A DNA stretch of 47,841 bases from Candidatus Woesearchaeota archaeon. GTDB taxonomy: Archaea; Nanobdellota; Nanobdellia; Woesearchaeales; GW2011-AR9. The stretch spans positions 1 through 47,841 of the forward strand of contig JACPNA010000057.1 of assembly GCA_016185725.1 (NCBI GenBank), written 5' to 3'. A model generated the notes under the pieces. That model worked only from the letters and a program-made list of their open reading frames with translations, searched no databases and was not told where the DNA came from. Shown here in pieces: positions 1 to 47,841 of the stretch (the first letter of the stretch is position 1; each line of letters opens with the position of its first letter). A program made the translations under genes and the position numbers.

Positions 1-2
1 GT

Positions 3-122
3 GGATTCTCTGAGGACAAGAAAAGAACGGGATGGAGATTTGCTCAGAAAAGAGAGGAGCGTATAGATACTGCGTATGGGCTCACCACATTATGGCATAA
101 CCTGTTTTGGATAGGAGCATAA
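3..122 (+). CDS. C-terminal end of an unidentified protein (partial)
   Basis: The frame is open from the window edge to a TAA at 120-122, giving 39 residues rich in Arg, Trp, Tyr and Gly, with an ending (TTLWHNLFWIGA) that looks like real protein. The 5' part lies outside the window. The basic, aromatic tail is of the sort seen at transposase C-termini, but I cannot name a family, so that idea is weak. The two other plus frames meet stops early in this stretch (TGA at 11-13, TAG at 64-66). Confidence 0.45.
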   Translation, partial: GFSEDKKRTGWRFAQKREERIDTAYGLTTLWHNLFWIGA

Positions 123-212
123 CTTTACTGTCCCACAGCCCGTAAAATATTAACTTTCTAAGAAAATTCATCCTCTGGACAGATCACCACTTTGTGCTAT
201 ACTTCACACAAA

Positions 213-390
213 TTTTATAATTAACCAACAATTAATGCCCCCAACAGCAGAAGGAGTGCAATGCGTAATGATTATGTGAACACCAACTCCCATTATGGAG
301 AACGGAAGTAACTGATGAACGCACACAGATCCTTAGAATTACTAAGTCATGTTTCATAAGGCGGGCAATAGGAAATATTAATCTTTTACA
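213..390 (+). ncRNA. Possible small RNA with upstream TATA box
   Basis: No convincing protein is encoded between 123 and 377. A TATA-like box (TTTTATAAT, 213-221) precedes a stretch with short hairpins: CTCC/GGAG around 286-300 and CTTAG/CTAAG around 333-347. A GCCC near 237 could pair with GGGC near 363, and a T-rich stretch follows at 380-390. This is the pattern of a short independent transcript, but no known RNA family (RNase P RNA, SRP RNA, tRNA, C/D box) could be recognised. It is equally possible that this is leftover DNA behind the gene fragment at 3-122. Confidence 0.2.
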
Positions 391-767
391 ACTTCAGTTG
401 TTTTCTTTTCTTCAATAAATGCCAACTCTCTATCTTTCAATTTTTGTACAAAATGAGAAATTTTATCTAACGACCAATCCAACAAACCTTTAGTAGCACC
501 TTCTGCAACATCAGAAAGAGAATTTTCAGAAGACCTCCCAAAATTCCTCAATATAGGAAGAAATACTTAATTCATTATATCTAAGATTATCGTACTCCCC
601 GGTAAAATAACCGTGTTACTCCCTCTTACCGGAATATCAATATAACAATCAGTTGCCTTTCTTTTTTCTGCATCATAGATAAATTCTCCCTCCGATTGGT
701 AACCTAACTGCTTAAGCAAAAGAATTTTTGATTGTACAGAAATATTTTTAAGGGATATAAGTTCCAT
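378..767 (-). pseudogene. Small unknown protein gene split by an in-frame TAA
   Basis: Translation from the ATG at 767 (preceded by GAGGTTG) gives 66 residues up to a TAA at 567-569. The same frame then stays open for 62 more codons to a second TAA at 378-380, and that downstream part looks like protein (it contains GLLDWSLDKISHFVQKLKDR and a charged tail). The simplest reading is one gene of about 129 codons broken by a nonsense mutation. Two separate genes, or stop-codon read-through, are alternatives; the second half has no good start codon or ribosome site. No family was recognised. It lies downstream of pan on the same strand. Confidence 0.45.
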
Positions 768-866
768 AATGCCAACCTCTTTGCGAGAATAAAGAAACAA
801 TTATTTATAAATCTTTCAGATTCTTTTTCATTTTGTTTTTTAAAGTTTGAATCACCAATAAACTTT

Positions 867-2048
867 CTATCCAAAAATCCTTCCCGCGCCTTCTTCTTCT
901 TCCAAAAACTTAACCTTCTCGATAGCTTTAACAAAATCATCTTGCATCACAAATTCCCTGTTTTCACGAATCGCAAAATAACCTGCTTCTGTACACACTG
1001 CCCGAATCTCTGCCCCACTAAAATCTTCCATCACACCAACTAATTCCTTCACATCTACGCTCTGTAAATTCATCTTTCGCACATGCACCTTTAATACATC
1101 TAATCTTCCCTCTTCATCTGGCAAACTTACTTCGATTAATCTATCTAATCTACCCGGTCTAATAATCGCCTTATCCAAGATATCTAATCTATTTGTCGCC
1201 CCAATAATTTTCACATTATCCAACGGCTTAAACCCATCCAATTCCGCTAACAGCTGCATAAATGTCCGGTTAACTTCTCTCTCCCCTGAAGTTCCTGTAT
1301 CCATACGTATAGCCGCCAACGCATCAATTTCATCAATAAATACAATTGCTGGTGCTTTACTTCTCGCCAGAGCAAAAATCTCCTTCACTAATTTTGCTCC
1401 CTCTCCAATAAATTTCTGCACCAATTCCGAACCTACCACTTCAATAAACGTCGCATTGGTGCTATGCGCCACCGCCTTTGCCAGTAACGTCTTACCCGTT
1501 CCTGGCGGTCCATACAGCAATACTCCCTTAGGCGGCTGTATCCCTATCCTCTCAAACAATTTTGGTTTTTTCAACGGCAGTTCAATAACTTCTTTAACCT
1601 CTTGAATTTCCTTTTTCAACCCCCCTATCTCTTTCCAGCTCTCGGAAGGCTTTTCTAAAATAACAAACTTTTCCACTTCTAAATTATTGTTCACATCCAA
1701 TCTTTGCACCACATTCAATGATTTCTGATCAACAAGCACGGCATCTCCCGCCTGCACATCATTTAACTCTTGCGCAATATAAGAATAAAATTTGTTTCCA
1801 TTAGGCAGTTTTACAATAGCCTTATCTTTATCGATACTTGTCACATCGGCTACCAACAACGCCGGCTTCTTCAAGTTAGCTAACTCATTGTTGGCATTAT
1901 TAAACATTTCTCGTAGCATGGCATTTTCTTCCTCTAAACGTACTACGCTTCCCCCCAGAACACGATTTTCTTCTTCTAATTTATCTAACGAAGCATTGAT
2001 TATATTGAAATCTAATTGTTTTTCTGCACTAACTTTAGTCTCTTCCAT
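867..2048 (-). CDS. pan: Proteasome-activating nucleotidase (PAN), AAA+ ATPase
   Basis: PAN forms the hexameric ATPase ring that unfolds substrates and feeds them into the archaeal 20S proteasome. This 393-residue protein has the family order: N-terminal coiled coil (about 15-60), OB-type domain (about 65-125), then the AAA+ module with Walker A GPPGTGKT (180-187), Walker B IVFIDEID (235-242), sensor ATN (284-286) and the arginine-finger segment RPGRLDR (297-303). The C-terminus reads GRIFG, so the HbYX docking motif (hydrophobic-Tyr-X) appears as Ile-Phe-Gly. The proteasome alpha gene is about 31 kb away at 33628. The ATG at 2048 has a TATA-like AT stretch about 25-35 bases upstream, so the transcript may be nearly leaderless. 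Confidence 0.95.
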   Translation of the reverse strand: MEETKVSAEKQLDFNIINASLDKLEEENRVLGGSVVRLEEENAMLREMFNNANNELANLKKPALLVADVTSIDKDKAIVKLPNGNKFYSYIAQELNDVQAGDAVLVDQKSLNVVQRLDVNNNLEVEKFVILEKPSESWKEIGGLKKEIQEVKEVIELPLKKPKLFERIGIQPPKGVLLYGPPGTGKTLLAKAVAHSTNATFIEVVGSELVQKFIGEGAKLVKEIFALARSKAPAIVFIDEIDALAAIRMDTGTSGEREVNRTFMQLLAELDGFKPLDNVKIIGATNRLDILDKAIIRPGRLDRLIEVSLPDEEGRLDVLKVHVRKMNLQSVDVKELVGVMEDFSGAEIRAVCTEAGYFAIRENREFVMQDDFVKAIEKVKFLEEEEGAGRIFG

Positions 2049-2097
2049 ATTCAGACAAAAAACCCTCGCTATTTTTAAATCTTATGAGTTAAACACC

Positions 2098-4068
2098 TTA
2101 TGTAAAATAACCCATAATCCCATTCAAAAACATCTTGATATTATCAGAAAAACTGTTTGCTTCTGCTCTTATCACCATGTCTTCACTTTCACTATCTTCC
2201 CTTCCTTGATCATCTTTCCACTTTACTATAACTTTAAATTTATTTTCGCTGCTTAACGGCACATTTTCTAATTGTAACTCTAACTTTTCTTCTTTTACTA
2301 ATTTATCTAATTCCCATTTTTGTTGAAAATTAGCTCCTTCGATAAAAACAACGATATTGTTAGGCACGCTAAACGATTTCTTATTCAGAACAACTTTGAT
2401 TGGCACAACTTCGCCATATTGCACTACTGCCGGACTTTCTATTTTAAATTCCACTTTCGGTAAATCCATCACCCTGTATTCCAAAACTTTTTTCTTTTCC
2501 ACTTCTATATTCATGGCACTAACTATAATTTTATTCCAGCCGATAGTTTCTCCTTTAACTTTAATCTCTGTATTTTTTTGCTGATTTACCCCCAACTCCA
2601 CTATCTCACATATCTTATCAACACAAAAATTAACTTCCTTCAAGAGAGTATTGCCGTTATTTTTAATTGCGCATTTAACCACTGCTTCCTCATTAACACT
2701 TAATTCCGGCTTATAATCACAATCCATCTGCACCTTTCTGGAATAACTTTTATCCTCATCCTGTACCATCAATTTTTCAATTTCTTCCTTAGAATAAACA
2801 CTCTTACCATTTTGCACCGTAAAACTTTCTTCCGCAGAAATATTTTTTTCAGAATAAATCATCATTGGGAATTGATAAACATATTGCGTACTCAACAATT
2901 CAGGAACTTTCACTAACCAATATGTCTCCTTAACTTCCTTAGGTCCTAATAATAATGTTCTCCTGTTTCTTCCCAACACCTCAATCTCTGTGGGCAGAGC
3001 CAATTGTAACGTCACTGCATTATAATTATTTACCGAATTTTTGATAATCCCTTTGACTAAATTATAACTGCCAAAACCAACTTCTTTAGACAACAATTCC
3101 ACTTCTAATAATATCTCCTCTTCCCCATATTTTCCTTTATCCAAAACATCAATATTAAAACTTAATGGTTTAGCTTCCAATCTAACCTTCTCCGCTAACC
3201 ATTCATATTTCGTTGCCGGTTCGCTCGGATCAAATCCATCTCTTAATTTAATATGTGTACTGTCAATATATCCAAACTCTCCAAACGCGATATCAAAACT
3301 AACCCATCCTATCTCCGGAAAATAAACTTCTGCCCATCCATGCGGCTGCCAATTATCTGTAAATAAGTCAGAGGTGGTATAACTAATCCCCGAAACAAAT
3401 CGTGCTGGAATACCTAACGACCTGCTCATTGCTACAAACAATGAAGTCATCTCATCGCAAACACCTTCTTTGTTATCTAACACCCAGCTAGCTTTTTGTG
3501 ATGATTGCGCTGTCAATGTATTCAAATCATACTTAACATTACTTTCCACCCAGCTTGCTAGCTTAAATGCTACTTTAAACTCATCATCCTCTCCCTCTGC
3601 CAATTCTGTCGCCTTAGCGATAATTTTCTCATTACCGGAATCTATTGTTTCCGTAGGTAACGTATACGCCTCATACCCCTTAATATTCGTTAATGGAAAT
3701 GGCACTTTCGTACTAACTTTAACTCTTTCCTCATTAGTATTTAATGTTGCTAAATATCCAAACGTTTTCTTCTCAATCAGCATATCATTCCAATAAAAAA
3801 CAATCTTATTATCGTTCAATTCCCCTTTGTAATCAATCGCTAACACTTTTTGCCGATAATCATCCTTAGGATACAATAACAATTGTGCTTTCACATCCTT
3901 GATTTTCGCCGCCGAATTCTCTGCCGTCAGATCAAAACTTCCCCGCACATCTAAATTCAACTTCAAAGAATCATATCTATACAAATTATTATCTCCTTGA
4001 GCAAGAACAAACGGCATTACTAATAACATTACTGACAAGACAACCATACTTAAAACTATTTTTCTCAT
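2098..4068 (-). CDS. Exported transglutaminase-like cysteine protein
   Basis: This 656-residue protein starts with a clear signal peptide (about residues 1-23, ending FVLAQ) and should act outside the membrane. A transglutaminase-like (papain-fold) domain follows, with the triad visible as Cys204 in EGVCDEMTSL, His243 in QPHGWAEVYF and Asp259 in VSFDIAFG. Residues from about 290 onward look like several beta-rich domains, as in archaeal surface proteins with conserved-repeat or CARDB-like modules. I see no strong C-terminal membrane anchor; the end NGIMGYFT is short and only mildly hydrophobic. Family members include peptidases and cross-linking enzymes, so the substrate is unknown. It lies upstream of pan on the same strand, 49 bases away, and is divergent from the thiI-like gene. 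Confidence 0.82.
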   Translation of the reverse strand: MRKIVLSMVVLSVMLLVMPFVLAQGDNNLYRYDSLKLNLDVRGSFDLTAENSAAKIKDVKAQLLLYPKDDYRQKVLAIDYKGELNDNKIVFYWNDMLIEKKTFGYLATLNTNEERVKVSTKVPFPLTNIKGYEAYTLPTETIDSGNEKIIAKATELAEGEDDEFKVAFKLASWVESNVKYDLNTLTAQSSQKASWVLDNKEGVCDEMTSLFVAMSRSLGIPARFVSGISYTTSDLFTDNWQPHGWAEVYFPEIGWVSFDIAFGEFGYIDSTHIKLRDGFDPSEPATKYEWLAEKVRLEAKPLSFNIDVLDKGKYGEEEILLEVELLSKEVGFGSYNLVKGIIKNSVNNYNAVTLQLALPTEIEVLGRNRRTLLLGPKEVKETYWLVKVPELLSTQYVYQFPMMIYSEKNISAEESFTVQNGKSVYSKEEIEKLMVQDEDKSYSRKVQMDCDYKPELSVNEEAVVKCAIKNNGNTLLKEVNFCVDKICEIVELGVNQQKNTEIKVKGETIGWNKIIVSAMNIEVEKKKVLEYRVMDLPKVEFKIESPAVVQYGEVVPIKVVLNKKSFSVPNNIVVFIEGANFQQKWELDKLVKEEKLELQLENVPLSSENKFKVIVKWKDDQGREDSESEDMVIRAEANSFSDNIKMFLNGIMGYFT

Positions 4069-4130
4069 AACAGTTGCTCATTATATTCTATAATATAAAT
4101 GTTTGTGTTCTTCAAGAAATCCAAAAACCT

Positions 4131-4158
4131 TATATAATTCCTCCCTAACAAAACTTCC
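4131..4158 (+). promoter_or_regulatory. TATA box for a leaderless transcript
   Basis: TATATAAT at 4131-4138 lies 28 bases before the ATG at 4159 and no purine-rich ribosome site lies between them. This spacing places the transcription start at or next to the start codon, typical of leaderless archaeal mRNAs. The stretch is part of the divergent promoter region 4069-4158. Confidence 0.55.
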
Positions 4159-4773
4159 ATGGAAAGAGGTATAGCCTTATTATCAGGTGGTATTGATTCT
4201 CCGGTAGCGATTCACTTGATGCAGAACCGGTTAGACATCACTGCTGTGCATTTTCATCAGCTCCCCTTAGTTGATGAAAGTGAAATTGAAAAAGTAAAAC
4301 AATTAGCTAAACTTCTCCATCTCAAAAAACTGTATCTGATTCCCTTCACCCTCATCCTCAAAGAACTCGTTGCCAATTGTAATCACCGCGATTATTATAT
4401 CCTTTCCAAAATAGCTATGTTCAAAGCTGCTGAACTCATTGCGGAACAAGAACACGCAAAATTTCTTATTACTGGAGAAAATCTTGGCCAAGTTTCCAGC
4501 CAGACCTTAAGCAATCTTACATCTATTACTCAACACCTTAGTTTAGAAATATTTCGTCCCGTATTAACTTATGACAAAGAAGAAATAATTAAAGTAGCTA
4601 AGCAAATTGGCACCTACGAAACATCTAAAGGTCCAGAGATATGCTGTCTGCTCGGACCAAAAAATCCCTCCACCAAATCTAATCCCGAAGCGATAAAAAA
4701 GGAGTTATCCCAACTTAACCTAACCAAATTATTCCAAGAAAGTTTAAATAAGGCGGAAATTCTTGAATTCTAA
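4159..4773 (+). CDS. thiI: ThiI-type PP-loop ATP pyrophosphatase (tRNA 4-thiouridine synthesis)
   Basis: ThiI adenylates uridine-8 of tRNA and replaces its oxygen with sulfur. The 204-residue protein opens with the PP-loop LLSGGIDSPVA (8-18) and contains the ThiI-like segment GENLGQVSSQTLSNL. Cysteines that could carry sulfur or bind a cluster are in ANCNHRD and EICCLLGP. The N-terminal NFLD and THUMP tRNA-binding domains of ordinary ThiI (about 170 residues) and the rhodanese domain of some bacterial forms are absent, so this is a stand-alone catalytic domain. The ATG follows a TATA box by 28 bases, and its stop lies one base before the cysS ATG, indicating co-transcription. A related PP-loop tRNA thiolase is the main alternative. 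Confidence 0.8.
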   Translation: MERGIALLSGGIDSPVAIHLMQNRLDITAVHFHQLPLVDESEIEKVKQLAKLLHLKKLYLIPFTLILKELVANCNHRDYYILSKIAMFKAAELIAEQEHAKFLITGENLGQVSSQTLSNLTSITQHLSLEIFRPVLTYDKEEIIKVAKQIGTYETSKGPEICCLLGPKNPSTKSNPEAIKKELSQLNLTKLFQESLNKAEILEF

Positions 4774-4774
4774 C

Positions 4775-6151
4775 ATGGCTCTTAAATTATACAACGACCT
4801 AACCCGTAAACTCCAGCTCTTCAAACCCTTAAATTCTCCCCACGTAACTATATACGTTTGCGGTCCGACTATTTACGATTATGCCCATCTTGGTCACGGT
4901 CGTTCTTTGGTTGCTTTCGATCTTCTTCATCGTTATTTGCAATATAAATCCTTTCAAGTAAATTATGTGTTCAATTACACGGATATTGAAGACAAGATGA
5001 TTAACCGTGCTAATAAAGAACACATTACCGTAAAACAATTAGCCGACAGATTCACACAAATATATCATGAAGATTATCAAAAATTAAACTATCTCCCCCC
5101 CACTCATAATCCTAAAGCCACCGGACATATTCCTGAAATGATTAACCTCATTAAAACATTAGAAAAAAAAGGTTTCACCTACCTTATAGAAAATGATGGC
5201 CTTTATTTCAACGTTAAAAAATTCAAGAAATATGGCCAATTGTCGCAGCAAGATTTGCACGAACTTAAAGCCGGTGCAAGAGTTGACATAAAAGACAAAC
5301 ACAGTCCTAACGATTTTGTATTATGGAAACTGGAGAAACCAAATGAACCTAGCTGGCAATCACCTTGGGGTCAAGGCCGTCCCGGCTGGCACATTGAATG
5401 TTCTGCCATGTCTATGAAATATTTAGGCAAGACCATTGATATCCATGGCGGCGGTCAAGACTTAATCTTTCCTCATCACGAAGACGAAATTGCTCAGTCT
5501 GAAGCCGCTAACGGCAAGCTCTTCGCCAAATACTGGTTGCATAACGGTTTTGTTACTATCAACGGCGAAAAAATGTCTAAATCCCTTAACAATTTTTACA
5601 CTTTAAGAGATATTTTTAAAGAATATGACCCCCTAGCCGTGCGCTATCTTTTCCTTTCCACCCATTATCGCATGCCTATCAATTTCACTCTTAATTCTCT
5701 GCAAAGTGCAGCAAAGTCATTAGACAAAATTCAGAACGCTTACTTTTCTATCCTAAATCAAAAATCTTCCGTAAAATTCGGCAAAAAAACTCTCCCTCTT
5801 AAAAGATATTATAAACAACTCGAAAAAGCCTTAGACGATGACTTGAACATCTCTTCTGCCTTAGCTGTTGTTTTTGGCTTAATCAACCAATATTATAAAT
5901 ATCAATCAAAATTAAGCCCTGAATCAGTATTACAACTAGAAAAATTCTTCCAAGACACTGATAAAATCTTCGGCATCTTAAAACACTCTCGAGAAATCAT
6001 CCCTATAGAAATAGTTCAATTGGCCGAAGTTCGTCTAGAATCCAGAAAAAATAAACAATGGTCAGAATCTGATCAGCTCCGCGATAAAATAAAATCCTTG
6101 GGCTACGAGATTGCTGATACTAAAGAAGGCTATGAACTAAAAAAGTTATAA
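4775..6151 (+). CDS. cysS: Cysteinyl-tRNA synthetase
   Basis: This class I synthetase (458 residues) charges tRNA-Cys. It shows the N-terminal segment IYVCGPTIYDYAHLGHGRS with the zinc-binding Cys and the HIGH motif as HLGH (about 38-41), the mid-chain WHIECSAMS and HHEDEIAQSEA zinc-site segments, and the KMSKS loop as GEKMSKSLNN. I chose the ATG at 4775 rather than a TTG at 4763 because it gives the usual N-terminus and lies just after the thiI stop. The pairing with a thiouridine synthetase is a plausible sulfur-to-tRNA operon, though that link is inference. Confidence 0.96.
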   Translation: MALKLYNDLTRKLQLFKPLNSPHVTIYVCGPTIYDYAHLGHGRSLVAFDLLHRYLQYKSFQVNYVFNYTDIEDKMINRANKEHITVKQLADRFTQIYHEDYQKLNYLPPTHNPKATGHIPEMINLIKTLEKKGFTYLIENDGLYFNVKKFKKYGQLSQQDLHELKAGARVDIKDKHSPNDFVLWKLEKPNEPSWQSPWGQGRPGWHIECSAMSMKYLGKTIDIHGGGQDLIFPHHEDEIAQSEAANGKLFAKYWLHNGFVTINGEKMSKSLNNFYTLRDIFKEYDPLAVRYLFLSTHYRMPINFTLNSLQSAAKSLDKIQNAYFSILNQKSSVKFGKKTLPLKRYYKQLEKALDDDLNISSALAVVFGLINQYYKYQSKLSPESVLQLEKFFQDTDKIFGILKHSREIIPIEIVQLAEVRLESRKNKQWSESDQLRDKIKSLGYEIADTKEGYELKKL

Positions 6152-6209
6152 CTCCACCCCCATAATCTTTATATATCATTCTTACTCCTTAAACTCTAAA
6201 GAGGCCATC

Positions 6210-7166
6210 ATGTTTTCCCCTGACAAAAAAGCTCATGAACTGCAAAATTTAAAACCTAACGACTGGCTAAACTCAAAACCATTAACCTTAGAGCAATCGA
6301 AGGGTAAAGTTATTCTCTTAGATTTCTGGACTTATTCCTGCATTAATTGCCTCAGAACTTTGCCTTCCTTAACTCATCTATGGAACACCTACAAAGACAA
6401 CAGTTTCATCATCATCAGCATCCATACCCCTGAATTTGCCTTTGAACAAGAATTTTCCAACCTCAAAAAATTCGTGGAAAAAAATAATCTCACCTATCCT
6501 ATCGTTAACGACCCTGACCGTTTCAACTGGGAAAATTATGGCAATAAATATTGGCCTCGTTCTACTTTAATCAATCCGCAAGGGAAAATTATTCTTGAAC
6601 ACGTCGGCGAGTCTGGCTATGACGAAATTGAAGCTAAACTTCTCCAAGAACTTAAGCTTTTAAGAGAAATAAAATCAATTAAACCAACTCTAAAAGAAGA
6701 ATCGCATTACTACTCGCCGGAAATTTCTCCCGAAACCTATGCCGGCAAAAAACGCAACCCCAACGGTCTCGGCTCACATCAAGTTTGCACTAAGCAGGGC
6801 TGTGAAGAATATGTAGATTCACCTCGCCATCATTTACATACCATTTACTTGCAAGGTTCTTGGAAACAACATCAAGAGTACTTGGAATGTCTCCATCAAG
6901 AAAATTCCTATTTTGAATATCCTTATTATGCTCAAGAAGTTAACCTCGTTTTAGAAGGCAAAGGCCTTATCGAAATTCTCATTAACAATCAACCATTAAC
7001 CCCAGAAAATGCCGGTAAGAATATAATTTTCAAAAACAGTCGTTCTTTTCTCAACATAACCACTCCTGCCCTGTATAATCTTGTTCACACCGCCGAAAAT
7101 CATAAAGCTGAGATAAAAATCATTCCTTTTACCGGACTAAGAATTTATGCTTTAACTTTTGGGTAG
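6210..7166 (+). CDS. DipZ-like thioredoxin-fold protein with C-terminal domain
   Basis: The 318-residue protein has a TlpA/thioredoxin fold in residues about 10-150 with the redox motif WTYSCINCLRTLP (Cys44 and Cys47), which is characteristic of the DipZ family. The C-terminal half (about 190-318) resembles the carbohydrate-binding-like domain at the end of DipZ. The CcdA-like membrane domain found in full DipZ is missing, and there is no signal peptide, so this form is probably cytoplasmic. It likely acts as a thiol-disulfide reductase or peroxide-handling protein. The ATG is preceded by AAAGAGG, and a TATA-like TTTATATAT lies around 6168-6176. Confidence 0.8.
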   Translation: MFSPDKKAHELQNLKPNDWLNSKPLTLEQSKGKVILLDFWTYSCINCLRTLPSLTHLWNTYKDNSFIIISIHTPEFAFEQEFSNLKKFVEKNNLTYPIVNDPDRFNWENYGNKYWPRSTLINPQGKIILEHVGESGYDEIEAKLLQELKLLREIKSIKPTLKEESHYYSPEISPETYAGKKRNPNGLGSHQVCTKQGCEEYVDSPRHHLHTIYLQGSWKQHQEYLECLHQENSYFEYPYYAQEVNLVLEGKGLIEILINNQPLTPENAGKNIIFKNSRSFLNITTPALYNLVHTAENHKAEIKIIPFTGLRIYALTFG

Positions 7167-7213
7167 ATCAGTTTGCAAAAAGAAATGTTTGGCATTTCAA
7201 CAAAAAACTAACT

Positions 7214-9553
7214 TTATTCTTGCAAAATTCTCACAATATCTTTATACACCTGCGGATATTTGTTAACATCTAACAACTCAGAATGTAATGTTCGTATCCC
7301 TTCACAATGACCATTGATATAATACTTCTTCGCTTCTTCTAACTCCACTTTCTCTGCCAATACCACCCCATCACCATCAGCTTTTTGTCCATTATAATCC
7401 ATCTCACAACCCTGGCCGATAATAGTATACAATTTAACTTTCTTCAACTTCTTTACTGAATTCAACTTTTGCATGAACACACTTTCTGAATTCATATCTT
7501 CACATTCTCGTTGCTCACCTAAAACATCGCAATAACTGGACACATCTCCCACAATCCCTTTGTTTGGTGTTCCAATCATGATTAATTTTTCTACATTATC
7601 ATCGCCAAAAACTTGCATATACCTTCTTGACACTAACCCCCCCATACTATGGGCAATAATAATCACTTTTGACCTTCCTGTTCTATACTGTACATTATCA
7701 ATAATTTCTTTCAACCGTATAGCATAATTATCAATACGTTCACTTTTCTGTTGGATTAGTGTATACTTTCCGCTCGCTTCATAGGCATCATAATAATAGC
7801 TTGCCTTTAACGTTACTGGAATATTAAACCCGCTCCAATCTTCTGCCTCTCCATTAGGGGCATACACATTTAATACCCCTGCATTAAGATACCCCTCTTG
7901 TTCAAGTTTACTTTGTAAGACATTAAACGCATTCAAGCTGTATTCTGTAGAAACATCTTTATTGAATGCATGTCCATGAATAAAAATAATTGGCGTATAT
8001 TTCAGATCATTTTTACAATTATCATTCTCACAGCAGAAACTGCATCGATTCAATGCGCAGCACAATTTTTTTGGTTCTTCAAAAAGTATTCCTAAACTGA
8101 TATTTTGTTGTTCTTTAAGACTAACATCGTTAAAACTAATATTCATAACTTCCAATTCCATTACACTGCACCTCTCTGGCACAATTTTGTTTAAACTATC
8201 CAGACCAATCTCGGAATAATTACCTATATCACCTTTAATTCCCGCCGGCAAATTATTCATAATCAATTCATAATTAACATCATTCCAATTGATACTGTTG
8301 ATTATCTCTTGATTAATTTCATATACTAATGCTGGCACTTTATCTTCACCTTTATTCCCCTTGTTTGCTTCGTCATAACTATCTCTAAACTGTTTTATCT
8401 CCTCACAGCTTGCCTTAAGATCATGATTTTCACTTTCTGCAATTTCTTTGATATTTTTATACCTCCAACAATTATTATTAATCTTACACCACGCTTGAGA
8501 TGCCACATACAAATTAACTTCATTTTTTACCACTTCTTTGCGTACTTCTTGCCAAGTATTGTTATTTAACAATTCTGCCTTGCTTTTTAGCTCTGCGGCC
8601 TCATTCAGTTTATTATCATAATACCCGCTAACCGCTAAATTTTTAAAATAATTGATCAGCGCTTTTTTCTGTAACACCAAACTTTCATTCAGCACAACAG
8701 GGCTATTTTCTAATAATTGTTTAATATTAAGTAACTCTGTTTTAAGAAAAGCATATTTGCCTAGACTATCTTTAACATAACTATCTAACCTTGCTTCTTC
8801 ATTTTTAATTTCTAACAACGTATCCTTTTCTAATTCTTTCTCAATTTGTTGCACTTCTTGCTCTTCCCATAATTCCTGCCAATTTACTAGTAACTCCTTT
8901 TCTTGAACAGTTAAAACCATCAAAGAATCAATTTCTTGTTTTAACTGCAAATCTGCTATTTGTACACTAAAATCCTGCCAGACTGCCAACTTGCTTTGAA
9001 TCATTTCTAGTTTTTTAGCCTTTTCTTGCAGTGTTTGCCCTAAGCTTTGCCTCTTATTCTTCTCTTCTTCACTAAGTTCATGATTAACTATCACAACTGC
9101 GCTTCTCATAATCTTATCCTCGCTAGTATGGCACAACCAGCTATTCACATTATTACATTCCACATCATATTTATACATTTCCTTGCCCTCTGTTTTCGCA
9201 TCAGAAGCAATCACAAAACGTTTCCCCATAGTCATCCCCGGCAGAACATTAAATACTTCCTCCTTGACAATTTTTTGCAGCGCGGACTGTGTAAACACTC
9301 CTCTACAGCTTATCTGACAAAAGGGATTGCTTCTAACCTCCACATTAAAACCAACACTTTTACTCTCGCCTTGTCGTAAAGTGATCGTTTCTTGTTCAGA
9401 AGTTAATCCTATAATCAAATCATTTCCTAATAAAAAATTGAGATATAATACTAACTGTGTACCAGAAACAAATAAAACTATAATCAAAATAATTGCTAAT
9501 AAAATAAATTTCTTCTTATGATTTCTTATATAACTCTTCCATACCTCTTTCAT
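7214..9553 (-). CDS. Membrane-anchored protein with C-terminal lipase-like alpha/beta hydrolase
   Basis: The 779-residue protein has a basic N-terminus and one membrane segment (about 15-38), which should place the rest outside the cell. A Cys-containing beta-rich domain follows, then a long helical, coiled-coil-rich region (about 160-360). The C-terminal third is an alpha/beta hydrolase: IIFIHGHAFN (oxyanion region), nucleophile elbow AHSMGGL with Ser636, probable Asp728 in DGDGVV and probable His757 in TLHSELL. This matches triacylglycerol-lipase/PGAP1-like enzymes. Cysteine pairs in the extracellular part (for example CCALNRCSFCCEN) may form disulfides. Target lipid or ester unknown. It converges with the DipZ-like gene. 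Confidence 0.78.
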   Translation of the reverse strand: MKEVWKSYIRNHKKKFILLAIILIIVLFVSGTQLVLYLNFLLGNDLIIGLTSEQETITLRQGESKSVGFNVEVRSNPFCQISCRGVFTQSALQKIVKEEVFNVLPGMTMGKRFVIASDAKTEGKEMYKYDVECNNVNSWLCHTSEDKIMRSAVVIVNHELSEEEKNKRQSLGQTLQEKAKKLEMIQSKLAVWQDFSVQIADLQLKQEIDSLMVLTVQEKELLVNWQELWEEQEVQQIEKELEKDTLLEIKNEEARLDSYVKDSLGKYAFLKTELLNIKQLLENSPVVLNESLVLQKKALINYFKNLAVSGYYDNKLNEAAELKSKAELLNNNTWQEVRKEVVKNEVNLYVASQAWCKINNNCWRYKNIKEIAESENHDLKASCEEIKQFRDSYDEANKGNKGEDKVPALVYEINQEIINSINWNDVNYELIMNNLPAGIKGDIGNYSEIGLDSLNKIVPERCSVMELEVMNISFNDVSLKEQQNISLGILFEEPKKLCCALNRCSFCCENDNCKNDLKYTPIIFIHGHAFNKDVSTEYSLNAFNVLQSKLEQEGYLNAGVLNVYAPNGEAEDWSGFNIPVTLKASYYYDAYEASGKYTLIQQKSERIDNYAIRLKEIIDNVQYRTGRSKVIIIAHSMGGLVSRRYMQVFGDDNVEKLIMIGTPNKGIVGDVSSYCDVLGEQRECEDMNSESVFMQKLNSVKKLKKVKLYTIIGQGCEMDYNGQKADGDGVVLAEKVELEEAKKYYINGHCEGIRTLHSELLDVNKYPQVYKDIVRILQE

Positions 9554-9593
9554 ATCATCTTATTAAACACTGCCAGACTATAAATCTTACGCT

Positions 9594-9857
9594 CTACTTT
9601 TTCTTAGCTTTCTTGTCTTCCCTGTCTTTATTGACAATTTTCTCAATATCCTGCTGATTAAAACCGACAATCACTTTTCCATCAATATCTATAACCGGGA
9701 CGCCCATTTGTCCCGAGATATTGACCATTTCTTTGGCAGCTTTATCATCTTCCGTTACATCCAGCTCTGTAAACTTAATCCTTTTCGATTTAAAGTACTC
9801 TTTCGCTTTCTTACACCACGGACAAGTTGGCGTGGAATATATCTTGACTATAACCAT
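9594..9857 (-). CDS. Glutaredoxin-like redox protein
   Basis: This 87-residue thioredoxin-fold protein has the N-terminal redox motif STPTCPWCKKAK (Cys12 and Cys15) and the cis-proline segment MGVPVIDIDG, followed by a GFNQQDIEKIV helix and a lysine-rich tail. It resembles glutaredoxin/NrdH-type proteins, which reduce disulfides in target enzymes. The ATG at 9857 is preceded by a strong site, TTAGGAGGTCATAATT. A 14-codon Cys-containing reading frame lies 49 bases upstream on the same strand. The electron donor is unclear; a thioredoxin-reductase-like gene lies 2.2 kb away on the other strand. Confidence 0.9.
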   Translation of the reverse strand: MVIVKIYSTPTCPWCKKAKEYFKSKRIKFTELDVTEDDKAAKEMVNISGQMGVPVIDIDGKVIVGFNQQDIEKIVNKDREDKKAKKK

Positions 9858-9906
9858 AATTATGACCTCCTAAAAAAAACAAATAAAAACAAAAAATGAC
9901 TTCCTT

Positions 9907-9951
9907 TTAACAACTTGAACACTTTTTCTTCATTGCCTTTTTCTTTACCAT
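9907..9951 (-). CDS. Candidate 14-residue Lys/Cys microprotein
   Basis: The frame reads MVKKKAMKKKCSSC and is preceded by TTGGGGTGAAATACT, a plausible ribosome site. It is only 14 codons, so chance is a real possibility. Two points argue for a second look: it lies just upstream of the glutaredoxin gene on the same strand, and its CSSC ending resembles the CSSC motifs of the 29-residue Cys-rich peptide at 11990. No function is assigned. Confidence 0.3.
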   Translation of the reverse strand: MVKKKAMKKKCSSC

Positions 9952-10066
9952 AGTATTTCACCCCAATTAAAACCTAAACAATATAACTTTATAATTCTTA
10001 TGTAATTCATCTTTAAATATCCCAAAACCTTTATTAACCTTAAATCTTTACTTCTTAACTACAGAG

Positions 10067-10990
10067 ATGGTAGCCAAATTATCCAATTTTAAAAAGATAA
10101 CTAACCTTAACCAGCTAAAAATTCTTGCCAACGAAATTCGTCAAGATATCATTCTTTCATTAGCCGAAGCCAAGTCTGGTCACTCTGCCGGACCATTGGG
10201 CATGGCTGACATTTTCACCGCTTTATATTTTAACGTATTAAAACACAATCCCAAAAATCCCCAATGGAAAGAGAGGGATTACCTTATCCTATCTAACGGC
10301 CACATTTGTCCAGTACTTTACGCTACTATCTCTAAAGCTGGTTATTTTCCTAGAAAAGAATTGTTCACCTTGCGAAAATTAAATACCCGATTGCAGGGTC
10401 ATCCCCATCGCGAATCTCTACCCGGCTTAGAAACCACTTCCGGCCCTCTTGGTTCCGGCTTATCCCAGGCTGCCGGCATGGCGTACGCCTTAAAATTAGA
10501 CAAAAAACCCAACAAAGTTTTTTGTATAACCAGCGATGGTGAACATGATGAAGGTAACACTTGGGAAGCGGTCTTGTTCGCCGCCAAATATAAATTAGAT
10601 AACTTGATTGTTATCATGGACAGAAATTATATTCAGATTGACGGTAACACTGAGACCATTATGCCTCTCAATCCCTTAGATAAAAAATATCACACATTCA
10701 ACTGGAACACTAAAGTCATTCCCGGTAATGATATGTCCAAAATCGTTGCTGCTCTAAACCAAGCTAAAAATAACCACTCCAAACCCTTAATGATCATTGC
10801 TAACACCACCCCTGGCAAAGGCGTTTCTTTCATGGAAAATGATTACACCTGGCATGGCAAACCGCCCACTAAAGATCAAGCGGAAATAGCTCTTGCCGAA
10901 TTATGCCAAACAGAAAGTAGGCTAAAAAATAAAACCTGTAGCCATTGCCGTTATCAACACGAACAATGCGTCTGCATTGACCCTCAATAA
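10067..10990 (+). CDS. Transketolase, N-terminal (thiamine-diphosphate-binding) subunit
   Basis: Transketolase moves two-carbon units between sugar phosphates. Archaea commonly encode it as two proteins; this 307-residue subunit carries the pyrophosphate/Mg-binding half, including EAKSGHSAGPLGMADI near the start, GPLGSGLSQAAGMA, the TPP motif ITSDGEHDEGNTWEA and the Asn-containing IVIMDRNYIQIDG. An odd C-terminal tail, CSHCRYQHEQCVC, supplies a CxxC and a CxC that could bind zinc; I do not know it as a family feature. The partner subunit starts 2 bases downstream, so the two are co-translated. A TATA-like CCTTTATTAA lies about 35-40 bases before the ATG. Confidence 0.93.
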   Translation: MVAKLSNFKKITNLNQLKILANEIRQDIILSLAEAKSGHSAGPLGMADIFTALYFNVLKHNPKNPQWKERDYLILSNGHICPVLYATISKAGYFPRKELFTLRKLNTRLQGHPHRESLPGLETTSGPLGSGLSQAAGMAYALKLDKKPNKVFCITSDGEHDEGNTWEAVLFAAKYKLDNLIVIMDRNYIQIDGNTETIMPLNPLDKKYHTFNWNTKVIPGNDMSKIVAALNQAKNNHSKPLMIIANTTPGKGVSFMENDYTWHGKPPTKDQAEIALAELCQTESRLKNKTCSHCRYQHEQCVCIDPQ

Positions 10991-10991
10991 A

Positions 10992-11984
10992 ATGTCAATA
11001 AATTTAACCCAGCTTAAAGGATTGAACAAGAATTTACACTTACATTTTCCTGACGAAAAAATTCCCACCCGTAACGGTTATGGTGAATCTATTGTCGAGT
11101 TAGGAAAAAACAACAAAAACATCATGGTGCTTTGCGCGGATTTGACTGAATCAACACGTGTAGAACAATTCCAGAAAAAATTTCCTGAGCGTTTCATTGA
11201 GATTGGCGTTGCCGAACAAAACCTCGTAACCGTCGCTTCTGGTCTTGCGCATATGGGAAAAATACCCTTCGCTTCCTCCTATGCATGCTTCTGCCCTGGT
11301 CGTTGTTGGGAACAGATTCGCACCACCATTTGTTACAACAATAATAACGTCAAAATTATTGGCGCTCATGCTGGCATTTCCGTTGGTCCTGACGGTGCTA
11401 CGCATCAGATGTTGGAAGATATTGCCTTAATGCGTTCCTTACCCAACATGATCGTTATTGTACCTGCAGATTACGAACAGACAAAAAAAGCTACTCAGGC
11501 AATCGCAAAATACATTGGCCCTTCTTATTTACGCTTCGCTCGCGAAAAAACATCACAATTAACTTCCGCTAAAACACCCTTCCAAATTGGTAAAGCCCAA
11601 ATTTTGAAAGACGGCCGTGATCTTGCCTTAATCGCCGCCGGTCCGGTATTACACGAAACATTACAAGCCGCTTTACTATTGCAACAACATAATATCAATG
11701 CTATGGTGATAAATTGTCATACCATAAAACCATTAGACAAAGAAACAGTATTACACGCCGCTAAAAAATGTAAATTTATTGTAACCATCGAAGAAGCGCA
11801 GATTATTGGCGGTCTTGGCGGCGCAATAACTGAATATTTATCCGAAGCCTATCCTGCCAAAATAAAACGTATTGGTGTTAATGACCATTACGGTGAATCT
11901 GGCAGTCCCGAAGAATTAATGCACAAATTTGGGTTTAGTTCGCAGCATATTTACCAAGAAGCTAAAAAATTACTTAGGAGGTGA
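10992..11984 (+). CDS. Transketolase, C-terminal subunit
   Basis: This 330-residue protein is the pyrimidine-binding and C-terminal half of transketolase. It has the pattern of the family: TRNGYGESIVELG near the start, VLCADLTEST, the catalytic-Glu segment FIEIGVAEQNLVTVASG, and AHAGISVGPDGATHQMLEDIA. The last third is the transketolase C domain. I chose the ATG at 10992, just after the stop of the N-terminal subunit, over a TTG at 10977 inside it. The tight spacing fits production of equal amounts of both subunits for non-oxidative pentose phosphate metabolism. Confidence 0.94.
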   Translation: MSINLTQLKGLNKNLHLHFPDEKIPTRNGYGESIVELGKNNKNIMVLCADLTESTRVEQFQKKFPERFIEIGVAEQNLVTVASGLAHMGKIPFASSYACFCPGRCWEQIRTTICYNNNNVKIIGAHAGISVGPDGATHQMLEDIALMRSLPNMIVIVPADYEQTKKATQAIAKYIGPSYLRFAREKTSQLTSAKTPFQIGKAQILKDGRDLALIAAGPVLHETLQAALLLQQHNINAMVINCHTIKPLDKETVLHAAKKCKFIVTIEEAQIIGGLGGAITEYLSEAYPAKIKRIGVNDHYGESGSPEELMHKFGFSSQHIYQEAKKLLRR

Positions 11985-11989
11985 ATTCC

Positions 11990-12079
11990 ATGCGTGAGTG
12001 CTCTAGCTGTGGCGAAGGAATGCGTAAAAACGAAATGTGTTCCTCTTGCTCTAAATGCAAGATTTGCTGTGATTGTTAA
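11990..12079 (+). CDS. 29-residue Cys-rich peptide (putative metal-binding)
   Basis: This 29-codon frame has a strong ribosome site (TTAGGAGGTGAATTCC) and its TAA overlaps the ATG of the next gene (TAATG), so it is placed as a real, translationally coupled gene. It contains 8 cysteines: Cys4, 7, 17, 20, 23, 26, 27 and 29, including CSSC, CSKC, CKIC and the ending CCDC. Such spacing suits zinc or copper binding in a metallothionein-like way, or a small Fe-S or redox role. It sits between transketolase and thioredoxin reductase. No family was recognised; function is inferred only from cysteine spacing. Confidence 0.7.
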   Translation: MRECSSCGEGMRKNEMCSSCSKCKICCDC

Positions 12080-13008
12080 TGAAACCAACAAAAAAGTCTA
12101 ATTTATACGATACAATAATTATTGGTTCAGGTCTTGCTGGTTGTACTGCTGCCATTTATGCCGCTCGTAAACGCATGAATTTTTTATTGTTAACTGACAC
12201 GTTTGGCGGTCAATTCTTAGAATCGGGTAACATCTATAACTATCCCGGCATCAACAAAATATCTGGTTTTGATTTTTCTGCCTTAATGGAAAAACAATTA
12301 GAATATAATACTATCAAACCATTGATCGGTGTACCTGTAACTAAATTACAGAAACACGGTAAGAATTTTCAAGTCATTACAGACAAAAAAAAATTTACCG
12401 CACGTTCCCTAATCATTACTACTGGCGCTCGTGCCCGGGAATTAACCATTCCTGGCGAACAAAAATATAAAAATAAAGGTTTGACCTATTGTGCAATTTG
12501 TGATGGACCTTTATTCAAAAATAAAGATGTAACTGTTATTGGCGGTGGCAATTCTGCCTTAGAAGCCGCAGATTTTTTATTGAACATAGCCAAAAGTATC
12601 ACTATCCTAAATTTAAACCCTGTCTTTAATGCCCATGAATATTTACTAGAACAAATATCCGGTCATAAAAAAGTCAAAATAATCAATAATGCCAAAACTT
12701 TAGAGATTTTAGGTAACACTTTCGTATCTGGGATAAAATATAAACAAAAAAATCAAGTTAAAATTCTTAAAACTCAAGGCATTTTTGTTGAAATCGGCAG
12801 AATACCTAACACTAATTTCTTAAAAGGTTTCTTAAAATTAGACCAACATCAACATATCATCATTGATCAAACCACCCAAACTTCTGTTCCTGGCGTATTT
12901 GCTGCCGGTGATTGTTCATCAGTTCATGAATATCAATATATTATCGCTGCCGGTCAAGGTTGTACGGCCTTAATCAAAGCCGCTCGCTATCTTGCTCAAA
13001 AGAAGTAA
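12079..13008 (+). CDS. trxB: Thioredoxin reductase-like flavoprotein
   Basis: The 309-residue protein has an FAD-binding Rossmann motif TIIIGSGLAGCTAAIYAARK (13-31), the redox pair CAIC (Cys138 and Cys141) followed by DGPLF, a second nucleotide-binding motif VIGGGNSALEAA (153-164), and a C-terminal FAD motif VPGVFAAGDC. These define the low-molecular-weight TrxB type. The segment after the second motif reads ITILNLNPVFNAHEYL, lacking the HRRxxxR arginines that bind the NADPH 2'-phosphate, so NADH or another donor is likely. Start chosen at the ATG overlapping the stop of the Cys-rich peptide. It probably reduces the thioredoxin-fold proteins encoded nearby. Confidence 0.9.
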   Translation: MKPTKKSNLYDTIIIGSGLAGCTAAIYAARKRMNFLLLTDTFGGQFLESGNIYNYPGINKISGFDFSALMEKQLEYNTIKPLIGVPVTKLQKHGKNFQVITDKKKFTARSLIITTGARARELTIPGEQKYKNKGLTYCAICDGPLFKNKDVTVIGGGNSALEAADFLLNIAKSITILNLNPVFNAHEYLLEQISGHKKVKIINNAKTLEILGNTFVSGIKYKQKNQVKILKTQGIFVEIGRIPNTNFLKGFLKLDQHQHIIIDQTTQTSVPGVFAAGDCSSVHEYQYIIAAGQGCTALIKAARYLAQKK

Positions 13009-13041
13009 ACCTTTATTAATCATAAAATAATCTCTCCTCAA

Positions 13042-15549
13042 ATGCCTAAAGAAGTCAAGACAACCTTAAATTTTAACGTCATCCCTTCACATTACTTGCT
13101 GCATTTCCATCCTAATCTGAAAACTTTTAAGTTCTCAGCTCAAACTGAGATTACTGTTCAGGTAAAAAAACTAACTAAAATAATAACACTACATTCTAAA
13201 GAATTAAAAATAACTACTGTTTTAATTCAACAAAATAATTCTGTACAGAAAGCTAAAATTAAGTTAGATGTCAAAAAAGAAGAATTAGCGTTAACCTTTT
13301 CTAAATCAATAAAAGGTCATGCTAAATTATTATTTACCTACACCGGCAAGCATAACAATGGCATGTATGGTTTTTATCGCAGTCAGTATACAGTTAAAGG
13401 CAAGAAATCCTACTTGTTAACTACTCAATTCGAATCCGCATCCGCTCGTGCTGCGTTCCCCTGCTTTGACGAACCGGTCTTTAAAGCCACATTTGATGTC
13501 CTTATAACTACAGAAAAAAATCTCTTTACCATTTCTAACATGCCCATAAAAAAAGAATTAGATATTAAAACAAAGAAACAAGTAATCTTTCAAACCTCTC
13601 CAAAAATGTCCACTTATTTGTTATATCTTGGCATCGGCAATTTCTCTTATATATCTGCCCAAACTAAACATACCCTGATTCGTGTCATTACTACCCATGA
13701 TCAAATAAAATATGCTCATTTAGCCTTGGCTTATACCAAAAAATTCCTTGATTTCTTTGAAAAATATTTTCAGATACCTTATCCTTTGCCCAAATTAGAC
13801 CTGATTGCTATTCCTGACTTCGCTTCTGGCGCCATGGAAAACTGGGGCGCTATAACTTTTAGAGAAATTGCTTTATTGGGCGACGAACACACTTCCGTAG
13901 TTGTCAAACAAAATATCGCTATCACCATCTCACATGAACTTGTACATCAATGGTTTGGTAACTTGGTAACTATGCAATGGTGGGATGATCTCTGGTTGAA
14001 TGAAAGTTTTGCGACCTATATGAGCTATAAAGCCGTCGATCATTATTACCCGGAGTGGGAATTGCCGTTGCAATATTATGAAGACACTATCAATAACGCA
14101 TTGAACGCTGACCAATTATGTTCTACTCATCCTATTAACGTTGACGTTAAAACTCCTGGTGAAGTTGCGGAAATATTTGACCATATCTCTTATGATAAAG
14201 GTGGCAGCGTCTTGCACATGCTTGAACATTTCGTTTCCGAAAAAGTTTTTCGTGCAGGTTTGTACAAATATCTCAAAAAATATTCTTACCAGAACGCTAC
14301 CAAGTACGACCTTTGGAATTCTATCCAGCAAGTATACAAAAAAAATAATTTATCTAAGATCATGCAAACATGGATTAATCAGCCCGGTTATCCTCTTATC
14401 ACTGTTAAACAATTAGCTGATTCTTATCAACTAACCCAGCAGACGTTCAGTTTAATTCCTTCCGAATCAAACGAGAAATGGTTGATACCCATAAATTATC
14501 AAAATAATGTAACTCCCTCCACTTTCTTAATGCAGGAACGCAAACATCTGTTAAAAGACAAATCTCCTTGGCTTAAATTAAACACTGACCAGCACGGTTT
14601 TTATCGCGTAAAGTACGATACGGATATGCTGCCTGCTCTTGGCGGATTATTGAAAGAAAAAAAATTATCCTTATTAGACTCTGCCGGGTTAGAGAGCGAT
14701 TTATTTTCCCTAACCTTAGCCGGCGAATATTCCTTAGAACATTATTTGCAATTTCTTGAACGCTATTGTTTAGATTCTAGCTATCCTTTAAACTTTGGTG
14801 TTTCATCTCACCTTGGCTATTTATTCCGCTTAACATACCATAAAGATATTTTTATCCGCATCAAAAATGTATCCATAAAATTTCATGCCCAACAATTAGA
14901 AAAAATTGGCTGGCATCATACTGCTAACGAAAGTAATACTAATACTATGCTTCGTTCTTTAGCTATTGCTAATCTTGGGTTAGCCAATCATAATCCTACC
15001 TTAACTAAAATTAATCAATTATTTTCTCAACTAAAAGATAAACAACCTTTAGATGCAAACATTCGCGGCGTTGTTTATAATTTAATCGCTTGGCAAGGTT
15101 CTCCGGAAATATATGATTATTTATTAGACAGGTATAAGAAAGAAACATTACCGGAAGAAAATCGTAAATTGCTTCGTGCCTTAGGCATGTTTCATAATAA
15201 AGAATTACTTAAAAAATCGTTGCATCTCTCCCAATCTTCTACCGTACGCTTGCAAGATTCCTTCGTTATTCCCCTTAGTGTATCTATGAACCCCAACTCT
15301 GGCAGCTTAATCTGGCACTGGACTAAAGACCACTGGTCCGGTTTATTGAAGAAACACGACCACGGCACACATATGTTGTCCAACATGGTTCATAACCTAT
15401 CTATAATATCTGATCTACCTACTAGAAAAGAAATTGAGATATTTTTCAAGAACAAAAAAAACTACCGTGACGACATCAAGATGGTCATCAAGCAGACACT
15501 TGAACAGATTGACATAAATATTAACTTCTTGAGAAGGAATGGATTGTGA
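13042..15549 (+). CDS. M1-family zinc aminopeptidase (tricorn-factor/APN type)
   Basis: This 835-residue protein matches M1 aminopeptidases, which trim N-terminal residues from peptides such as proteasome products. It shows the substrate motif GAMENWGA (263-270), the zinc site HELVH (298-302) with the third ligand Glu321 in LWLNESFATY, and the N-terminal beta domain ending in FPCFDEPVFKATF. The helical C-terminal domain is complete by length. No signal peptide is visible, so it is cytoplasmic. Together with PAN and PsmA in this window it fits a protein-recycling route, similar to the tricorn interacting factors F2/F3; that partnership is inference. A TATA-like TTTATTAA lies about 30 bases upstream. 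Confidence 0.95.
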   Translation: MPKEVKTTLNFNVIPSHYLLHFHPNLKTFKFSAQTEITVQVKKLTKIITLHSKELKITTVLIQQNNSVQKAKIKLDVKKEELALTFSKSIKGHAKLLFTYTGKHNNGMYGFYRSQYTVKGKKSYLLTTQFESASARAAFPCFDEPVFKATFDVLITTEKNLFTISNMPIKKELDIKTKKQVIFQTSPKMSTYLLYLGIGNFSYISAQTKHTLIRVITTHDQIKYAHLALAYTKKFLDFFEKYFQIPYPLPKLDLIAIPDFASGAMENWGAITFREIALLGDEHTSVVVKQNIAITISHELVHQWFGNLVTMQWWDDLWLNESFATYMSYKAVDHYYPEWELPLQYYEDTINNALNADQLCSTHPINVDVKTPGEVAEIFDHISYDKGGSVLHMLEHFVSEKVFRAGLYKYLKKYSYQNATKYDLWNSIQQVYKKNNLSKIMQTWINQPGYPLITVKQLADSYQLTQQTFSLIPSESNEKWLIPINYQNNVTPSTFLMQERKHLLKDKSPWLKLNTDQHGFYRVKYDTDMLPALGGLLKEKKLSLLDSAGLESDLFSLTLAGEYSLEHYLQFLERYCLDSSYPLNFGVSSHLGYLFRLTYHKDIFIRIKNVSIKFHAQQLEKIGWHHTANESNTNTMLRSLAIANLGLANHNPTLTKINQLFSQLKDKQPLDANIRGVVYNLIAWQGSPEIYDYLLDRYKKETLPEENRKLLRALGMFHNKELLKKSLHLSQSSTVRLQDSFVIPLSVSMNPNSGSLIWHWTKDHWSGLLKKHDHGTHMLSNMVHNLSIISDLPTRKEIEIFFKNKKNYRDDIKMVIKQTLEQIDININFLRRNGL

Positions 15550-15630
15550 GAAAATTCTAATATTTCACCAGTTTTTCATAATCCTTATGATCAAACCATT
15601 TTAATATTGCTGACATTAATCCCTCCTTAA

Positions 15631-15873
15631 TTTAAAAAATATTCTACTGATTATAAAACAAAAGCGGCGTGTAAACGATATATTGAACGAATTACAGAGG
15701 GAATTATTGATTTGGTTTTTCTTATGTTTAGAACACGAAAATTTAAAATTACAGAAGATGAAAAAGTAGTTACACCCGAAAACTATCTTGAACAACCAGA
15801 AAAAATAAAACATAAAAAACAATTAAACCAACCTACCTCAAAATCCCCGCCGGCACATCGCACAACGAACTAA
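15631..15873 (+). pseudogene. Start-less remnant resembling a HepT/DUF86-type toxin
   Basis: After a TAA at 15628-15630 a plus-strand frame stays open for 80 codons with protein-like content: AACKRYIERITEGIIDLVFL, then TPENYLEQPEKIKHKK. The pattern ER-x(2)-E-x(2)-IDL and a later P-x-x-Y-x-E is similar to HepT-like (DUF86) toxins. There is no ATG before the core and no ribosome site, so I read it as a 5'-truncated gene remnant. The last codons run into the converging HAD gene. The family match is from memory of the pattern and is uncertain. Confidence 0.35.
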
Positions 15874-16474
15874 ACACAAAATCCGCCTGTAATTTCTTTC
15901 GTAAATCATTATAACTAAACCTCTTCTTAATCAACACTGATTTAACCTTAACCGTTTTACTAGAAAGAACATCACTATCACTATTCCCAACATACACAAC
16001 TTCCCTAGATTTCAAATGATGCTTCCTCAGCACATGCCTAAAATTTTCTACTTTGGATTTAGGTCCTCCCAGCACCTCATCAAAATACTTCACCAACCCG
16101 CAATGCTTCAATAACGTAACCACCTCCCTTTTATTTTCCAACGATAACAAAAACGTAAACTTAACCTGTTTCCGTAACTCTTTAACCATATTCGTACATT
16201 GAAATAGCGGACACGTTCGCAGACTATTCTCGTAGCGTCTGCCAAACTCTCTACTAATCCTCTCCACTTCCCTCACCGTCGGTTTCCTCTTTACAAACGT
16301 ATCAAAAAAATACCGAATCTTCTCTTCCCTACTTCTCGCTTTACCCTCCTTATAATACACCATAACCCCATAGTTCTCCTTAAATATATCTTGATAAAGC
16401 CTCTCTTTTAGCGCATCAGAAACAACCAACGTTCCATCAAAATCAAACCCCGCCGCCTTTACCTTAACATTCAT
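15833..16474 (-). CDS. HAD-superfamily phosphatase-like hydrolase
   Basis: The 213-residue protein carries the HAD motif I AGFDFDGTLVVSD (Asp11 and Asp13), a helical cap region (about 20-95), motif II in FTFLLSLENKRE where the usual Thr/Ser is probably the Ser of LSLE, a lysine in the motif III region (GGPKSKVENF) and motif IV as VYVGNSDSDVLSS. This layout is that of phosphoglycolate-phosphatase-like (class C1 cap) enzymes acting on small phosphate esters. The specific substrate cannot be told from sequence. It ends against the HepT-like remnant on the other strand, and lies downstream of the nitroreductase gene on the same strand. Confidence 0.85.
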   Translation of the reverse strand: MNVKVKAAGFDFDGTLVVSDALKERLYQDIFKENYGVMVYYKEGKARSREEKIRYFFDTFVKRKPTVREVERISREFGRRYENSLRTCPLFQCTNMVKELRKQVKFTFLLSLENKREVVTLLKHCGLVKYFDEVLGGPKSKVENFRHVLRKHHLKSREVVYVGNSDSDVLSSKTVKVKSVLIKKRFSYNDLRKKLQADFVFSSLCDVPAGILR

Positions 16475-16520
16475 CTATTGTCAGAATACTTCTGCCTGTT
16501 AAAAACCTTGCGAAAAAAAA

Positions 16521-17114
16521 TCAAATCAACAACTCCTCTCGTGCAAACCGTAACTTCGGTTTCGGCATATCCGCCGCATAACCGATCGGACAAACCAACG
16601 TCGGCACTAAATTCTGAGGCAATCCTAAAATCTTACTATAAGCATCTGCATTAAATCCCTCCATAGGACAAGAATCAAACCCTAAACTTTTCGCCCCATT
16701 GAGAGCATTACTTAACGCAATATACACCTGTCGTGTAGCCCACTCTAATTTTTCTTTTTCATTTAATCTCTTGACAAAATCACGCATAATCTTAACATAC
16801 CCCTGTATATCCTCTTTCTTCGCTCCATTTTTCAACATCAATTCTTCTAACTTATCAACATTGACATTAGTATCTGCACACAATACCAATAAATGCGAAC
16901 AGCTCTCAATCTGTGGCTGATCCCATGATACCGGCGTTAATTTTTTCTTCACCTCTTGATCAATAACCACCTTAATCTTCCACGGCTGTAAATTAAATGA
17001 AGAAGCCGACAATCTTATCAATTCCAACAATTCCCCTACTTTCTGTTCAGGAATTCTTTTGCCGTCAAATTTCTTTGTTGCATATCTTTTTTCTACGATT
17101 TCTTTAAAATTCAT
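16521..17114 (-). CDS. Nitroreductase-family FMN oxidoreductase
   Basis: The 197-residue protein begins with the nitroreductase FMN-phosphate motif (EKRYATKKFDG) and continues with SASSFNLQPWKIKVV, which binds the flavin, and SLGFDSCPMEGFNADAYSKILGLP near the C-terminus. These are typical of NfsB/NfnB-like dimeric enzymes that transfer hydride from NAD(P)H to nitro compounds, quinones or other acceptors. The length is normal for the family. Natural substrate unknown. The ATG at 17114 is preceded by TAGGAGGATATTAAG. A small zinc-ribbon gene lies about 100 bases upstream on the same strand. Confidence 0.9.
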   Translation of the reverse strand: MNFKEIVEKRYATKKFDGKRIPEQKVGELLELIRLSASSFNLQPWKIKVVIDQEVKKKLTPVSWDQPQIESCSHLLVLCADTNVNVDKLEELMLKNGAKKEDIQGYVKIMRDFVKRLNEKEKLEWATRQVYIALSNALNGAKSLGFDSCPMEGFNADAYSKILGLPQNLVPTLVCPIGYAADMPKPKLRFAREELLI

Positions 17115-17217
17115 CTTAATATCCTCCTAATAAAAAATAGAAGAACTAATTTATATAATACTTATGATATTAACCTACTGAAGTAAAAAAACAAAAACAA
17201 TAAAAAAACAAAAAAAA

Positions 17218-17379
17218 TTATTTCTTAGCACCAAGAATTTTAAACATTGTTGTACTACACTTAGGACAACTTCCTTTCATTGCTCTTCTCATTGTGCCAC
17301 CTTTACCTTTCATCGCAACTTCTTTGCCATTAGACATTTCTCTTTTTGCCTTACACTTCACACAATATCCTTCTACCAT
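17218..17379 (-). CDS. Small zinc-ribbon protein (DUF5679-like)
   Basis: This 53-residue frame has a good ribosome site (ATGAGGTGTTTAAGA) and reads MVEGYCVKCKAKREM at the start and MKGSCPKCSTTMFKILGAKK at the end, giving two CxxC pairs (Cys6/Cys9 and Cys38/Cys41) of a zinc ribbon with a basic Gly/Lys/Arg linker. It closely resembles the small DUF5679 proteins of archaea and some bacteria, whose role is unknown; nucleic-acid binding is plausible. It lies upstream of the nitroreductase gene on the same strand. Confidence 0.8.
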   Translation of the reverse strand: MVEGYCVKCKAKREMSNGKEVAMKGKGGTMRRAMKGSCPKCSTTMFKILGAKK

Positions 17380-17623
17380 TCTTAAACACCTCATTATTTA
17401 CTTTTTAAACATTAATTCTTACTTATTTTAAGCAAGATTTACTATTCAACGTATCCTCTTCTTAAAAACCTTTCGTAAAATTACCCTCAAAATCAATCAA
17501 ATAACCCTTAAAGAGTAGTACCCCCAAAAATTGATATCCTCTCTTACCATAACTTTATCTGTCCCCCCCCTCTTAAAGCATATGGCCTCTTCATTATGTT
17601 AAAATCAATTTTCTTTGGATAAA
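17380..17623. other. Gene-free spacer
   Basis: No reading frame with protein-like content was found on either strand. The only notable sequence is a run of 8 C residues (17565-17572 region) and AT-rich DNA that should hold the promoter of the zinc-ribbon gene. I see no RNA gene. Confidence 0.4.
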
Positions 17624-18226
17624 TCACGGCCAAATAATTTCTACGCTTAATTCTGTCAATCTCATTTTAAAAAAATCAACTTCTTCCGAATTAAATTGAT
17701 CCGGCACAATCCACTTCTTATCTTGTTTAGGCGGCGCAAATGGAGTTTCATGAAACCTTGGAAAATAAGGAGCCTCTCCCCATCCCCAATGCAATATTTT
17801 ATCCTCTTCCGTTGCACTAGGTTCTAATGGTGATCTCCCATACATATGTACATGCACAATTTTACATCGTGCATCTTTCGGAATACCCGCAGGATATTCT
17901 CTAGAATGATTTCTATCCGTATGAAACTGCCAATTTCCTGCTTCAAAATAATTAATTACTCCGTGTATACCATCCGGCAATTTTTGGTCAATTAACTCTA
18001 ACATCGCCTTTTCTGCGACGGCACATAAAGCATTAAACCCATAAAATTTTTTGGAATCAAACCAAAACAATTCATTCATATGATGCACTTTTTCATATGG
18101 ACTAATCATCAAATGTCCGCCATACTCTCTATCTTTGTGCGGTATAGAAGGCACAACTATTTTTCCATACTCTTTATGTACATACAGTTCAATATTTTTT
18201 CTATCTTTAATATCATCAACTTGCAT
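17624..18226 (-). CDS. HIT-superfamily-like protein
   Basis: The 200-residue protein has two features of HIT/GalT-type nucleotide-processing proteins: an early segment EYGGHLMISPYEKVHHMNEL, matching the 'GHLLIIPKRH' position, and CKIVHVHMYGRSP with the His-x-His-x pattern of the catalytic strand. Between them is NYFEAGNWQFHTDRNHS, like the Asn-x-Gly region that precedes the HIT motif. It has a long C-terminal extension with GWGEAPYFPRFHETPFAPP. If functional it would hydrolyse or transfer nucleotidyl groups. It ends its start codon next to the valS stop (one base apart), so it is co-transcribed with and downstream of valS. Confidence 0.55.
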   Translation of the reverse strand: MQVDDIKDRKNIELYVHKEYGKIVVPSIPHKDREYGGHLMISPYEKVHHMNELFWFDSKKFYGFNALCAVAEKAMLELIDQKLPDGIHGVINYFEAGNWQFHTDRNHSREYPAGIPKDARCKIVHVHMYGRSPLEPSATEEDKILHWGWGEAPYFPRFHETPFAPPKQDKKWIVPDQFNSEEVDFFKMRLTELSVEIIWP

Positions 18227-18227
18227 T

Positions 18228-20651
18228 TTATCTCACAATCCCTATCTTAAGCTTAAACTCCATAGTTTCCCTATCCGTCTTCCCAGAATACGCAATCCTG
18301 CGGACATTCAACACCGCTCTAAGATCATCTTCAATCAACTTCAACTTATTCTCTACCTCCCCTAAAATCACCAGCTCTTTAATCTCCTCCTTCATTGACA
18401 ATTGATTTTCTGATTTAAATTTTCGCACAGAATTAATAATATCTATCCCCCTATCTCCAATCTCTTCTGCTGAAGAATCAATCCATTTCTCATCATATTC
18501 CGGCCATGTAGAAATATGTATGCTCTTCTCCTTCTCTCTATCCCCAAAATAAATCTGATAAACTTCTTCCGTGATATACGGCATGATTGGCGCCATTAAT
18601 TTTAACACTCCTAAGATACTCTCATACAATGCTTTCTGTGCGCTTTTCCGCTCCTTAACACCGCGATTATCAGGGTTATACAATCTATCCTTGACAATTT
18701 CTAGATAATTATCACATAACACATGCCAGAAGAACACCTCCACTTCCTGTTTAGTTCGTGAATATTCATATTTATCTAACGACGATGTACTATTCATGAT
18801 TACTTTATGCAATTTGCTTAAAATCCATTTATCAAACACTTCTGAAACTTTGCCTTTATTATCATAATCTTCTAAATGCGTAATGGCAAATTTCGACGCA
18901 TTAAACAATTTCACCGTAAATTTTTGTCCGGTCAATAAATCTTTCTCCATAAATGGCAGATCATCGCCTAATTTCGAACCTGCCGCCCAGAATCGTAACG
19001 CATCAGCAGAATATTTGTGGATCATTTCCATCGGTTCGACGATATTACCTAACGATTTTGACATTTTCCTGCCCTGCGGATCTTGTGCATGACCAGAGAT
19101 CATCACCTTTTCCCAAGGAATTCTTTTATGATGCAATAGACTCTTCACAATCGTATAAAACAACCACGTTCTGATAATATCATGCGCTTGCGGTCGTAAC
19201 GAAAATGGTTTGTCATCATATTTAAAATCATATTCTCCTTTATGCACCCAATTACTCGCAATTTCCGGAGTAACTGAAGAAGTTGCCCAGGTATCTAACA
19301 CATCAATTTCCCCCCTAAATTCTTTTGCTCCGCATTTGCATTTCTTCTTTGGTAAATCCACAGTAGGATCAATTGGCAATTCTTTTAATTCCGGCACCAT
19401 ATATTCTCCGCATCCAGAACATTTCCATACTGGTATAGGAATGCCAAAATGCCTTTGTCGAGAAATGCACCAATCCCAGCTAAGATTTTGTACCCAATGA
19501 TCGTAACGTACTTTCATATGCTCAGGATACCACCTTATCTGCGCTCCGGCATCTAACAATTCCTGTTTCTTATCCAATAATTTGATATACCATTGCTTAG
19601 TTTTCAAAAATTCAATTTCCGTCTTACATCGTTCATGCGCATTAACCGCATGTGTGATCTCCTTTTGTCCTTTTAGCAGCCCATCATGCCGTAACTTATC
19701 AATAATCGTCTTACGCGCATCTTTAATTTTTAATCCTTTGAACTCTCCTGCTAACTCATTCATCTTACCATACGGTTCAAAAACAATTCGTAAGTCTAAT
19801 TTATATCTGAACCATTTATCAACATCCTCCTTATCTCCAAACGTACACACCATCATTAATCCCGTACCCTTATCTAAAGCAACATTTTCATCAGCAAGTA
19901 TAGGAACTTCATAATCAAAAATTGGCACTTTTGCTTTCTTACCTCGCAACCCTTTATACCTCTTATCATCTGGATGATAAAATAATGCTACACATGCCGG
20001 CAGCATTTCCGGTCGAGTAGTGGAAATAATTAACTCCTTTTCCCCGCACTTAAATGCTATATCATTAAATGTAGAATTCAAATCAACCGACTCAAATTCT
20101 GCCTGGGCAATTGCTGTTTGACATGACATACACCAAGTCACCGGTGATTCTTGCTGGTAAATTCTTCCTTTATTGAATAAATCAATAAACGATGCCTGTG
20201 ATGTAATCTGACAATGTTCATTTATTGTAGAATATGATCGTTTAAAATCTGCCGACATCCCTATATTTTTCCAGCTTTGAATAAATACTAGTTTCTCCTC
20301 TTTAATAACCGAATTACAAATCATCGCAAACTCTTCTCTTTTTAACTTGGTAGACAGAATATTTTTCTTCTTTTCCACTAACTTTTCCGTAGGCAACCCA
20401 TTATCATCTGTTCCGAACGGAAAAAAAACATTTAACCCTTTCATTCTTTGATACCTGGCAATAATATCTTGTTGAGAATAGCTAAACGCATGCCCAATAT
20501 GCATCTTACCCGAAACAGTAGGCGGTGGTGTATCTATACTATACGTTTTCTTCTTCGTGCTCGGCTTAAACACAAAGACATCTTCCTCCTCCCAAAACCT
20601 CTGCCACTTCTTTTCCGCCAGTTTTGGATCATAATTCTTGGGCAATTCCAT
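18228..20651 (-). CDS. valS: Valyl-tRNA synthetase
   Basis: This 807-residue class I synthetase charges tRNA-Val. It has the N-terminal PPPTVSGKMHIGHAFSYSQQ with HIGH at 51-54, the editing (CP1) domain, the mid-chain WDWCISRQRHFGIPIPVWKC, a four-Cys zinc site (WKCSGCGEY and KKCKCGAKEF), the class segment DVLDTWATSSVTP and the KMSKS loop GRKMSKSLGN. A C-terminal anticodon-binding helical domain follows. The pattern is the archaeal ValRS form, distinct from IleRS and LeuRS. The HIT-like gene follows directly downstream. Confidence 0.95.
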   Translation of the reverse strand: MELPKNYDPKLAEKKWQRFWEEEDVFVFKPSTKKKTYSIDTPPPTVSGKMHIGHAFSYSQQDIIARYQRMKGLNVFFPFGTDDNGLPTEKLVEKKKNILSTKLKREEFAMICNSVIKEEKLVFIQSWKNIGMSADFKRSYSTINEHCQITSQASFIDLFNKGRIYQQESPVTWCMSCQTAIAQAEFESVDLNSTFNDIAFKCGEKELIISTTRPEMLPACVALFYHPDDKRYKGLRGKKAKVPIFDYEVPILADENVALDKGTGLMMVCTFGDKEDVDKWFRYKLDLRIVFEPYGKMNELAGEFKGLKIKDARKTIIDKLRHDGLLKGQKEITHAVNAHERCKTEIEFLKTKQWYIKLLDKKQELLDAGAQIRWYPEHMKVRYDHWVQNLSWDWCISRQRHFGIPIPVWKCSGCGEYMVPELKELPIDPTVDLPKKKCKCGAKEFRGEIDVLDTWATSSVTPEIASNWVHKGEYDFKYDDKPFSLRPQAHDIIRTWLFYTIVKSLLHHKRIPWEKVMISGHAQDPQGRKMSKSLGNIVEPMEMIHKYSADALRFWAAGSKLGDDLPFMEKDLLTGQKFTVKLFNASKFAITHLEDYDNKGKVSEVFDKWILSKLHKVIMNSTSSLDKYEYSRTKQEVEVFFWHVLCDNYLEIVKDRLYNPDNRGVKERKSAQKALYESILGVLKLMAPIMPYITEEVYQIYFGDREKEKSIHISTWPEYDEKWIDSSAEEIGDRGIDIINSVRKFKSENQLSMKEEIKELVILGEVENKLKLIEDDLRAVLNVRRIAYSGKTDRETMEFKLKIGIVR

Positions 20652-20744
20652 AATAGGATTAGATTATGGTCCTATTTAAAAAAGTAGTTATTAAAAATTT
20701 TAATCCCAAACCTTTAAAAATAGCCCCCCCAAACTGTATCATAA

Positions 20745-21080
20745 ATGATTCCAAATATAGAATCCTTAATCTCCAAACTCTTCCACATTCCTACCCCACA
20801 GTGGAAAAAAGAAGTCAAACCTCTCTGCATTATTGGTGGAGAAGAATGTCGCGTAGAATCATACAAAATAAACTATGATACATTTCATCTTGTTCTTATC
20901 ACACAGTATGGCGGTGTTGCCTCCGGCTCTCTCACGCTTAAAATATATGAAGGGGGGAGCGGCAGAGAATTTATCACTGAAAAAACCTGTCTGAGAAAAG
21001 ACATTCTAGACAAAGTCCAACAACCATCATCCCCTCTGGCAGATTTATACCATCAATTACAGGAACAGAGAATGGAATAA
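20745..21080 (+). CDS. Hypothetical protein, 111 residues
   Basis: The only protein-like frame between valS and guaB, on the opposite strand to both. It starts MIPNIESLISKLFHIPTPQW and has a beta-rich middle (VKPLCIIGGEECRVESYKIN, HLVLITQYGG) and a charged helical end. No domain was recognised and there is no membrane segment or signal peptide. The ATG has no clear ribosome site. TTTAAAAATA about 30 bases upstream could be a TATA box for a leaderless transcript. Confidence 0.55.
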   Translation: MIPNIESLISKLFHIPTPQWKKEVKPLCIIGGEECRVESYKINYDTFHLVLITQYGGVASGSLTLKIYEGGSGREFITEKTCLRKDILDKVQQPSSPLADLYHQLQEQRME

Positions 21081-21083
21081 CCT

Positions 21084-22511
21084 TTACCCACTCAACTTCG
21101 TTCCTCTACTCCCGCTTTCTTCCCATCCCGACGACGTAATTTGTATAAATTCTGCTTTTTCTTGCATTTCCTTGACATTCCTTGCCCCGCAATAACTTAT
21201 CCCGCTCTGTAATCCTTTAACTACACCACGAATAACCTCTTGCACTGGTCCTTTATAATCCACTAAAATAGCCACCCCTTCCACAAACACATCTAATCTT
21301 TCTTTAACCAATTTACCTTCTTTAGACTCTTGTCGTTCATGATTACTATCATAAGAAGCCGAACCCATATATTTCTTGTATCGTTTTCCTTCTTTCATGA
21401 TAATCATTCCGGGAGCTTCATCGGTACCAGCAAATAATGAGCCGGAAAATATACTTGATGCCCCTGTGGCTATCGCCTTGGCTACATCTCCCGGACTTTT
21501 CAATCCCCCATCTGCGCAGACAGGAATATCATACTTTCTCGCCATTTTTACCACATCTATAATTGCCGTTAATTGTGGCACACCAGATCCAGAAATAATC
21601 CTCGTCGTACACACCGGACTTGGTCCTATCCCTACCTTTAATCCATCCGCTCCCGCTTTGATTAAATCTTTAGCCGCCTCGGCAGTCGCAATATTACCTG
21701 CCATCACATCAACTTTAAAATTATGTTTCAGCTCCTTGATTCTTTGAATTGCCAAATCCGCATGACCATGCGCGATATCGAGCACAATCACATCTGCCCC
21801 TGCCTCTACACATGCACGTGCTCTTTCTATTGTATCTTTAACACCCACCGCCGCTCCTACTCTCAATCTTCCTTTTTCATCTCGGGTAGCATTTAGCCAA
21901 AATTCCAATTTCTTAATATCTTGTGTAGTCATTAACCCTTTTAATTTTCCTTTATGTAATAACGGCAGTTTCTCAATTCTATGCTCATGTAAAATCTTTT
22001 TCGCTTCCTCTAATGATAACCCAAATTCTGCGGTAACTAACTTTTCTCTTGGTGTCATCACCTGTGTAATTCTTTTGTGTAAATTCTCTTCGAACAAATA
22101 ATCCCTATGTGTAAAAATCCCTGCTAAATCTTCTCCTTTCATCACCAATAAACTCGTAACTCCTTTATCCTTCATCAATGCAATAGCTTCTCCCATATTT
22201 GCTGTTTCTTGTATCGAACAAGGATTTTCGATAACATAACACGTACTTTTTTTCACTTTAATAATTTCTTCGACTTGTTCTTCAACTGTTCCAAACTGAT
22301 GTATCACTCCCAAGCCGCCTTCTCTTGCCATGGCAATCGCCATTCTATGTTCTGTAACTGTCGCCATATTCGCACTCACTAACGGCGTGTTCAATTTAAT
22401 ATTTTTTGTAAATTTAGATTTGACATCTGCCTCGCTTCTAGAATTCAACGGCGTTCTCTTTGGAACAAGAAGAACATCATTAAACGTCAACCCTAATCGT
22501 ATATCCTTCAT
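21084..22511 (-). CDS. guaB: IMP dehydrogenase
   Basis: IMP dehydrogenase makes XMP from IMP with NAD+, the first committed step to guanine nucleotides. The 475-residue protein has the (beta/alpha)8 barrel start GLTFNDVLLVPKRT, two CBS domains inserted at about 93-205, and the catalytic loop LKVGIGPSPVCTTR with Cys301. The flap region contains MGSASYDSNHERQESKEG. The length and order fit a full enzyme rather than the GMP-reductase relative. The ATG at 22511 is near-leaderless: an AT-rich TTTAAATA lies about 30 bases upstream. Confidence 0.95.
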   Translation of the reverse strand: MKDIRLGLTFNDVLLVPKRTPLNSRSEADVKSKFTKNIKLNTPLVSANMATVTEHRMAIAMAREGGLGVIHQFGTVEEQVEEIIKVKKSTCYVIENPCSIQETANMGEAIALMKDKGVTSLLVMKGEDLAGIFTHRDYLFEENLHKRITQVMTPREKLVTAEFGLSLEEAKKILHEHRIEKLPLLHKGKLKGLMTTQDIKKLEFWLNATRDEKGRLRVGAAVGVKDTIERARACVEAGADVIVLDIAHGHADLAIQRIKELKHNFKVDVMAGNIATAEAAKDLIKAGADGLKVGIGPSPVCTTRIISGSGVPQLTAIIDVVKMARKYDIPVCADGGLKSPGDVAKAIATGASSIFSGSLFAGTDEAPGMIIMKEGKRYKKYMGSASYDSNHERQESKEGKLVKERLDVFVEGVAILVDYKGPVQEVIRGVVKGLQSGISYCGARNVKEMQEKAEFIQITSSGWEESGSRGTKLSG

Positions 22512-22844
22512 ATTTTCACCAACAATTCCAACAACATTAATAGTTTAAATACCTTACTACATCCTAACCTATACATTCTACCGCCATAATTTTAAATAAA
22601 TAAAACATCCTTTTGTCAATCTGCCCATTCATAAATATTTTCTTTTTATTTTCTTATTCCTCTTCTCTTTCCTCTTTCTGGTAACTTTCTTAATCCAAAC
22701 TATACCCTCATCAATCTAAGTTTTGATGCCATAACCACTACTAATATTCTCACTATTTTCTCCTTTAGCCGCATTCCTCTCACGTTTTATTACATGTCAA
22801 AATATCAAACCACAATATTATTCTCAATAACACCAATCCAAAAC
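22512..22844. other. Gene-free spacer upstream of repeat copy A
   Basis: No supported gene. The segment holds the promoter of guaB at its left end and AT-rich DNA with T-rich runs. On the plus strand the last 93 bases (from about 22753) stay open in the frame that would continue into 22994-23101 if the repeat were removed, hinting at a gene remnant; the signal is weak. Confidence 0.3.
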
Positions 22845-22993
22845 TAAAATATGCTTTTTCCACCAGTGTGTTTCACTGGTGGTACACATCCACTAACACT
22901 TAAAGTGGAAAAAGCATGGTCAGAAAACCGACCCGAGCCCGCAGGCGAGCATGCCACCAGTCTATTGACTGGTGGTGATCAGTTTTCTTTGAC
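22845..22993 (+). repeat. Two-stem palindromic element, copy A (149 bp)
   Basis: One of three near-identical 149-bp copies (with 39010-39158 and 44153-44301); each pair differs at 4 positions. First module: ATGCTTTTTCCAC (22851-22863) pairs perfectly with GTGGAAAAAGCAT (22905-22917), with an inner hairpin CCACCAGTG/CACTGGTGG. Second module: CAGAAAACCGACC pairs with the right-end arm, enclosing a GCCCGCAGGC mini-hairpin and CCACCAGTC/GACTGGTGG with a TATT loop. In this copy the right arm is decayed (GATCAG instead of GGTCGG). A frame starting at the ATG is open in all three copies but follows from the palindromes. Short gene-like remnants flank it. Confidence 0.88.
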
Positions 22994-23101
22994 TATCTTC
23001 ACATTTATCTCTCCAGTAATTCCAATAACGAAACTCCAGAAGAATTATTTAAAGAAATGAATGAAAAGTTCAGTGGCATCTTAGTATTCGATTGGAATTA
23101 A
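22994..23101 (+). pseudogene. C-terminal protein remnant next to repeat A
   Basis: Directly after the repeat a frame encodes 35 residues ending ELFKEMNEKFSGILVFDWN and a TAA at 23099-23101. It is very protein-like but has no start. If the repeat (147 bases, 22846-22992) is removed, the frame joins an open stretch upstream. This suggests, without proving, that the repeat landed in or near a gene that then decayed. Confidence 0.35.
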
Positions 23102-23183
23102 ATGATTCTCTTATTATTCTATATTCATTAAATGTCATTATACCACCACAAACCTTTAAAATAACCATTACTAAAACCAACCC

Positions 23184-24386
23184 ATGACCATTTTCACCTT
23201 AAAATACTCCCCAAAGAACAGCGAACAAATCTTCGGTCAAGACCTTCCTCTTTCCCAGCTTAAAAATTTCATTTTAAATTATAAATCACAAAAACATAAA
23301 GCCGCTTTGTTAGAAGGACCTATTGGCGTAGGTAAAACTTCTTCAGTTTATGCCTTAGCCAAAGAATTAAATTATGATCTTTTAGAATTAAATTCATCAG
23401 ATCTAAGAGACGAAGCTTCTATGAAATCATTTCTTAGCTCTGCACTTGGCCAGCAATCTTTATTTTTTCGTCCTAAATTAATCTTAATTGATGAAGTTGA
23501 CAACATCTCTGGAAGAGAAGATCGTGGTTGTATCCCTGCTTTAATCTCCGAAATCGAATCATCCAAATTTCCCGTAATCTTAACCGCAAACGATACCTCC
23601 GACAGCAAGCTTAAACCCTTGCATAAAGTTTGCTTAGAGATTGAATATCATAAACCACAATATCGTACCATTGCCAATATTTTACAACTGGTTTGCGAAC
23701 AAGAAAAAATATCCTTTGACGAAAAATGCCTTAATACACTCGCAAGACAAGTGGATGGTGATATTCGTGCAGCATTAATTGACTTACAAATCTGCTCTCC
23801 CTGCAATCAACTCAACTACGATTTAATTACCAAAATATCTGATCGTAAACGTACCCAATCAATTCTCAACTCCTTATCTATCATCTTCAAATCCTCTCAA
23901 GCCAGCAATGCTTTACCCGTTCTTGATGATATTGATATGGACATGAATGAAATCTTTTTATGGATGGACGAAAATCTTCCCCAAGAATACCTCTCCGCAA
24001 AATCCTTAGCTAAAGCCTATGAATCTCTTGCTCGCGCTGATGTTTTCAACGGTCGTATTAAGCGTAGACAGCACTGGCGTTTCTTAGTTTACATCAATAA
24101 TCTATTAACCGCCGGTATTTCCGCAGCCAAAGACGAAAAAAATCCTAATTTCATCCAATACAAACCTACAATGCGCATCTTAAAAATTTGGCAGGCTAAC
24201 CTGAAAAATTCCAAGAAAAAAGAAATCGCCAAAAAATTAGCCTTAGCCACGCATACTTCCAAAAAAGTTGCTCTTGAACAAATACCTTACTTCCAATCCA
24301 TCTTTCAGAAATCAAATAATCTATTATTAACTAAAGAACTTAATCTTACCGATGAAGAAGTAGAATGGTTAAGAAAAAAAACATAA
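23184..24386 (+). CDS. rfcL: Replication factor C large subunit
   Basis: RfcL is the large subunit of the clamp loader that opens PCNA at primer ends. The 400-residue protein starts TIFTLKYSPKNSEQIFGQD as RfcL proteins do, with Walker A GPIGVGKTSS (45-54), Walker B LILIDEVDNI and the sensor region VILTANDTSD. The collar domain follows. The C-terminus (LTDEEVEWLRKKT) lacks an obvious PIP box for PCNA, and the acidic and basic tail of many RfcL proteins is short. The ATG lies about 28 bases after TTTAAAATAA, fitting a leaderless transcript. The small subunit gene is not in this window. Confidence 0.92.
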   Translation: MTIFTLKYSPKNSEQIFGQDLPLSQLKNFILNYKSQKHKAALLEGPIGVGKTSSVYALAKELNYDLLELNSSDLRDEASMKSFLSSALGQQSLFFRPKLILIDEVDNISGREDRGCIPALISEIESSKFPVILTANDTSDSKLKPLHKVCLEIEYHKPQYRTIANILQLVCEQEKISFDEKCLNTLARQVDGDIRAALIDLQICSPCNQLNYDLITKISDRKRTQSILNSLSIIFKSSQASNALPVLDDIDMDMNEIFLWMDENLPQEYLSAKSLAKAYESLARADVFNGRIKRRQHWRFLVYINNLLTAGISAAKDEKNPNFIQYKPTMRILKIWQANLKNSKKKEIAKKLALATHTSKKVALEQIPYFQSIFQKSNNLLLTKELNLTDEEVEWLRKKT

Positions 24387-24438
24387 AATAAATTATAACA
24401 CTAATCTTAATAAATAAACCCTATCCTACCCACTCATC

Positions 24439-25452
24439 ATGAATCAAGATACTGCCTCCCTGATACAGCAAGCAAACTCTGTTTATCAGCAACATTTTCC
24501 GAACATAACCAGCTTCGAGCGTGCCGTGTTCTTCAGTTGGGGTTGTACCATTGGCGATTGCGCATTTTGTTATATGAGTACCCAGCCGGCGAGTAAAAAA
24601 CCCACAGAAACAAAACGAAGCTCTGCCTCTATTTTAGCCGAATTTATTCTTTCAAAAAATCTCGGCTGGGATATCGGATTTTTTACAGGAGGCATCGGCG
24701 TCCTTAAACCAGAAGAACTAGAATTTCTCCTTAAAACTATCTGCCAAATAATCCCGCAAAAAATCTGGCTTTCTATAGGTCCGATACCCAAACCACTCCT
24801 GCAACGCTATCAACCCTATATTTGCGGCATCGTTGGTTCAACAGAAACTATCAATCCCGCACTTCATAAAAAAGTCTGCCCATCCAAACCTCTCGCCCCC
24901 TATGAACGAATGTTTAAACATGCCCAAGAACTAAATTTAGAATGTGCCATGACATTTATCGTGGGACTAGGCGAAAATAAAAACGATCTTCCTTTACTTA
25001 TTAACTTTATCAACAAATATACTATTCGCAAAATTCATGTGTACAGTCTAATCCCTGAGAAAGGAACGGCGTTTGAACATGCCCACATTCCCTCTGCAGA
25101 AGAACAAGCCTGGTGGATTGCCCAGCTTCGAATTAATTTTCCGACTCTTAATATTCAATGTGGTATTTGGGAAGATCGCGTCGACCGTATCTCTATTCTC
25201 TTAATGGCAGGAGCAAACTCCCTCTCTAAATTCAAAGCCTTAAAGCTTTTTGGCACACCCATTGCTCAAGAAATCGAACAGCAAGCAATTCTTGCCAACC
25301 GAACATTTCGGGGCACATTAACCAAGATTCCTAGTATAGATTGGGATGCGCAAGTAGATATCCTTGACCTGCCTCCCAGATTAAAATTACAGATTAAACA
25401 GCAGATACAACAATACCTTAATACTATGCAGAAAAATAGCGCTAAAAAATAA
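24439..25452 (+). CDS. Radical SAM enzyme with CX4CX2C cluster motif
   Basis: The 337-residue protein has the cluster-binding cysteines in WGCTIGDCAFCYMS (Cys36, Cys41, Cys44). This is CX4CX2C rather than the usual CX3CX2C. GFFTGGIGVL resembles the SAM-binding GGE position, and FIVGLGENKNDLP and VYSLIPEKGTAFEHAHIPS are like biotin-synthase/HydE-type radical SAM proteins, as is the C-terminal LLMAGANSLSKFKALKLFGT. A BATS-like C-terminal domain is probable. The reaction cannot be named. It stands alone between rfcL and the accessory cluster, with a TATA-like TTAATAAATAA about 30 bases before the ATG. Confidence 0.8.
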   Translation: MNQDTASLIQQANSVYQQHFPNITSFERAVFFSWGCTIGDCAFCYMSTQPASKKPTETKRSSASILAEFILSKNLGWDIGFFTGGIGVLKPEELEFLLKTICQIIPQKIWLSIGPIPKPLLQRYQPYICGIVGSTETINPALHKKVCPSKPLAPYERMFKHAQELNLECAMTFIVGLGENKNDLPLLINFINKYTIRKIHVYSLIPEKGTAFEHAHIPSAEEQAWWIAQLRINFPTLNIQCGIWEDRVDRISILLMAGANSLSKFKALKLFGTPIAQEIEQQAILANRTFRGTLTKIPSIDWDAQVDILDLPPRLKLQIKQQIQQYLNTMQKNSAKK

Positions 25453-25476
25453 TTCTTTATTTTCATAAATTATTTT

Positions 25477-26283
25477 TTACTTCTCTTTAATTTTATTATT
25501 CTTAACATCATTCACAATTTTTTCTGTAATTTCTATAACTATACCAAAATTTATTACTCTATTTTCTATCCAGCCTCCACCATACATCCCGCCAGCAATA
25601 AAAAGTAGGTTATACCTCCCAAATCCAACAATTTTCAAATATTGTTCAAAAGATGTATCAAAAATAGAGTAATAAAAAAAAAGACCTAAATATGCTGCAG
25701 CAATTCCGAATAAATCAAACATAGTTGCAAATCCCCTGCACAAAGAAAGGTTACCCTTTTCTTCTTTTGATGAGATAAGTGACCCCCTTCCTAATACATA
25801 CCCAACTGTGAACAATCCTCCTGTTACAATTACCCCAAAAATAGGAACTAAATTTGAAATAATTCTAGTTGTAATAGTAAAATATGAGTTTTCCACCAGT
25901 GGTTGCTCGCAAGCAACTCCGGAACAAAGTGACCGGGTATAGTTCCGCTGGTGGCGTAGCCACAACAATCTTCACTTCGATTAGAAAACTCATGGTTGGA
26001 AAACCACCTCGAGCGAAGCGAGCATGCATGAAATTTGAAAACTATCAAATTTCAGCACTGAAAACAAATATTTTTTTGTTTTCATGTGCCACTAGTGTTG
26101 AGCCCGTAGGCGATCACAAGAAATGTGAGGAACATCACATTTCTGTGCTGAAATGAAATCGATGTTTCATTTCATGCACCAGTGGTGGGCGGTTTTCCTT
26201 GACAATAGAAACAATCCTGCCGAGAACACTATCCCAATAAATCCAAACAATATTGCCCATACCCAGCATTTTATTTTATTCAT
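25477..26283 (-). pseudogene. Membrane protein gene interrupted by repeat copy D
   Basis: From the ATG at 26283 (site GGTGAT) 27 residues are read, MNKIKC followed by a hydrophobic segment ending GLFLL. The frame then enters the repeat and stops. Beyond the repeat, TITTRIISNLVPIFGVIVTG and further membrane segments continue to the stop at 25477. Removing exactly 324 bases (25879-26202) rejoins both halves in frame into a 160-residue protein with several membrane segments (VWAILFGFIGIVFSAGLFLL, then about 3 more). I therefore call it one interrupted gene. A 5-base AATAG occurs on both sides; if that is a target duplication the frame would not be restored, so the event is not fully settled. Function unknown. 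Confidence 0.6.
25878..26203 (+). repeat. Two-stem palindromic element, copy D (326 bp, expanded)
   Basis: It has the same ends as copy A (TAAAATATG, and CTTGAC on the right). First stem: ATGAGTTTTC pairs with GAAAACTCAT; second: GGAAAACC pairs with GGTTTTCC. Both stems differ from copies A-C with matching changes on the two arms. The interior carries many perfect hairpins: GAAATTTGA/TCAAATTTC, GAAAACAAA/TTTGTTTTC, AGAAATGTGA/TCACATTTCT, TGAAATGAAA/TTTCATTTCA, GTTGCT/AGCAAC and a GCCCGTAGGC mini-hairpin. It interrupts the membrane-protein gene at 25477-26283. Confidence 0.85.
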
Positions 26284-26378
26284 TGTTTAATCACCAAACT
26301 AGAATTTACTTTTTCTTCAGCGTAATAATCTGGACGAGTATACGGTAACATTTTGATTATTTTTAGTCTATCATACAT
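26280..26378 (-). CDS. Small unknown protein, 32 residues
   Basis: The frame begins MYDRLKIIKMLPYTRPDYY and ends VIKQ, with its TGA overlapping the ATG of the interrupted membrane gene (ATGA). That overlap suggests translational coupling and is the main reason for calling it. The ribosome site is weak, but TATAATAAAA lies about 30 bases upstream. No domain was recognised. With the downstream gene broken, its own activity is uncertain. Confidence 0.4.
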   Translation of the reverse strand: MYDRLKIIKMLPYTRPDYYAEEKVNSSLVIKQ

Positions 26379-26480
26379 ATGTTCTAATAATAATAAACTA
26401 GAAGGTATTTTTTATTATATCACTATTAGTTTTTGATTTTCGCCGACTAATCTCTTTCTTATTGACACAGTAGTAATCCA

Positions 26481-27554
26481 TCATATCCGCTCCATCAAAT
26501 ACCCTAACTCTGTTACTCTAATATTATGGGCATTGGTAGTAAATAATAGCCCGTATGTTGGTTTGGCTATTTCAATTTCTCTTCCACAAACTTGAAGATA
26601 ATCTTCACTTTTATCCAATCCATGCTCTAAGAAGCAGAGTGGAAAATCATCCCCCTCATAACATCCTAGCGGACCAAACTCTTGCACAGACGTTTGGTTT
26701 AAATCCTCAATATCAGAGCGGACAAAAAATTTATTTTTTTCTAAATGTGTCTCTTTTTTCACATTATAAAATGAAAAGTTAATTTTATCTTTAATCACCA
26801 TACGCCCAAGTTCTTTATAAAACAGCGGATTTTTATAAGTTTTCTTTTGGTCTTCTTTTTTGTATTGTATACACTGGTTGATCATTTCCTTTCCAGCAGT
26901 AAATGCTTCTAGTGTTCCTGTTTTGCCGCATTCAATCGTAATTGTTTCACAGATGTCAGAGAATCTATCCAGCAACGATCCTGGAAGCGGTCCAGAGTAA
27001 ATAATATGGTCTACTAAATTATGAATTAATATGCTATGGGCATACTTCTCTTGGACAAAAGCCAAGGGTTTATTCTTTCCGGTAGTATTATGAACATCAA
27101 TGATATATTCTGGATTAGTCTGCAAAATAATCTCTGTTAATTCTTCAATTTGCTCTCGCTGAACCATCGGCATATCTTCTCTTCCCTTTTCTCCTGGCTT
27201 AGTCCAGCACCGATTAAAATCAATTTGATCCGGCGCAAATCGTCTGTCAAACATAGGATAATACTCCCGCATCATCGCCCCATATCCATTAACTATAAGA
27301 AAATACAAATCATATCCTAACTCCACATTCTCGGAATATAACTTTTTCCAAGTATCCGCCAACGCGTATAATCCACTCGACTCATTAGCATGCTGTAATG
27401 TTACCACCCATCGCGCCCCCTCAGTTGCATTCTTGGAAGCATATTTCACTACCGTAGGCTTCTGTAATTCCGGCAGTAATTGTATAGCATGAAAGAATTC
27501 AGTAGTAAGCCAATATTCCGGTACTTTTTCATTATAGAGAATATTCTTTGTCAT
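26481..27554 (-). CDS. AstE/AspA-like zinc carboxypeptidase-family protein
   Basis: The 357-residue protein has the M14-like zinc site of succinylglutamate desuccinylase/aspartoacylase proteins: VTLQHANESSG supplies His55 and Glu58, and EYIIDVHNTTGKNKP supplies the third His with the family's D-x-H-N-T pattern. ETITIECGKTGT contains the probable catalytic Glu. Such enzymes remove acyl groups from amino acids or act on related amides. The N-terminal half fits well; the C-terminal beta domain is also present, ending KPTYGLLFTTNAHNIRVTELG. It lies in a minus-strand cluster of membrane and lipoprotein-like genes, starting 2 bases after the stop of the upstream gene, so its true substrate may relate to the cell envelope (inference). 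Confidence 0.72.
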   Translation of the reverse strand: MTKNILYNEKVPEYWLTTEFFHAIQLLPELQKPTVVKYASKNATEGARWVVTLQHANESSGLYALADTWKKLYSENVELGYDLYFLIVNGYGAMMREYYPMFDRRFAPDQIDFNRCWTKPGEKGREDMPMVQREQIEELTEIILQTNPEYIIDVHNTTGKNKPLAFVQEKYAHSILIHNLVDHIIYSGPLPGSLLDRFSDICETITIECGKTGTLEAFTAGKEMINQCIQYKKEDQKKTYKNPLFYKELGRMVIKDKINFSFYNVKKETHLEKNKFFVRSDIEDLNQTSVQEFGPLGCYEGDDFPLCFLEHGLDKSEDYLQVCGREIEIAKPTYGLLFTTNAHNIRVTELGYLMERI

Positions 27555-27556
27555 TT

Positions 27557-27898
27557 TTAATCTTCTTTTACTAAATCAGAAATGACTTTGCAATCTCCAA
27601 CCAAAGGAGAACGGAAAGAAATTTCTTTTATTTTATCCCCTACAGTAATATTCTTATTCCTAATCTCATACCCACGTAAGCATCCTTCATAGTTTGTAAT
27701 TGTCATCTTCGGCGATTGTTCCGAAACGACCTTCCCTTCATGAACAAAATAAACATCGCATATTCCTATGCTTGTAACGACAACATCTTCAAGAGTCTCT
27801 CTCCACAAACCATTATAGGCAACCCACCCTATAGTCCCAGCGGCAATGCACACAAGTGTTCCCTTTGCGAATTCCAAGGCACATTTTTTATATTCCAT
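27557..27898 (-). CDS. Small membrane-anchored protein, unknown
   Basis: The ATG at 27898 is preceded by AGAGGGGAGAATT, so I use it over an upstream ATG at 27925. The 113 residues hold one membrane segment near the start (GTLVCIAAGTIGWVAYNGLW) and an exposed domain with four Cys residues that could pair (GICD, EGCLRG, GDCK). No family was recognised. It ends 2 bases before the AstE/AspA-like gene and shares an operon with it. Confidence 0.65.
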   Translation of the reverse strand: MEYKKCALEFAKGTLVCIAAGTIGWVAYNGLWRETLEDVVVTSIGICDVYFVHEGKVVSEQSPKMTITNYEGCLRGYEIRNKNITVGDKIKEISFRSPLVGDCKVISDLVKED

Positions 27899-27937
27899 AA
27901 TTCTCCCCTCTGTTTTTATAAACAAATACTACAAAAA

Positions 27938-28744
27938 CTAAGCATAACCCCACTTGTTAGATATCATCTCCCCATTAAAATCATTAACAAATCGATGACA
28001 AGGAAAAATTTTAGTTATTTTTGGCTCATTCCTTCTGGTTTCTAATAATATAGAAATTGATTGAGTCTTAATTTTTGTTAGTTGTAAATATATATCTGGT
28101 TCAAATCCAACTTCATATTCGTCACTAAACTTAAATGCAGTTTTTTCTTTTTCAAATTCAATTTGCATTTTGCATTTTTTAACTTTTCTATACGACCCTC
28201 CAATTCCTGGAACATAATCATATTCTTCATCAGTAAATAATCTTAAATACATTTCTCGTATAATAACATTTGTAACAAACCCATACGCTTGTGAGGGTAT
28301 ATCCTTAATATCATCAAAATTATTTTTAGGATAAATTCTAGTTCCTAACAACACTTCTACTGGCGTAGGATTATTTGTAAATTTTCCATCACACAAATAA
28401 AATAAACTATCTTGCGAAGAAGGAATAATTTTTTCCCATTTTTTTGGTTGAGTTAAATAATAATACACTCGACATATTTGCACTAAGTCATAACTATGCG
28501 CCAATGTTCCTACCCCCCCTAATGTTATACCTATTCCCTCTATCCATTGCGTAATGTTTTCTGCATTTTGAATGGCATAAATTAATCCACTAGTTCCCGC
28601 TAACCAAAATGCTGAAGCTAAGGCTTTTTGTTTTAAGATTGTTTTGAGTATTGCTTCCGGATTAGAAGGATATTCCTTTGTTAAAAAAATTAATTCTTTC
28701 TCTGCATCAGTTCTAATCTCCAATATTTGTTCTAATGAGTTCAT
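27938..28744 (-). CDS. Unknown protein with a hydrophobic hairpin
   Basis: This 268-residue protein begins MNSLEQILEIRTDAEKELIF. A hydrophobic stretch follows (ALASAFWLAGTSGLIYAI, then GIGITLGGVGTLAHSYDLV), probably two membrane helices, then a mainly beta, charged C-terminal domain (KCKMQIEFEKEKTAFKFSDE). No signal peptide or recognised domain. It lies between a lipoprotein-like gene and the small membrane protein gene on the same strand, with AT-rich DNA and codon use like its neighbours in the cluster. Confidence 0.65.
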   Translation of the reverse strand: MNSLEQILEIRTDAEKELIFLTKEYPSNPEAILKTILKQKALASAFWLAGTSGLIYAIQNAENITQWIEGIGITLGGVGTLAHSYDLVQICRVYYYLTQPKKWEKIIPSSQDSLFYLCDGKFTNNPTPVEVLLGTRIYPKNNFDDIKDIPSQAYGFVTNVIIREMYLRLFTDEEYDYVPGIGGSYRKVKKCKMQIEFEKEKTAFKFSDEYEVGFEPDIYLQLTKIKTQSISILLETRRNEPKITKIFPCHRFVNDFNGEMISNKWGYA

Positions 28745-28783
28745 AATGATATTTAAATAAATTTTATCTCGAGGTTTATTTTT

Positions 28784-29296
28784 TCATTTATTTGATTGAC
28801 ATTTTTTGCAAAAATATCTCCAGAGTATATCAGCAACTTCGTTACGCTCTGTATTAATCTCTTTTTGTTCTCCGCTTGTAGTTGTATAGCTAATAAGATA
28901 ACCAAGGCCAGAGCTTATTTTGTTTATATTCAAAATAGTATTAAGATTCAAATCAAAAGTTTTTTGCCATCCTTTTTTTACACAATATTCCCCCTCTTTC
29001 GTAATTTTAGTCATTACACATACTCTATCCCAACACTCTATCTCCGGATTACCATTGCCATATACTCGTGGATGTTCTCTTCTAAAAATGTTCAGTAATG
29101 CTCTTTTAGCCGAATTTTTATTATTAATGATATAGGTCTCTATTGACGATTGGTATGGTTCAGGATCTTCAACATAAAATGAAATCTCCTTAATTGGTTG
29201 TGGTTTATAAGTACAAGAAGTAATTCCTGTGCCTAGTATTCCCACTAAAATTGCCCTCCCAAATCCATTATAAATATTCCATTTTTTTTCGAGCAT
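28784..29296 (-). CDS. Lipoprotein-like secreted protein, 170 residues
   Basis: The ATG at 29296 has a good ribosome site (ATCGGAGGCTGACCAC). The N-terminus has a hydrophobic segment followed by TGITSC, a lipobox-like motif with Cys28, so the protein may be anchored to the membrane by a lipid. The rest (KEISFYVEDPEPYQSS and a Cys-rich part with ECWDRVC and CKKC) is unknown. It directly follows the smaller lipoprotein-like gene 29301-29459, whose stop is 4 bases upstream. Confidence 0.6.
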   Translation of the reverse strand: MLEKKWNIYNGFGRAILVGILGTGITSCTYKPQPIKEISFYVEDPEPYQSSIETYIINNKNSAKRALLNIFRREHPRVYGNGNPEIECWDRVCVMTKITKEGEYCVKKGWQKTFDLNLNTILNINKISSGLGYLISYTTTSGEQKEINTERNEVADILWRYFCKKCQSNK

Positions 29297-29300
29297 GTGG

Positions 29301-29459
29301 TCAGCCTCCGATGATTGTATCATCTTTTGTATAAAACAGCCCACTATCATATTTTTTCGGAGAACTTTCGCAGCTAATCATTGGTGAAAACAGGCTCATC
29401 AATGCACTTAATGTCACAATCTTTCGTTTTAGCATATAATTAATCTTTTCTTCTAGCAT
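29301..29459 (-). CDS. Small lipoprotein-like protein, 52 residues
   Basis: A 52-residue frame beginning MLEEKINYMLKRK. It has a basic N-terminus, a hydrophobic stretch (IVTLSALMSLFSPM) and a lipobox-like ISC with Cys30, followed by a short exposed tail (ESSPKKYDSGLFYTKDD). Its TGA lies 4 bases before the next gene's ATG, so the two are coupled. The similar N-terminal plan of the two proteins suggests related export. No family was recognised. Confidence 0.5.
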   Translation of the reverse strand: MLEEKINYMLKRKIVTLSALMSLFSPMISCESSPKKYDSGLFYTKDDTIIGG

Positions 29460-29581
29460 AGTTGTTGACCTTCATTTATTATCTCTTACTTCCAAGTATA
29501 TACCAATATATTAAATAAAATAGTAATTTTTTCTACAAAAATGATAAAATTTATATAATAATGACAATTTTAGTAAAAAAA

Positions 29582-30634
29582 ATGCTGCCCAATAAGTTTA
29601 TAGGTCAAATTAAGGAATATCGATATTCTTCAGAAAAAGAGATTAAACTAGACCTCATTGATAGGAAAATTCTTTATCTCATTGAAATTAACGCACGATT
29701 TTCTCCTACTGCTATAAGTAAAATACTTTTAATTTCTCGCGAAACAATTTCCTATCGCATTAAAAAAATGGAAGAGTTGAATCTTCTTCACGGCTATGTA
29801 ACTTTATTCGATCATAAAAAACTTGGGTTTAATAATTACCGTATTTACTTAAAATTTAAAAATATCTTTAACGATAAAGAAATTATTGAGGAGCTCTTTA
29901 AATTATCAGAAATTACTACAATTGTTACCTGTTCTGGAAGTTATGATTTACAATTTGTCATCAGCGTAAAGACTCAAGATGAATTTCTTAAAACATTCGA
30001 TTCTATAATCGGCAAATATTCTCAGAGTATTGAAAGATTTAAAGTTCTTGAAATTTTCCAAGAAGGAATTGTCAGCAGGTGGATGATTCTTTGCGAAGAT
30101 GAAGCAAAAAAGATAAGAGTCATTAAAGAACATAAAGGTTCTACTTTTCAGAAAGAATTTCATCGAGCTTCCTCATATTCTACGCCTATATCTCTTGATG
30201 AAAAAGACCGAAAAATTTTAGAAATCTTAAAACTAGATGCTAAAGCCAGCATTAGTGCTCTTTCTAATAAACTTTCCTTATCTCCACTTAGTATTGAAAA
30301 TCGCATTAAAAAAATGATTTTAGCTGGTATTATCAAATCCTTTTTCCCACAATCTTCTCTAACTCAATTAGGTTATCAATGGTGGCATGTCTTACTTAAA
30401 ATGAAAAATCTTGATGAAAAAAAATTCTTCACGTTTATTGAACATCACCCCAATACCTCTTGGTATATGAAATTTTTAGGGGAATGGGATTACCAATGTA
30501 GTATCTATGCTAAAACCAATGCAGATTTTCATGATATTCTCGAACAAATTAGACATGAATTTGCAGATAATATTATGTATTATGATTCATTTATCATGTT
30601 CAATCAGTTAAAATACAGCCAAAGGGTTCTATGA
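29582..30634 (+). CDS. Double Lrp/AsnC-family regulator
   Basis: The protein contains two full Lrp/AsnC units in tandem. The first winged helix begins LDLIDRKILYLIEINARFSP and the second LDEKDRKILEILKLDAKASI, each followed by a helix-turn-helix (SRETISYRIKKMEEL; SPLSIENRIKKMILA) and a beta-alpha-beta effector (RAM) domain. Such fusions bind DNA as pseudo-dimers; the target and effector are unknown. I chose the ATG at 29582 over one at 29561 because the TATA box TTTATATAATA (29549-29559) is about 30 bases before 29582 and only about 10 before 29561, which fits a leaderless transcript. It is divergent from the lipoprotein cluster and may control it (inference). Confidence 0.85.
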   Translation: MLPNKFIGQIKEYRYSSEKEIKLDLIDRKILYLIEINARFSPTAISKILLISRETISYRIKKMEELNLLHGYVTLFDHKKLGFNNYRIYLKFKNIFNDKEIIEELFKLSEITTIVTCSGSYDLQFVISVKTQDEFLKTFDSIIGKYSQSIERFKVLEIFQEGIVSRWMILCEDEAKKIRVIKEHKGSTFQKEFHRASSYSTPISLDEKDRKILEILKLDAKASISALSNKLSLSPLSIENRIKKMILAGIIKSFFPQSSLTQLGYQWWHVLLKMKNLDEKKFFTFIEHHPNTSWYMKFLGEWDYQCSIYAKTNADFHDILEQIRHEFADNIMYYDSFIMFNQLKYSQRVL

Positions 30635-30685
30635 TAGATTAAATTACCAAAAACCTTAATAAATCTCACCATTAATCTACCTAAA

Positions 30686-32182
30686 ATGTCCTTAACCATC
30701 GAAGAAATGGCCGTATTCTGTAAAAAGAAAGGATTTGTCTATCCTAACTCCGAAATATACGGTGGTCTATCCGGATTTTTCGACTACGGTCCATTAGGCG
30801 TCGAACTAAAAAATAACCTCAAACAAGCCTGGTGGAATTATCATGTTAAACGCAGAGACGACATCGTCGGCATTGATGGTTCTATTTTAGCTAATCCTAA
30901 AGTCTGGGTCGCTTCCGGTCATATCAGCAACTTCACCGATATTCTCATCGAATGTAAAAAATGCCATTCTCGCGAACGTGCTGACACCGTAGTCGAAGAA
31001 AAAACAAAACTCTCCGCCGATGGTTTGAATGTCAAACAATTACAGGAATTAATTTTAAAACATCATCTCAAATGTCCCAAATGTAACAGTGATTTCTCCG
31101 AACCTTCCCAATTCAATTTAATGTTTCAAACCCATGTTGGTCCAAAACAAAATGAAGAATCTATAGCTTACCTAAGACCAGAAACTGCCCAGCTAATATT
31201 TGCCAATTTCAAAAATATCCTCGACACCAGCCGTGTTAAGCTTCCCTTCGGCATCGCCCAGATAGGGAAAGCATTTCGTAACGAAATCGCTCCCAGAAAT
31301 TTCCTCTTCCGCTGCCGCGAATTCGAACAAATGGAGATAGAATATTTTGTTCACCCCAATCACCTCCAAGACTGTCCTTATCTCAGAGACATTCAAAACG
31401 TTGAAATTTTGACCTACAGCGCGGAAATGCAGGAAAAAGATCTCGAACCACAGAAATTCAAGATGAAAGAACTGTTAGAGAAAAAGATCATCAAATTATC
31501 CTGGCATGCCTACTGGCTAGCCACCGAATATAATTTTTTCATGCAGTTAGGCATTAACCCCCATAATATTAGGATCCGTCAGCATAAAAAATCCGAGCTT
31601 GCTCATTATGCTTCTGACTGTTGGGACTTAGAATACAAATTTCCCTTCGGCTGGAAAGAATTACAGGGCATCGCCGACCGTTCCGATTTCGACCTAAAAC
31701 AGCACATTAAACATTCTGGTAAAGACCTAAGCATATATGACGAAGAAAAGAAACAAAAAATCATTCCCCTAGTTATCGCCGAGCCTTCTCTTGGCTTAGA
31801 CCGTTCTTTCCTATTATTAATGTACGAAGCATATTATGATGATAAAGAACGTGGCAATATAGTTTTAAAATTACCCCGCCAGTTAACCCCATATTATTGT
31901 GCCTTATTTCCCTTAGTTAAAAACAAACCAGAACTAGTTGCCTTCGCCGAAGAAGTTTATAAAGATATAAAAACCAGCTATTCTTGTTATTATGATGAAT
32001 CTGGCAGTGTAGGTCGCCGTTATGCCCGTGCCGATGAAATCGGCGTAAAATATTGTATTACTATTGACTTTGATTCCTTAGACGACAAACAAGTAACTAT
32101 CCGTGATCGTGACACCACCAAGCAAGAACGTATACCTATCTCTAAACTAAAAGAACAATTATATCATTTATACCAAAAATGA
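30686..32182 (+). CDS. glyS: Glycyl-tRNA synthetase (class II, archaeal type)
   Basis: The 498-residue protein charges tRNA-Gly. It begins KKKGFVYPNSEIYGGLSGFF with the motif 1 region, has FRNEIAPRNFLFRCREFEQM as motif 2 and VIAEPSLGLDRSFLLLMYEAY as motif 3, and ends with an anticodon-binding domain (YYDESGSVGRRYARADEIGV). Two CxxC pairs (IECKKCHSRE, LKCPKCNSDF) may bind zinc. The next gene overlaps its end by four bases (ATGA). A TATA-like TTAATAAATC lies about 30 bases before the ATG. Confidence 0.96.
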   Translation: MSLTIEEMAVFCKKKGFVYPNSEIYGGLSGFFDYGPLGVELKNNLKQAWWNYHVKRRDDIVGIDGSILANPKVWVASGHISNFTDILIECKKCHSRERADTVVEEKTKLSADGLNVKQLQELILKHHLKCPKCNSDFSEPSQFNLMFQTHVGPKQNEESIAYLRPETAQLIFANFKNILDTSRVKLPFGIAQIGKAFRNEIAPRNFLFRCREFEQMEIEYFVHPNHLQDCPYLRDIQNVEILTYSAEMQEKDLEPQKFKMKELLEKKIIKLSWHAYWLATEYNFFMQLGINPHNIRIRQHKKSELAHYASDCWDLEYKFPFGWKELQGIADRSDFDLKQHIKHSGKDLSIYDEEKKQKIIPLVIAEPSLGLDRSFLLLMYEAYYDDKERGNIVLKLPRQLTPYYCALFPLVKNKPELVAFAEEVYKDIKTSYSCYYDESGSVGRRYARADEIGVKYCITIDFDSLDDKQVTIRDRDTTKQERIPISKLKEQLYHLYQK

Positions 32183-32727
32183 ATAATACCAAAAGAGGTC
32201 ATATTAGCCTAGCTTTAATCTACTTAACAGTCTCATTGATACTTTTATCTATTTTATACTTTCTAATTAAAGATGAAACATTGCAATTAATTATTATTCT
32301 CTTATCTTTTGTAATTTTAATAGTGGGTTTATTTATCTATTTCTTTTCTACAACATCCTTAAAACGTAAAATTCGTAAACAAATATCTAAAATAATGTTT
32401 AATCTTGACGCCTTTTCTCTTGATACACTTAAAGAGAGCTATTTGGAAATTTATCGTTCCTACATGAAACTATCGGAAAAAAACAAACAAAACTTTTACA
32501 CCTCTGTAAACAAACTTCGCCAGGAGATTGAAGAAAAACTAAAAGCAAAAAAGAAATTAGAACTATTACTGGATCAATCCTCCATTGGCAATATCGAAGA
32601 ACAAAAGAAAACGTTGGGAAATATCCATCAATTATACCAACAATTACCTCATTCTGACCAAGAGCAATATACTGCGCAAATTCAGCACATCCAAGAAAAA
32701 TTAGAGAAAAGCTTAAATTCTAATTAA
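32179..32727 (+). CDS. Two-helix membrane protein with coiled coil
   Basis: The start overlaps the glyS stop by 4 bases. Two hydrophobic segments (SLALIYLTVSLILLSILYFL and LIIILLSFVILIVGLFIYFF) are followed by a charged, coiled-coil-like region with no other recognisable domain. The 182 residues end in a lysine and glutamine-rich helix (EQYTAQIQHIQEKLEKS). Topology probably has the coiled coil in the cytoplasm, since positive residues (LKRKIRKQ) follow the second helix. Function unknown. Confidence 0.65.
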   Translation: MNNTKRGHISLALIYLTVSLILLSILYFLIKDETLQLIIILLSFVILIVGLFIYFFSTTSLKRKIRKQISKIMFNLDAFSLDTLKESYLEIYRSYMKLSEKNKQNFYTSVNKLRQEIEEKLKAKKKLELLLDQSSIGNIEEQKKTLGNIHQLYQQLPHSDQEQYTAQIQHIQEKLEKSLNSN

Positions 32728-32742
32728 CACAAAGCGAGAAAA

Positions 32743-33147
32743 ATGCAAATAAAAGATATCCAACCAAACCAAGGTAACATCGAAATTACCGCTGAGGTCA
32801 CCCAAAAAGAAGTGCCTCGTACCTTCGAGAAATTTGGCAAGAAAGGTAAAGTATGCAGTGCTATTCTCAAAGACGAATCTGGCACAATTAAATTAACCCT
32901 TTGGAACGAAGATATCGACAAAATCAACCCCGGCGATACTATTAAGCTCACCAACGGCTGGTGTTCCGAATTCAAAAGCGAAAAACAATTATCTACCGGA
33001 AAATTTGGTAAGATCGAAATACTTTCATCGGGCACTCCAGTCTCTTTCGTCACCAACGACCCTACTATTCTTAACCCTCAATACAAAAACTTTGAGAAAG
33101 AAGACGACGAAGTCGAACCAATCGATGACGAAGAGTTTGTCGATTAA
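32743..33147 (+). CDS. RPA-like OB-fold single-stranded DNA-binding protein
   Basis: The 134-residue protein is one OB fold, beginning MQIKDIQPNQGNIEITAEV, continuing with SAILKDESGTIKLTLWNEDI and ending with LTNGWCSEFKSEKQLSTGKFG. These match the OB domain of archaeal replication protein A and single-stranded DNA-binding proteins. The C-terminus is an acidic tail (EDDEVEPIDDEEFVD), as in many such proteins, which usually recruits partners. The last 25 bases of the gene occur again at 33213-33237, see that entry. It follows the membrane protein gene by 15 bases. Confidence 0.75.
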   Translation: MQIKDIQPNQGNIEITAEVTQKEVPRTFEKFGKKGKVCSAILKDESGTIKLTLWNEDIDKINPGDTIKLTNGWCSEFKSEKQLSTGKFGKIEILSSGTPVSFVTNDPTILNPQYKNFEKEDDEVEPIDDEEFVD

Positions 33148-33237
33148 ATTTTAATAAGAGGGATTTTCGTAAGAAATATCCCTCCGACGTACGACTTGCA
33201 TAGTGTAACTTGCGATGACGAAGAGTTTGTCGATTAA
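33123..33237 (+). repeat. 25-bp duplication of the RPA-like gene end around a hairpin
   Basis: The 25 bases at 33123-33147 (coding for the last residues and the stop) recur exactly at 33213-33237, 90 bases on. Between them is a hairpin, 33158-33184: GAGGGAT + TTTC, loop GTAA (GNRA type), GAAA + ATCCCTC with one bulged base. This looks like insertion of a short hairpin-bearing segment with duplication of the gene's tail. No other copy was found here. Confidence 0.7.
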
Positions 33238-33254
33238 TCCCTCAAACCATAATT

Positions 33255-33284
33255 TTATATAATTCTTTAGTTTATCTATGTTTA
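33255..33284 (+). promoter_or_regulatory. TATA box before rnp2
   Basis: TTATATAA at 33255-33262 lies 30 bases before the ATG at 33285 with no purine-rich ribosome site. It likely drives the Pop5-PsmA pair as a leaderless transcript. Confidence 0.5.
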
Positions 33285-33611
33285 ATGAAACTCCCTCCCT
33301 CCTTGAAACAAAAAAAACGTTACATTGTCTTTGAAATCATCGCCAAAGATAAATTCACCCCGCTAGAAATAAATCAAGCTATCAACGAAGCTCTCCATGA
33401 CTTTCTCGGCCAATTAGGATTAGCCAAATCATCTCCCCACCTCCTTAAAGAAAAAATCATTCACCATAAATTTATCTTAAAAATCAACCATAATTGGGTT
33501 GATCAAGCCAAAACCGCTGTCATTTTAATCAAAAAGATTAAAAACACCCCCATAATTATTAAATCCATAACCACTTCTGGCACTTTAAAGAAAGCCAGTA
33601 TATATTTATAA
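33285..33611 (+). CDS. rnp2: RNase P protein component 2 (Pop5)
   Basis: The 108-residue protein begins MKLPPSLKQKKRYIVFEIIA, typical of archaeal Pop5, with LTPLEIN-like FTPLEINQAINEALHDFLGQ and the core segment later reading HHKFILKINHNWVDQAKTAV. Pop5 pairs with Rpp30 to activate the RNase P RNA that trims tRNA 5' ends. It is followed by psmA after 16 bases, the same order as in the archaeal exosome-proteasome gene block. Rpp30 is not in this window. Confidence 0.88.
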   Translation: MKLPPSLKQKKRYIVFEIIAKDKFTPLEINQAINEALHDFLGQLGLAKSSPHLLKEKIIHHKFILKINHNWVDQAKTAVILIKKIKNTPIIIKSITTSGTLKKASIYL

Positions 33612-33627
33612 AACTGAGGTGTTTAAA

Positions 33628-34359
33628 ATGAATAAAAATCCACAACAACAAATGGTCGATAAAATGGGTTACGATCGCAGCATAACCATGTTTTCGCCTG
33701 ACGGCAGATTACTGCAGGTAGAATACGCAAAAAAAACCGTAAAACAAGGTTCTACCGCCATTGGTATCGCTTGTAAAGACGGCGTCGTTTTCGTTTCTGA
33801 CAAACGCGTCACTTCTAAACTTCTCGTACCCGAAGCCATTGAGAAAATGTTTAAGATTGATGACCATATCGCCGCTAACGCTGCTGGTATTATTTCTGAC
33901 GCAAGAGTTTTAGTTGACAGAGCACAGCTAAAAGCGCAACAACATGCTGTAACTTATGACTCTAAAATTGACATTTTATCAATAGTCAAAGACATGTGTG
34001 ACTTAAAACAAATCTGTACCCAATCCGCTGGTTTAAGACCATTTGGCGTATCCCTATTAGTCGGCGGTGTTGAAGAAGATGGCACGGTTAAACTATTCTT
34101 GACTGAACCCTATGGTTTATACTTTCAATATCGTGCTGCGGTCATCGGTGAAGGCGATGTAGAAATAGACGCCATGTTGCAAAAACGCTACAAACCTAAT
34201 CTTTCCGTTGACGAAGGTCTTCGTCTCGGCTTAAGCGTTCTCAAAGAATTCTTAAAAGAAGAATTCAACTTTGAACGTGTTGACGCTGCGTATATTGACG
34301 TAAACAGTAAACGCTATACAAAATTAAGCGACGAAGAATTAAAGAAATACGTCAAATAA
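33628..34359 (+). CDS. psmA: 20S proteasome alpha subunit
   Basis: The 243-residue protein has the alpha-subunit N-terminus MNKNPQQQMVDKMGYDRSIT followed by the gate region and H0 helix, with MFSPDGRLLQVEYAKKTV. It lacks the N-terminal active Thr of beta subunits. The residues that form the pocket for ATPase HbYX tails are expected in the conserved region but cannot be confirmed by eye. I chose the ATG at 33628 with GAGGTGTTTAAA upstream over a GTG at 33619. The alpha ring caps the core and docks PAN, whose gene is at 867. Confidence 0.95.
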   Translation: MNKNPQQQMVDKMGYDRSITMFSPDGRLLQVEYAKKTVKQGSTAIGIACKDGVVFVSDKRVTSKLLVPEAIEKMFKIDDHIAANAAGIISDARVLVDRAQLKAQQHAVTYDSKIDILSIVKDMCDLKQICTQSAGLRPFGVSLLVGGVEEDGTVKLFLTEPYGLYFQYRAAVIGEGDVEIDAMLQKRYKPNLSVDEGLRLGLSVLKEFLKEEFNFERVDAAYIDVNSKRYTKLSDEELKKYVK

Positions 34360-34617
34360 TTACCGGAAAACTTTGTTTTTCTTGTTCAGAACGGTGAATT
34401 TTCATAATCTGCTTATTTTTTGCGTTATAAATTAATTTTCTACCATTTCATATAATAATTATAAATAACAATCAGGGCATATAAATTAACCAATAAGTTT
34501 TTAAAAGAATGCTACAATTTCGTATCTATCGGAGGAAAAAACTGATTTCCGTTGTATTCATTTGCGTATATTTAAGAAAATGTATACATATTCAAGGCGG
34601 AGATAAAAAAAAGAACA
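34360..34617 (+). promoter_or_regulatory. AT-rich leader region before the exosome genes
   Basis: A TATA-like CATATAAATTAA lies at 34479-34490, which would start transcription near 34509. The leader to rrp4 would be about 110 bases. It contains a small inverted pair CGGA/TCCG around 34530-34551 and a ribosome site AAGGCGGAG before 34618. In many archaea the sbds gene sits here, but none is present. Confidence 0.4.
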
Positions 34618-34625
34618 ATGAGTAA
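34509..34625 (+). CDS. Candidate 38-residue leader peptide overlapping rrp4
   Basis: An ATG frame of 38 codons (MLQFRIYRRKKLISVVFICV at the start) begins about 30 bases after the TATA box at 34479 and stops eight bases inside rrp4. Its start position matches a leaderless transcript start. It is basic and hydrophobic, without a known domain. The AT-rich leader could also host it by chance. Confidence 0.25.
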   Translation: MLQFRIYRRKKLISVVFICVYLRKCIHIQGGDKKKNNE

Positions 34626-35301
34626 CATACTAATACAAGAACGAAGTATCGTCATTCCCGGCGAAACTCTCGCAGAAGGCATGGATTATCTTCCTGGAGA
34701 TAATACCTATCGTGAAGACGATAAGATTTATTCTAAAATTTTAGGTCTTGCCAATATTTCTGGAAGAGTTATAAGAATAACTCCCTTAGGCGGTCCATAC
34801 GTTCCTAAAATAGGCGACAAAATTATTGCTAAAGTTACCGACATAACCATGTCTGGCTGGCGTGCTGAAACTAACACTGCTTACATGGCTATGTTAAACG
34901 TTAAAGATGCCACCTCTCGGTTCATAAAAAAAGAAGAAGACCTAAGTCAAATAATTGCAATTAGTGATTATATTATTGTTATGATTATCAATGTAACTTC
35001 TCAAAATTTGATTGATTTGACTATGCGCGAACCCGGTTTGCATAAGATTACTGGCGGACGGGTAATAAAAATCAATTGTCAGAAAGTACCCCGTGTAATT
35101 GGCAAACAAGCCAGTATGATTAATATGATTAAAGAAAAAACAGGATGTGAAATTACTGTTGGTCAAAATGGTTTAATTTGGATTAAAGGTACTCCTGAAG
35201 GAGAACTTAACGCCGAAAAAGCCGTAAAACTCATCGAAGAAAAATCTCATCTTGAAGGTCTTACTGATAAAGTTCAAAAATTCTTAGAGGCATTAGCTTA
35301 A
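34618..35301 (+). CDS. rrp4: Exosome RNA-binding subunit Rrp4
   Basis: The 227-residue protein has the N-terminal domain (MSNILIQERSIVIPGETLAE), a central S1 domain (about 60-130) and a C-terminal KH domain with VIGKQASMINMIKEKTGCEI. Rrp4 sits on top of the Rrp41-Rrp42 ring and guides RNA into it. It is followed by rrp41 with one base between, so the complex is made from one mRNA. The site AAGGCGGAG precedes the ATG. Confidence 0.95.
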   Translation: MSNILIQERSIVIPGETLAEGMDYLPGDNTYREDDKIYSKILGLANISGRVIRITPLGGPYVPKIGDKIIAKVTDITMSGWRAETNTAYMAMLNVKDATSRFIKKEEDLSQIIAISDYIIVMIINVTSQNLIDLTMREPGLHKITGGRVIKINCQKVPRVIGKQASMINMIKEKTGCEITVGQNGLIWIKGTPEGELNAEKAVKLIEEKSHLEGLTDKVQKFLEALA

Positions 35302-35302
35302 A

Positions 35303-36004
35303 ATGGCATATACAAAACGTGTTGACGGAAGAAAAATAGATGAATTGCGTCCTATGGACGCTAAAGTAGGAGTAATTCCTAATGCCGACGGTTCTGCTTA
35401 CTTTAAAATGGGTAACACCATTGCTTACGCTGCAGTGTACGGACCCAGAGAATTATTTCCCAAATTTTTGCAAGACCCTAAAAAAGGCGTAATTCGTTGT
35501 CATTATAGTATGATGCCCTTTTCCGGTTCTGGCGAAAGAATTCGTCCTGGTGGAAACCGCCGTTCTCAAGAAATTTCTATGGTTATGAATAATGCTTTAG
35601 AACCGGTTATCGACCTATCCGCCTTTCCTAATGCTGTAGTTGATATTTTTGTCGATTTACCGCAGACTGATGCTGGCACAAGATGTGCTGCCATCTCTGC
35701 AGTAGCTATGGCTCTTGCTCATGCCGGTATCCCCATGAAAGATATGATCAGCTCTGTTGCCATGGGCGAAGTTGACGGAACAGTCGTTGCCGATTTAAAT
35801 TATGACGAGGAATCTTATCCTGCCATCGTTTCGGATATTCCTATAGCTATGACCCATAACACCAAAGAAATTACCTTATTGCAGATGGATGGGGAAATTT
35901 CTAAACCCCAACTAATGAAAGCATTAGAGATGGCTAAACTTGCCACCGAAAAAGTGTATGCTTTGCAAAAAAAAGCCTTATTAGAAAAATTCGCCAAAGA
36001 ATAA
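35303..36004 (+). CDS. rrp41: Exosome catalytic subunit Rrp41
   Basis: The 233-residue RNase PH-type protein begins KRVDGRKIDELRPMDAKVGV and shows the phosphate/RNA site GGNRRSQEISMVMNNALEP and VADLNYDEES with the active-site Asp. In the archaeal exosome it is the catalytic subunit that degrades or adds tails to RNA with phosphate or nucleoside diphosphates. It pairs with Rrp42, encoded 12 bases downstream. Confidence 0.96.
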   Translation: MAYTKRVDGRKIDELRPMDAKVGVIPNADGSAYFKMGNTIAYAAVYGPRELFPKFLQDPKKGVIRCHYSMMPFSGSGERIRPGGNRRSQEISMVMNNALEPVIDLSAFPNAVVDIFVDLPQTDAGTRCAAISAVAMALAHAGIPMKDMISSVAMGEVDGTVVADLNYDEESYPAIVSDIPIAMTHNTKEITLLQMDGEISKPQLMKALEMAKLATEKVYALQKKALLEKFAKE

Positions 36005-36016
36005 AAGGAGATTAAA

Positions 36017-36808
36017 ATGATCGTAAACAAAGATACAATTTCTGAATTAGCTGCTCAAAATAAACGTCTTGACGGCCGCAGCTTAACCGAATATAGAAAA
36101 CCAATAAATGTTGAATTAAACATCTCTTGGACAGCAGAAGGTTCTTCTAAAGTTCAAATAGGCAACACAATTGTAATGGCCGGTGTAAAACTAAGTATTG
36201 AAAAAACGTACAATGATACCCCCAATGAAGGCGGAATTATGGTTAACGCTGAACTCTTACCCTTATCTAATCCTGATTATGAACCCGGTCCTCCTAGCAT
36301 TAAAGCTATCGAACTAGCTCGTGTTATCGATCGTGGTATTAGGGAAGCTAAAGCTGTTGACTTGAAAAAACTCTGCATAACCCCTGGAGAAAAAGCGTGG
36401 TTTGTTATTGTAGATATAATTACTATTAATGACGACGGTAATTTATTCGACGCTGCTGGTTTAGCCGCTCTTGCCGCATTAAAATCAGCATTCTATCCCA
36501 CGGTAAATAAAGAAACAGGCGCTATTGATTATAAGCATAAAACTAAAGAAAAATTACCTTTAATCAAAGAACCCCTGCCTGTAACCATCTACAAAGTTAA
36601 TAATAAATTATTAGTAGACCCCACCTTGGAAGAAGAAGGCGCTTATGATGCTCGTTTAACTGTAGCCACTGATGACGATGGAACAATTTCCGCCTTGCAA
36701 AAAGGTGGCACCGAACCATTAACCGCAGAAGAAATTTCACAGATAATTGATTTAGCCCAAGCAAAAGCTCGCTTTTTGCGTTCTGAACTGGATAAATTTT
36801 TAAAATAG
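36017..36808 (+). CDS. rrp42: Exosome structural subunit Rrp42
   Basis: The 263-residue protein is the second RNase PH fold of the ring. It begins SELAAQNKRLDGRSLTEYRK, contains GPPSIKAIELARVIDRGIRE and a long insert KTKEKLPLIKEPLPVTIYK before the final strand. Rrp42 lacks catalysis itself but completes the active site with Rrp41 and shapes RNA binding. The ATG is preceded by AAAAGGAGATTAAA. The length and order are normal. Confidence 0.95.
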   Translation: MIVNKDTISELAAQNKRLDGRSLTEYRKPINVELNISWTAEGSSKVQIGNTIVMAGVKLSIEKTYNDTPNEGGIMVNAELLPLSNPDYEPGPPSIKAIELARVIDRGIREAKAVDLKKLCITPGEKAWFVIVDIITINDDGNLFDAAGLAALAALKSAFYPTVNKETGAIDYKHKTKEKLPLIKEPLPVTIYKVNNKLLVDPTLEEEGAYDARLTVATDDDGTISALQKGGTEPLTAEEISQIIDLAQAKARFLRSELDKFLK

Positions 36809-36828
36809 AGCAATAATTATTATAAAAT

Positions 36829-37065
36829 ATGAAAAAAACAACCCTTCCAGAAACAACTGAGCCCTTAGTTTATACTAAATACGAAAAAGCTCGTATGATT
36901 GGTTCTCGTGCTTTACAATTATCTATGGGCGCTCCATTTTTAATCAAAATGGGTCCAGAAGAATTAGAGAAGATAAGATACAACACTCTTGAAATTGCTC
37001 TTCGCGAATTTAACGAAGGTGTTTTGCCTATAACTGTTAAACGCCCCGTTAGAAAAGCACAATAA
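36829..37065 (+). CDS. rpoK: DNA-directed RNA polymerase subunit K
   Basis: The 78-residue protein matches archaeal RpoK/eukaryal Rpb6/bacterial omega: LVYTKYEKARMIGSRALQLS, the core motif, is followed by GAPFLIK and ALREFNEGVLPITVKRP. The subunit helps assemble and stabilise polymerase at the largest subunit. It follows rrp42 by 20 bases with no clear site and is probably read from the same transcript. Confidence 0.94.
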   Translation: MKKTTLPETTEPLVYTKYEKARMIGSRALQLSMGAPFLIKMGPEELEKIRYNTLEIALREFNEGVLPITVKRPVRKAQ

Positions 37066-37087
37066 ATTTTTTATTTTAATCTTTTTC
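37066..37087 (+). terminator. T-rich termination signal after rpoK
   Basis: The bases after the rpoK stop form two T runs, TTTTTTA and CTTTTTC, as in archaeal T-stretch terminators without a hairpin. The DUF357 gene starts a few bases later, so termination may be partial. Confidence 0.35.
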
Positions 37088-37092
37088 ACTTT

Positions 37093-37383
37093 ATGATTAA
37101 TAAGATTACTAAAGAAAAATTAGAAAAATATTTCTCTGTTACTCAGCAAGCTTTAGATAAAGCTAAACTTGCCTTTGATGAAAAACGCCCATCGCAAGCC
37201 GAAGATTTTTTTGACATGGCTTCTCGTTACTTCCAAGACGCTCAATTTTTCTCCCAAGAAAAACACGATTATGTTACCGCCTTTGCCGCCTTAAATTATG
37301 CTCATGGTTGGCTTGACGCCGGTGCTAGGATTGGTTTGTTTAAAGTCAACGATTCTAGACTATTCACCGTAGACGACCAGTAA
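37093..37383 (+). CDS. DUF357-family helical protein
   Basis: The 96-residue, all-helical protein matches DUF357: a N-terminal helix (EKYFSVTQQALDKAKLAFDE), MASRYFQDAQFF and the signature FAALNYAHGWLDAGARIGLF. Family members occur across archaea, often near information-processing genes. The role is unknown; TPR-like binding has been suggested by its shape. Repeated AGTAAGCCTA sequences lie right after the stop (37379-37402). Confidence 0.85.
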   Translation: MINKITKEKLEKYFSVTQQALDKAKLAFDEKRPSQAEDFFDMASRYFQDAQFFSQEKHDYVTAFAALNYAHGWLDAGARIGLFKVNDSRLFTVDDQ

Positions 37384-37568
37384 GCCTACTACGAGTAAGC
37401 CTATTTTTCTTAAGAACATAGTTCTATTGTAACTACTATCAAGTTTCAAAACAACCAAAAGATTTATAAAGAACCACTGTTATAAGCTATAAATCATCAT
37501 ATTTGAAAGGGGTTCTAGTTTATTGCGATGTTTAATAATTATATCTTCAGAAGGAGGAAAAAAATAAC
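37384..37568 (+). promoter_or_regulatory. Leader and possible operator of the TrmB-like gene
   Basis: A TATA-like ATTTATAAAG lies near 37461-37470 and a strong ribosome site (AGAAGGAGG) before 37569. Between them are an inverted pair TTATA-AGC-TATAA (about 37479-37491) and AGAACC/GGTTCT (about 37469 and 37510). Either could be a regulator operator or an RNA fold; autoregulation by the TrmB-like protein is inference. Confidence 0.35.
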
Positions 37569-38369
37569 ATGATCATCCAAAAAGATTTTTTGAACCGCTT
37601 AAAAGACTTCGGTCTCAATACCTATGAAAGCAAATTATGGGTCGCTTTATTATCGCGTGGAGTTTCCACTGCCGGTGAATTATCTGACATTTCTAATGTT
37701 CCCCGTTCTCGTGCTTACGATGTTCTAGAATCCCTTGAAAAAAAAGGTTTTATTATTGTTAAAGTTGGAAAACCAATAAAATATTTAGCCGTTCCGCCAT
37801 CAGAAGTAGTTGAACGCGTTAAGAAAAAAGTTGTTGAAGAAGCAGATCAAAGACACAAAATATTATCCCAATTGAAAGACAGCGATGTTCTTGATGAACT
37901 TAACACCTTGCATACCGAAGGCGTTAAAATGATTGATCCTACCGACAAATCAGGCGCGTTCCGTGGCCGGGAAAAAGCATATGAACATATTACCACGATG
38001 ATCAAAAACGCTAAAAAAAGCGTTGTCTTAATGACCTCTAAAGAAGGCGTAGACCGTAAATATGATTTACTAAATAATCATTTCAAAAAAGCTGCCAAAA
38101 GTGGTGTTGACATCCGTATCGCTGTTCCTAATAATGCTAACAAAGAAACCATTAGCAACCTATCTAAACTCGGCAGTAAAGTCCATACAATTAAGAACAT
38201 AACCAACAACGCTCGTTTTTGCATTGTTGATGGCAAAGACCTACTGTTATTCTTAACCGACGACCAAAAAGTGCATAAAAGTTACGACTGTGCTGTTTGG
38301 GTCGAAGCTCCTCATTTTGTTGACTACTTCCAATCCTTGTTTGACAAAGAATGGAACGAAAAACAATAA
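37569..38369 (+). CDS. TrmB-family transcriptional regulator
   Basis: The 266-residue protein begins with a winged helix (LKDFGLNTYESKLWVALLSR and SNVPRSRAYDVLESLEKKGF), which is the TrmB type of archaeal sugar and metabolism regulators. After a coiled coil (about 80-110) the C-terminal part (KSVVLMTSKEGVDRKYDLLN, CIVDGKDLLLFLTDD) resembles the PLD-like effector domain of these proteins. The target operon is unknown. T-rich sequence follows the stop. Confidence 0.85.
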   Translation: MIIQKDFLNRLKDFGLNTYESKLWVALLSRGVSTAGELSDISNVPRSRAYDVLESLEKKGFIIVKVGKPIKYLAVPPSEVVERVKKKVVEEADQRHKILSQLKDSDVLDELNTLHTEGVKMIDPTDKSGAFRGREKAYEHITTMIKNAKKSVVLMTSKEGVDRKYDLLNNHFKKAAKSGVDIRIAVPNNANKETISNLSKLGSKVHTIKNITNNARFCIVDGKDLLLFLTDDQKVHKSYDCAVWVEAPHFVDYFQSLFDKEWNEKQ

Positions 38370-38395
38370 ATTTTTTTCTTTTTAATCTTTTTATT
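38370..38395 (+). terminator. T-rich termination signal after the TrmB-like gene
   Basis: TTTTTTTC, CTTTTTAA and CTTTTTATT follow the stop, a T-rich archaeal terminator without a clear hairpin. No promoter or gene follows on this strand for some distance. Confidence 0.4.
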
Positions 38396-38410
38396 CTCTA
38401 TTCTCACCTT

Positions 38411-38553
38411 GGAAGACAAAAAACCTGCCCTCATCATTTAGATTAGAAAACATCAATCTGAAAAAAGTTCAAATATTTATTCTTTCTGGACCTCATGTAT
38501 GGTCAGAATTTATAAAATTGGCTGTTCATAATTACCAAAAAAAGAAAAAGTAA
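38411..38553 (+). pseudogene. C-terminal remnant of an unknown protein
   Basis: A plus-strand frame is open to the TAA at 38551 and its last 36 codons are protein-like: LENINLKKVQIFILSGPHVW, then SEFIKLAVHNYQKKKK. There is no ATG before it and no ribosome site, so it is probably a truncated gene. It converges with the small winged-helix gene on the other strand, with one base between the stops. Confidence 0.3.
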
Positions 38554-38554
38554 A

Positions 38555-38905
38555 CTAAAAAAAACTCCCCTTAAATATTGAGCCTATCTCTGCTTTAAAC
38601 AATGTATCAATATTAATTGTTGTGATAAAGTTAATATTAAATTCTTTATTATACATCTTTTTGTAATAATTATCATTCTCTATTGCTTTAATCCCTTCAC
38701 TAGAACAATTCAAAAAATAGAATTGACCATCACTCGCTTCTTTTAATGAACTCTCTTCCAGAAGTTTATCTCTTTTTAGAAATCTTATTGCTTTTTCAAC
38801 ACGATTATGATCCCAATCAACTTTCTTTGCTAGTTCTACAGAACCAATATTCTCATTACGATATACTTGTGCTAACAAAAAAAGACCATCTTCAATGATT
38901 GCCAT
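38555..38905 (-). CDS. Small winged-helix protein
   Basis: The ATG at 38905 has a ribosome site (CAAGGTGATAAT) and gives 116 residues. The first 70 form a winged helix (LAQVYRNENIGSVELAKKVD, VEKAIRFLKRDKLLEES), the likely DNA-binding part. The C-terminus (FNINFITTINIDTLFKAEIG) has no recognised fold. It probably regulates transcription, perhaps its own; repeat copy B lies about 100 bases upstream. Confidence 0.55.
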   Translation of the reverse strand: MAIIEDGLFLLAQVYRNENIGSVELAKKVDWDHNRVEKAIRFLKRDKLLEESSLKEASDGQFYFLNCSSEGIKAIENDNYYKKMYNKEFNINFITTINIDTLFKAEIGSIFKGSFF

Positions 38906-39009
38906 ATTATCACCTTGTTTTATTTTAAAAATAATCACTATTAACCAGTTTTATTAAGATTATGAAACCAAAACTAACAATATATTAACTTAGCACCTTT
39001 TTCTAACAC

Positions 39010-39158
39010 TAAAATATGCTTTTTCCACCAGTGTGTTTCACTGGTGGCACACATCCACTAACACATAAAGTGGAAAAAGCATGGTCAGAAAACCGACCCG
39101 AGCCCGCAGGCGAGCATGCCACCAGTCTATTGACTGGTGGTGGTCGGTTTTCTTTGAC
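39010..39158 (+). repeat. Two-stem palindromic element, copy B (149 bp)
   Basis: Nearly identical to copies A and C (4 differences from each). Both modules are intact: ATGCTTTTTCCAC/GTGGAAAAAGCAT and CAGAAAACCGACC with the matching right arm GGTCGGTTTTCT. The enclosed GCCCGCAGGC and CCACCAGTC/GACTGGTGG hairpins are as in copy A. No target duplication is seen. A minus-strand gene remnant lies next to it at 39186-39284. Confidence 0.88.
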
Positions 39159-39185
39159 TAGTTCTAAATTCAAAAGTTAAAACCA

Positions 39186-39284
39186 ATTAATAATGGGACA
39201 AAAACTTCTTGGCTAAAGCCTCGACCTGAGGATAAACCTCAGGAAGCTTAACATCAAAAGTATTAACCGTGGAAGTAGAACCTG
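39186..39284 (-). pseudogene. C-terminal remnant of an unknown protein
   Basis: After a TGA the minus frame encodes 32 residues with protein-like content, STVNTFDVKLPEVYPQVEAL then AKKFLSHY and a stop at 39186. There is no start codon. It lies next to repeat copy B and may be a gene fragment left after insertion or recombination. The plus-strand frame 39269-39478 overlaps its upstream end. Confidence 0.3.
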
Positions 39285-39478
39285 ATCACAATGAAATATT
39301 ATCAATGGGATACGGTGAAAATAGTATGTCCGAACAAGTCCGTCCATCTCCTCCCGAATACAAAACGAATGTTGAATGGGGAAATACTATTATACATACT
39401 GACTTCTATGACAATCGCCAAGAAACAGAAAGTGGTCATGCTCTTCGTGTGAGACTATTTCGCATTGTATTAAATTAA
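39269..39478 (+). CDS. Possible 69-residue protein with GTG start
   Basis: A GTG frame (VEVEPDHNEILSMGYGEN at the start) runs to a TAA at 39476-39478. It is acidic and has a basic end (ALRVRLFRIVLN). No ribosome site is clear, and part of the sequence reads as protein on the opposite strand as well. No domain recognised. It may be real but is weakly supported; a remnant is also possible. Confidence 0.35.
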   Translation: MEVEPDHNEILSMGYGENSMSEQVRPSPPEYKTNVEWGNTIIHTDFYDNRQETESGHALRVRLFRIVLN

Positions 39479-39533
39479 ATAAAACCAATTTTTAACCTAC
39501 ACTTTTTTAAACTCCAATTAATTTCTTTACTAA

Positions 39534-39881
39534 ATGCCAGGATTAAAACAAGTAATTTTAGTACGGAAAGACTTGCAGATGCCTAAAGGCAAACTCGCCG
39601 CACAATGCGCTCACGCTTCTGTCGAAGCCGTTCTCAAATCTGATCAAAAAGTAGTCCAAGCATGGTCCAAACAAGGCATGCCTAAAATTGTTCTCAAAGT
39701 AGAAGACGAAAAAGAACTTCTGCAATACTACCAAAAAGCAAAAGATACTAAACTTGCCGCTTCCCTAATTATCGACGCCGGTCGTACAGTTCTCGCCCCA
39801 AATACTAAAACCTGCGTTGGCATCGGCCCAGATGACGAAAAGAAAATAGATACTATTACAAAATCATTACCTCTCCTCTAA
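39534..39881 (+). CDS. pth2: Peptidyl-tRNA hydrolase 2
   Basis: The 115-residue protein is the archaeal/eukaryal Pth2 type, which frees tRNAs from stalled peptides. It reads KQVILVRKDLQMPKGKLAAQ at the start, with AAQCAHASVEAVL, then KIVLKVEDEKELLQYYQKAK and DAGRTVLAPNTKTCVGIGPD. Length is normal. It lies directly upstream of the ribosomal protein genes, with a TATA-like stretch about 30-40 bases before the ATG. Confidence 0.95.
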   Translation: MPGLKQVILVRKDLQMPKGKLAAQCAHASVEAVLKSDQKVVQAWSKQGMPKIVLKVEDEKELLQYYQKAKDTKLAASLIIDAGRTVLAPNTKTCVGIGPDDEKKIDTITKSLPLL

Positions 39882-39893
39882 CCACCCAAAAAC

Positions 39894-39926
39894 TTTATAA
39901 ATAAGCCATCTTCTAATCTCTAAATA
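39894..39926 (+). promoter_or_regulatory. TATA box before rpl44e
   Basis: TTTATAAATA at 39894-39903 precedes the ATG at 39927 by 33 bases, with no ribosome site. A leaderless or very short-leader mRNA for L44e and S27e is expected. Confidence 0.5.
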
Positions 39927-40235
39927 ATGAAACTACCTAAAGTAATGAAACGTTTTTGCAAATATTGCAAAAAACACACTGAACAAAAAGTAGCTGCTAA
40001 CAAAAAGAAAGCGGCAAGTTCTTTAAGTCACGGTTCTAAAATTCGTGCCAGTTTACGTGGCAGAGCTCGTGGTGTAGGTAACCTTGGTCGTTATTCTAAA
40101 CCCGCCGTAACCAAATTCAAACGTTCTGGTGCAAAAAACACTAAAAAATCAGACCTTCGCTATACTTGTAACATCTGTAAAAAAACCAGTGTACAATCAC
40201 ACGGAATTCGTGCAAAACGTGTGGAGTTAGTCTAA
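39927..40235 (+). CDS. rpl44e: Ribosomal protein L44e
   Basis: The 102-residue protein has two zinc pairs: CKYCKKHTEQK near the start and YTCNICKKTSVQS near the end, around a basic middle with GRARGVGNLGRYSKP. L44e binds 23S rRNA near the E site of the large subunit. It is followed 2 bases later by S27e, the order kept in many archaea (L44e-S27e-aIF2alpha-Nop10). Confidence 0.95.
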   Translation: MKLPKVMKRFCKYCKKHTEQKVAANKKKAASSLSHGSKIRASLRGRARGVGNLGRYSKPAVTKFKRSGAKNTKKSDLRYTCNICKKTSVQSHGIRAKRVELV

Positions 40236-40237
40236 AC

Positions 40238-40420
40238 ATGAGAAGTTCAACCCCTAAAAGCAAATTCATTAAAGTTCGCTGTTCTAAATGTAAAAACGAA
40301 CAACTGATTTTTGGCAACACCAGTACCGTTGTAACCTGCCTAGTTTGTAACAAAGAAGTAGCTTATCCTACTGGCGGAAAGTCTCGCATCTCTGCAAGAG
40401 TTCTAGAAATTTTAGAATAA
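40238..40420 (+). CDS. rps27e: Ribosomal protein S27e
   Basis: The 60-residue protein has the zinc ribbon FIKVRCSKCKNEQLIFGNTS and VVTCLVCNKEVAYPTGGK. This is the archaeal S27e of the small subunit. In other archaea it is followed at once by aIF2alpha; here a 347-base gap holding element F intervenes. Confidence 0.95.
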   Translation: MRSSTPKSKFIKVRCSKCKNEQLIFGNTSTVVTCLVCNKEVAYPTGGKSRISARVLEILE

Positions 40421-40490
40421 ATATCTCTCATTTTCTTTCTTATAGTCAACGACACAATTAAATAATAATATTATCTGTCGTTTCCTGTTT

Positions 40491-40721
40491 AGTAACTGAT
40501 ACTATTTTTGTACATGGCGCCTGCTGAACCCCTCGAGTTAAGCCCGCAGGCGAAACTTGACGGATGAAAGCAGGAGTAGAGCGCTGTGTAGGATAAAAGA
40601 ACAGCAACGTGCTCAGACAACGCCAATGCACTATTCGGCTTAGCTTCCCCACACGTGACGCCACGAGTTAAGCCCGCAGGCAAAACTCGTGGTAGTTCAC
40701 GTCTTACTTATATCAGTTACT
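40491..40721 (+). repeat. Structured element F with terminal inverted repeats (231 bp)
   Basis: The element is bounded by AGTAACTGATA (40491-40501) and its exact inverse TATCAGTTACT (40711-40721). Inside are two long hairpins. The right one has CCACGAGTT/AACTCGTGG enclosing GCCCGCAGGC with ACGTGA/TCACGT outside it. The left one has CGAGTT/AACTTG with a wobble around GCCCGCAGGC, with TACA and GCGC pairing outside. The 5'/3' arms differ from copies A-E but the GCCCGCAGGC loop is shared. Reading frames over it look like artefacts of the palindromes. It lies between rps27e and the aIF2alpha gene. Confidence 0.7.
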
Positions 40722-40735
40722 ATTAACAACAAACA

Positions 40736-40767
40736 TTTATAAATATCCTCTCTAAAAAGTATTTAAA
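40736..40767 (+). promoter_or_regulatory. TATA box before the aIF2alpha gene
   Basis: TTTATAAATA at 40736-40745 lies 32 bases before the ATG at 40768. It gives the aIF2alpha-Nop10 pair its own promoter beyond element F. Confidence 0.5.
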
Positions 40768-41547
40768 ATGTTTTACAAACGCCACGGATTGCCTGAAGTC
40801 GATGAAATTGTACTCTGTAAAGTAACCAAACTCTACCCTAACTCTGTTTTCGTTGATCTTCTAGAATACGGCGAATCTGGAATAGTTCACATTTCTGAAG
40901 TATCGCCAGGAAGAATTCGTAACCTGCGTGATTTTGTCAGTATTGATCGCCAAATAGTCTGTAAAGTTCTTCGTGTGGATCTCCAAAATCATCACATTGA
41001 TTTATCTTTAAGAAGAGTAAACACAACACAGCGCCAGCAAAAACTAGAAGAAATCAAACAAGAATTAAAATCTGAACTTCTTATAAAAAACATCAGTAAA
41101 AAACTAAATAAGCCCGTAGAACAACTTTATCAAGAGATATCCAAAAAAGTTTTCAAAGAATATTCTCACCTTTACCTCTGCTTTCATGACGTTATTGATA
41201 ATCCCCATTTATTAGAAAAATTAGGTATAGAAAAAAACCTTGCTAAAGAGCTGGAAGAAGCCATTATTGAAAAGTTTAAACCTAAAAAAATCCTTCTTAA
41301 AGCCCTCATAACTTTACAGACTTATGACCAAAATGGTATTGATAAAATAAAATCTATCTTGCTTGCCATAGAAAAAGTATCCTCTTTCACTACTATCCTT
41401 TTCCTTGGCGGCGGTCGCTACCAGCTTTCTATTGAAGACACCGATTATAAAAAAGCAGAAAAAAAGCTTAAACAAGTTGAAGATTTACTGGAAAAATTCA
41501 ACGATAAATTATCTGTCTCCTCATTAGAACGAGAAAAAACGGAATAA
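40768..41547 (+). CDS. Translation initiation factor aIF2 alpha subunit
   Basis: The 259-residue protein has the S1 domain (EIVLCKVTKLYPNSVFVDLL and GESGIVHISEVSPGRIRNLR) followed by a helical and alpha-beta C-terminal part (IKSILLAIEKVSSFTTILF and GGGRYQLSIEDTDYKKAEKK) typical of aIF2alpha/eIF2alpha. It binds the gamma subunit and the initiator tRNA. It precedes the nop10 gene by 2 bases. The length is normal. Confidence 0.95.
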   Translation: MFYKRHGLPEVDEIVLCKVTKLYPNSVFVDLLEYGESGIVHISEVSPGRIRNLRDFVSIDRQIVCKVLRVDLQNHHIDLSLRRVNTTQRQQKLEEIKQELKSELLIKNISKKLNKPVEQLYQEISKKVFKEYSHLYLCFHDVIDNPHLLEKLGIEKNLAKELEEAIIEKFKPKKILLKALITLQTYDQNGIDKIKSILLAIEKVSSFTTILFLGGGRYQLSIEDTDYKKAEKKLKQVEDLLEKFNDKLSVSSLEREKTE

Positions 41548-41549
41548 AA

Positions 41550-41732
41550 ATGTCTTCAGCCCATATCTACAAATGCTCTTCTTGTCAACATTACACCCTG
41601 GAAAAAACCTGTTTCCAATGCCGTCTTGGAACAATTTTACCAAAACCACCCAAATATTCTCCCGAAGACAAATATGGATCTTACCGTAGAAATATTAAAA
41701 AATTGGAATTAAATCAAAAAGGATTATATTAA
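41550..41732 (+). CDS. nop10: Ribosome biogenesis protein Nop10
   Basis: The 60-residue protein matches the H/ACA snoRNP subunit Nop10: KCSSCQHYTLEKTCFQC supplies the zinc ribbon, followed by PKPPKYSPEDKYGSYRRNIK. It binds Cbf5 and helps make pseudouridine in rRNA. The stop codon TAA (41730-41732) is the first three bases of repeat copy E; without the repeat the frame would add one Ser and then stop. Completeness is thus only slightly changed. Confidence 0.93.
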   Translation: MSSAHIYKCSSCQHYTLEKTCFQCRLGTILPKPPKYSPEDKYGSYRRNIKKLELNQKGLY

Positions 41733-41956
41733 AATATGAGTTTTCCAATCTAGATGTGACTAGATGCGACTACGCCACCAGTTAAACTATACACCGGCGG
41801 AAAACTCATGACCAGAAAACCGCTCCGAGCGAAGCGAGCATGCATGAAATTTGAAAATTATCAAATTTCAACACTGAAAGCAAATAGTTTTTTGTTTTCA
41901 TGTGCCACTGTGTTGAGCCCGCAGGCAATCACTCTTGGTGGGCGGTTTTCTTTGAC
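41730..41956 (+). repeat. Two-stem palindromic element, copy E (227 bp)
   Basis: It has the same ends as copies A-D. First stem ATGAGTTTTCC/GGAAAACTCAT (11 bp), second AGAAAACCGC/GCGGTTTTCT. The interior shares with copy D the arms GAGCGAAGCGAGCATGCATG, GAAATTTGA/TCAAATTTC and GAAAGCAAA/TTTGTTTTC and a GCCCGCAGGC mini-hairpin; copy D's last two extra hairpins are absent. It starts inside the stop of nop10. Confidence 0.85.
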
Positions 41957-42023
41957 ATAATAAAAAAAATTACAGAAAATGTTTAATATTTTCTTGTTCC
42001 TAACTCAACACTGCGAATTTTCG

Positions 42024-42857
42024 TTATTTAATATCTAAATTTAACAAATCGCCATTAATCACCACTCCTCGTGTGATCCCTTCCAGTAATACTACCTCTT
42101 CTCCACTTTTATCTAAATCAATAGACCCTTTGAACGCCCCGATATTCAGAGCATCTTGCTTCAAAACATAGCTTAACCTTCCGCCTAATTCTAATTTGCC
42201 ATCGCCTTTTGAGAATATCACATCTCTTAATTCCACATTGGCAATGCCCAATTTTTGATAATTAATATTACTAAATGCAATTTTAATGTCTTTATCAGAA
42301 GCTAAAGCCACTCCATTAATCTCTATTTTCTTTGCCTTGCCATTGACAGAAAAACCATTATCTAATTTCATTTCACCGACAAAACCTTGAATATCAAAAC
42401 TAATTTCTCCCTTATTGCTTAACTGTAATTTATCATTATTGACATAAATATCATTATTCAAATCTTGGAATATTAAATTAACTTCTGATAATCTCACTTG
42501 TTTTCTAATTGTAGGAATTTCACTGAACGATAAACTCGTTTCCACCTCTTTTTTTCCTGCACCAAACGTATCTACACTAGAATAAGTTCCCGTACTTTTT
42601 GTATTTTGCTGTTCATCACTATTGCCCCAACTAAGAAAATTACTCTCTACACCATCATCACTATTCGAATCTAAACTATTGGCTTCGACATTATCTTTAA
42701 TCATTCCCTTTATATCCGTTACTGCCGCAGTCCCTAAACCAAAACCGCCTTTGTTATTCAATAACACAACCAAAAAAATTGCTCCTATAACTAACGTTAC
42801 TAACACAATATAAAATCTAAGATGACTTTTCGGCTTATATCCCTGTTGATCGTACAT
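42024..42857 (-). CDS. Single-pass membrane protein with beta-rich exterior domain
   Basis: The ATG at 42857 is preceded by AGAGAGGTGTGATT and gives 277 residues. It has a cytoplasmic Gln/Lys start (MYDQQGYKPKSHLR), one membrane segment (FYIVLVTLVIGAIFLVVLL), a Ser/Asp/Asn-rich spacer and a beta-strand repeat region with alternating polar pattern (ISFDIQGFVGEMKLDNGFSV). It may be a surface or envelope protein. No family was recognised. It diverges from the rpsO leader. Confidence 0.65.
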   Translation of the reverse strand: MYDQQGYKPKSHLRFYIVLVTLVIGAIFLVVLLNNKGGFGLGTAAVTDIKGMIKDNVEANSLDSNSDDGVESNFLSWGNSDEQQNTKSTGTYSSVDTFGAGKKEVETSLSFSEIPTIRKQVRLSEVNLIFQDLNNDIYVNNDKLQLSNKGEISFDIQGFVGEMKLDNGFSVNGKAKKIEINGVALASDKDIKIAFSNINYQKLGIANVELRDVIFSKGDGKLELGGRLSYVLKQDALNIGAFKGSIDLDKSGEEVVLLEGITRGVVINGDLLNLDIK

Positions 42858-42961
42858 AATCACACCTCTCTTTAAACATTAATTTCTTTTAATATTATTT
42901 ACTGTCTTAAATATTAGACGTTAATAAACTTTTTGGTTATTAAATCTCCTCTAAATCCCAA

Positions 42962-43092
42962 ACATTTATAAATAAAACTACAAAACAGAGCGTATTCGAG
43001 AGGCGGATTGGTCATAAGCTTATCCGTACTGGAGAAGACGCTAATGCTCATTCTCCCTCATAAAATAAACAAATTCGAGGTAAAAAAAAACA
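42962..43092 (+). promoter_or_regulatory. Structured 5' leader of rpsO
   Basis: TTTATAAATA (about 42964-42973) should start transcription near 42995, leaving a leader of about 100 bases, unusually long for this genome. It holds two hairpins: CGGAT/ATCCG with an ATAAGCTTAT palindrome inside, and GGAGAA/TTCTCC, then a site (ATTCGAGGTAAAAAA) before the ATG. S15 proteins of bacteria control their own mRNA through such leaders; the same here is inference. Confidence 0.5.
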
Positions 43093-43545
43093 ATGGCAAG
43101 AATGCACTCCGGTGCTCATGGAAAAAGTGGCAGTAAAACGCCTGTTAAAAGAATTCCTTCCTGGGCCCCTTTTAAAGAAAAAGAAGTAGAAAAATTAATT
43201 GTTAAATACTCCAAAGCTGGTAAAAGTTCTAGCGAGATAGGTATGATTTTGCGTGACAGCTATGGCATTCATAGTATCAAAGCATTAACCGGCAAAAAAT
43301 TATCAGCAATTTTAGAAGAAAATAAAGTTGGCAAAAAATTACCTGACGACTTGATTAGTTTAATCAAAAAAATGATTTTTATTAAACAGCATCTGGAAAA
43401 AAATAATCTAGATGAAACTGCTAACCGCGGTTTAATCTTAACACAATCAAAAATTTTTCGTTTGGTTAATTATTACAAGAAGAAAAAGAAACTTCCTGCA
43501 GATTGGGAATTAGATACAGACAGATTAAAGATTTATATCGAATAA
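43093..43545 (+). CDS. rpsO: Ribosomal protein S15 (archaeal S15/S13e type)
   Basis: The 150-residue protein begins MARMHSGAHGKSGSKTPVKR with the N-terminal extension of archaeal/eukaryal S15, then PSWAPFKEKEVEKLIVKYSK and the S15 core (LISLIKKMIFIKQHLEKNNL, ILTQSKIFRLVNYYKKKKKL). It binds 16S rRNA at the central domain. A long structured leader precedes it. T-rich DNA follows the stop. Confidence 0.95.
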   Translation: MARMHSGAHGKSGSKTPVKRIPSWAPFKEKEVEKLIVKYSKAGKSSSEIGMILRDSYGIHSIKALTGKKLSAILEENKVGKKLPDDLISLIKKMIFIKQHLEKNNLDETANRGLILTQSKIFRLVNYYKKKKKLPADWELDTDRLKIYIE

Positions 43546-43635
43546 ATCTTTGCTTTTTCATTTTAATATTTTTCATTATTTTAACATATACTTTATATTG
43601 TTTATTTAAATATTTAAAAACACCTTCATTTCCTA

Positions 43636-43766
43636 TGCAAAACCTTTAAATATAAGTGACCGCTCGAATAGTTATGTTGGTATCAATAGACAATTAAATT
43701 AATGTTTAATTATAACTATTGGAACTGATTTTTAGGGGTGTGTGGTGAACCATTGGGGGTGTCAAA
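43636..43766 (+). promoter_or_regulatory. Structured leader with nested inverted repeats before a winged-helix gene
   Basis: TTTAAATATAA (43644-43654) is the probable TATA box. The region then carries AATAGTTAT (43667-43675) and its exact inverse ATAACTATT (43712-43720), enclosing AATTAAA/TTTAATT (43692-43698 and 43705-43711). It could be a regulator operator or an RNA hairpin. GGGGGTG lies just before the TTG start at 43767. Confidence 0.45.
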
Positions 43767-44039
43767 TTGAATAAAAAAAAGGTTATTTTTGACGTGTTTT
43801 TCAGAGAAAAACCAGCGATGATGCTAGTAGAGTTAAAAAATGCCGACTCTGCCGTATACGCATCTGTATTAGCCAAACAAATTGACTGCACATACTCTCA
43901 CGTTGTGAAGATATTGCAGGAAATGCAGAAAGCGGACTTGATCAATTTCAAAAAAGAAGGCCGTTTAAAATTACTTGAGCTGACCAAGAAAGGAAAAGAT
44001 ATAGCTTCTAACATTGAAAGTATACGAACTATGTTATAA
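43767..44039 (+). CDS. Small winged-helix regulator with TTG start
   Basis: The 90-residue protein has the winged-helix pattern: VFFREKPAMMLVELKNADSA, SVLAKQIDCTYSHVVKILQE and MQKADLINFKKEGRLKLLEL. It is similar to MarR-like or other small archaeal DNA-binding proteins. The start is TTG with site GGGGGTG at the right spacing; no ATG lies near. A hairpin leader precedes it and a hairpin plus T run follows, so it is a one-gene unit. Autoregulation through the leader is plausible. Confidence 0.7.
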   Translation: MNKKKVIFDVFFREKPAMMLVELKNADSAVYASVLAKQIDCTYSHVVKILQEMQKADLINFKKEGRLKLLELTKKGKDIASNIESIRTML

Positions 44040-44071
44040 ACTCCTCTTTGGAGTTATTTTTTTAATTTTTT
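44038..44071 (+). terminator. Hairpin and T-run terminator
   Basis: AACTCC (44039-44044) and GGAGTT (44050-44055) form a perfect 6-bp hairpin with a TCTTT loop, followed by long T runs. It begins on the stop codon of the winged-helix gene. Confidence 0.6.
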
Positions 44072-44152
44072 TAATTGTTTAGTCTACTTTACTGTATACT
44101 TATAAAAAAATTATTATTCTTATTTATAAAAAGCCATATAACTTGTTAAAAC

Positions 44153-44301
44153 TAAAATATGCTTTTTCCACCAGTGTGTTTCACTGGTGGTACACATCCA
44201 CTAACACTTAAAGTGGAAAAAGCATGGTCAGAAAACCGACCAGAACCCGCAGGCGAGCATGCCACCAGTCTATTGACTGGTGGTGGTCGGTTTTCTTTGA
44301 C
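44153..44301 (+). repeat. Two-stem palindromic element, copy C (149 bp)
   Basis: Nearly identical to copies A and B (4 differences from each) with both stems intact, including GGTCGGTTTTCT on the right. Its CCACCAGTC/GACTGGTGG and mini-hairpin loops match those copies; the mini-hairpin reads ACCCGCAGGC. No gene fragment was recognised at its edges and no target duplication was seen. Confidence 0.88.
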
Positions 44302-44585
44302 ATTATTGAAATTTTATGGAAAGAATTCTGTTTTGAAAGAGATATAAACTGGTAGTTATAATCTATTAGTTAATTTTTTAATAATGTTTATATTCAGCAG
44401 ATTTAACTGCTTATTATTTTTATTGATATTAGTTTCTCGTTTCGAAATGACTGACCAGAATTTACTTTAGAAAATTCTGGCTGGAAGGAACACTCCTGAA
44501 ACGGCAAGAAAACTTATAGTTTTCGAAGAGTAAAAAAGAACTTGGAGGTGGTGGGAAAATCCAGTTTTCGTAATAAGATAGGCAC
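44302..44585. ncRNA. Hairpin-rich spacer, possible RNA
   Basis: No gene was found here. From 44438 to 44503 an outer CGTTTC/GAAACG encloses CCAGAATTT/AAATTCTGG (44455-44463 with 44472-44480). Next is GAAAAC-TTATA-GTTTTC (44514-44530 region), followed by GGAGGTGGTGGG. Such tandem hairpins could be a structured RNA or another element type. No family was recognised and its strand is unclear. Confidence 0.25.
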
Positions 44586-45668
44586 TTAATAGTAATCGTC
44601 TCGGGGGTCAAATATCTTTTTCCAATGTTCCATATTTGGCTTCTCTTGATATTGAAATTGTTTTATGAATTTTTCTCCAAATTTCTCTATTGTTTTTTCA
44701 ATTTCTTTTAGAGGAGTCCAATCATCACCTGTATATTTTCTTAGTTTTCTAAAGAAATAGAAAGCAATTTCTGCCCCTTTTCTTACTTTGTCTAAATCTG
44801 ACAGAGCATTAATTTTTTTAGTCTGTTGCGAAGAAACTTTATGAAAAATCTCTATCAGCTCATCAATTTTATTAATCTCTATCTCTTTATAATCTAAATA
44901 AATTTTGTAAGCAATTAACTTGTCTCCAATTGAATCTTTTGTAATTGGATGATTTACAAAATTTATCTTCAGGTCTAAATTCTTATAAACTGCACAGATT
45001 TTTACTTTTTGATAAGGTATTTGTAAATCTGGCCAGATTTCTTTTGGGTTTAAGTCATGATAGTCTCGAATTAACAGAATTGCTCCTTCTCCGAATTCCC
45101 CACTAGCATCATAAGGACCATGAAGATAAAATCCGCCAGTCATAAAAATATCATAATACAAGGTATAGCAAAGATTATTAGTCATTACTGTAAAAAAAGC
45201 TATTTTCTTTTTATCTTCATGCGAAAGGGGCTTATTCCAATTAGTCTCTTTTAGGAATTTGGAAACTTCTTTTTCATCAAGAATGAGGTTTTTCCCATCT
45301 AAGCAGAAGATATCATTTTTTACCTTGTGCTTAAGAAGTTCAAACAAAAATAAAGTGTATTTTATCCTATCTTCTACGCTTATATCGGCAATTCCGAGTT
45401 TCTTCGCAACCTTTAATCCGATTATAGCATTATGTTCTAAAAAAATTCGAATTATATCTGCTTGAGGCATTAAGTCTGCTATTTCTTTTATGCTCAATTT
45501 TTCTTTTAGTTTGTTCAGGCGATAGTACATATCTAATGCCTCATCAACATCAAAGTAAGCATCAATCTGTCCGCCATTTAAAGGCCAGAAAGTTTTAGGA
45601 TTAAGTCCGCTAAAACTTTCTTCGATTGCTTGGATAAATCTGTCTAGTTGTTTGCTGTCTTCTTCCAT
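44586..45668 (-). CDS. Unknown protein, 360 residues
   Basis: The protein starts MEEDSKQLDRFIQAIEESFS and is mostly helical, with a distinctive segment GGFYLHGPYDASGEFGEGAI followed by LLIRDYHDLNPKEIWPDLQI in its middle. The N-terminal part (GGQIDAYFDVDEALDMYYRL, IKEIADLMPQADIIRIFLEH) looks like a helical bundle. No membrane segment, signal peptide or named domain was found. The frame is long and well formed with codon use like its neighbours, so it is a real gene. It diverges from the XPD gene. Confidence 0.75.
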   Translation of the reverse strand: MEEDSKQLDRFIQAIEESFSGLNPKTFWPLNGGQIDAYFDVDEALDMYYRLNKLKEKLSIKEIADLMPQADIIRIFLEHNAIIGLKVAKKLGIADISVEDRIKYTLFLFELLKHKVKNDIFCLDGKNLILDEKEVSKFLKETNWNKPLSHEDKKKIAFFTVMTNNLCYTLYYDIFMTGGFYLHGPYDASGEFGEGAILLIRDYHDLNPKEIWPDLQIPYQKVKICAVYKNLDLKINFVNHPITKDSIGDKLIAYKIYLDYKEIEINKIDELIEIFHKVSSQQTKKINALSDLDKVRKGAEIAFYFFRKLRKYTGDDWTPLKEIEKTIEKFGEKFIKQFQYQEKPNMEHWKKIFDPRDDYY

Positions 45669-45816
45669 AGTAGAAAGATGATTGGAGTTTTTATTAAGTT
45701 ATCGTTTAAGTGCCTTCTCCACCTTAGGGGAGGGTGACCGGGGGATTTTCCAAATTCTTTTTTATTGAAACTAATATCATATAACCTTTTAAGTCCTTAC
45801 GGTTTTTCCATATAAA

Positions 45817-47733
45817 ATGGCCCCTAAAACCTCGGAAAACATTCAGAAATTCTTTCCTCACACAGTCATTCGTCCTTCCCAATTAAATCTGATGAATGAT
45901 ATAGAAAATTCCGTATTAAACCAAAAAATTATTATAGCCCATGCTCCTACTGGTTTAGGTAAAACCGCTTCTGCTCTCGCTGCCGCCTTGCCCACAGCTG
46001 TAGAAAAAAAGAAAATTATTTTTTTTCTGACCAATCGTCATACACAGCATCATATTGCAATCGAAACCCTTAAAGCGATATCTCAAAAAATAGATCAGAA
46101 CATCATCGTTTCCGATTTAATTGGCAAACGTTGGATGTGTTCTCAGGAAGTAGCTTCTTTATTTGGCAATGAATTCAATGAATATTGTAAAAGTATCGTA
46201 GAAAAAGGTGAATGCGAATTTTACAATAAAGTACGGGACAAAAAATCTCTTACCATTGAAGCCAAGAAGCTTCTCTCTGATATAAAAAAAAGCACACCTA
46301 AACATAATGAAGAATTAATTTCCATCTGCAAACAAGAAGGCATGTGCAGTTATGAATTCTCTCTCGCGTTGGCTAAAGATGCCCAAGTCCTCATTGGTGA
46401 TTATTATTATCTGTTCCACCCCTTCATTCAGAATACAATCCTGGCAAAATTAGAAAAAGAAATAGAAGATATTATTGTTATTGTAGATGAAGGCCATAAT
46501 CTTCCCTCCAGAATTACTGAAATGCTCAGCAGCTCCTTAACGAGCTTTATGATTAAAAATTCTATAATTGAAGCAAAAAAATTCCATTATAATGGTTTAA
46601 TTCTCTGGCTGCAAAATCTAATGACAATCCTAACTACCCTTAGCAATTTCACTTCTCCAGAATATGATAAAGAAAAAAAAATAACCAAATCTGATTTTTT
46701 TGACCTGGTAAATAAAATAATAGATTATGATAATTTAATCAACGAATTAGAAATGGCCGCCGATGAAATTCGTAAAAAACAGCGTCATAGTTATCTTAGC
46801 GGTATTGCTTCTTTTCTAGCATTATGGAACGGCTCAGATGATGGCTATCTCCGTTATATCAGCGAGAAAAATAGTAAATACAGTCCGCAGATAGCGTTGC
46901 ATTATACCTGTTTAGATCCTAGTCTCATAACAAAAGACATTTTCCAACGCGTTCATGCTGGTGTTATTATGAGCGGAACGTTAAAACCAACCTTTATGTA
47001 TAAAGATCTTCTCGGCATAACGAACGGAATTGAAAAAGAATATTCTTCTCCCTTCCCCTTAGAAAACAAATTATCTCTTATTATTCCCGAAACCAGCACA
47101 AAATACAACTTGCGTGGTCAATCTATGTATCAGACCATCGCTGAAAAATGTTCTCAAATTTCACAATTAATTCCCGGAAATATCGCCTTGTTTTTTCCTT
47201 CTTACGATTTAAGAGATAATATTTCTGCATTCATAAAATCCCCCAAAAAACTATTCTGGGAGAAGCCTGACCTATCCAAAGAAGAAAAAGAAGATTTATT
47301 GAACCAATTTAAAGCCTCCAAAACCGCTGGGGCTTTGCTGTTAGGTGTTGCCGGCGCCAATTTTGCAGAAGGTATCGATCTTCCTGGCGACCTCTTAAAC
47401 GGTGTCATTATTGTTGGCTTACCTTTAGCTAAACCCGATTTGATAACGAAAGAAATAATTAATTATTATCAATCAAAATTTCAAAAGGGCTGGGAATACG
47501 GCTATATCTATCCCGCCATGAACAAATGCTTTCAATCTGCCGGTAGATGCATCCGCTCAGAAAAAGATTACGGCGCAGTTATTTATTTAGACGAACGCTT
47601 CACGTGGACTGCCTATTATTCCTGCTTTGATCATGAAGGGCTGATTATATCGAAAGAATATCAAAAATTACTCCTTAAATTCTTTGAGAAATCCGCTCAT
47701 AGCCAATACGCTTTATTTGAGCAAAGATATTGA
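45817..47733 (+). CDS. XPD/Rad3-type superfamily 2 helicase with Fe-S cysteines
   Basis: The 638-residue protein has Walker A HAPTGLGKTASA (42-53), Walker B VIVDEGHN (DEGH at 224-227, a variant of DEAH), and the C-terminal motif VI QSAGRCIRSEKDYGAVIYLD. Between motifs I and II are cysteines (Cys108, 124, 133, 171 and 177) that could bind the [4Fe-4S] cluster of XPD, FancJ and DinG. These enzymes unwind DNA 5'-3', in repair or G-quadruplex handling. The last about 30 residues come from DNA that also encodes, in another frame, the tail of a different protein; the C-terminus may be rewritten. ATG with no ribosome site. Confidence 0.88.
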   Translation: MAPKTSENIQKFFPHTVIRPSQLNLMNDIENSVLNQKIIIAHAPTGLGKTASALAAALPTAVEKKKIIFFLTNRHTQHHIAIETLKAISQKIDQNIIVSDLIGKRWMCSQEVASLFGNEFNEYCKSIVEKGECEFYNKVRDKKSLTIEAKKLLSDIKKSTPKHNEELISICKQEGMCSYEFSLALAKDAQVLIGDYYYLFHPFIQNTILAKLEKEIEDIIVIVDEGHNLPSRITEMLSSSLTSFMIKNSIIEAKKFHYNGLILWLQNLMTILTTLSNFTSPEYDKEKKITKSDFFDLVNKIIDYDNLINELEMAADEIRKKQRHSYLSGIASFLALWNGSDDGYLRYISEKNSKYSPQIALHYTCLDPSLITKDIFQRVHAGVIMSGTLKPTFMYKDLLGITNGIEKEYSSPFPLENKLSLIIPETSTKYNLRGQSMYQTIAEKCSQISQLIPGNIALFFPSYDLRDNISAFIKSPKKLFWEKPDLSKEEKEDLLNQFKASKTAGALLLGVAGANFAEGIDLPGDLLNGVIIVGLPLAKPDLITKEIINYYQSKFQKGWEYGYIYPAMNKCFQSAGRCIRSEKDYGAVIYLDERFTWTAYYSCFDHEGLIISKEYQKLLLKFFEKSAHSQYALFEQRY

Positions 47734-47841
47734 GCATTGGAAGTCTGGAATTAAAAGGATTCATGACGCTTTTAAAGAAGAAAAAGTTAAAGTTGAGTTT
47801 AAGAAACTCAAAAGCGGGTTTTTAGTGATATTTGATAGGAA
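47645..47841 (+). pseudogene. C-terminal part of an AlbA_2/RecG-like ATP-binding protein, overlapping the XPD gene
   Basis: A frame shifted from the XPD gene reads NSLRNPLIANTLYLSKDIEH, then WKSGIKRIHDAFKEEKVKVE and KSGFLVIFDR to the window edge. This pattern (RNPLIA..LY, I.(K/H)WG.GI.RI, then a charged linker) is typical of the end of AlbA_2/HATPase-containing 'RecG-like' or ATP-binding regulators. There is no room for its N-terminal domain: a stop lies at 47642-47644 and everything upstream is the XPD gene. So it looks like a fragment joined to the XPD 3' end, with a 89-base out-of-frame overlap. The match is by eye. Confidence 0.6.

Follow-up and report, generated by a model that had tools for sequence, protein, structure and literature searches.

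Among the closest described systems are the C(P)XCG micro-proteins of haloarchaea, such as HVO_0758 and HVO_2753 of Haloferax volcanii. According to excerpts of two papers (PMC10716476; PMC11241148), these proteins are smaller than 70 aa and carry paired CPxCG-type knuckles in one domain, and several of them bind zinc. The same excerpts state that, of 14 predicted C(P)XCG proteins of haloarchaea, only nine bound zinc (PMC11241148), that several CPxCG proteins take up no zinc at all or a single ion although predictions called for two (PMC11241148; PMC10716476), that AlphaFold2 cannot decide zinc binding (PMC11241148), and that HVO_0758 is reported from haloarchaea only (PMC10716476). The window that we analysed, a stretch of 47,841 nucleotides from a Candidatus Woesearchaeota archaeon, encodes a peptide that is likewise shorter than 70 aa and has two or more CxxC/CPxCG knuckles, namely C4-C7, with G8 behind it, and C17-C20. 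It differs from the haloarchaeal proteins in its 29 residues, its eight cysteines and its CxxCCxC end, in its occurrence in Woesearchaeota and in having transketolase as its set partner. By analogy, the peptide may work like the haloarchaeal zinc-finger micro-proteins, a likeness that does not imply membership by descent.

The first half of the peptide, CxxC-x7-9-CxxC, has the arrangement of the zinc-ribbon domains PF13248 (Zn_ribbon_3) and PF24460 (DUF7575). One of 11 members of the peptide family matches Zn_ribbon_3 (E 8.4e-4) and two of 11 match DUF7575 (best E 5.9e-4); resemblance of the first half to Nop10, bL32 and archaeal Zn-ribbon proteins is found at weak E values. Unlike these domains, the peptide has an extra CxxCCxC at its C terminus, and the window copy is without a profile match. 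It matches no family of Pfam or NCBIfam (no Pfam match at E<=1), and for these two collections the statement of an earlier note on this DNA, that there is no matching family, holds. In the AlphaFold model (mean pLDDT 67, moderate) a single hairpin is formed in the first half, with blocks at 75 and 72; the last third has a pLDDT of 55, and the second half is without a defined fold. We consider it likely that the peptide binds metal, a prediction tempered by the nine of 14 haloarchaeal proteins above.

Metallothioneins share with the peptide a very high proportion of cysteines and a tiny size. In contrast to them, the peptide has a nearly fixed cysteine spacing, a zinc-ribbon-like first half and a linkage to an enzyme; no metallothionein profile of Pfam or NCBIfam matched it. 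In plants and cyanobacteria, the small cysteine-containing protein CP12 ties enzymes of carbon flux to the thiol redox state. It binds GAPDH and PRK and its cysteines differ from those of the peptide; the likeness between the two is one of analogy only and is not drawn from sequence features.

A short cysteine-rich frame in a transketolase operon

The gene for the 29-aa Cys8 microprotein (MRECSSCGEGMRKNEMCSSCSKCKICCDC) occupies positions 11990..12079 of the plus strand, with its ATG at 11990 and its TAA at 12077-12079, and was recognised by reading of the ORF, by its homologues and by codon-position bias. Its cysteines are at positions 4, 7, 17, 20, 23, 26, 27 and 29. They include three non-overlapping CxxC pairs, and C17-C20-C23-C26 form an unbroken CxxCxxCxxC run. 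A Shine-Dalgarno-like site read in the sequence, AGGAGGTGA (11976..11984, plus strand), includes the stop codon of tkC (11982-11984) and is separated from the ATG by 5 nt; GGTGA-type sites also lie 5' of the frames of relatives (G001, G003, G030, G060 and G061, the window's own genome being G000 in all comparisons). Initiation at an in-frame GTG (11981) would lengthen the peptide to 32 residues; this GTG sits within the Shine-Dalgarno-like site, however, which makes the ATG the more probable start. At the other end, one base is common to the TAA and to the ATG of trxB (12079-12081). The frame had been described in the earlier note with the same 29 residues, eight cysteine positions, three CxxC pairs, ribosome-binding site and stop/start overlap, all of which were confirmed when the sequence was read again. 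The pattern C..C-x7-9-C..C..C..CC.C has a single match in the six frames of the whole 47.8-kb window, and the whole 1.03-Mb genome (97% complete) contains one copy of the microprotein. A promoter and terminator scan gave no signal above shuffles.

Two genes for a split transketolase precede the frame. The first, tkN (10067..10990, plus strand), encodes the thiamine-diphosphate domain (PF00456), and the second, tkC (10977..11984, plus strand), the pyrimidine-binding and C-terminal domains (PF02779 and PF02780; the listed start is a TTG, with an ATG at 10992). Behind the frame lies a trxB-like gene for an FAD disulfide reductase with a CAIC motif (12079..13008, plus strand; PF07992, TIGR01292), whose TIGR01292 score of 298.8 is below the cut-off of 343.45. 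A glutaredoxin-like protein with a CPWC motif (9594..9857, minus strand; PF00462) is encoded divergently from tkN, and the order in the window is glutaredoxin-like gene, tkN, tkC, peptide, trxB.

Conservation of the frame

BLAST searches of 60 relatives gave matches in 12 at E<=1, and homologues were also found in other genera; the matches L010, L011 and L014, which are partial or in long frames, were excluded. A profile built from 11 members (A1) was searched against 352 genomes of the order and matched 19 at E<=1e-4, of which 16 are among the 49 genomes of the window's family. At E<=0.05, matches were obtained in 118 of the 352 genomes, but most of these are confined to the initial two thirds of the profile, a zinc-ribbon-like part, lie in larger frames and were not counted. 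Further exclusions were L059, L068 and L075, again as partial or long-frame matches, and L060, L061, L063-L067, L069 and L070, on the match table alone. In an alignment of 20 rows, C4, C7, C17, C20, C23, C26 and C27 are present throughout and C29 in no fewer than 90% of the rows, and in nearly all copies the gap between C7 and C17 (nine or seven residues) is the only spacing that varies. Outside the cysteines, G8, E3 and little else are conserved, and the aligned sequences are often acidic. A variant with seven cysteines is found in G060 and G061.

Four within-genus pairs (G000/G001, G060/G061, G003/G070 and G030/G067) were compared base by base. They show 73 differences, distributed as 18, 15 and 40 over the first, second and third codon positions; 24 of the 49 changed codons are synonymous, and of the 31 Cys codons in the first-named sequences none is lost. 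Because of its homology, the third-position bias of these changes and the repeated gene context, the frame is, by these comparative measures, a conserved coding micro-gene. Disruption in relatives, which had been raised as an argument against the frame, was found behind tkC in G026; otherwise the eight cysteines are kept almost throughout. In that genome (L202 566-655) only the first CxxCG part is present before the frame diverges, as a remnant or an assembly join. Upstream of the peptide in G060 and G061 (L210, L211) stands a TATA-like TTTTATAAA, as if the gene had its own promoter.

Linkage to the split transketolase

The subtype of the peptide with nine residues between C7 and C17 is located directly behind tkC, or behind tkC and one other small Cys8 gene (A2, see below), in nine of 11 genomes. 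The former arrangement is found in G000, G001, G016 and G022, the latter in G003, G014, G020 (two copies), G030 and G070. As exceptions, the copy of G067 lies 175 nt from a contig start, and in G017 no tkC was found; the G017 copy adjoins a VKOR gene, with glutaredoxin and MsrB genes nearby. For the copies with the spacing of seven (G007, G012, G018, G034 and G036), tkC is not a neighbour. In G311, which belongs to another family, a fused transketolase of 597 aa is followed after 28 bp by a 29-aa relative (MRCRSCDEEVDEVCPRCEKCRDCCECQGE), then by a second Cys8 frame of 45 aa (L074 1633-1770) and a 6-phosphogluconolactonase-type gene.

Any small Cys-rich frame (the peptide, the A2 protein described below or another) within 500 bp behind tkC was found at 15 of the 36 tkC loci of the family, but behind none of 88 other long ORFs in 20 regions that had been chosen for tkC alone. 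The 36 genomes are 37 minus G005, whose transketolase match is weak. An earlier control of 273 long ORFs was discarded because its regions had been picked for the peptide and its transketolase filter was leaky; of its 14 matches, four were behind transketolase and most others were family members. At the other 21 of the 36 loci there is no small Cys-rich frame within 500 bp (for G033, just 130 bp of sequence are available). The peptide in turn occurs away from tkC, or in genomes without tkC, in G007, G012, G017, G018, G034 and G036. Peptide and tkC can thus each occur alone, and neither needs the other. Since 21 tkC loci are without a Cys frame and trxB follows tkC without the peptide at five loci (see below), the peptide is dispensable in evolution. 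On a TkC tree of 39 rows, in which G023, G026 and G311 are absent, the peptide is found in two TkC clades and A2 in one of these two, a distribution that needs losses or several gains.

Judged from gene order, the main genetic partner of the peptide is the split transketolase, with trxB in second place. The literature searched contained no account of a Cys-rich protein linked to transketolase. DPANN transketolases were acquired from bacteria, according to an excerpt of PMC8407392. In G035 (L240), tkC is followed after 9 bp by an unrelated-looking frame of 57 aa with seven cysteines.

A second Cys8 protein and a cysteine tail of TkN

In part of the window's family, tkC is followed by another Cys8 protein, termed A2, which has 57-109 aa and the end FxCxxCGYxxxKLAxLSHCPLCxICxxCxxxVRxCxCxEGE; in the family f26 it is shorter (47-71 aa). 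Profile searches for A2 gave 19 distinct genomes at E<=1e-3, of which 13 have it beside tkC. G008, G091, G107, G289, G428 and G444 were dropped, their matches being other proteins or not beside tkC. The 13 loci behind tkC come from three families: eight from the window's family, four from f26 (G087, G094, G095 and G099) and one from G401, which is of the same class but outside the order. Examples are L197 3648-3914 and L203 2778-2951, as well as L250, L251, L252, L253 and L266. Across 12 aligned members there is no change in the cysteines, in Tyr8, in Pro20 or in the terminal EGE. A2 was not found in G000, and the window peptide does not match the A2 pattern CxxC-x12-CPxCxxCxxC-x6-CxCxEGE, lacking the x6 spacer and the EGE. 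Peptide and A2 have the cysteine order CxxC...CxxCxxCxxC...CxC in common; their profile comparison is weak (hhalign probability 29%), so that a common descent stays hypothetical.

TkN itself ends in a cysteine tail in the window, KTCSHCRYQHEQCVCIDPQ (CxxC-x6-CxC; 10931..10987, plus strand), which was identified by sequence reading and tkN comparison. Among the tkN genes seen, such a tail (CxxC-x6-CxC; CxxCxxxHxxCxC) is present in G000, G001 and G011 only; the pattern used to collect tkN missed 10 of 39 loci, including G001, the tail of which was read separately. Its spacing is that of the last four cysteines of A2, in the C-terminal half. As a reading of these sequences, this suggests that the last four cysteines can stand alone as one site.

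trxB and other redox neighbours

Only in the window genome and in G346 is the frame immediately followed by a trxB-like gene; in G346 it is a doubled version of 64 aa, which overlaps with a gene for a PfkB kinase and precedes the TrxB-like gene. Five relatives (G009, G011, G012, G027 and G068) have trxB directly behind tkC without the frame, an outcome that the earlier note had named as refuting and that here speaks against the trxB-specific reading. The earlier note had seen in the peptide a possible helper for the reductase and looked to short Cys frames upstream of trxB in relatives. Outside the window, the peptide directly precedes a trxB-like gene in G346 alone, in doubled form, and the conserved neighbour is the upstream tkC; with trxB kept without the frame in five relatives, we reject a trxB-specific helper. 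The metal or redox role suggested there is still the best inference, with the C half of transketolase as partner in place of the reductase.

Further redox genes adjoin some of the copies. In G348, copy 1 comes after glutaredoxin and TrxB-like genes and before the beta chain of FTR, and copy 2 is flanked by a molybdopterin oxidoreductase gene on one side and rhodanese-MsrB-MsrA genes on the other. A lipoamide-dehydrogenase-like gene is the convergent neighbour in G007, G030, G060, G061 and G067 (checked by Pfam in G030 alone). The G347 copy is adjoined by ArsR-like, NifS-like and NifU-like genes, named by eye and without a profile, and no redox neighbour was recognised for the copies of G012, G018, G034, G036 and G106. 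The redox link outside transketolase is thus an impression from named cases, with TrxB, glutaredoxin, VKOR, FTR and Msr as neighbours. G348 has, in addition, a Cys-rich frame of 69 aa (L217 2762-2968), which is flanked by glutaredoxin and TrxB-like genes and has no Pfam match at E<=1e-5.

Within the window genome, no thioredoxin above the Pfam cut-off was found (97% completeness). The sole sub-threshold match to the thioredoxin profile lies at window positions 6300-6419, in a TlpA-like gene (6210-7166) with a thioredoxin-like C-terminal domain. Two glutaredoxin-like proteins are encoded in the genome. A search of the genome_contigs collection with the TrxB protein as query gave no match.

Proposed function and alternative explanations

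Our preferred explanation, which as a whole we hold tentatively and with slightly more doubt than confidence, is a zinc-thiolate microprotein that is accessory to the split transketolase operon and the thiols of which are kept by neighbouring reductases. The coding status and the linkage to tkC are observed in the genomes compared; we infer zinc as the metal, two sites, contact with transketolase and redox sensitivity. C4, C7, C17 and C20 would form a short zinc-ribbon-like site and C23, C26, C27 and C29 a second four-Cys site. The peptide would be made together with TkN and TkC, would most likely work beside the split transketolase and could, as a small accessory factor, stabilise the transketolase complex or sense the metal or thiol state. 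TrxB, glutaredoxin and the lipoamide-dehydrogenase-like enzyme may keep its thiols reduced. In short, the peptide probably binds zinc and helps to tie a sugar enzyme to the thiol-redox system. The 29-residue genes form a conserved family, likely overlooked by routine annotation, for which a specific partner can now be named. Should the peptide bind TkN/TkC, a core sugar enzyme of archaea whose genomes are very small would have an accessory subunit linked to zinc or redox; the larger A2 behind tkC in three families gives another and simpler way to approach this. A bolder version, which we regard as speculative and rather unlikely, treats the peptide, A2 and the TkN cysteine tail as an interchangeable third part of the split transketolase. 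This would be a detachable zinc-thiolate switch between pentose-phosphate flux and the thiol/metal state, in principle a counterpart of CP12, supplied as a separate subunit of 29 aa, in a larger form with eight cysteines or as a fusion to TkN.

Alternatively, the peptide could be a mini-metallothionein, a soluble store or buffer of zinc or copper merely riding in the transketolase operon. The window copy is 28% cysteine and has no His, doubled or tripled versions exist (G346, G347 and G243), and the genes seen by eye beside the G347 copy (ArsR-like, NifS-like and NifU-like) would suit such a role. Metallothioneins tolerate changing cysteine spacing, whereas the spacing in nearly all copies of the peptide is constant apart from the C7-C17 gap; moreover, a store leaves the linkage to tkC in nine of 11 genomes and the cysteine tail of TkN unaccounted for. 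We consider this reading unlikely. A thiol electron carrier, or a substrate of TrxB or glutaredoxin replacing thioredoxin, is likewise unlikely. It would agree with a genome in which only the sub-threshold TlpA-like match represents thioredoxin and with TrxB, glutaredoxin, VKOR, the FTR beta chain and MsrA/MsrB as neighbours of various copies, but the two glutaredoxin-like proteins could serve TrxB, most copies do not adjoin trxB, and we know of no carrier precedent for CxxCCxC without a thioredoxin fold.

The likeness of the N-terminal half to ribosomal and RNA-binding zinc ribbons would also fit a zinc ribbon that binds nucleic acid and regulates the operon, and small archaeal zinc-finger regulators such as Brz are a precedent, as described in an excerpt of PMC2253796. 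With 29 residues, few conserved positions besides the cysteines, an often acidic sequence and no conserved basic patch, the peptide makes this quite improbable. A cysteine-sensing leader peptide (attenuator) for trxB, which eight Cys codons and a stop overlapping the trxB start might suggest, is very improbable and was rejected: a co-directional gene that could be regulated in this way lies downstream in the window only, and in ten genomes (G001, G003, G014, G017, G020, G022, G030, G060, G061 and G067) the next gene is convergent, on the opposite strand, so that there is nothing downstream to attenuate, and residues other than cysteine (G8 and E3) are conserved. G016 was omitted from this list, as the ORF next to it on the opposite strand may be spurious. 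Finally, a chance open frame, for which only the short length speaks, has practically no probability and was rejected, as it is contradicted by homologues, codon-position bias and recurring gene context.

Other cysteine-rich frames

The DNA-pattern scan of the genome_contigs collection gave at least 118 stretches, and nearly all of the 80 loci listed are low-complexity Cys repeats; among these 80 loci are L149, a contig of G001, and L141, a Woesearchaeota member (G348). In other families of the order, doubled or tripled Cys8 units were seen at L215 5079-5267, L216 4554-4748 and L220 6982-7236. Among the listed loci of the scan, the four acidobacterial loci L085, L090, L106 and L107 (CxICG...CTKDAC...CxRCSDCCxCE-like) and L109 encode a different Cys-rich domain with a similar CxxCxxCC.C ending.

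Follow-up and report, generated by a model that had tools for sequence, protein, structure and literature searches.

A membrane-protein reading frame on one contig of a woesearchaeal genome runs into an interspersed repeat, here called element D, and resumes on its other side. Was a single gene broken at this place, what kind of element broke it, and what directs such an element to its site? The window, that is, the whole stretch of 47,841 nucleotides analysed, is contig C49 of a 1.03-Mb, 62-contig metagenome-assembled genome of a Woesearchaeota archaeon (G000), and its proteins are archaeal. A search recovered the repeat where an earlier sequence-only reading had placed it, and the 27 codons from ATG 26283, the remainder beyond the repeat and the in-frame rejoining of the two parts are all confirmed on the minus strand.

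The split gene and the edges of the insertion

The minus strand is open for the 27-codon start, upstream of which lies a GGTGAT ribosome-binding motif, and for a further 134 codons (stop included) beyond the repeat, a stop-free run with a chance of about 6e-5 at 36% G+C. An order-wide search of 353 genomes found uninterrupted, single-ORF orthologues in G438 (E value 3e-18), G418 (6e-15) and G439 (1e-9), all three from other families of the order, and the first 26 residues and the rest of the protein, each taken alone, give an orthologue match that beats all 500 shuffles. Four junction versions of the joined protein were aligned to these orthologues. The product of 161 residues, which corresponds to a 321-nt insert, has the top or joint-top score against all three and crosses the junction without a gap, and it outscores the 160-residue product proposed earlier in each case (204 versus 196, 194 versus 182 and 140 versus 133). 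Because both halves match single-ORF orthologues across a gap-free junction and GGTGAT precedes the ATG, we conclude from these sequence comparisons that the gene was formerly whole and was then broken by D. The orthologue search and junction alignment had been proposed with the sequence-only reading, and they bear out its central claim that a mobile repeat broke a membrane-protein gene without target duplication.

The exact edges come from a second interrupted gene. On contig C52 of the same genome, a copy of another type (A-type) splits a gene whose orthologue in genome G018 is 86% identical and uninterrupted. On the element strand, the empty site in G018 reads CCATAAAA followed by TCTAAGTC, that is, CCATAAAA^TCTAAG, and the right flank of the C52 copy reads TTGAC followed by TCCAAATC; the left target of this copy was lost in a deletion of roughly 24 nt, and the target was therefore read from the orthologue. 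It follows from this comparison that TAAAA is kept on the left, that the element runs from T to TTGAC and that no duplication arises. Applied to D, this rule gives the 321-nt insert of Table 1, the length that the protein alignment also prefers, and from these edges the empty D site is expected to read ..AATAGTAAAA^AATAG... The previous edges (AAAATATG..TTGA; 25879-26202, 324 nt, 160 residues) are corrected accordingly to 25883-26203, 321 nt and 161 residues. They had been taken as fixed by restoration of the frame, which sets the length only modulo 3 (321 is also a multiple of 3) and thus fails to fix the edges by itself.

Table 1. Features of the window around element D and further copies of its family (caret, point of insertion).
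Feature	Position	Strand	Remarks
Interrupted membrane-protein gene, 5' part	26204..26283	-	ATG 26283; orthologue match
Interrupted membrane-protein gene, 3' part	25477..25882	-	Stop 25477-25479; orthologue match
Element D, 321 nt, T..TTGAC, non-autonomous IS200/IS605-type (PATE-like)	25883..26203	+	
Retained target TAAAA, left of D	25878..25882	+	C52 empty site; 22/23 copies
D left-end foldback	25884..25993	+	Folding; outer-helix covariation
D left outer arms	25884-25894 (ATGAGTTTTCC), 25983-25993 (AGAAAACTCAT)	+	Inner hairpins between
D right-end foldback	25998..26198	+	GGAAAACC (25998-26005) with GGTTTTCC (26191-26198); encloses two nested units; folding, covariation
D right terminal motif TTGAC	26199..26203	+	Common to complete copies and Y1-coding relatives
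Nested unit 1, middle GCAC, target TG	26027..26088	+	Empty site GAGCATG^CCAC; model hit 26024-26089
Nested unit 2, middle GTGC, target CA	26117..26178	+	Empty site GGCGATCA^CCAG; model hit 26114-26179
A-type copy, 144 nt	22850..22993	+	After TAAAA 22845-22849
A-type copy, 144 nt	39015..39158	+	After TAAAA 39010-39014
A-type copy, 144 nt	44158..44301	+	After TAAAA 44153-44157
D-type copy with one nested double-hairpin unit	41735..41956	+	After TAAAA 41730-41734

Other accounts of this locus fare poorly. If the two halves had never been one gene, and were chance open frames or separate genes flanking the repeat, one could understand why the codon-usage signal is weak and why the joined product has no homologue in 96 near-relative genomes or GTDB contigs (nor in viral contigs); the single-ORF orthologues, which match both halves in the same order, rule this out and leave it hardly any credence. 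That D is a classical MITE mobilized by a DDE transposase is very improbable. This reading would make a 5-bp target duplication of the pentamer AATAG, which does stand on both sides of D, as was noted before; however, AATAG is not repeated around the other copies, in keeping with the earlier remark that these show no duplication, the C52 empty site is free of one, and a duplication at D would disrupt the orthologue-supported reading frame. In addition, the ends of D (TATGAG.. and ..CCTTGAC) are not inverted copies of each other, so that D is without terminal inverted repeats, and they match those of Y1-coding elements. The AATAG pair is thus a coincidence beside the TAAAA target, as the C52 rule and the protein alignment both give 321 nt after TAAAA. 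Removal of D from the RNA in the manner of an intron, which would leave the gene unbroken, is equally hard to believe: the length of the insert is a multiple of 3 and D is highly structured, but there is no Rfam match, the copies are mostly intergenic, the gene is antisense to the element at both D and C52, and coding sequence has been deleted next to the C52 copy, for which reasons we reject it. Neither the D nor the C52 comparison with uninterrupted orthologues shows a target duplication.

A family with foldback ends and its candidate transposase

The family of D counts more than 40 non-autonomous copies. Relatives of the D type lie on many contigs of the genome (blastn), and an A-type query finds at least 40 copies, about 30 of which are at least 95% identical. 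Complete copies share one plan, in which TATG.. directly follows TAAAA on the left, two adjoining foldbacks come next and ..TTGAC closes the right end. Their single-strand folding is far beyond that of shuffles (z of -8.2 and -7.9), and the outer helices covary, with paired changes at 8 of 22 pairs among nine copies from five genomes. When copies were gathered without anchoring on the flank, 22 of 23 had TAAAA, and nothing farther out on either side of them is clearly conserved. No second clean case emerged when further genes split by A-type copies were sought by frame alone, and viral contigs do not contain the element pattern.

Some copies depart from this plan. A minority of 30 A-type copies show either a truncated right end or an altered left junction without TATG; L246, L253, L254, L259, L260, L261 and L269 lack both TATG and TAAAA on their left side but are otherwise intact, and the clustering of the breaks within a few bases suggests adjacent deletion or alternative left cleavage. 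The gene at L064 (C52, 1-1262) was struck twice by the same element family, by a Y1-coding element (left end TAAAA followed by TTCTTTTTCC..) and, farther on, by the A-type short copy with the deletion at its left junction. L012 (C25, 15043-15198) is chimeric, with an A-type left arm (ATGCTTTTTCC), a D-type right arm (GGAAAACTCAT) and a mismatched outer helix, and lies in sequence that is also found after a Y1 gene on C4. D itself has, at its left end, an extra hairpin-containing block (GTTGCTCGCAAGCAAC..; window 25902-25938) that is missing from most copies and resembled by blocks in L023, L024 and L045.

D holds no transposase gene within its 321 nt, and the Pfam Y1 hits of the genome, six Y1_Tnp (IS200-like) loci, lie elsewhere. 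The locus on contig C5 has relatives in G026 (L094, the same sequence as L104 from a Woesearchaeota MAG) and G031 (L097, the same as L105), and the named relatives of its transposase are mostly from Candidatus Woesearchaeota. On one side of these Y1 genes stands a left hairpin, CCACCGGTC..GACCGGTGGCGTAG or a near form of it, and on the right side a foldback, ..CGAGCCCGCAGGCGAAGCATGCCACC.GTG..CAC.GGTGGTGGTCGCTCGC (again with near forms), followed by TTGAC. The end motifs of Y1-coding elements from three genomes are those of the short copies, whose outer left helix was not seen by eye in the Y1-coding elements. The C5 protein matches Pfam Y1_Tnp above the cut-off (E value 3e-8) and has the motifs HVH (HUH) and YLDKQ (Y---Q); its predicted fold, of moderate confidence (mean pLDDT 63.5), has ISDra2 and IS608 TnpA as best Foldseek hits, and a phmmer search of the Y1 protein against the PDB returned nothing. 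Because the ends are shared, we infer that a C5-type TnpA acts on D. Elsewhere in the genome, two tandem Y1 genes on C4 (L061/L063) have a different set of end sequences, and a Y1 remnant on C22 (L065) has two in-frame TGA stops.

Elements of this general kind have been described from Haloquadratum walsbyi as palindrome-associated transposable elements, or PATEs (PMC3119063), which are transposase-free, have no terminal inverted repeats, make no target duplication, have near-terminal palindromes in common with IS605-type elements and often receive insertions of smaller transposase-free repeats. We class D and its kin as PATEs because they agree with that description in lacking a transposase, in the palindromes shared with IS605-type elements, and in the absence of inverted terminal repeats and of a duplication; D also carries smaller transposase-free nested repeats, as is also reported for PATEs. 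Unlike PATEs, the D family has larger, two-level foldbacks with covarying outer helices as its ends, TAAAA as its target, and, within D, nested repeats that are symmetric double hairpins with a target-matching middle. The likeness to ISDra2 and IS608 lies in a Y1 HUH transposase of the same predicted fold (the C5 protein), in hairpin ends, and in duplication-free insertion 3' of a short, fixed target (PMC7290912, PMC6006769, PMC8266576). In those elements the site is chosen by a guide adjoining each hairpin (PMC7290912, PMC6006769, PMC8266576); in the IS608 type, this short guide pairs with the cleavage site, and an altered guide redirects insertion (PMC8266576, PMC6006769). D, in contrast, is gene-less, and guide pairing (right end, GTT with TTGAC; left end, TTTT with TAAAA) is at this stage a suggestion: the possible guides, GTC or GTT before the right foldback facing GAC at the end, and TTTT before the left inner hairpin facing AAAA, are too invariant for a covariation test.

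The account that we consider very probable is that D is a non-autonomous IS200/IS605-type PATE, which inserted 3' of TAAAA in an intact gene and encloses two older, independent units, each matched to a target dinucleotide. A Y1 (HUH) TnpA from related elements in the same genome would bind both foldback ends as single-stranded DNA, cut 3' of both the left-flanking TAAAA and the right-end TTGAC, and join the D strand 3' of a new TAAAA without making a duplication. The two 62-nt units would have been there earlier, each 3' of a dinucleotide to which its central G-n-n-C is complementary, and were probably placed by the same kind of guide pairing. As an interrupting element D is of a known kind, with unusually clean evidence. 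The case illustrates, through orthologous empty sites, gene disruption by hairpin-ended elements within a reduced DPANN genome, and its analysis settles the target and ends of such elements. None of the papers in the collection searched brings Woesearchaeota, transposon and MITE together.

Double-hairpin units and their target dinucleotides

Compared with the minimal copy L009, D has extra blocks, two of which are double hairpins, and one more such block is found in other copies. These units follow the design n2n3 ^ C A, stem-loop, G rc(n2n3) C, second stem-loop, T G n2n3, and in this family of genomes their stem-loops have a 10-bp stem and a 6-nt loop. Their foot is n2n3-C-A with n2n3 variable, and neither GTAG nor GTGG stands 5' of it. 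A covariance model finds units in 41 of the 49 genomes of the family, with up to 74 hits per genome (both strands counted), and also in a few other families of the order, and all of their stems show strong covariation.

The flanking dinucleotides agree with the middle of the unit. We grouped 94 distinct units into 42 clusters; the covariance model leaves the flanks unpaired with the middle, and the units were scanned for without their flanks. The left dinucleotide is complementary to the middle G-n-n-C in 39 of the 42 clusters and the right one in 40, compared to a mean of about 12 and never more than 24 after shuffling; left and right are unlike in three clusters. In other families, where loop sizes differ, the agreement is 12 of 13.

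Hosts with and without a unit differ by a net 62-nt insertion immediately 3' of n2n3. Nine empty sites, with four dinucleotides (TG, CA, AG and TA), each fit the middle of the inserted unit. Besides those of the units within D (Table 1), they are CACTGGTG^GCG (L004 against L009; a unit of 58 nt with a shorter first hairpin), GCGAAG^CGAG (middle GCTC), GGGATG^CCAAT, TTCA^CTGG, GCATG^CCACC (the second of this kind), GGGGTA^TGAA (against another genome) and AATCTGGTA^, in a tRNA-Ser-like copy beside an intact paralogue. The two GCATG^CCAC sites have homologous hosts and may fall short of full independence, and the comparisons for L128 and L181 are ambiguous. The right-hand dinucleotide of the unit could either have been brought by the element or be a 2-nt duplication; the data fit both.

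The middle G-n-n-C matches the target and, relative to the second hairpin, occupies the place of an IS608-type guide, and the reading that we find likeliest, by a modest measure of confidence, is that it acts by guide pairing. The main rival, which we hold to be rather unlikely, is that the match reflects upkeep of a lower stem, through selection for pairing or through template-switch correction of imperfect palindromes. Paired changes in all unit stems do indicate that some process maintains pairing, and the three clusters with unlike dinucleotides would also suit such upkeep, but the flanking dinucleotide is already present in the nine empty sites, and in four versions. It therefore belongs to the target and was matched at or before the arrival of the unit. 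With guide pairing as the preferred reading, we tentatively propose, with less assurance than for the pairing itself, that the 62-nt units form a class of archaeal mobile DNA that has not been described before, in which a per-copy G-n-n-C guide picks the dinucleotide, several addresses coexist in one genome family, and the mover is an enzyme still to be found. At the least, these nested units represent a new variant, perhaps even a class of their own.

A Y1-like enzyme may also act on the units. Against this, the search for a Y1 gene came up empty in several unit-rich genomes: none was detected in G001, G016, G017, G064 and G002 despite many units, and G030 has a single weak, broken Y1 stretch. 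The link between the presence of a Y1 gene and the number of units is weak (one-sided Mann-Whitney p = 0.05).

Several known systems resemble the units in part. As in IS608, the target is complementary to a guide-like sequence inside the element, whereas in the units, unlike ISDra2 and IS608, this guide-like middle varies from copy to copy. With REP/BIME sequences and their TnpA-REP (RAYT) they have in common many short palindromes per genome and hairpin pairs in opposite orientation, and in one such system changing a short motif shifts the choice of cleavage site (PMC6006769, PMC8266576); in contrast to REP/BIME, the units have no GTAG foot, their stems vary widely with compensation, several unit-rich genomes gave no Y1 gene, so that no resident REP-flanked TnpA-REP gene was found in them. 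The small mobile repeats (SMR) of Haloquadratum (PMC3119063) are likewise small and transposase-free, make no target duplication, often lie inside PATEs and have an unknown mover, but they are defined by terminal inverted repeats, and the passages used here describe neither a double-hairpin design nor a guide match. The double-hairpin elements of Allomyces mitochondria and the hairpin elements of sponges are short and dispersed, some of them double, and are said to be without flanking duplications (PMC2800124). We see in them a likeness of shape alone and claim no homology; they are organellar, and no guide-like middle is described in the passages used here.

Guide-directed site choice in IS608 and REP systems is known from laboratory-made changes (PMC8266576). 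If the guide reading holds for the units, they would be a natural record of retargeting, in which guides appear to have shifted in step with their targets inside a single family of short hairpins; the rule would be testable from sequence and simple oligonucleotide assays, and would raise the question of which enzyme moves the units.

Individual units show further nesting and repetition. At L077 (G034, contig C197, 2000-2370), a tRNA-Ser-like copy has a unit in its D-loop region, and an additional nested hairpin insertion encloses an intact tRNA-Ser-like sequence. A unit at L051 (G017, C2:1021691) seems to hold another hairpin unit in the loop of its second hairpin. In G002, nine double-hairpin hits of equal score, on contigs C2, C8, C23, C31, C46, C47, C48, C51 and C52 and several of them at contig ends, are probably part of a longer, recent repeat.
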